Source: a virus
DNA: 20,162 bases
IMG/VR virus record: IMGVR_UViG_3300047321_000318
Span: 1-20,162 of that record
Direction: 5' to 3' (one strand)
The translations under genes were made by a program, and so were the position numbers. Below are positions 1-20,162 of this stretch, in pieces (position 1 is the stretch's first letter; each line of letters starts with the position of its first letter). A model generated the notes under the pieces. It was not told where the DNA came from and searched no databases. It saw only the letters and a list, made by a program, of their open reading frames with translations.

Positions 1-2
1 GC

Positions 3-122
3 ATGGAAGTGGCGAAACTGATCCTGGCATTCCAGGACGATGCCGACCTGCTCAACACCCATGCTGACCGATTACGCGAGCGCGGTCTGGGACGCGGGCG
101 ACGCTCTTCCGATGTCGCCTAG
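3..122 (+). CDS. 3' end of an unidentified gene in the left flank (partial)
   Basis: An open frame runs from the window edge to a TAG at 120-122, giving 39 visible residues. It has an acidic stretch (FQDDADLLNTHADRLRER) followed by a basic end (GLGRGRRSSDVA). The ATG at position 3 is probably internal, because the frame is open to the very edge and no ribosome binding site can be seen. I do not recognise the protein. It lies outside the prophage, about 220 bases before the tRNA remnant, so it belongs to the host or to an older element at the same site. The other two plus-strand frames are closed within about 70 bases, which favours this frame, but the stretch is too short for certainty. Confidence 0.4.
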   Translation: MEVAKLILAFQDDADLLNTHADRLRERGLGRGRRSSDVA

Positions 123-248
123 CGCCGGGGGCTGCAATAGCTCGGGTGCTGGCAAGCTTTTGTCCCAAGAGCGATGTGCCTACGATAATTTACGCGAGAA
201 ATTCCCGCTAACGCGCTGATTTTATTGGATATAGATGTACGGAAAGCC

Positions 249-267
249 GTCACAGGTGCGGTGTGAC
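249..267. repeat. short inverted repeat in the left flank
   Basis: GTCACA and TGTGAC, six bases each, flank a seven-base spacer. It lies in the gene-free stretch 123-342 between the partial gene and the tRNA remnant. No T-run follows it on either strand, so it is not a convincing intrinsic terminator. It could be a small operator or chance. Nothing else gene-like is visible in 123-280. Confidence 0.3.
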
Positions 268-280
268 ACCACAAAGTGAG

Positions 281-400
281 TTGGGGGACAGATAGGAAGT
301 CGATTTTACTTGAGGAAAGCAGCCTAACTGCTTGATTTTGAATGGTGCCCGAAGCCGGAATCGAACCGGCACGCCCTTACGAGCGGGGGATTTTAAGTCC
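281..400. repeat. attL: attL: left copy of the prophage attachment repeat with tRNA-Leu 3' fragment
   Basis: Bases 302-400 match 20008-20106 with one mismatch (A at the left copy, C at the right, within GAGGAAAGC versus GAGGACAGC). Bases 343-400 are the last 58 nt of tRNA-Leu on the minus strand, including CCA, with no mismatch. After 400 the two copies diverge completely: the right continues into the 5' half of the tRNA and the left into prophage DNA. This is the usual signature of tyrosine-integrase insertion into a tRNA 3' end. Weaker similarity at the same register extends leftwards to 281. The fragment lacks the tRNA 5' half and cannot fold as a tRNA. Confidence 0.9.
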
Positions 401-442
401 TAGGATAAACTCAAGCGGGCTGAGGCGTGTACGCCAATTTCC

Positions 443-515
443 GGTCCGCAATCGATCCAAAACAACGGGCATTTCGTTTAATGTTTGCGGATAGCTGAAA
501 TCGATTGCGGCCCAG
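443..515. other. candidate integrase arm-type sites, left side
   Basis: The motif ATTGCGGACC, found twice just after the integrase gene (19967-19977 and 19986-19996), also occurs just inside attL. It is inverted at 443-452 and in direct orientation, with one change (ATTGCGGCCCAG), at 504-515. A weaker relative (TTTGCGGATAG) starts near 484. Tyrosine integrases of this kind bind short repeated arm sites on both sides of the core, so the placement fits. The rest of 401-631 holds no gene I can support. Confidence 0.45.
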
Positions 516-631
516 ATTTAACTGGGTATTTCTGAGGCCCTCCCGGACCTGCACGTGTTCGCCGAAAACACACAGTATGCCGAAACTGCATAACCCACCC
601 TCCCCGGAATCCCCGCCGACCTCCTGCCGTC

Positions 632-660
632 CTGGCTGGAAAATCCCCTTCATCTATACT
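632..660 (+). promoter_or_regulatory. possible sigma70 promoter for the left plus-strand genes
   Basis: TATACT at 655-660 is a five-of-six match to the -10 consensus. A weak -35 (CTGGCT, 632-637) lies 17 bases upstream. It is followed at the right distance by an AAGGAG ribosome binding site and the ATG at 686. The -35 is poor, so an activator or an extended -10 might be needed. Confidence 0.4.
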
Positions 661-685
661 CACCGCTCAATCCAAGGAGCGGAAC

Positions 686-940
686 ATGCCAGACCCGCGA
701 TACCTCACATGGAACGAGAAGTGGCTCATCACCACCGACATGATCAACTGCTCGGAGTGCTGGGCCGCGCAGTTCATAGCGCACCGGGATAGAGAGTTCG
801 AGCACGGGCCGACCTGCGCCTGGCGCGGGCCAGGGCAGCGTCCCTACATGGAGCTGCTGGAAATGCTCAAAGCCATCCAAGACGATCTGCCGGAGGATTT
901 CGCTCAGCAGTCTGGGCACCGCCCATCCAAGCCGACTTGA
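686..940 (+). CDS. small phage protein with possible zinc-binding cysteines
   Basis: 84 residues, with AAGGAG six bases before the ATG, which makes the start convincing. I do not recognise the family. The visible feature is a Cys22-x2-Cys25 pair followed by His40-x3-Cys44, a spacing that could hold one zinc ion as in small treble-clef or zinc-ribbon proteins. The rest is tryptophan-rich at the N-terminus (TWNEKWLITTD) and helical and acidic after residue 54. No signal peptide or membrane segment is apparent. It is the first of three small plus-strand genes between attL and the lysis genes, opposite in direction to the tail operon, where temperate phages often carry accessory genes. Function unknown. 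Confidence 0.7.
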   Translation: MPDPRYLTWNEKWLITTDMINCSECWAAQFIAHRDREFEHGPTCAWRGPGQRPYMELLEMLKAIQDDLPEDFAQQSGHRPSKPT

Positions 941-977
941 GAAACCACTAAGACTCGAATACTGTACGCCCATACAG
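937..977 (+). promoter_or_regulatory. candidate promoter overlapped by a LexA-like (SOS) box
   Basis: TTGAGA at 937-942 (five of six to the -35 consensus) is followed after 17 bases by TACTGT at 960-965 (three of six to the -10). A 16-base palindromic site, CTGTACGCCCATACAG, covers 962-977. It has the CTGT-N8-ACAG form of the LexA operator used in gamma-proteobacteria, with the flanking TA steps also conserved, but its centre is GC-rich rather than AT-rich. It overlaps the -10 and precedes the ATG at 996, where a LexA operator would act. Confidence 0.45.
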
Positions 978-995
978 CACAGATTGAGCAGCAGC

Positions 996-1325
996 ATGGA
1001 AATCGACGACAGCGACTTCGGGTGCCTGGGCATCCCTTCCCCTCTGGAAATGTACCAGCAGCAGTGCGTGCTGCTCGCGACCGAGATCGAGGAGCACCAG
1101 GTGGACCTGCGCCAGTGCCGCGCCAACATCGCCAAGCTGGTGACCATCAACGCCCAGGTGTCGGCGGAGCGGGACAGCGTGAAGCACGAACTGGCCTGCA
1201 CCAAGCGGATGCTATCTGACGCCTACCTGAGATTATCGACAGTAGAGAACACGCTGGTAGGATATCGGGCATGGCAGGCACGACTGACTGCAAATGAGGC
1301 GGCGAATCCACCCGCAGACCACTGA
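996..1325 (+). CDS. small hypothetical phage protein with a coiled-coil-like centre
   Basis: 109 residues from the ATG at 996; a TTG at 984 in the same frame would add four residues. Neither start has a strong Shine-Dalgarno sequence. The central part (about residues 20-90) is predicted by eye to be a long amphipathic helix with leucine and valine spacing typical of coiled coils (LLATEIEEHQVDLRQCRANI and what follows), with four cysteines overall. No signal peptide or membrane segment. I do not recognise it. It begins directly behind the LexA-like box, so it may be the first gene of a damage-inducible transcript that continues into the gene at 1339, 13 bases downstream. Confidence 0.65.
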   Translation: MEIDDSDFGCLGIPSPLEMYQQQCVLLATEIEEHQVDLRQCRANIAKLVTINAQVSAERDSVKHELACTKRMLSDAYLRLSTVENTLVGYRAWQARLTANEAANPPADH

Positions 1326-1338
1326 CAAGGAGTTGGCC

Positions 1339-1581
1339 ATGCCATTCGAGAACATGATCCTCCCGCCGGCCATCCTCGCCGTGAGCCAGCGCCTGCTTGC
1401 AGCGATCGAGGAAGCGGCAACCCCGAACTACACCGTAAAGGCTGGTGCGCTTGCCGAGGGCTTCGTCCTTGGGTTGGAAACTGCGCGCACTCTGGAAGCT
1501 GCGCGGATCGAGGCGCTGTACATCCTGTTCGACGAGGCGACCGAGATGCGACTGCGAGAAATGGCGAATGCCGGGAAGTGA
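1339..1581 (+). CDS. small hypothetical phage protein
   Basis: 80 residues. The start at 1339 is chosen over the upstream in-frame ATG at 1294 because AAGGAG lies at the right distance before it (acaaggagttggccATG) and because 1294 lies inside the preceding gene. The protein appears all-helical, with a Leu/Ala-rich helix near residues 9-26 and an acidic helix near the end (EALYILFDEATEMRLREM). No known motif, signal peptide or membrane segment. It ends 17 bases before the stop of the convergent Rz gene, with no evident terminator between them. Function unknown. Confidence 0.65.
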   Translation: MPFENMILPPAILAVSQRLLAAIEEAATPNYTVKAGALAEGFVLGLETARTLEAARIEALYILFDEATEMRLREMANAGK

Positions 1582-1598
1582 CGGTAGGAGCCTGCACT

Positions 1599-2123
1599 CT
1601 ATGGTGCCTGGATACTCCGCACATAGTCCTGCAGAGCTGTCAGGGCTGCGCGCTCGGCGACAAGCTCGGCGCGGAGATCGAGAACAGCTTGTCCAGCTGT
1701 TCCACTGAGCTCGACTGTTGCTGCATCGCCCACGCCGGGGCTGCTGGAGGCTTGGAGCACCCCGCCGCTACCGTTACTGCTTGCGGTGCAGATGCCTGCG
1801 ATGCGCAGCCGGCGAGTGCCGTCAGCAACAGCAGCGCGCAACTTGTCATTTTCAACGAGTGCATCGGTCTTCTCCTTAGTACGTTGGGCGTCTAGGTCGG
1901 CAACCTTCTGTTCGGCGGCCTGCTGCTGCTCGAGCGCTTTGCTGGTCTGTGCCGCACCGGCGGTGGTGATCTTGAGTAAGTCGGCCTGAAAGCTGGCTGA
2001 CTGAGTGGCGAGCTGGTTTTCGTACTTGTTGGACTGCCAGGACCAGGCCCCGTAGGCGCTGCCGCCCATCAGCGCCAGGACGATCATCCCGAGAGCTGCC
2101 CACTTCAAGGCAAGTGCGTTCAT
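1599..2123 (-). CDS. Rz: Rz-like i-spanin (inner-membrane spanin subunit)
   Basis: 174 residues. An N-terminal membrane segment (about residues 7-26, AALGMIVLALMGGSAYGAW) is followed by a long Gln/Ala/Lys-rich periplasmic coiled coil, the standard layout of Rz. In tailed phages the i-spanin pairs with an outer-membrane lipoprotein (Rz1) and fuses inner and outer membranes in the last step of lysis. Its start overlaps the end of the endolysin gene by four bases (ATGA), and Rz1 is nested inside it in another frame, which makes the assignment strong. It ends the minus-strand late operon. Confidence 0.88.
   Translation of the reverse strand: MNALALKWAALGMIVLALMGGSAYGAWSWQSNKYENQLATQSASFQADLLKITTAGAAQTSKALEQQQAAEQKVADLDAQRTKEKTDALVENDKLRAAVADGTRRLRIAGICTASSNGSGGVLQASSSPGVGDAATVELSGTAGQAVLDLRAELVAERAALTALQDYVRSIQAP
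1640..1864 (-). CDS. Rz1: Rz1-like o-spanin lipoprotein nested inside Rz
   Basis: 74 residues in a different frame wholly within the Rz gene. It has a signal peptide with a lipobox, LAGC at residues 17-20, so Cys20 would be lipidated after cleavage by signal peptidase II. The mature part is short and rich in Pro, Ser and Gln, as usual for Rz1, which links to the periplasmic end of Rz. An internal Met at residue 6 (1849) is an alternative start. The embedded arrangement is well known from lambda and many Pseudomonas phages. Confidence 0.85.
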   Translation of the reverse strand: MHSLKMTSCALLLLTALAGCASQASAPQAVTVAAGCSKPPAAPAWAMQQQSSSVEQLDKLFSISAPSLSPSAQP

Positions 2124-2770
2124 GCCAGCACCTTCAGCGCGCGCAGGTAAATGGCCTTGCGGTCATCGGCACCAGCCGGGATGCGCCCTGCTTTGCCGGT
2201 GTTCACGATGCTGCCGATATCGGCGTTGTTGCCGGCGTCGGCCAGGGCATTGAGCTTGTTGCTGTCCCAGTACCAGCCCGCTGCCATAGCTGCGGGGCCA
2301 GGCTCTAACAGCAGGTCTGGCTCATCGACCAAAGGGAGGCCGATGGCCGCGCCGCACAGCCGGTAGTTGTCCTTGCCGGTGAGCTGGATCAGCCCGCGAC
2401 CACGGTAACGCCAGCCATCACCGGGCAGCGTGTTGCCCATGCGGTCACCATAGGCGGCATTGGCGATCGCCTCGGGCTGCCGGGCAATCTTCATTGCCAA
2501 TGGGTTGGGCTGGGGAGGTGTGGCGCTGGGGTCGATGGAAAAACGGCTCTTCCAATTGATGGCCAGGCCTTGGGCGCCATAGTTGAGGTCCTCGGCCAGC
2601 TTGGTGAACTGCGCCGACTCATGGCCGGTCTGCGCCAGGAAGGCTGCCGCGCGAGCTGGGGTGTTGATGGTGTACCTGGCCATGGCCGCGTTGACGGCAT
2701 CAACAAAAACGCCGGCAACTGGGCCGGCGTTCGGGAGTATCTGCAGCAGTTGCTGCTTATTGATCAACAT
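2120..2770 (-). CDS. endolysin, glycoside hydrolase family 19 (chitinase/lysozyme class)
   Basis: 216 residues, one compact catalytic domain. Signatures of phage GH19 muralytic enzymes are visible: an HES motif with Glu51, a second acidic site at Glu60 (LAEDLNY), the YGDRMGN segment near residue 107, and RYRGRGLIQLTG at about 121-132. The enzyme would cut the glycan strand of peptidoglycan. Glu51 and Glu60 are the likely catalytic acids by family analogy. There is no signal peptide or SAR-type membrane anchor, so release would need a holin, and none is found nearby. The ATG at 2770 is preferred to the GTG at 2773 because GGAGAAAGGTG precedes it. It overlaps Rz by four bases and lies just after a terminator. 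Confidence 0.9.
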   Translation of the reverse strand: MLINKQQLLQILPNAGPVAGVFVDAVNAAMARYTINTPARAAAFLAQTGHESAQFTKLAEDLNYGAQGLAINWKSRFSIDPSATPPQPNPLAMKIARQPEAIANAAYGDRMGNTLPGDGWRYRGRGLIQLTGKDNYRLCGAAIGLPLVDEPDLLLEPGPAAMAAGWYWDSNKLNALADAGNNADIGSIVNTGKAGRIPAGADDRKAIYLRALKVLA

Positions 2771-2787
2771 CACCTTTCTCCAGGCGT

Positions 2788-2813
2788 AAAAAAGCCCGCG
2801 CTGAGCGGGCTTT
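2788..2813 (-). terminator. intrinsic terminator between the acyltransferase and endolysin genes
   Basis: A perfect nine-base-pair stem (AAAGCCCGC at 2791-2799, GCGGGCTTT at 2805-2813) with a five-base loop is followed on the minus strand by six T residues. It lies between the acyltransferase stop at 2830 and the endolysin start at 2770. It would end transcripts from the right unless the late operon is antiterminated or the lysis genes have their own promoter. On the plus strand it has only a three-T tail, so it is mainly a minus-strand terminator. Confidence 0.85.
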
Positions 2814-2829
2814 GTGGTGTAATTTAGGC

Positions 2830-3867
2830 CTATGCAGCAGCAAGCCTTGGTCTGAATCTAGATTGAAGGGAGTGCCTAAATTTTTCAATCGGCATCTCAA
2901 TTATGAAGTGCAAGCACGCCCCTGCAATAATCGCGCAGGCCATTCCCACGAAAAGCCATGAAACACTGTCATGATGTGCAGAGTTCAGCGTAATATAAAA
3001 ATACCAGTGAACCAAATATATCGGAAAACTCCACGCCCCGAGAAGAGTTATAGCTCTAGACCTCAGAAAACCGCCAATTATACCCATGCCATCTGCAAGG
3101 ACAATTATGAAGGTGGCCCAGAGAAAACTAAGAAAAACAAACTTGTCCATCAGCCATTTATCTATAGGCATTCCAAACAAAACATTGCGGACTATCGGAC
3201 TCGATGCAATCATAAGAATTATGACCAGGGATCCGACGACCGTAGCAGTCCTTGCAGTAACATACTTTCTGTAGAATTCCATGGATAGTGCGGCATAGCA
3301 TCCTAGCGTAAAGCTAGACAGGTACCAGTGGGTAGAGATACTGCTTTCCGGGGTATTCCAGTATGGCCACGCCAATTGCTGAGTAAGTATTAGCAAGGCC
3401 GAGGTAGTAGCTAGACCGGCCTGACCACTGAAAGATCTAGCTCTAATCAAAATAAATGCTATGACTGGAAGGAATACATAGAACTTGAACTCTACCGGAA
3501 TAGTCCATAAATGAGCAAATCCATTTCTAAATAGAATTGCGTCTTTCAGATCGGTTGTGGTAGTAATTCCTGCTGTACCCAAAAGATAATACAAAAGTGC
3601 GACAATTGAGAACAGCGGAATGATTCTTAGGGCTCGACCCACTGCATATGATCCAATTGAATACATAGAAAACCCAGACCTCTCAAATTTAGATGTCAGC
3701 AGGAATGCACTAAGGACGAAGAATAACCAAACACCAATTTTACCTGCGCCTACTAACGCTACGTATGATCCAGTTATAAATATCGCTACCGCGTGAACAC
3801 TGATCACAATCAAGCATGCGAGCCCCCTAATTCCGTCAGCACCCGAATAATGCGTACTTCTATCCAT
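2830..3867 (-). CDS. membrane acyltransferase, acyltransferase-3 family (putative O-antigen acetylase)
   Basis: 345 residues from the chosen ATG, with about ten hydrophobic membrane segments. The N-terminus carries the family hallmark: Arg14 in DGIRGLACLIVISVH with the probable catalytic His25. Near the C-terminus is SFPIYLVHWYFY, also typical. These enzymes move acyl groups, usually acetyl, from the cytoplasm onto surface glycans. In phages they are known to modify O-antigen and block superinfection; the substrate here is inferred. The ATG at 3867 has AGGTGG seven bases upstream; the ATG at 3888 (seven more residues) has GGAGG at a longer spacing. Codon and base use are clearly AT-richer than all neighbours, a sign of separate acquisition. 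It lies between the fibre chaperone and a strong terminator. Confidence 0.88.
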   Translation of the reverse strand: MDRSTHYSGADGIRGLACLIVISVHAVAIFITGSYVALVGAGKIGVWLFFVLSAFLLTSKFERSGFSMYSIGSYAVGRALRIIPLFSIVALLYYLLGTAGITTTTDLKDAILFRNGFAHLWTIPVEFKFYVFLPVIAFILIRARSFSGQAGLATTSALLILTQQLAWPYWNTPESSISTHWYLSSFTLGCYAALSMEFYRKYVTARTATVVGSLVIILMIASSPIVRNVLFGMPIDKWLMDKFVFLSFLWATFIIVLADGMGIIGGFLRSRAITLLGAWSFPIYLVHWYFYITLNSAHHDSVSWLFVGMACAIIAGACLHFIIEMPIEKFRHSLQSRFRPRLAAA

Positions 3868-3927
3868 AACCACCCCACCTAAAGTCATTTATTAAATCAT
3901 CCTCCAAGGTGAGGGCCAAGGTATTTT

Positions 3928-4374
3928 TCAGGAAGAAGGCTGCGTTGGCCATGTAGGCGAGGCGACCGTGAGGTCGACTCGGTTAACGGCTACTCGATAT
4001 TGCTTCCACAGCTTGAGCAGCGACGTTTCGTCGGCGGTGGCATCATCGAGGTCTACTGCGTCCTGGAGTGGCGCAATTGCCAGGGTGGCCACCGCAAGTA
4101 GCGCGTCCCGGGTCCGAGTATTGGTCGCCAGAATTTCGGCAGCTGTAGGTGGGACAATCGCGGGAGCGGTCAGCACTCCAGCGGAATAGCTCCAGCCAAT
4201 CTGGGCTGTGTCGCTTTTTATGGCGATATAGCCTTCGGGCGGCGACCATTCGTCAACCCCGTTCCAGAGCGAAATGTTCTCCACTAGACCAGTCTCTATG
4301 TTGATGATGGCATAGTGTTTTGCGTCGCTAGGCACTTCTACGTCGGGCGCCGAATCAGTGACGTTATTCATCAT
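3928..4374 (-). CDS. tail fibre assembly chaperone
   Basis: 148 residues from the ATG at 4374, which overlaps the tail fibre stop as ATGA and has GGGAG at the right distance; a start at 4386 is less likely. The middle segment (YAIINIETGLVENISLWNGV, then a PPEGYIAI stretch) and the helical C-terminal half with DALLAVATLAIAPLQDAVDL and LLKLWKQYRVAVNRVDL match the tail fibre assembly protein type (Caudo_TAP, as in Mu gpU and lambda Tfa). These proteins help fold the distal fibre or stay bound at its tip. Position directly after the fibre gene agrees. Confidence 0.85.
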   Translation of the reverse strand: MMNNVTDSAPDVEVPSDAKHYAIINIETGLVENISLWNGVDEWSPPEGYIAIKSDTAQIGWSYSAGVLTAPAIVPPTAAEILATNTRTRDALLAVATLAIAPLQDAVDLDDATADETSLLKLWKQYRVAVNRVDLTVASPTWPTQPSS

Positions 4375-5942
4375 GCATACTCCCATACGATAACCGCGCC
4401 TACACCACCATTGCCGCCCGCAAATGGGCCCGTGACGCTGGTGGCGTTGGCTCCAGAACCACCAGAGCCATATGTACCAGCCTGGCCTGCTGCCGCCCCA
4501 GCGACCTGAGGGCCGCCAGGGCTCAACTGGCTTGCACCGCCTCCACCAGAAAGTACGTTTGTCGTATTCATGGCCTGAACTGCGCCGCCAACCCCGCCAT
4601 ACGAGTTCGCTATATTGCCACTCGATCCAAGACCGCCGGCGGCTCCGTTCAGTTGCAAGGGAGCACCATTGCCATTCGGTAGGCCGCTGCCGCCGCCTCC
4701 TCCTGAAGCGGTAATGAGAGAGCCGAAGGCGCTGCCGCCACCATTAGATCCTGGCTGGGAAACACCGTTTGCGCCGCCAGCGCCGCCGCTCCCGACTGTG
4801 ATTGCCGTAACTGCAGGCGAGGTGATCCGGCTTTTTGCATATCCACCGCCCCCACCTCCGCATCCTGCCGAGTACCCGCCAGACGAAGTGGCGGCTGCCG
4901 CACCGCCACCACCACCACCTGCTTGCACTTCAACAATAATTGAATTGACACCCGCAGAGGGGGTGTAAGTGCCGCTAGATCTGAATACCTGTACATTGAG
5001 AAGACGGCCCGGGCTTATCGCCGCCGACGCGACCTGCACAAAGGCGGTGCTGGCTATCTGAGTGGTGCTCGTACCTGCAGCCGCAGTAGGGGCTGCCGGG
5101 GTGCCTGTTAAGGTTGGCGAATCAAGGCCGGCGATTTCTCGCCACGCACTGAAACTCCCATTATTTGAAGCGCGTTGAAACAGTCGGTTAGTCGCTTGCG
5201 GCATGAATAGCTGCTGAGAATAAGTCGAGGCATTTGTAGCAACGATCAACACGCCGCTATTGAACCCAGCTGGGATGTTAGTAGTGCCCGCGCCCATCTG
5301 ATAAAAGCCACCCGCTACGACCGTATTGGCATCGGTATTTTGGAGGTCCGTCATATCAGACGTGCCTATCCCAAAAGCTGCCATAGCAGCCTGCACAAAC
5401 GCAGTTGTGGCAATGGAGGTGTCACTATCGCCAACTGCGGGTGTTGGGGCGGTCGGGTTGCCGGCCAGAGCCGGCGACAAAAGTGGTGCGCCCCCCAGGT
5501 TCGAGAGCGCATCGGACTTATTGTTTGCCCCGGTGCCGCCCTTGGCGACCGGCAGAATTCCAGTGAAACTGTCAGGCGTAGTAGGCCAGTTGCCCGGCTG
5601 GATGAGACTCCAGGTGTTGTTATCCGAAGCGCCTTGCGGGGTAATGTTGGTATTGGCCGAGTTTGCCTGGAACAAGTATCCGGCGTAATAAACCAAAGAT
5701 GCTTTCTTGTATGGAACGTCGGAGCGCCACGACAGGAAGCCCTGCTGTTCGATCTCCTGCAATCCCATATCCACGCGGGCCTGCCAGTAGTTCTGCATCC
5801 GAGCGGTAGGCGGCTCGGCGCTGGCGCTACCCACCCAGCCCTGTTCAATCACACCTTGGTCGGCAGTCGTAGTCTCTCCACCCATCTGGTCAGAGGTGGC
5901 GTCTTCCGCCCAAACACGGCTGTAACTTGCTGGACGAGTCAT
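4371..5942 (-). CDS. tail fibre with glycine-rich receptor-binding tip
   Basis: 523 residues. The N-terminal 120 residues probably attach to the baseplate. ILPVAKGGTGANNKSDALSN at 129-148 is a motif very common in phage fibres. Two copies of a linker follow: SPALAGNPTAPTPAVGDSDT (156-175, then SIATTAFVQAA) and DSPTLTGTPAAPTAAAGTST (274-293, then TQIASTAFVQVA). From about residue 340 to the end the chain is dominated by glycine runs (GGGGGG at 342-347 and several later), like the polyglycine sandwich tips of T-even gp38-type adhesins; that structural parallel is inference. The fibre would decide host range. It starts at TAATG, sharing a base with the stop of the preceding gene. Confidence 0.88.
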   Translation of the reverse strand: MTRPASYSRVWAEDATSDQMGGETTTADQGVIEQGWVGSASAEPPTARMQNYWQARVDMGLQEIEQQGFLSWRSDVPYKKASLVYYAGYLFQANSANTNITPQGASDNNTWSLIQPGNWPTTPDSFTGILPVAKGGTGANNKSDALSNLGGAPLLSPALAGNPTAPTPAVGDSDTSIATTAFVQAAMAAFGIGTSDMTDLQNTDANTVVAGGFYQMGAGTTNIPAGFNSGVLIVATNASTYSQQLFMPQATNRLFQRASNNGSFSAWREIAGLDSPTLTGTPAAPTAAAGTSTTQIASTAFVQVASAAISPGRLLNVQVFRSSGTYTPSAGVNSIIVEVQAGGGGGGAAAATSSGGYSAGCGGGGGGYAKSRITSPAVTAITVGSGGAGGANGVSQPGSNGGGSAFGSLITASGGGGGSGLPNGNGAPLQLNGAAGGLGSSGNIANSYGGVGGAVQAMNTTNVLSGGGGASQLSPGGPQVAGAAAGQAGTYGSGGSGANATSVTGPFAGGNGGVGAVIVWEYA

Positions 5943-6538
5943 TAACTGCCCCCATTGATAGAAGTGATTTCAACGCCCATCGGCTTGGGGATGAGGTCGT
6001 AATTGACGGCGAGGTAATAGAGCACGCTGCTGTAGGAGAGCGTGTTCAGGTTGATCGTCATCGTCATGTCCTTGTTGTCGACGACCGTGCAGGAAATGCC
6101 GAAGATATCGTCTATGGCAGCCTTCACGGTATCGATAGTGCAAAGAATGGAGTTCTTGTAGATTTTCCCCTTGATCACCGACCTGAAGGCGTAATCAGGG
6201 ATGGGAATGGTCTGAGTTGCCGCTGTAGCGTCGTAGTACGGCGCCTGGTTGTATCCCTTGGCAGTCAGGTCGCCCAGGTAGCCGAAGTACTCCAGCGCGG
6301 CCATGGAGATGCGCGGGCGCTGACTGATGCCCACGATCCGCCCGACGATGTCGAGCATCACGCCGGACACATTCTGGTAATCGAGGATGTAGTTCAGGAT
6401 CTGCAGCGGGTTTTCCAGGCTTGTCGCAACGAGCGACGGGATGGTATCGATCCAGCTGACCAGCTTCGGGCCTTTCTGGTACCACCCGTATATGCGCGAC
6501 TCAGCCTTCGACACGTAATCGAAATTGGCGTCCGGCAT
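5942..6538 (-). CDS. baseplate protein, DUF2612 family (gpI-like wedge/fibre connector)
   Basis: 198 residues. The segment with IPSLVATSLENPLQILNYIL, then VSGVMLDIVGRIVGISQRPR, matches the DUF2612 family, which occupies the position of P2 gpI between baseplate J and the tail fibre. By analogy it links wedge to fibre. Spacing is tight: it begins five bases after baseplate J ends and its stop overlaps the fibre start (TAATG). No signal peptide or membrane segment. Assignment rests on motif recognition plus gene order. Confidence 0.82.
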   Translation of the reverse strand: MPDANFDYVSKAESRIYGWYQKGPKLVSWIDTIPSLVATSLENPLQILNYILDYQNVSGVMLDIVGRIVGISQRPRISMAALEYFGYLGDLTAKGYNQAPYYDATAATQTIPIPDYAFRSVIKGKIYKNSILCTIDTVKAAIDDIFGISCTVVDNKDMTMTINLNTLSYSSVLYYLAVNYDLIPKPMGVEITSINGGS

Positions 6539-6543
6539 GGGGT

Positions 6544-7758
6544 TTACTCGTAGGTGATGTCGATGTTGTCATCGTCGAACACGGCCAATTGGTTGTAGGC
6601 AATCGGAATGGTCAGCAGGTTGACCGCGCTCGAGCTGCTGCCGATGTAGAGCGAGTTGATGAATCCGGCGCCGGCCACCACGTAGTTAGCGGGGGTGTAC
6701 AGCCGCCCGGCGGTCACGCTCTCGCCGATCTGGAAGCCGCGCTTGATGAACCCGCTGGTCTGCGTAAATCCTTCCAGCGCATACGATACCGTGGCGTCCT
6801 TGATGGTTGTCTTGTCACTGTCAGAGAGCGTCGTGCTGGTGATCGAGATGTCTTCGTAGATCGTGATCAACTGAGGCCGGAAGAAGGTCAGCGTGACCGG
6901 ATTTCCCAACGGGGTAGCGGTCAGGCCGGTGACCTTGTAGGCGTCCAGATCGGTCCGATCGGTGTTGTCGTCGCAGCCTGGCGACTTGACCGAGGCGAAG
7001 GCCGCGAGAATGTCGGCGTCTGCCCCGCCATCGACAATCAGCATGATCGACTTGGGCAGTAGGCCGTTGGCGTCCGCGATGGTCCGGGTGTTCTCATATA
7101 CCCGAACCTGCTTTACCCCGGTCACCAAATAAACAGCCGAGTACAGCGCGTCAATGACGTTGCTGGATCGGGTGGACACGGCCACATTACGGCGGAATCT
7201 GTAGTCCGGGTCGCCCTCTTGATCATCACCGACCGAAGCGGCTGCGGTGTTGGTCACGCCGGTGACGCCGGGAGGCACGCTCCCATAAATTGCCGATAGC
7301 TCGCCGATGTTGGCCGTTTGCGCGCCCAGGGTCGTGCAGGTAACGCCAACAGACGCCGTGCCGCCGCTGCCGATGGTGGTCGCGCCATTGGTGGCCCAAA
7401 GCGTGTCGGTCAGGCTGTTGCGCGCAGTGGTGCCGGCGGGAACCGCAGCCCCTACGTTGCCCTTGAATACCGCGGCGCAAGTCGAATAGGTGGCCACGGC
7501 CCGTGGGATGTTGCTGATTGCGCCGATCCGGTCAAGCTGCAGGCCAATGGCGCTATTCGGGTCGAGGGTGTTGTAGACCGAGGTGACCAGTTCGTCGAGG
7601 TTGCCCAGCGTCTCCGACCAGATCTGCAGCGCCATCCCGTCGGGGGTGGATGAATCGAGGTCCCACCCTGAGTCAATGTCGAGATATTCCGCCTGGAGCG
7701 CTGCCAGGTATTCCTGCGTAGTGGTGAGAGTAACGCCGCTACTGGTTACTGCCGCCAT
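6544..7758 (-). CDS. baseplate J-like protein
   Basis: 404 residues, normal for the family (P2 gpJ, Mu gp47, T4 gp6-like). Visible features are the N-terminal LAALQAEYLDIDSGWDLDSS region, the segment VPAGTTARNSLTDTLWATNG at about residues 101-120 with the Gly-rich region after it, and DDQEGDPDYRFRRNVAVSTR near 177-196, a typical J-family stretch. The protein forms the wedge ring around the central hub and transmits the contraction signal. It follows the gp25-like gene by nine bases and precedes DUF2612, the usual J order. Start at 7758 has AGGAGTAACC just before it. Confidence 0.9.
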   Translation of the reverse strand: MAAVTSSGVTLTTTQEYLAALQAEYLDIDSGWDLDSSTPDGMALQIWSETLGNLDELVTSVYNTLDPNSAIGLQLDRIGAISNIPRAVATYSTCAAVFKGNVGAAVPAGTTARNSLTDTLWATNGATTIGSGGTASVGVTCTTLGAQTANIGELSAIYGSVPPGVTGVTNTAAASVGDDQEGDPDYRFRRNVAVSTRSSNVIDALYSAVYLVTGVKQVRVYENTRTIADANGLLPKSIMLIVDGGADADILAAFASVKSPGCDDNTDRTDLDAYKVTGLTATPLGNPVTLTFFRPQLITIYEDISITSTTLSDSDKTTIKDATVSYALEGFTQTSGFIKRGFQIGESVTAGRLYTPANYVVAGAGFINSLYIGSSSSAVNLLTIPIAYNQLAVFDDDNIDITYE

Positions 7759-7767
7759 AGGTTACTC

Positions 7768-8112
7768 CTAGGATGTATAGGTGACGGTGGCGACGGTGCC
7801 TGTCTGGTTGGTGACGGTCATGGACACGTCGTAGGTGCGGGTCGAGCGTTCCTGGGTGATGCTGAATTCGGTGATCTGCGTGACGTTTGCGGACTGGAGG
7901 ACCGATTGCTTGAGCAGGATCTCAATCATGGCCGCGTCCGACTTGCCGAGAATCCCGTCAAACCATGGCGTTCCCTTGGTCTGATTCAGAAAGTCCTCGG
8001 TGAGCAGCTGGCGCAGGATGTAGACGACGCCGGCCGCAAGCTCTTCTTTGTCGGACAGGAAGGTGCTGGCACCGCTCGTGACGAGGTCGGTACCGTCGAA
8101 ATTTCTGATCAT
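7768..8112 (-). CDS. gp25/W-like baseplate wedge protein
   Basis: 114 residues, close to T4 gp25 and P2 gpW in size. The middle has KGTPWFDGILGKSDAAMIEI, which resembles the glycine and tryptophan segment of GPW/gp25 proteins. The C-terminal half forms strands (SITQERSTRTYDVSMTVTNQ). In contractile systems this protein starts sheath assembly at the baseplate. It lies between the spike and J genes, as expected. Sequence recognition is moderate; gene order gives much of the confidence. Confidence 0.75.
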   Translation of the reverse strand: MIRNFDGTDLVTSGASTFLSDKEELAAGVVYILRQLLTEDFLNQTKGTPWFDGILGKSDAAMIEILLKQSVLQSANVTQITEFSITQERSTRTYDVSMTVTNQTGTVATVTYTS

Positions 8113-8126
8113 GGGCGTCTCGCTGG

Positions 8127-8780
8127 TCAGGGCACTGGAGGCCCGGAAGTACCGTTGCCCGACTGCACGCCGCTATGGGTGTGGGTCTGGCCGATGTTCA
8201 CGCCGTTGTGCAGCAGGCCGGCCGATGACAGCACAAGCGTCTGACCACCTACCGTCATGGTGATTGAGCTGCCGGTCGATACGATTGATGTCGACCCGAT
8301 CACCAAGTCAATCGCGCTATCGGTTGCTGTGATCGATACTGTCCCGGCCTTATTGGTGAGTCCGGCGCCGGTATTGGGCATGGGCCCGAAGGCCGTCTTC
8401 GACGACCTCACCCCCGGTTTGAAGCAGGCATCCGTCTTGTCGAACATCCGCAGGCTGCCGGGCTGTACCGACCCGCCGCCGCCGAGCCATTCATCAATGC
8501 AGCGCTGGGAGAAGTGCGCCCAGCCCTCGTCGCCGTTGCTCAGGCCATAAAAAAAGGCCCACGATTGTGAGCCTGGGAAATCAACTGGCACATCCACGAG
8601 GATCGCGAGATCCCCCCATACCCCCTTCTGCCGGCGCTTGATGCCCAACTGAATCTGTGCGCGCTGGGTGCCGGGGTCGTATGTAATCAGCGTCGCCGGC
8701 ATGCTGGTGTAGATCTTGGCGATGTTCGTCTTGAACGCCATATCCAGCATTTCACTCTGGGTCAGGTGACGATCAACCAT
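8127..8780 (-). CDS. baseplate central spike, gp138/gpV-like membrane-piercing protein
   Basis: 217 residues from the ATG at 8780, which has AAGGGAG at good spacing; an upstream ATG at 8825 lies inside the hub gene. The N-terminal 110 residues look like the OB-fold domain of gp138-type spikes (VDVPVDFPGSQSWAFFYGLS). A beta-rich stalk follows (VSITATDSAIDLVIGSTSIV). The end has the apex signature THTHSG, an HxH motif that binds iron in P2 gpV and phi92 gp138, then a Gly/Pro tail. The trimer would tip the tail tube and pierce the outer membrane. Its start overlaps the hub stop. A terminator-like hairpin lies inside the coding region at 8549-8574. Confidence 0.88.
   Translation of the reverse strand: MVDRHLTQSEMLDMAFKTNIAKIYTSMPATLITYDPGTQRAQIQLGIKRRQKGVWGDLAILVDVPVDFPGSQSWAFFYGLSNGDEGWAHFSQRCIDEWLGGGGSVQPGSLRMFDKTDACFKPGVRSSKTAFGPMPNTGAGLTNKAGTVSITATDSAIDLVIGSTSIVSTGSSITMTVGGQTLVLSSAGLLHNGVNIGQTHTHSGVQSGNGTSGPPVP
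8549..8574 (-). terminator. intrinsic-terminator-like hairpin inside the spike gene
   Basis: Read on the minus strand, AGGCTCAC and GTGGGCCT form an eight-pair stem (one G-U pair) with a four-base loop AATC, followed at once by a run of T. The complementary A-run is 8549-8555. It has the full form of a Rho-independent terminator, in the sense direction, in the middle of an essential structural gene (codons for GSQSWAFFY). It may reduce downstream transcription, need antitermination, or be a chance effect of codon choice. Confidence 0.45.
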
Positions 8781-9711
8781 AGATGTCTCCCTTCGTGATC
8801 GGGTTGTAATCCACGCCCCTGGCATAGCCCTGGATAGAGGTCGACCACAGGTCCGACATGAAGTCTCCGATGTGGATAATCGAACTGGCGTAGTACTTTC
8901 CGGACTTCGTTTGCGTGAACTGGGTTTGATCCACGAAGTTCGCGCTCTGCGCCGAGACCACGCTGTACCGGCTCTTCACCACGATCTCGTCACCCGGAAG
9001 GATCTTGGTGTTCATCCGGGTCACCACGTTGACGGTGGGGCCGGCGGTGTAGACCGGGGAGCCTTCCATGCCGGTGTCGGCCGATATTTCGTGGCTGACG
9101 CCGCTGCCGGCCGATTCGCCAGGGAGGATGAGGATCTTGTCGACCAGGCGGTAGACGATGAATCCATAGGATCGCCCCAGTTCATCAAGGGCGCTGTAGG
9201 CCGGCTCGCTTACGGAGAGTGTGCGTACGCGCCCCCTCGATGGCCAGAATTGATTCTCTTGGTTATCAATAGCCGGTAGAAAAGTGACCGGGATGCCAAT
9301 GTCGCTCGATATCTCTTTGACGATGTCGCATACCCGCGTTCCACCGCCCCAGGTCTTGTTAATCCTGACTGCCGTTTCGTCCATACCCATCATCGAGCAG
9401 AACAGCAGCAGGTACTGCTCGGGCCCGTTCTTGCCTTTGCTGGGAGTGAACACGGTGCCGTCGAAGATCGCGTCGTAGCCTCCGACGTAGCCGGCCACCA
9501 GCTTGACCCGGTCGTACTTGCTGATGATCTGGTCCATAGAGACCAGATTCAGGCCGTAGATGGTGATTTCTGCCGTGCCCTTGATCGATCCACGCCCCGG
9601 GTAGTACGACACCCGGAACTGAACCTGCACCGGCGCCTTGATCGTCAGGTACTCGGTGCTGCTGGACGAATACAGCGTGAGCTCGTAATAGCGGCCATAA
9701 AGCACTGTCAT
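8773..9711 (-). CDS. baseplate hub protein (gp27/gpD-like)
   Basis: 312 residues. Features include an N-terminal beta domain (VQVQFRVSYYPGRGSIKGTA then EITIYGLN), a SKYDRVKLVAGYVGGYDAIF segment near 64-83, and later ALDELGRSYGFIVYRLVDKI at about 173-192, typical of the hub fold in which tube-like beta domains surround a small insert. Hub proteins join the tube to the spike. The gene lies between the plug and spike genes, and its end overlaps the spike start by eight bases. I recognise the hub type but not a specific named family. Confidence 0.78.
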   Translation of the reverse strand: MTVLYGRYYELTLYSSSSTEYLTIKAPVQVQFRVSYYPGRGSIKGTAEITIYGLNLVSMDQIISKYDRVKLVAGYVGGYDAIFDGTVFTPSKGKNGPEQYLLLFCSMMGMDETAVRINKTWGGGTRVCDIVKEISSDIGIPVTFLPAIDNQENQFWPSRGRVRTLSVSEPAYSALDELGRSYGFIVYRLVDKILILPGESAGSGVSHEISADTGMEGSPVYTAGPTVNVVTRMNTKILPGDEIVVKSRYSVVSAQSANFVDQTQFTQTKSGKYYASSIIHIGDFMSDLWSTSIQGYARGVDYNPITKGDIYG

Positions 9712-9712
9712 G

Positions 9713-10003
9713 TCAGTATTCCCAGGTGAGCGTGTTGTCCGCCCCGAGGTTGTCCACGGTAGCGGGCGTGCCGACTAGGTACAGCTGGCCGATACCGAGT
9801 TGCAGGCCGGACAGCAGGTCCATGTTTGGATGCAGGCCGCGCCCCTCGAATACCGCGGTGCCAGCGGAGTCGTACATGCTCACCACGAAGTAGGAGAATC
9901 GGGTCAGCCAGCGAAAGCTGAACTTGTAGGTGGTGCTCCCGAGCGATGCCTGAAACGTGAAGTACGCGAGACTGCTCGGCAGGGAAAGCACTTTTGTTGT
10001 CAT
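9713..10003 (-). CDS. baseplate plug-like protein (Pam3 gp18 type, DUF6983)
   Basis: 96 residues, a small all-beta protein with LAYFTFQASLGSTTYKFSFR and MDLLSGLQLGIGQLYLVGTP. This matches the short plug family in simple-baseplate myophages such as cyanophage Pam3. It would close or line the tube at the hub. The start overlaps the stop of the upstream gene (ATGA), and it lies one base before the hub region, so translation is coupled. The name is from memory of the family. Confidence 0.72.
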   Translation of the reverse strand: MTTKVLSLPSSLAYFTFQASLGSTTYKFSFRWLTRFSYFVVSMYDSAGTAVFEGRGLHPNMDLLSGLQLGIGQLYLVGTPATVDNLGADNTLTWEY

Positions 10004-10650
10004 GAGGGCACCACCGTTCCAGCGTTGACCGATGCCTGACCCTGAGTGGCTTCCGTGCCGCTACCCAGCGTTGCGCTAACCGTACCGGTACCGGTATTGG
10101 AGATGATCGTGGGCTGCATGAAGTCGATCTGGAATATCCCGCCCAGTTCGGAGCGCTTATCCACCACGTTACGGACGCCCACGATCACCACATTCTTGTA
10201 GGTCTCCTTGGTGCCGACAAAATTCAGGAGCACCCCGGTAGCCTTGAGGTAGTGGAGCGCGTTCTTGGTTGTCGTCGAGCGGGTACTGGATGAGCTGGAG
10301 AGCGTTGCCCCCATGCCCAGGCCCAGCAGCGCGAGCGCCGTGGAACTGAGTTTGGAGGCGATGGCGCCAGCGGCCGCACCGATCAGCGTTGATCCTGCCG
10401 CGCTGGCCGCATTTGAGGCTGAGGCAGTCGCAACCTTGAATGGGTTATCACTGACCCCAACCGTCACCGTCAGCATAGTGGGAAACTGGATAGCATGGTC
10501 GGACGCGATTGCCCCGCTCTCCAGCGGGTACTGGGACAGCCGAGACGAGGCGTACTGCATTTCCGACAGCACCGCATCGAAGATCAGAGACGAGACGCCT
10601 TCGCCCCCCAGCGTCGGGACATTGTTGAGGAAGAGGGCTGCAATGCTCAT
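10000..10650 (-). CDS. Dit-like baseplate/tail protein
   Basis: 216 residues. The N-terminal part (LIFDAVLSEMQYASSRLSQY) and the second strand region (SDHAIQFPTMLTVTVGVSDN) resemble the Dit-like N-terminal domain that forms a ring at the end of the tube. A low-complexity Ala/Ser-rich linker at about 75-125 contains a hydrophobic run (LIGAAAGAIASKLSSTALAL), which looks like an amphipathic helix more than a membrane anchor here. The C-terminal half returns to beta structure (YKNVVIVGVRNVVDKRSELG). Start overlaps the tape measure stop by four bases. Function is from position and partial similarity. Confidence 0.7.
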   Translation of the reverse strand: MSIAALFLNNVPTLGGEGVSSLIFDAVLSEMQYASSRLSQYPLESGAIASDHAIQFPTMLTVTVGVSDNPFKVATASASNAASAAGSTLIGAAAGAIASKLSSTALALLGLGMGATLSSSSSTRSTTTKNALHYLKATGVLLNFVGTKETYKNVVIVGVRNVVDKRSELGGIFQIDFMQPTIISNTGTGTVSATLGSGTEATQGQASVNAGTVVPS

Positions 10651-12758
10651 TGGTCAAGATCCGTGCTCATGTGGGACATCGTGACCGTCATCTGGCCCTG
10701 AAGCTGCTCATTCACGGCACGCACCGCTTCGCTTGTAACGCGATGAGGGTCTGTCGATCCTCTGGCGTCGATATGGATCATATTGCCAGCCTGCGAGGCG
10801 TCCGGAGCGCCACCGGCATTCACGGTTGGCGGCGCAGGAGGATTGGCGACCATGTTGTAGGTGGACGGCACATCTGAGGGAAGACTGGCTGCCTTTGCGT
10901 TAGCGCCGGTGCTGATCGAGTTTTGCGCCTGGTAGGCATAGAGGATGCGGCGAGCCTCGTCCTCTTTGTTGTCTGCCGGACGCTCATACATATTGCGAAA
11001 GACCGAAGCGGCACTCGCCGCGTTTTTCGTCTTCAGGAGTGCCTTGCCAGCAGCCTTCTCCTTGTTTTGCAGTTCGTAGAGAATGAAATCCAACTGTTCT
11101 TTCTCGGATGAGCCGCGAATATCCTTGCCAAAGAAGTCCTTGAAGTCCTGCTGTCGCTCCGGGTGCCACTGAGCCAGGCCATATGCCTGCCCGTTGTCGC
11201 CCACAGCATCAACCCTCAGGCCGCTTTCTGCGGTGAGGTTCGCCGCGATACCAGATGCCTGCTCCGTGGAGTAGTTGTTGTCCATGAAGTACTTCATGAT
11301 CCGCCGCTGCGCGGCCGCCTGATCTTCGGGCATCAGGATGCCAGCAGGACGGCGGCCTCCATCAGCCCCGGGTGCGTATTCTGGGCGCAAGGGCTTCGTA
11401 ACATCATCATCGATATGGGCGCTTGGCATCTTGGCATACATGGCTTGCTTGGCTGAATCGTAGCCATGCTCCAGTAAATCGCGAACCATTGGGGCCTGAT
11501 TGCCCATTGCCCCGAAGTACCCCTTAATGGCCCCGGTATATGCCCCTACTGGACCATTCTTATCCCAGCCTTCCGATGCGCCTTGATAGGTACCTTTAGC
11601 GATGTCAACTAAGGGCATCCGGTCATGTACGAACGTGGAAACAGCATTTTTGACCTTCTCGTCCTTGAGCACCTCGGTCGCACCCTTGAGGTCTCCTTTG
11701 GACACCCGTTCGGCGAACTGGGTTATCCGGTCTGCGATTCCGCCTTGGGCGAACATACCGTCCACGCGCTGGACGAAGTTATCGAGCGACGGAAGGAATT
11801 CAGCCCCCAATTTATTGCGCAGTCGGTCGAAGTCTGCAGCAAGATCTACAAGCGAGTCCTCGAATCGTCGAGCATTCTCGACGTCCTGGTCGGTGTAAGT
11901 TGATCCGGCCTTGTTCACCTGCTGTATGCCGGCTCGGTAATCCTCGCCCACAGCCATGATTCCGGACTGGCTGAGGCCGAGCGCGGAGCCGATGTTTTGG
12001 CGCGATATGGGGTCGCGTGCATTGCGGATTTGCTTCTGGATGAGATCGACCACCTCCATGGTCGGTCTCTTGTAGGCATCAGCGAAATCAGCCGGTGAGG
12101 CGCCGTATCGAGCAATATCGACTGGCACCTGGCCGACAGCAGAGGCCATTTTCAGCTTTTGCGCAGCCTGCAATATCTGCGTGCCGACGTCATCTTCGCC
12201 GGTTACCTTCTTGCCGAAGCGGTTGAAGTTCTGAAAATCTGACTTCGACACGCCAAAGGTACTGGAACTCACTTCGGTGCTCAGCGCCCCATTGGCATAG
12301 GAGAAGGAATTGGCGGCAAGCCCACCCACCCCGGCCGCCATCAGGGCCAGCGGGCCGCCGCCGGCGAGCATGGAAAACATACTGCCAGAGAGCGGCCCGA
12401 GGCCTGTTGCCGCAGCGCCGCGCGAGAGAAGCGCAACCACCGACTGGGTTTCCTTGCGAAAGCTCGCCATCTGCTGGGTCGCACTGCCAAGGCGGCCCTG
12501 CAATACGCCGACCGAGCGCGGCACGCGCGTTACCGTCTTGTCGAACTTGTCGACCACCTGCTCCAGGCCTTTTGCGCTGGCGCCAGTCGCTGCTATGTTC
12601 TTGCCGACTTGATCGATGCCGGTCTTGCCACGGTCACGCGCTGCGCGGTTGATCGCGTTATCCAGCCCCGTTACCGCATTGGTACTCTCGGTGAAGCTTG
12701 CCTGGTCGACCGTTACACCCAGCTTTACCAGCAGCGCGTCGATGACTTCTTCGGACAT
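10647..12758 (-). CDS. tail tape measure protein with tail-lysozyme domain
   Basis: 703 residues. Residues 1-115 are helical and Gln/Lys-rich. Hydrophobic Gly/Ala segments at about 118-153 are as seen in many tape measures. A helical rod covers 190-440. A lysozyme-like domain lies at about 484-612 (phage tail lysozyme type): NYSTEQASGIAANLTAESGL places the probable catalytic Glu511, and QAYGLAQWHPERQQDF follows. This domain would open peptidoglycan during DNA or tube passage. At roughly 0.15 nm per residue the protein predicts a tail near 100 nm (family rule, inference). A GGAG ribosome site precedes the start. The gene follows the chaperone region, with the opposite-strand OB-fold gene inserted between. 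Confidence 0.92.
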   Translation of the reverse strand: MSEEVIDALLVKLGVTVDQASFTESTNAVTGLDNAINRAARDRGKTGIDQVGKNIAATGASAKGLEQVVDKFDKTVTRVPRSVGVLQGRLGSATQQMASFRKETQSVVALLSRGAAATGLGPLSGSMFSMLAGGGPLALMAAGVGGLAANSFSYANGALSTEVSSSTFGVSKSDFQNFNRFGKKVTGEDDVGTQILQAAQKLKMASAVGQVPVDIARYGASPADFADAYKRPTMEVVDLIQKQIRNARDPISRQNIGSALGLSQSGIMAVGEDYRAGIQQVNKAGSTYTDQDVENARRFEDSLVDLAADFDRLRNKLGAEFLPSLDNFVQRVDGMFAQGGIADRITQFAERVSKGDLKGATEVLKDEKVKNAVSTFVHDRMPLVDIAKGTYQGASEGWDKNGPVGAYTGAIKGYFGAMGNQAPMVRDLLEHGYDSAKQAMYAKMPSAHIDDDVTKPLRPEYAPGADGGRRPAGILMPEDQAAAQRRIMKYFMDNNYSTEQASGIAANLTAESGLRVDAVGDNGQAYGLAQWHPERQQDFKDFFGKDIRGSSEKEQLDFILYELQNKEKAAGKALLKTKNAASAASVFRNMYERPADNKEDEARRILYAYQAQNSISTGANAKAASLPSDVPSTYNMVANPPAPPTVNAGGAPDASQAGNMIHIDARGSTDPHRVTSEAVRAVNEQLQGQMTVTMSHMSTDLDQ

Positions 12759-12814
12759 TGTTCGCTCCGGGGGTAATGATAAGCTGCTGCTTTAACTGAC
12801 GCGGCAGTAGGCTA

Positions 12815-13222
12815 ATGAGAAGGATGAGACTCTTTGGTGCTCTTGGCGCCGCGCTATCGATACCGGTGCTATTCAGTATTTCGCCTGGATACGCGGCCAC
12901 GCCGGATGCTGCCAAAACCGTTCCGCTCCACAAGCTTCTTTCTGACTACGATAGGAACGAGGTGGCGGCGGACGGCCTCTACAAAGACCAGCAGGTCCGA
13001 ATCCGTGGACTGGTAACGAACATGGGATCGGTGTCAGGCGGCTTGTACCTGATACTGAAGGATTCGGGCGAAGGATCCGGACTAAAGCTCCAAGCTTTGT
13101 TCAGCCAGGACAGCCGAGAGCGCATCGCGAGCCTTTCAAAGGGGCAGGAGGTGAGCCTTCAGTGCCGGGTCGATCACTTGCTTATGAATCTGATGGCCGA
13201 TGGGTGCAGGTTTTTGGACTAG
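12815..13222 (+). CDS. secreted OB-fold protein, tRNA_anti-like family; moron gene
   Basis: 135 residues on the strand opposite to the tail operon. It starts with a basic N-terminus, a hydrophobic core and an AxA-type cleavage region (ISPGYAATPDAA), so export to the periplasm is likely. There is no lipobox cysteine. The mature part matches the OB-fold tRNA_anti-like pattern: LLSDYDRNEVAADGLYKDQQ, then VRIRGLVTNMG, LYLILKD, and SKGQEVSLQCRVDHLLMNLM to the end. Members are small envelope proteins of unclear role. The ATG at 12824 is an alternative start. It lies 56 bases from the divergent tape measure start and five bases from the convergent end of the frameshift product. Separate expression in the lysogen is inference. 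Confidence 0.82.
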   Translation: MRRMRLFGALGAALSIPVLFSISPGYAATPDAAKTVPLHKLLSDYDRNEVAADGLYKDQQVRIRGLVTNMGSVSGGLYLILKDSGEGSGLKLQALFSQDSRERIASLSKGQEVSLQCRVDHLLMNLMADGCRFLD

Positions 13223-13227
13223 CGCTC

Positions 13228-13817
13228 TCACCGCTGGCGCGCCGCATTCACCGCGCGCTCGTAGCTGCTCTCCAGTTCGTCCAGCACGCTGTGCATCTCG
13301 ATCACGTCACCGAGATCCAGCGTTCCATCGATCATCTGGTCATAGCGCGCCAGCGGCGCTGGGCAGGCGGCCGAGGCCACGCAGGGCCGCCACAGGAACC
13401 AGTTGGTCTTGCTTACGCTGCGCCCGCTGGCTCGCCGCTTTCTTGAGGGAGCAGCACGAAAAAACCCTTGAGGTTCTCCCGCAGCACGTTGGCGACCAGC
13501 AGATAGTAGAAGTGGATGTTGTCCTGGAACAGGTTCGGGCCGATGGGCAGAACCACGTTGCCCTGGCCGTCATCGCGCAGGATCAGGTCGGCAGCACCAT
13601 TGCGTAGCGCGAGCGTGGTCAGGCGCTGAATGGCGTCGTACGGCGCGCGCAGCAGGGCCATGACCAGTTCAGCGTCACCCGATGGGTTCTTGTCGCTCAG
13701 GAACGAGATCAGGCCGGTGTTGACGGCCAGGTGCAGCATTTCTTCTTGGGCCTTGGCCGGCGCGGTGGTGCCGCCGTATTCAACGCCGCCGATAGTCAGG
13801 GTAATGGAGCGAGCCAT
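13228..13817 (-). CDS. tail assembly chaperone, -1 frameshift fusion product (gpGT-like)
   Basis: If ribosomes slip back one base at the T TTT TTC site (13464-13458), translation leaves the 0 frame after residue 120 and continues for 76 codons to a TGA at 13228-13230, giving 196 residues. The extension reads as plausible protein (KTNWFLWRP, then LARYDQMIDGTLDLGDVIEM, then LDELESSYERAVNAARQR). It fills the space otherwise left empty before the OB-fold gene. Lambda G/GT and many other phages use this arrangement between the tube and tape measure genes. The longer form would recruit tube protein to the tape measure. The extension has no start codon with a ribosome site of its own. Confidence 0.82.
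13413..13817 (-). CDS. tail assembly chaperone, unshifted product (gpG-like)
   Basis: 134 residues ending at a TAA at 13413-13415. The start has GAGGAAT upstream. The protein begins with a beta segment (RSITLTIGGVEYGGTTAPAK) and then helices with EEMLHLAVNTGLISFLSD and the end region NIHFYYLLVANVLRENLKGF. It lies between the tube gene and the tape measure, the invariant place of tail chaperones. The major product would coat the tape measure during tail assembly and leave the mature tail. The last 14 residues after the slip site are specific to this short form. Confidence 0.82.
   Translation of the reverse strand: MARSITLTIGGVEYGGTTAPAKAQEEMLHLAVNTGLISFLSDKNPSGDAELVMALLRAPYDAIQRLTTLALRNGAADLILRDDGQGNVVLPIGPNLFQDNIHFYYLLVANVLRENLKGFFVLLPQESGEPAGAA
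13458..13464 (-). promoter_or_regulatory. ribosomal frameshift site T TTT TTC
   Basis: On the minus strand the 0 frame reads GGT TTT TTC GTG, giving the canonical X XXY YYZ heptamer T TTT TTC. Both tRNAs can re-pair after a one-base backward slip. Three bases later CTGCTCCC (13454-13447) can pair with GGGCGCAG (13425-13418) at seven of eight positions, a possible stimulating hairpin, although its spacing is shorter than usual. Confidence 0.75.
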
Positions 13818-13858
13818 GGTATTCCTCGGAGCATGGCCGCCGGAGCGGCCGGCTGGGT

Positions 13859-14263
13859 TTAGACTTCTTCGGAGTCGTTGAACTCGAAGATGAACTGGTC
13901 GTCGGAGGCGTTGGTCTTGCCGCCGCGACCGATCTGGCCACGGTTCACCAGGATGCCGCTGTAGAACACCAGCGATTCACCAGCACCGGACTGACTGAAG
14001 GTGCCAAAGAAGTCGACCCGGGTTTTATCCAGGGCGATGATCTGGCGGGCTTCATCCGATCCGGGCAGCAAGTTGACGGTCAGACGCTTTGCGCGGGTGA
14101 CGTTATCCAGGCGCACGGCCAGACCGCCGGTACCGCGCTTGAGGGCAGAACGAGGCTCAATGTCCTCGATCACGATCGGCGGGTCGACGTCGCCAAATGA
14201 ACTGATGGTGATGCCGTTGATGGATAGGTTGGCGCCAGCGGCTCCGTAGTCGATCATTGCCAT
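13859..14263 (-). CDS. tail tube protein (DUF3277 / KPP10 ORF10-like)
   Basis: 134 residues, almost wholly beta. Visible stretches are LSINGITISSFGDVDPPIVI, RSALKRGTGGLAVRLDNVTR and, at the end, SDDQFIFEFND. These fit the DUF3277 structural family that follows the DUF3383 sheath gene in myophages such as KPP10. Hexamers would stack into the inner tube. GGAG precedes the start, and the gene follows the sheath by six bases and precedes the chaperone. Confidence 0.85.
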   Translation of the reverse strand: MAMIDYGAAGANLSINGITISSFGDVDPPIVIEDIEPRSALKRGTGGLAVRLDNVTRAKRLTVNLLPGSDEARQIIALDKTRVDFFGTFSQSGAGESLVFYSGILVNRGQIGRGGKTNASDDQFIFEFNDSEEV

Positions 14264-14269
14264 GAACTG

Positions 14270-15430
14270 TTACTCCACGTAGAGGCTGACAGGGATGAAG
14301 TGAGCGGCGCCATCGCGCAGCACGTAGATGTTCAGCACTGGGTACTGACGCTGCTGCCGTTCTGCCGTGGTCAGGCTCTCGACATCGGTTGGGTCGTTGT
14401 AGATGAAGTACCCATTGCTCAGGTACAGGTCGTTGCCGGTGTCCGGGTGAGTGATGTTGCCAGCACCCAGGAATCCGTTGTCGTAGTAGGTCTTGCACAC
14501 GTCACCTGCGGCGGCGATTGCGCCGGCGAAGTTCTTCGCGTCCAGGCCGCGCTTGGTCTGAGGCTGCACCAGCCAGTTGAACAGGCCCACCTGCAACGCA
14601 TTGACCAGCATGTCAACGCCGATCACATCGTCGATCCACTCACCGTTCGCCGATGGCGATTTGGTGTTCATCGACATGCAGCCGGTGGTGTTGCCGCTGG
14701 AAACGACCTTGGAGAAGTAGACGCAGTTCTTCTCTTTCAGCAGGCCAATGGCAGTGGCGGACAGGGAGTCGGCGGTAACGTTGGTCAGGTTCTGGTATTC
14801 GCCAGTCATGGCGGTGTTGCGGCCTTCGGGATTCCACTTGGTGAACTTGCCCGCCAGGGCGTTCATCGGGTAGCCCTGAGTCGCATCAGCCGTCAGGGTC
14901 GATGGTGCGCGGAAGCCTTGGAACACATGGCGAGCGCCCAGACCAGCAATGATCGACACCAGGTCGGTGGTCGATCCCTGCGTAACCGCAGACGAATCGC
15001 TGACCGATACCCATACCGGGCGGTTTTCGCTATCGGCCCAGGTGGCCAGCGCGGGAACGTTCGCGACGGTGATATCACCATTCTTGAAGAAGTGGTTGTA
15101 GCGCCAGATGCCCGAGGCCGCGAGCTGCGAGGCAACCACGGTAGGATCGACTCCGGTAGCCGACTTCATGAACACCGTGAAGACCGGCGAACGGGTCTTG
15201 TTGGCGAAGTACGGCGCGGCCAGCTTGTACAGCTCGGAAGCGGAGCCGAAGTCCGTGACTATGTCGCTCAGCGCCGTGTAGTCGCGATAGGTGTTGGCCG
15301 CAAACGTGACGCCGCTGGCCAGGTCAGTGAGGTCAGCAAACGCCACCGAACTGGTGAAGTCGGCGCCAGCAAGACCGGACGAAGAGATCGACACCGAAAT
15401 GGGAACGATGTTGGAGATGTCAACTGCCAT
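14270..15430 (-). CDS. contractile tail sheath protein (DUF3383)
   Basis: 386 residues. The N-terminus SNIVPISVSISSSGLAGADF and a following beta domain, the region YTALSDIVTDFGSASELYKL, the central part with GLGARHVFQGFRAPST, and a C-terminal domain with LSNGYFIYNDPTD, then AERQQRQYPVLNIYVLRDGA, fit the DUF3383 sheath family. The sheath surrounds the tube and contracts on infection, so this gene is the main evidence that the phage is a myovirus. Start at 15430 has AGGACA upstream and overlaps the neck gene by 11 bases. Confidence 0.9.
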   Translation of the reverse strand: MAVDISNIVPISVSISSSGLAGADFTSSVAFADLTDLASGVTFAANTYRDYTALSDIVTDFGSASELYKLAAPYFANKTRSPVFTVFMKSATGVDPTVVASQLAASGIWRYNHFFKNGDITVANVPALATWADSENRPVWVSVSDSSAVTQGSTTDLVSIIAGLGARHVFQGFRAPSTLTADATQGYPMNALAGKFTKWNPEGRNTAMTGEYQNLTNVTADSLSATAIGLLKEKNCVYFSKVVSSGNTTGCMSMNTKSPSANGEWIDDVIGVDMLVNALQVGLFNWLVQPQTKRGLDAKNFAGAIAAAGDVCKTYYDNGFLGAGNITHPDTGNDLYLSNGYFIYNDPTDVESLTTAERQQRQYPVLNIYVLRDGAAHFIPVSLYVE

Positions 15431-15995
15431 TGTATTGTCCTGATTGAAGTTTCTGTTGAGTCAGGGCGTCGGTTACTTCGAAGCTGAAGCCGGCGGCGCG
15501 CAGGACGGCATAGGTTGTCTCGACCTCGGCGTATAGCGTCAGGTCGCATTGGTAGCGAGGCTGCATCCCGGCGTTCTGCAGCGCGGTCAGGTTTCTCGGC
15601 TGGCTCGTCCTGAACCACCCGATGCGGTTTTGCCGTAACAGGGAAGCGATGTCCGGCCTGAAATTGCCATTGGGCAAGCTCATGGCGGCCGTGGCTGCGC
15701 CTTCGTTGAAGAGGTTCACCGAAAGGGTGAACACCATCGTGGAGCGCATGGTGACGTCGTAGTCGGTCCAGGATCCGAGTGATGGGTCTGCTGGGGGATC
15801 GGCAGGCACATCCTCGTAGCTGAACGTCGGCCAGCCGTAGGCCCTGATGGGTACCAGCAGGTATGAGGCCGACAGGTCGGTGCCGCCCGGCATGGGACGG
15901 CCTTGGTTTGCCAGGATCACCCGGTTTACCGCCGCGCCGGTAAGCGTGCAGACGATCTGTTGCAGGATTGGGTTGAGGTCATCAATGTCCTTCAT
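15420..15995 (-). CDS. neck/tail terminator protein (LIC_12616-like)
   Basis: 191 residues. MKDIDDLNPILQQIVCTLTG at the N-terminus, the hydrophobic strand SYLLVPIRAYGWPTFSYEDV, the MVFTLSVNLFNEGAATAAMS segment, and the end with YQCDLTLYAEVETTYAVLRA are the pattern of the LIC_12616 or gp12-like neck terminator family. It would cap the tube and sheath after length is reached and join them to the head. It overlaps the previous gene by four bases and the sheath by 11, so coupling is likely. Confidence 0.8.
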   Translation of the reverse strand: MKDIDDLNPILQQIVCTLTGAAVNRVILANQGRPMPGGTDLSASYLLVPIRAYGWPTFSYEDVPADPPADPSLGSWTDYDVTMRSTMVFTLSVNLFNEGAATAAMSLPNGNFRPDIASLLRQNRIGWFRTSQPRNLTALQNAGMQPRYQCDLTLYAEVETTYAVLRAAGFSFEVTDALTQQKLQSGQYNGS

Positions 15996-16402
15996 CCTTC
16001 ACCTCGGTACCGCTCGACCATTGCGCGGCAGTAGCTGCGCCACGGTCTGTTGTCGCACTGCCGGACCCGCCATTGGCGCACCTCAAGCCCATCCGAAAAC
16101 TCGAGAAGGTCAGCGAACTGGCCCGAGTCGTCCGGATACAGGTAGGTCACCCCATCATTGATGTGGATGATCTTCCAGTCCTGGGGGTTGAATGCCCCGG
16201 AGGTGCCCACCATCGCCTCCACGCTTTTCGGCGAGGCCTGCTGGATGTTCACCACGGTAAGCTGGGTGCGGGAGGATGCTGCTGATTCCTCCCATACCCC
16301 GCCTGGGCCGGTGTAATCACCCGAGGCCGCCCGGACCAACCACACTCCACCGGCCGGGGCCGATACGAAGTCCGAGTCGATATGGCCTTCCATCGTGAGC
16401 AT
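15992..16402 (-). CDS. head-tail connector/neck protein
   Basis: 136 residues. The N-terminal half contains GDYTGPGGVWEES and QLTVVNIQQASPKSVEAMVG, then DWKIIHINDGVTYLYPDDSG, mostly beta. The C-terminal helix ends in Arg-rich sequence. I recognise it as the small neck-type protein found between gp10-like and terminator genes in DUF2184/DUF3383 phages, but cannot name a domain with certainty. Position and tight spacing (two bases after the gp10-like stop, four-base overlap with the next gene) support a connector role. Confidence 0.62.
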   Translation of the reverse strand: MLTMEGHIDSDFVSAPAGGVWLVRAASGDYTGPGGVWEESAASSRTQLTVVNIQQASPKSVEAMVGTSGAFNPQDWKIIHINDGVTYLYPDDSGQFADLLEFSDGLEVRQWRVRQCDNRPWRSYCRAMVERYRGEG

Positions 16403-16404
16403 GG

Positions 16405-16992
16405 TCAGGCCTCCACTCGATACGTGATCTTGCTGACCAGAATCCCGTTGTCGATCAGCGGTGTGCTCGACTTCTTCTTCTGGATCGTGGACTTGGCGTT
16501 GGGCGGGTTGATGCCTTCCTTGATCGCGTCACGGCAGAAGGCCGAGGCCCGACTGCCGATCTGGTGCAGGCCGTTGAGCAGCGTGAGCTCGCCGGAGATC
16601 ACCTTGGGGATGATCGCGCGCCAGGCCTTCTTGATGTCTTCGGTATGGGCGCGCAGCGGCGCCCTCAGGAACGAGCGCTCAGGGATGATGATCTGGTGAG
16701 GACCGGTAACTCCCAGTGACATGACGCCCTTGCCAGTTTTCTGGAAGCGCACCTTGCCGTCATGGGCGTCATCCACGCTGTTGTATCCGTACTGGGTGCC
16801 GCCAGGATGATCGATCGTTGCCCCGAACTCATGAATGGCTCCGAGGCGAGCGATGGTCATGCCGTCCTGCTCGCCGGAGCCAGAAGGGATACCAATGAAA
16901 ACCGCACGATCCCGAATGCGCGCCTGAATCTTCTTCAGGGTCTCGCGCATCTGAGCCTTGGTCTGTCCGCTCACATCAACCTTGATGCCCAT
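16405..16992 (-). CDS. HK97 gp10-like/virion morphogenesis protein
   Basis: 195 residues. The pattern AIHEFGATIDHP, IPERSFLRAPL and, at the end, SSTPLIDNGILVSKITYRVE is that of HK97 gp10-like and Mu-type virion morphogenesis (tail completion) proteins, in which the last segment is very conserved. It acts in joining or completing the tail. Only two bases separate it from the DUF4054 stop. No signal peptide or membrane segment. Length agrees with the longer members. Confidence 0.82.
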   Translation of the reverse strand: MGIKVDVSGQTKAQMRETLKKIQARIRDRAVFIGIPSGSGEQDGMTIARLGAIHEFGATIDHPGGTQYGYNSVDDAHDGKVRFQKTGKGVMSLGVTGPHQIIIPERSFLRAPLRAHTEDIKKAWRAIIPKVISGELTLLNGLHQIGSRASAFCRDAIKEGINPPNAKSTIQKKKSSTPLIDNGILVSKITYRVEA

Positions 16993-16994
16993 GG

Positions 16995-17414
16995 CTACAC
17001 CATGGCCGGGCCGACGATGCGCGAACGCAGGCGCAGGAATTCCTTGCCGTAGGTGGTCAGGTAAAGATCACCGTCACCGACAGCCTGCGCGTAGTCAGGC
17101 GCGCTCACCGCATAGCTGGTCGACTCATCGCCGACCGACTTTGCAGAAACCTGAGCGCCTGCCGTAGGGATCGATCCCGACTCCATCTGCTGGGCGCGCA
17201 TCTTGCCCTTGGCCAGCGAATGGGCGGCGTAGGCGAACATTCCCCGCTGCTTGATTGAGCGCACCGGATTGGCATATGCCCCCCAGCGCGACCCAGTCTC
17301 GTTGTCGCCGTCCTGCAGCGCGACCAGAATCTGGCCGGCTGACCAGGCGGCGCTGTCGGAGAATTCAGGGTAGGCAGCGCGAAAGGCATCGATCACGTCT
17401 GAGGTGATATCCAT
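16995..17414 (-). CDS. head-tail adaptor protein (DUF4054)
   Basis: 139 residues from the ATG at 17414, preceded by GGAGA; an ATG at 17495 would run into the capsid gene end and lacks support. The N-terminus VIDAFRAAYPEFSDSAAWSA and the long helical region through RSIKQRGMFAYAAHSLAKGK are typical of DUF4054, a small adaptor that follows the DUF2184 capsid gene. It would dock on the portal, which is missing in this prophage. Confidence 0.82.
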   Translation of the reverse strand: MDITSDVIDAFRAAYPEFSDSAAWSAGQILVALQDGDNETGSRWGAYANPVRSIKQRGMFAYAAHSLAKGKMRAQQMESGSIPTAGAQVSAKSVGDESTSYAVSAPDYAQAVGDGDLYLTTYGKEFLRLRSRIVGPAMV

Positions 17415-17452
17415 GTCGCAATCTCCGGGAGGGGGGGCCGGAGCCCCGAGAA

Positions 17453-18154
17453 TCACAGACCGTCGAAGTACGCGGCGGCCTTTGGAATGCGCCATTCCAC
17501 GCCACCCGTACGGCAGATGGCAGGCACCTTGAAGTTGACGTTGTCGGCGGTGGCCGGCGCCAGGAAGCGCAGAGGCATCACGTCGTGGCCTTTCACCACG
17601 CGGATATCCTTCTTGTAGGTGACCAGGCGCTTGCTGCCGCTCTTGCCGGCCTTCTCCAGCAGGATGTCGTCCTGGAAGATCATGTCCGGGAAGTTCTGCT
17701 GCAAGAACATCAGGAACGTGTAGTTGCTGGCGTTACCGGTGTTGAGCAGGGTGCGCTTGAGCAGCAGGTAGATGCTTGGCGGCATCACGAACGCGGTCGG
17801 CACGTGGACGGTGTTGGTGTTGACCAGGTAGACCTGGTTGTATGCGTTGGAGAAGATGTCCAGCACGCCCTGAGCATCGCCAGCAGTTACCAGCGAAGCG
17901 ATGGTGCCGGCCACGTCCAGGCGCGGCACGTTCGAGCCGGTGTAGAGGCCTTCACCCACAGCCTGGGTTTTGCCGTTCGTGCTGGCGATCAGGCCGCCCT
18001 GCAGATAGATCTGGTTCAGGCCCTTCTCGACGCCGTCACGCACCGCGATCGCGCGCTCGTTGTCGATGTTGATACCATTGAGCTGCGCGTAACCGAGCTC
18101 CTCGATGCTGTACTCGTAGCCGAGCGCACCGGTCTGGATTTCATGGAAGCCCAT
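17453..18154 (-). pseudogene. major capsid protein, DUF2184 family, N-terminus deleted
   Basis: The remaining 233 codons show the conserved capsid region MGFHEIQTGALGYEYSIEEL, then INIDNERAIAVRDGVEKGLN, and later AFVMPPSIYLLLKRTLLNTG, which match the DUF2184 major capsid type of small myophages. Full members are around 300-340 residues, so roughly 80-100 N-terminal residues are missing. The frame reads on upstream to an ATG at 18187, but those first 11 codons are the reverse complement of phosphatase sequence and are not capsid. The break lies next to a truncated phosphatase in the opposite direction. A stable capsid from this piece is unlikely. Confidence 0.85.
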
Positions 18155-18167
18155 GGCCAAGCCATGG
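18151..18167. other. deletion junction between capsid and phosphatase genes
   Basis: CCATGG occurs twice, at 18151-18156 and 18162-18167. Capsid coding sense (minus strand) is convincing up to about 18154. Phosphatase coding sense (plus strand) is convincing from CCATGG at 18162 onward (PWFHPVRGNHDD, compare lambda PP PWFRAVRGNHEQ). The break therefore falls between them, probably at a short GC-rich microhomology. An assembly error would look the same. Confidence 0.75.
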
Positions 18168-18686
18168 TTCCACCCGGTGCGGGGCAACCATGACGACTAT
18201 GTCGTGCGCTTCGACACCTGCGACGTCGACAACTGGGTCTACAACGGCGGGTCATGGTTCGCCGGGATCAACCGTGACGAGCAGCACGAGTTCGCCGCGC
18301 AGTTCGCCTGTCTGCCGATCGCCATCGAAGTAGAAACGCCGCTGGGGCTGATCGGCATCGTTCATGCGGACTGCCCCTTCCCGTCCTGGGAGCAGATGCG
18401 CGCCGAACTCGAACAGCCGGAGAGCAACAAGCGGCTGAAGCTGGTGCAGAACAGCTGCATGTGGTCACGCAAGCGCGTCGATATGGTCGAGACCCACGGC
18501 GTCGAGGGTGTCCGCGCCATGGTTGTTGGCCACACGCCCATGAAATACCCGGCAGTTCTCGGCAACGTCCACCACATCGACACCGGTGGCTGGATGCCAG
18601 ATCGCGGCTATTTCACCCTGCTGGACCTGCATACCCTCAAAACCATCCCCGCCACCCGTCCAGCGCTGAGCAAGGACTGGGATTAA
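18159..18686 (+). pseudogene. lambda PP-like serine/threonine phosphatase, N-terminus deleted
   Basis: About 175 residues remain of a protein that is 221 residues in lambda. The visible PPP-family blocks are PVRGNHDDY (metal and catalytic His), IVHADCPF, VVGHTPMKYP and IDTGGWMP, in the right order. The first two metal-binding blocks (the DxH motif and GDxVDRG), which lie before RGNH, are gone, so the enzyme cannot be active. The reading frame opens at the ATG at 18153, a fortuitous start without a ribosome site. In the intact phage it would belong to the plus-strand early genes near the integrase. Confidence 0.88.
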
Positions 18687-18694
18687 CCCCTTCT

Positions 18695-18710
18695 GCCGCC
18701 ACTGGGCGGC
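18695..18710. other. GC-rich hairpin before the DUF4224 gene
   Basis: GCCGCC and GGCGGC form a perfect six-pair stem with loop ACTG just after the phosphatase stop. No T-run follows on either strand, so it is not a good intrinsic terminator. It may affect the RNA near the next start or be chance. Confidence 0.35.
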
Positions 18711-18723
18711 CATGGAGCACCCA

Positions 18724-18933
18724 ATGAGCTCTATCGAGTTCCTGAGTCACGAGGAAGTGTGCCAGCTCACAGGAGCGCGCACCAAGGCCGGCCAGATCAC
18801 CAATCTCAAGAGAAATGGCATTCGGCACACAATTAAGGTAAATGGCTGGCCGAGCGTGACGGCGAACGCAGTGACGGCGGTCGGTCCGGTTCAGCCAGAA
18901 ACGCCATCATGGAAATCACGAAAGGCAGGGTGA
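18724..18933 (+). CDS. DUF4224-type small protein beside the integrase (possible excisionase)
   Basis: 69 residues from the ATG at 18724, with GGAG nine bases upstream; an ATG at 18712 would add four residues. The sequence IEFLSHEEVCQLTGARTKAG, then QITNLKRNGIRHTIKVNGWP matches the DUF4224 type, a small helix-turn-helix-like protein that commonly lies before phage integrases in Pseudomonas and related bacteria. Its stop is one base before the integrase start, so the two are probably co-translated. A role as recombination directionality factor is inferred from size and position. Confidence 0.8.
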   Translation: MSSIEFLSHEEVCQLTGARTKAGQITNLKRNGIRHTIKVNGWPSVTANAVTAVGPVQPETPSWKSRKAG

Positions 18934-18934
18934 T

Positions 18935-19966
18935 ATGGGAAGAAGGCCCAGCAAGCCGGGATCAATCGCCCGGATGCGCGAGAGAAAGAAGGCAAGCGGC
19001 CGGACGTTCTATTACTACGACGCCGGCGGTAAGCCGCGTAAAGAAATACCGCTTGGGTCCGATTATGGACTCGCTGTCATGAAATATGCGGAACTGGAAC
19101 GCGATCGGACTGCTACAACGCTAGTGAGCCAGGTCATCACGGTCCGCTACGTCGCCGAGAAGTACCTGGTGGAGGTGGTACCGACCAAAGGGGCAGCCAC
19201 GCAAAAGGACAACATCAGGGAAATGAAGAAGCTCATGGAGTTTTTCGACGACCCGCCTGCACCACTGGAAAGCATCCGCCCCGTCGATGTTCGGCAATAC
19301 CTCACTTATCGGAAGTCGGCACCTGTGCGGGCCAATCGGGAAAAGGCGCTATTGAGTGCAATGTGGAACTTCGCTCGGGATGTCGGATACACGGCACTGG
19401 CTAACCCGTGCGCAGGCATCAAGGGCAACCGGGAGGCTGGCCGGGACGTATATGTCGAGGATGAGCTTTACAAGCTGGTTTACGACAAGGCCGAAGTTGG
19501 ACTGCAGGATGCGATGGATCTTGCCTACCTGACCGGGCAGCGAGTAACCGATATGCGGCTCATGGATGAGCGCGACGTTCGCAGCGGGCAGATATGGGTC
19601 AAGCAAGGGAAGACGGAAACCAAGCGACGGATCGAGATCATCGGGGAGTTGAAGGGGGTGATCGATAGGATCATGTCTAGGAAGGCCGGGCACAAGGTCA
19701 GGTCAACGCGACTGATCGTGACAGAGGATGGTACACCAATGAGCGCTGCCATGTTGAGGGGGCGATTCGACCTTGCCAGGGAGGCGGCCGGGGTGGACAA
19801 GAAGCTGTTCCAATTGCGCGACCTGAGGGCCAAAGCCGGTACGGACAAGGCCGAATCAAGCGGCGACATCATGAAGGCCAGAGATCAACTTGGGCATACT
19901 ACCGTCGGAATGACCGAGCAATACATACGGGAGCGAAAAGGTAAGAAAGTGACTCCGACAAAATGA
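18935..19966 (+). CDS. int: site-specific tyrosine recombinase (phage integrase)
   Basis: 343 residues. The N-terminal part (1-60) is an arm-binding-like domain rich in Arg and Lys. Residues 66-155 are the helical core-binding domain. The catalytic domain follows with Arg203 (TGQRVTDM), a Lys near 224-230, LRDLRAKAG (Arg295, Arg298), LGHTT (His321) and the nucleophile Tyr330 (TEQYIRER). The box usually written HxxR reads RxxR here, a common variant in this group. It inserts the phage at the tRNA-Leu attB. The gene ends 41 bases before the long identical repeat at 20008. It is complete, so excision of the remnant is possible in principle. Confidence 0.95.
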   Translation: MGRRPSKPGSIARMRERKKASGRTFYYYDAGGKPRKEIPLGSDYGLAVMKYAELERDRTATTLVSQVITVRYVAEKYLVEVVPTKGAATQKDNIREMKKLMEFFDDPPAPLESIRPVDVRQYLTYRKSAPVRANREKALLSAMWNFARDVGYTALANPCAGIKGNREAGRDVYVEDELYKLVYDKAEVGLQDAMDLAYLTGQRVTDMRLMDERDVRSGQIWVKQGKTETKRRIEIIGELKGVIDRIMSRKAGHKVRSTRLIVTEDGTPMSAAMLRGRFDLAREAAGVDKKLFQLRDLRAKAGTDKAESSGDIMKARDQLGHTTVGMTEQYIRERKGKKVTPTK

Positions 19967-19996
19967 ATTGCGGACCAACTTTTAAATTGCGGACCA
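19967..19996. repeat. two direct repeats after int, candidate arm-type sites
   Basis: ATTGCGGACCA occurs at 19967-19977 and again at 19986-19996, start to start 19 bases (about two helical turns). They fill the space between the int stop and the att core. Related copies lie inside attL at 443-452 (inverted) and 504-515. They are the natural candidates for the sites bound by the integrase N-terminal domain. Confidence 0.55.
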
Positions 19997-20106
19997 GATA
20001 GAAGTTTGATTTTACTTGAGGACAGCAGCCTAACTGCTTGATTTTGAATGGTGCCCGAAGCCGGAATCGAACCGGCACGCCCTTACGAGCGGGGGATTTT
20101 AAGTCC
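19987..20106. repeat. attR: attR: right copy of the attachment repeat
   Basis: This is the partner of 281-400 at a constant offset of 19706 bases. The last 99 bases differ at one position; the first 21 are similar but diverged. The identical part ends at 20106 in the middle of the tRNA (anticodon region), after which the right copy continues with the host tRNA 5' half. After integration the phage copy restores a full tRNA-Leu. Confidence 0.9.
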
Positions 20107-20135
20107 CATGCGTCTACCAGTTTCGCCATTCGGGC
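20049..20135 (-). tRNA. tRNA-Leu (anticodon UAA)
   Basis: 87 nt on the minus strand starting GCCCGAA and ending TTCGGGC plus encoded ACCA. The acceptor stem pairs GCCCGAA with TTCGGGC. D-loop GCGAAACTGGTAGACGC, anticodon stem-loop GGGACTTAAAATCCC with TAA in the loop, a long variable arm (CCGCTCGTAAGGGCG region) typical of leucine tRNA, and T-loop GGTTCGATTCC are all present. It is intact, its 3' 58 nt being within the att repeat. It is the insertion site of the prophage. Confidence 0.96.
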
Positions 20136-20162
20136 GGCAGCGCGGTGTTGCGGATCGGTTCG

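Follow-up and report, generated by a model that had tools for sequence, protein, structure and literature searches.

Organization of the tail locus

The window, by which we mean the whole 20,162-nt stretch of DNA analyzed, corresponds to the tail region of a Pseudomonas-type myoprophage, with the tail genes on the minus strand, and the named genomes closest to it are those of Pseudomonas. The tail sheath gene (DUF3383; 14270-15430, minus strand) was matched by PF11863 (5.6e-24) and by PHROG 205, a tail sheath family (1e-51), a context that indicates a contractile tail. Placed after it is the tail tube gene (13859-14263, minus strand), which was matched by PHROG 280 (virion structural protein, 1e-16). 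There follows a short gene encoding a 134-aa protein (13413-13817, minus strand), which matched PHROG 15850 (6e-26) and is, also by its position and predicted fold, the putative counterpart of lambda gpG, i.e., the short form of a tail assembly chaperone (TAC-N). The tape measure gene (10647-12758, minus strand) was matched by PHROG 9570 (tape measure, 1e-40) and contains a tail lysozyme domain (Phage_lysozyme2, 7.7e-29), and baseplate genes are also present in the tail module. The order of the genes is sheath, tube, chaperone, and tape measure, and the one gene that intervenes is a cargo gene on the opposite strand (12815-13222); the short gene sits between the tail tube and the tape measure, as in systems of the lambda G/GT type.

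The cargo gene, on the plus strand relative to the minus-strand tail genes, encodes a protein with a signal peptide and an OB-fold (tRNA_anti-like, 1.9e-14), and it also matched PHROG 8545, labeled 'superinfection exclusion Sie-like' (1.4e-7). Comparison of the window with L004, L005, L006, L013, L015, L018, and L063 showed that the gap that separates the chaperone extension from the tape measure gene (12759-13227) is a cargo hotspot holding different genes from relative to relative. The secreted OB-fold protein of the window is replaced by a Gp49-like toxin and an HTH antitoxin in L006, a zinc-ribbon protein in L013, Arc and KilA-N proteins in L018, an addiction antidote in L063, and proteins without matches in L004 and in L005/L015. 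Opposite-strand genes flank the chaperone gene on either side in named phages as well.

Two other parts of the window were noted. At 17453-20135, a capsid gene is followed by a phosphoesterase fragment, a DUF4224 gene, an integrase gene, and tRNA-Leu(taa) (20049-20135); the integrase gene neighbors the capsid gene, and no terminase, portal, or repressor gene is present. This arrangement resembles a prophage remnant or else an emerging tail-only element. An acyltransferase gene (2830-3888; Acyl_transf_3, 7e-25) lies within the tail-lysis region and is possibly an O-antigen modifying lysogenic-conversion gene.

The short gene product is a predicted tail assembly chaperone

Phage_TAC_15 (PF21822) gave 17.5 bits for the window's protein, against a cut-off of 22, and matched 38 of the 47 members of the family at E<=0.01 (best, 7.8e-26). 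PHROG 1613, a chaperone family, was matched by 13 family members. An AlphaFold2 model of the short form (pLDDT 88) consisted of a beta hairpin and helices. A PDB search by sequence returned nothing significant, and the top PDB fold match of the model was the HK97 tail assembly chaperone (2OB9), a weak match (E 0.14, probability 0.66, TM-score 0.34). Among predicted viral structures, the model matched named tail assembly chaperones, including the PhiPLPE homologue and the Moogle 'tape measure chaperone'. On these profile and structure matches, the 134-aa gene is assigned as a predicted tail assembly chaperone gene.

A separate observation concerns PDB 5IR0, ORF19 of a Vibrio cholerae PICI-like element. 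Its fold matched that of the chaperone weakly (E 0.89; by target, TM up to 0.59), and when the chaperone profile was compared with PDB sequences it was the sole match (E 0.065); ORF19 is perhaps a satellite-encoded mimic of a tail chaperone.

A slippery heptamer and an open -1 frame at the end of the chaperone gene

The chaperone ORF (13817-13413, minus strand) reads ...AAG GGT TTT TTC GTG... near its end, with T_TTT_TTC in phase and TTT and TTC as the 0-frame codons. In the AlphaFold2 model these slip codons lie near the end of the last long helix, and the 0-frame tail is disordered. The original prediction had placed a slippery heptamer 14 codons before the chaperone stop and a -1 frame open for 76 codons beyond it, and direct reading bore out both: the heptamer lies at 13464-13458 in the right phase, the 0-frame stop is TAA at 13415-13413, and the -1 frame runs for 76 codons past the two slip codons to TGA at 13230-13228. 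This extension (13228-13457, minus strand) accounts for a stretch that otherwise has no gene, and its stop codon lies 5 nt from the end of the opposite-strand cargo gene.

Across 4,887 codon positions in the genes of the module, T_TTT_TTC was the sole in-phase heptamer with TTTTTT or AAAAAA, and codon usage in the module would encode Gly-Phe-Phe as GGT TTT TTC in 2.7% of cases. The -1 frame stayed open in 8.5% of dinucleotide shuffles of the stretch. Its openness by itself is not remarkable and is weak evidence, and we set it aside as an argument for frameshifting.

The extension evolves as a protein in the -1 frame

The extension matched PHROG 4364 (3.1e-15), with the match starting at the NWFLWRPC motif, and DUF6889 (PF21829; 4.7e-5, 23.5 bits, cut-off 23.9); as a T-like C-terminal domain it would correspond to the second part of a fusion. 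All 47 family members matched PHROG 4364, and 34 of the 47 matched DUF6889 at E<=0.01 (best, 2.3e-20). A predicted structure of the extension alone reached a pLDDT of 69, too low for a fold search.

We compared the region beyond the chaperone stop among seven close relatives. The -1 frame had a pN/pS ratio of 0.167, whereas the two remaining frames gave 1.96 and 5.46, and pairwise substitutions fell 508:135:78 at -1-frame codon positions 3:1:2. By this ratio and the PHROG 4364 match, the -1 extension is under protein-level selection, as in lambda G/GT-type systems; the original prediction had described it as a credible protein. In the chaperone frame, pS was 0.25, 0.18, and 0.35 over codons 113-133 versus about 0.5-0.8 elsewhere. 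This drop in synonymous change (13416-13481, minus strand) was confined to the slip site, with the sequence GGGAG ~11 nt upstream of the heptamer, and the overlap of the two frames.

The extension might instead be a separate small gene, translated independently from its own start codon. Many GenBank records annotate it in this way, among them those of PhiPLPE (gp49), ZF40 (ZF40gp55), and CP-T1 (CP-T1gp55), where it is a short ORF of its own; in some relatives, TTG or GTG precedes the conserved Trp at a distance of 2-22 codons. However, the annotated ORFs differ in their starts and often lack the motif. In the window, the -1 frame contains none of ATG, GTG, TTG, CTG, ATT, ATC, or ATA from its last upstream stop (13570) up to the conserved Trp, and therefore a separately started small protein would lose the most conserved motif. 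The same holds more widely, since the window and most relatives have no ATG, GTG, or TTG before this motif in the -1 frame and an independent start would cut off NWFLWRPC. A separate gene also leaves unexplained the covarying heptamer found 10-30 codons before the stop (see below), and we regard this alternative as very unlikely.

The two-frame arrangement in relatives

A tblastn search with the extension identified 109 phage records, with alignments mostly starting at the slip codons. The matches include Klebsiella Jedunavirus and phages of Vibrio, Edwardsiella, Pectobacterium, Iodobacter, and Psychrobacter. Scans of viral contigs and bacterial genomes added loci in Pseudomonas, Yersinia, Pectobacterium, and Prodigiosinella. 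Of 398 Pseudomonas genomes, 12 held the locus, and in one search DUF6889 was rare among 369 genomes of one bacterial class. A DNA-level search gave no match in phage records and none in plasmids. One locus (L124) fell below the cut-off and was left out, and a Chitinophagaceae MAG (L027) was dropped as a family member, since only 20 residues matched and no chaperone lay beside them.

In 46 profiled relatives, a homologue of the extension follows the same gene in the -1 frame. Wherever the chaperone gene of a locus is complete, the extension comes after it in that frame, as it does in every tested member of DUF6889/PHROG 4364 with an intact locus, and in all relatives the frame is free of stops from the site to the conserved motif. 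These results suggest that DUF6889/PHROG 4364 is the C-terminal domain of these chaperones, encoded by frameshifting.

A second Yersinia prophage (L122) holds a more distant member of DUF6889 (47 bits), in another frame behind a chaperone-like gene. The protein letters at the overlap (GNFL / GKFF) suggest A_AAT_TTT or T_TTT_TTG as its candidate slip site.

Covariation of the slip heptamer

At 80 of 80 distinct sites, the heptamer was in phase and followed X_XXY_YYZ, X being T, C, G, or A; these sites were located by heptamer search, and nearly all fall at one aligned Phe/Trp position where the last helix ends. In two remote loci (L109 and L117), the heptamer lies one to four codons off the aligned position. 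The 0-frame triplets were GAT TTT TTC (23 sites), GGC CCT TTT (16), GGC CCT TTC (12), AGC CCT TTC (9), GGT TTT TTC (6), GAT TTT TTT (6), GCC CCT TTC (2), and AGT TTT TTT (2), together with GGG GGT TTT, GGA AAT TTT, TTG GGA AAT, and GCA AAT TTT (1 each). The base before the slip codon covaries with the slip codon, giving GGT TTT, GAT TTT, GGC CCT, AGC CCT, GGG GGT, and GGA AAT, and the third base of the preceding codon always matches the change in the first slip codon, although it is synonymous for Gly. On the tree of fusion proteins, the letter X changed at least five times. The heptamer stays 10-30 codons before the stop across relatives, and the heptamer class is conserved across the 80 sites, as in lambda G/GT-type systems. 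Judged from these alignments, the site is evolving as a slip site would.

The six T's in a row at the window's site also raise slippage of RNA polymerase, by which a mixed mRNA pool, rather than the ribosome, would give the fusion; long poly-A/T runs do cause transcriptional slippage, but the runs known to do so are longer (A, n>7; T, n>8) (PMC3711429). This alternative is disfavored because relatives use C_CCT_TTC, G_GGT_TTT, and A_AAT_TTT at the same place, without a long homopolymer. The codon-phased X_XXY_YYZ pattern is, moreover, what slippage by two tRNAs predicts, and a transcriptional origin is highly improbable.

Retention of the heptamer in homologues held at the 80 distinct sites and failed at five loci in two divergent lineages. 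These exceptions are Psychrobacter phage pOW20-A (L115) and four Pseudomonas loci (L133-L136), which have GGT TTT ATA, GAT TTT ACC, or GAT TTT TCC in place of a full heptamer; they keep the P-site half, T_TTT, and the extension. Given these loci, tandem slippage, as predicted from sequence, is not universal in the chaperone family. A tentative and rather doubtful reading is that the five loci shift -1 by P-site re-pairing alone, in which case slippage within the family would range naturally from tandem to single-tRNA at a single aligned position and PHROG 4364/DUF6889 would be made only by frameshifting. The covarying heptamers, in which T, C, G, or A occupies the same aligned place, offer a clean natural experiment on the requirements of bacterial -1 slip sites.

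That the two frames reflect a frame error or decay, either an indel in a once continuous gene or an extension no longer translated in an apparently incomplete prophage, is scarcely credible: the record does resemble a prophage remnant (integrase beside the capsid gene; no terminase, portal, or repressor), but independent genomes and phages have the same arrangement at identities from 98% down to about 30%, the extension is constrained in the window's close group (the pN/pS of 0.167 given above), and no single continuous reading frame through the region was found among the loci examined.

Stimulatory signals

The original prediction had also proposed a stem just downstream of the slip site, and this part did not stand. 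Seven pairs of a stem are possible, but the four segments that we folded were no more stable than shuffled sequences (z -0.20, 0.47, -0.30, and 1.11), and in six relatives 59.5% of cells pair, with no compensatory change. The proposed stem is at chance level. RNAalifold gave only weak consensus pairs, which fall on invariant columns and are uninformative, and no conserved downstream structure of the classical stem or pseudoknot kind was found in the window and six relatives. In some Yersinia-type relatives (the C_CCT_TTT group), the downstream segment folds better than shuffles (mean z -2.85), a value confounded by relatedness and coding.

Upstream of the slip site, GGGAG was kept in five of six aligned relatives. 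Anti-SD pairing upstream of the heptamer was -7.4 kcal/mol in the window, with a rank of 0.05 among synonymous shuffles, and the rank was 0.05-0.1 in five of six of the window's group. A Shine-Dalgarno-like signal was absent in DFF lineages. GGGAG is a weak candidate for a Shine-Dalgarno-like stimulator in the window's lineage. It resembles the dnaX-type upstream stimulator (PMC3711429), but GGGAG is missing from other lineages. Some tailed phages seem to shift frame without any stimulator (PMC5009743).

A probable frameshift that would yield a chaperone fusion

Taken together, the conserved and covarying heptamer, the codon-like evolution of the -1 frame, the lack of an alternative start, the family matches, and the position of the gene sustain the central claim of the original prediction, a -1 frameshift that produces a tail chaperone fusion. 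The fusion is very probably made by programmed ribosomal frameshifting of the lambda G/GT type. Most ribosomes would stop at 13415-13413 and release the 134-aa chaperone (TAC-N), and a minority would slip back one base on T_TTT_TTC, with tRNA-Phe in the P and A sites re-pairing with TTT TTT, and continue in the -1 frame to give a 196-aa fusion (TAC-NC).

In lambda, many short copies lie on the tape measure, and few long copies carry a C-terminal domain that engages the tube protein (PMC5009743). By analogy, the tape measure protein would be coated by many short copies, and the few long ones would recruit tail tube subunits through their C-terminal domain. The occurrence and efficiency of slippage are inferred, as are the roles of both products, in which, as in lambda, the short form would bind the tape measure and the extension the tube.

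Annotation of the extension and comparison with known systems

Frameshifting by -1 in tail chaperones is already known across the long-tailed phages (PMC5009743) and, as of late, in other myovirus families (PMC12846349). In the 17 phage regions inspected, the frameshift was marked as a joined gene in none; the records annotate the extension as no gene, as hypothetical, or, once, as a 'tetracycline resistance leader peptide'. That last label, in full 'tetracycline resistance leader peptide, anti-defence mechanism protein', is in phage vB_KsaM-C1 (L111:2576-2728) and is a misannotation. The paper describing ZF40, phiPLPE, and CP-T1 does not mention a frameshift (PMC3391216), and no mention of DUF6889 was found in the literature searched. 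Database entries for PF21829 (DUF6889) and PHROG 4364, which the extension and its relatives match, give unknown function and no hint of a frameshift origin. What is new here is the link of DUF6889/PHROG 4364 to a predicted frameshift product, together with the covarying heptamer series; the type of mechanism is already known. A stretch without an annotated gene is thereby explained, and a widespread 'unknown' family, DUF6889/PHROG 4364, would gain a putative function as the C-terminal part of a myovirus tail assembly chaperone.

Several known systems resemble the locus. P2-type E/E' likewise belongs to a contractile-tailed phage and has a T-run heptamer. The P2 slip heptamer is T_TTT_TTG. In contrast to E/E', the window's extension belongs to another family (PHROG 4364), and the window's relatives also use C, G, and A heptamers. 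With lambda G/GT (PMC5009743), the window shares the tube/tape-measure position, a slip site near the 3' end of the short gene, the -1 direction, and a short form with a predicted long fusion, whereas the slip heptamer differs. HK97 provides the top PDB fold match of the short form (2OB9), but the structural score is weak and HK97 is a siphovirus; HK97-like chaperones showed 6-7% frameshifting in experiments (PMC3711429). The chaperone loci of Vandenendeviridae and Andersonviridae (phage Adele, Moogle; PMC12846349) share with the window a myovirus tail chaperone and a predicted, conserved -1 frameshift on a T run; those loci use GTTTTT, whereas the window's family uses full X_XXY_YYZ heptamers of several kinds.
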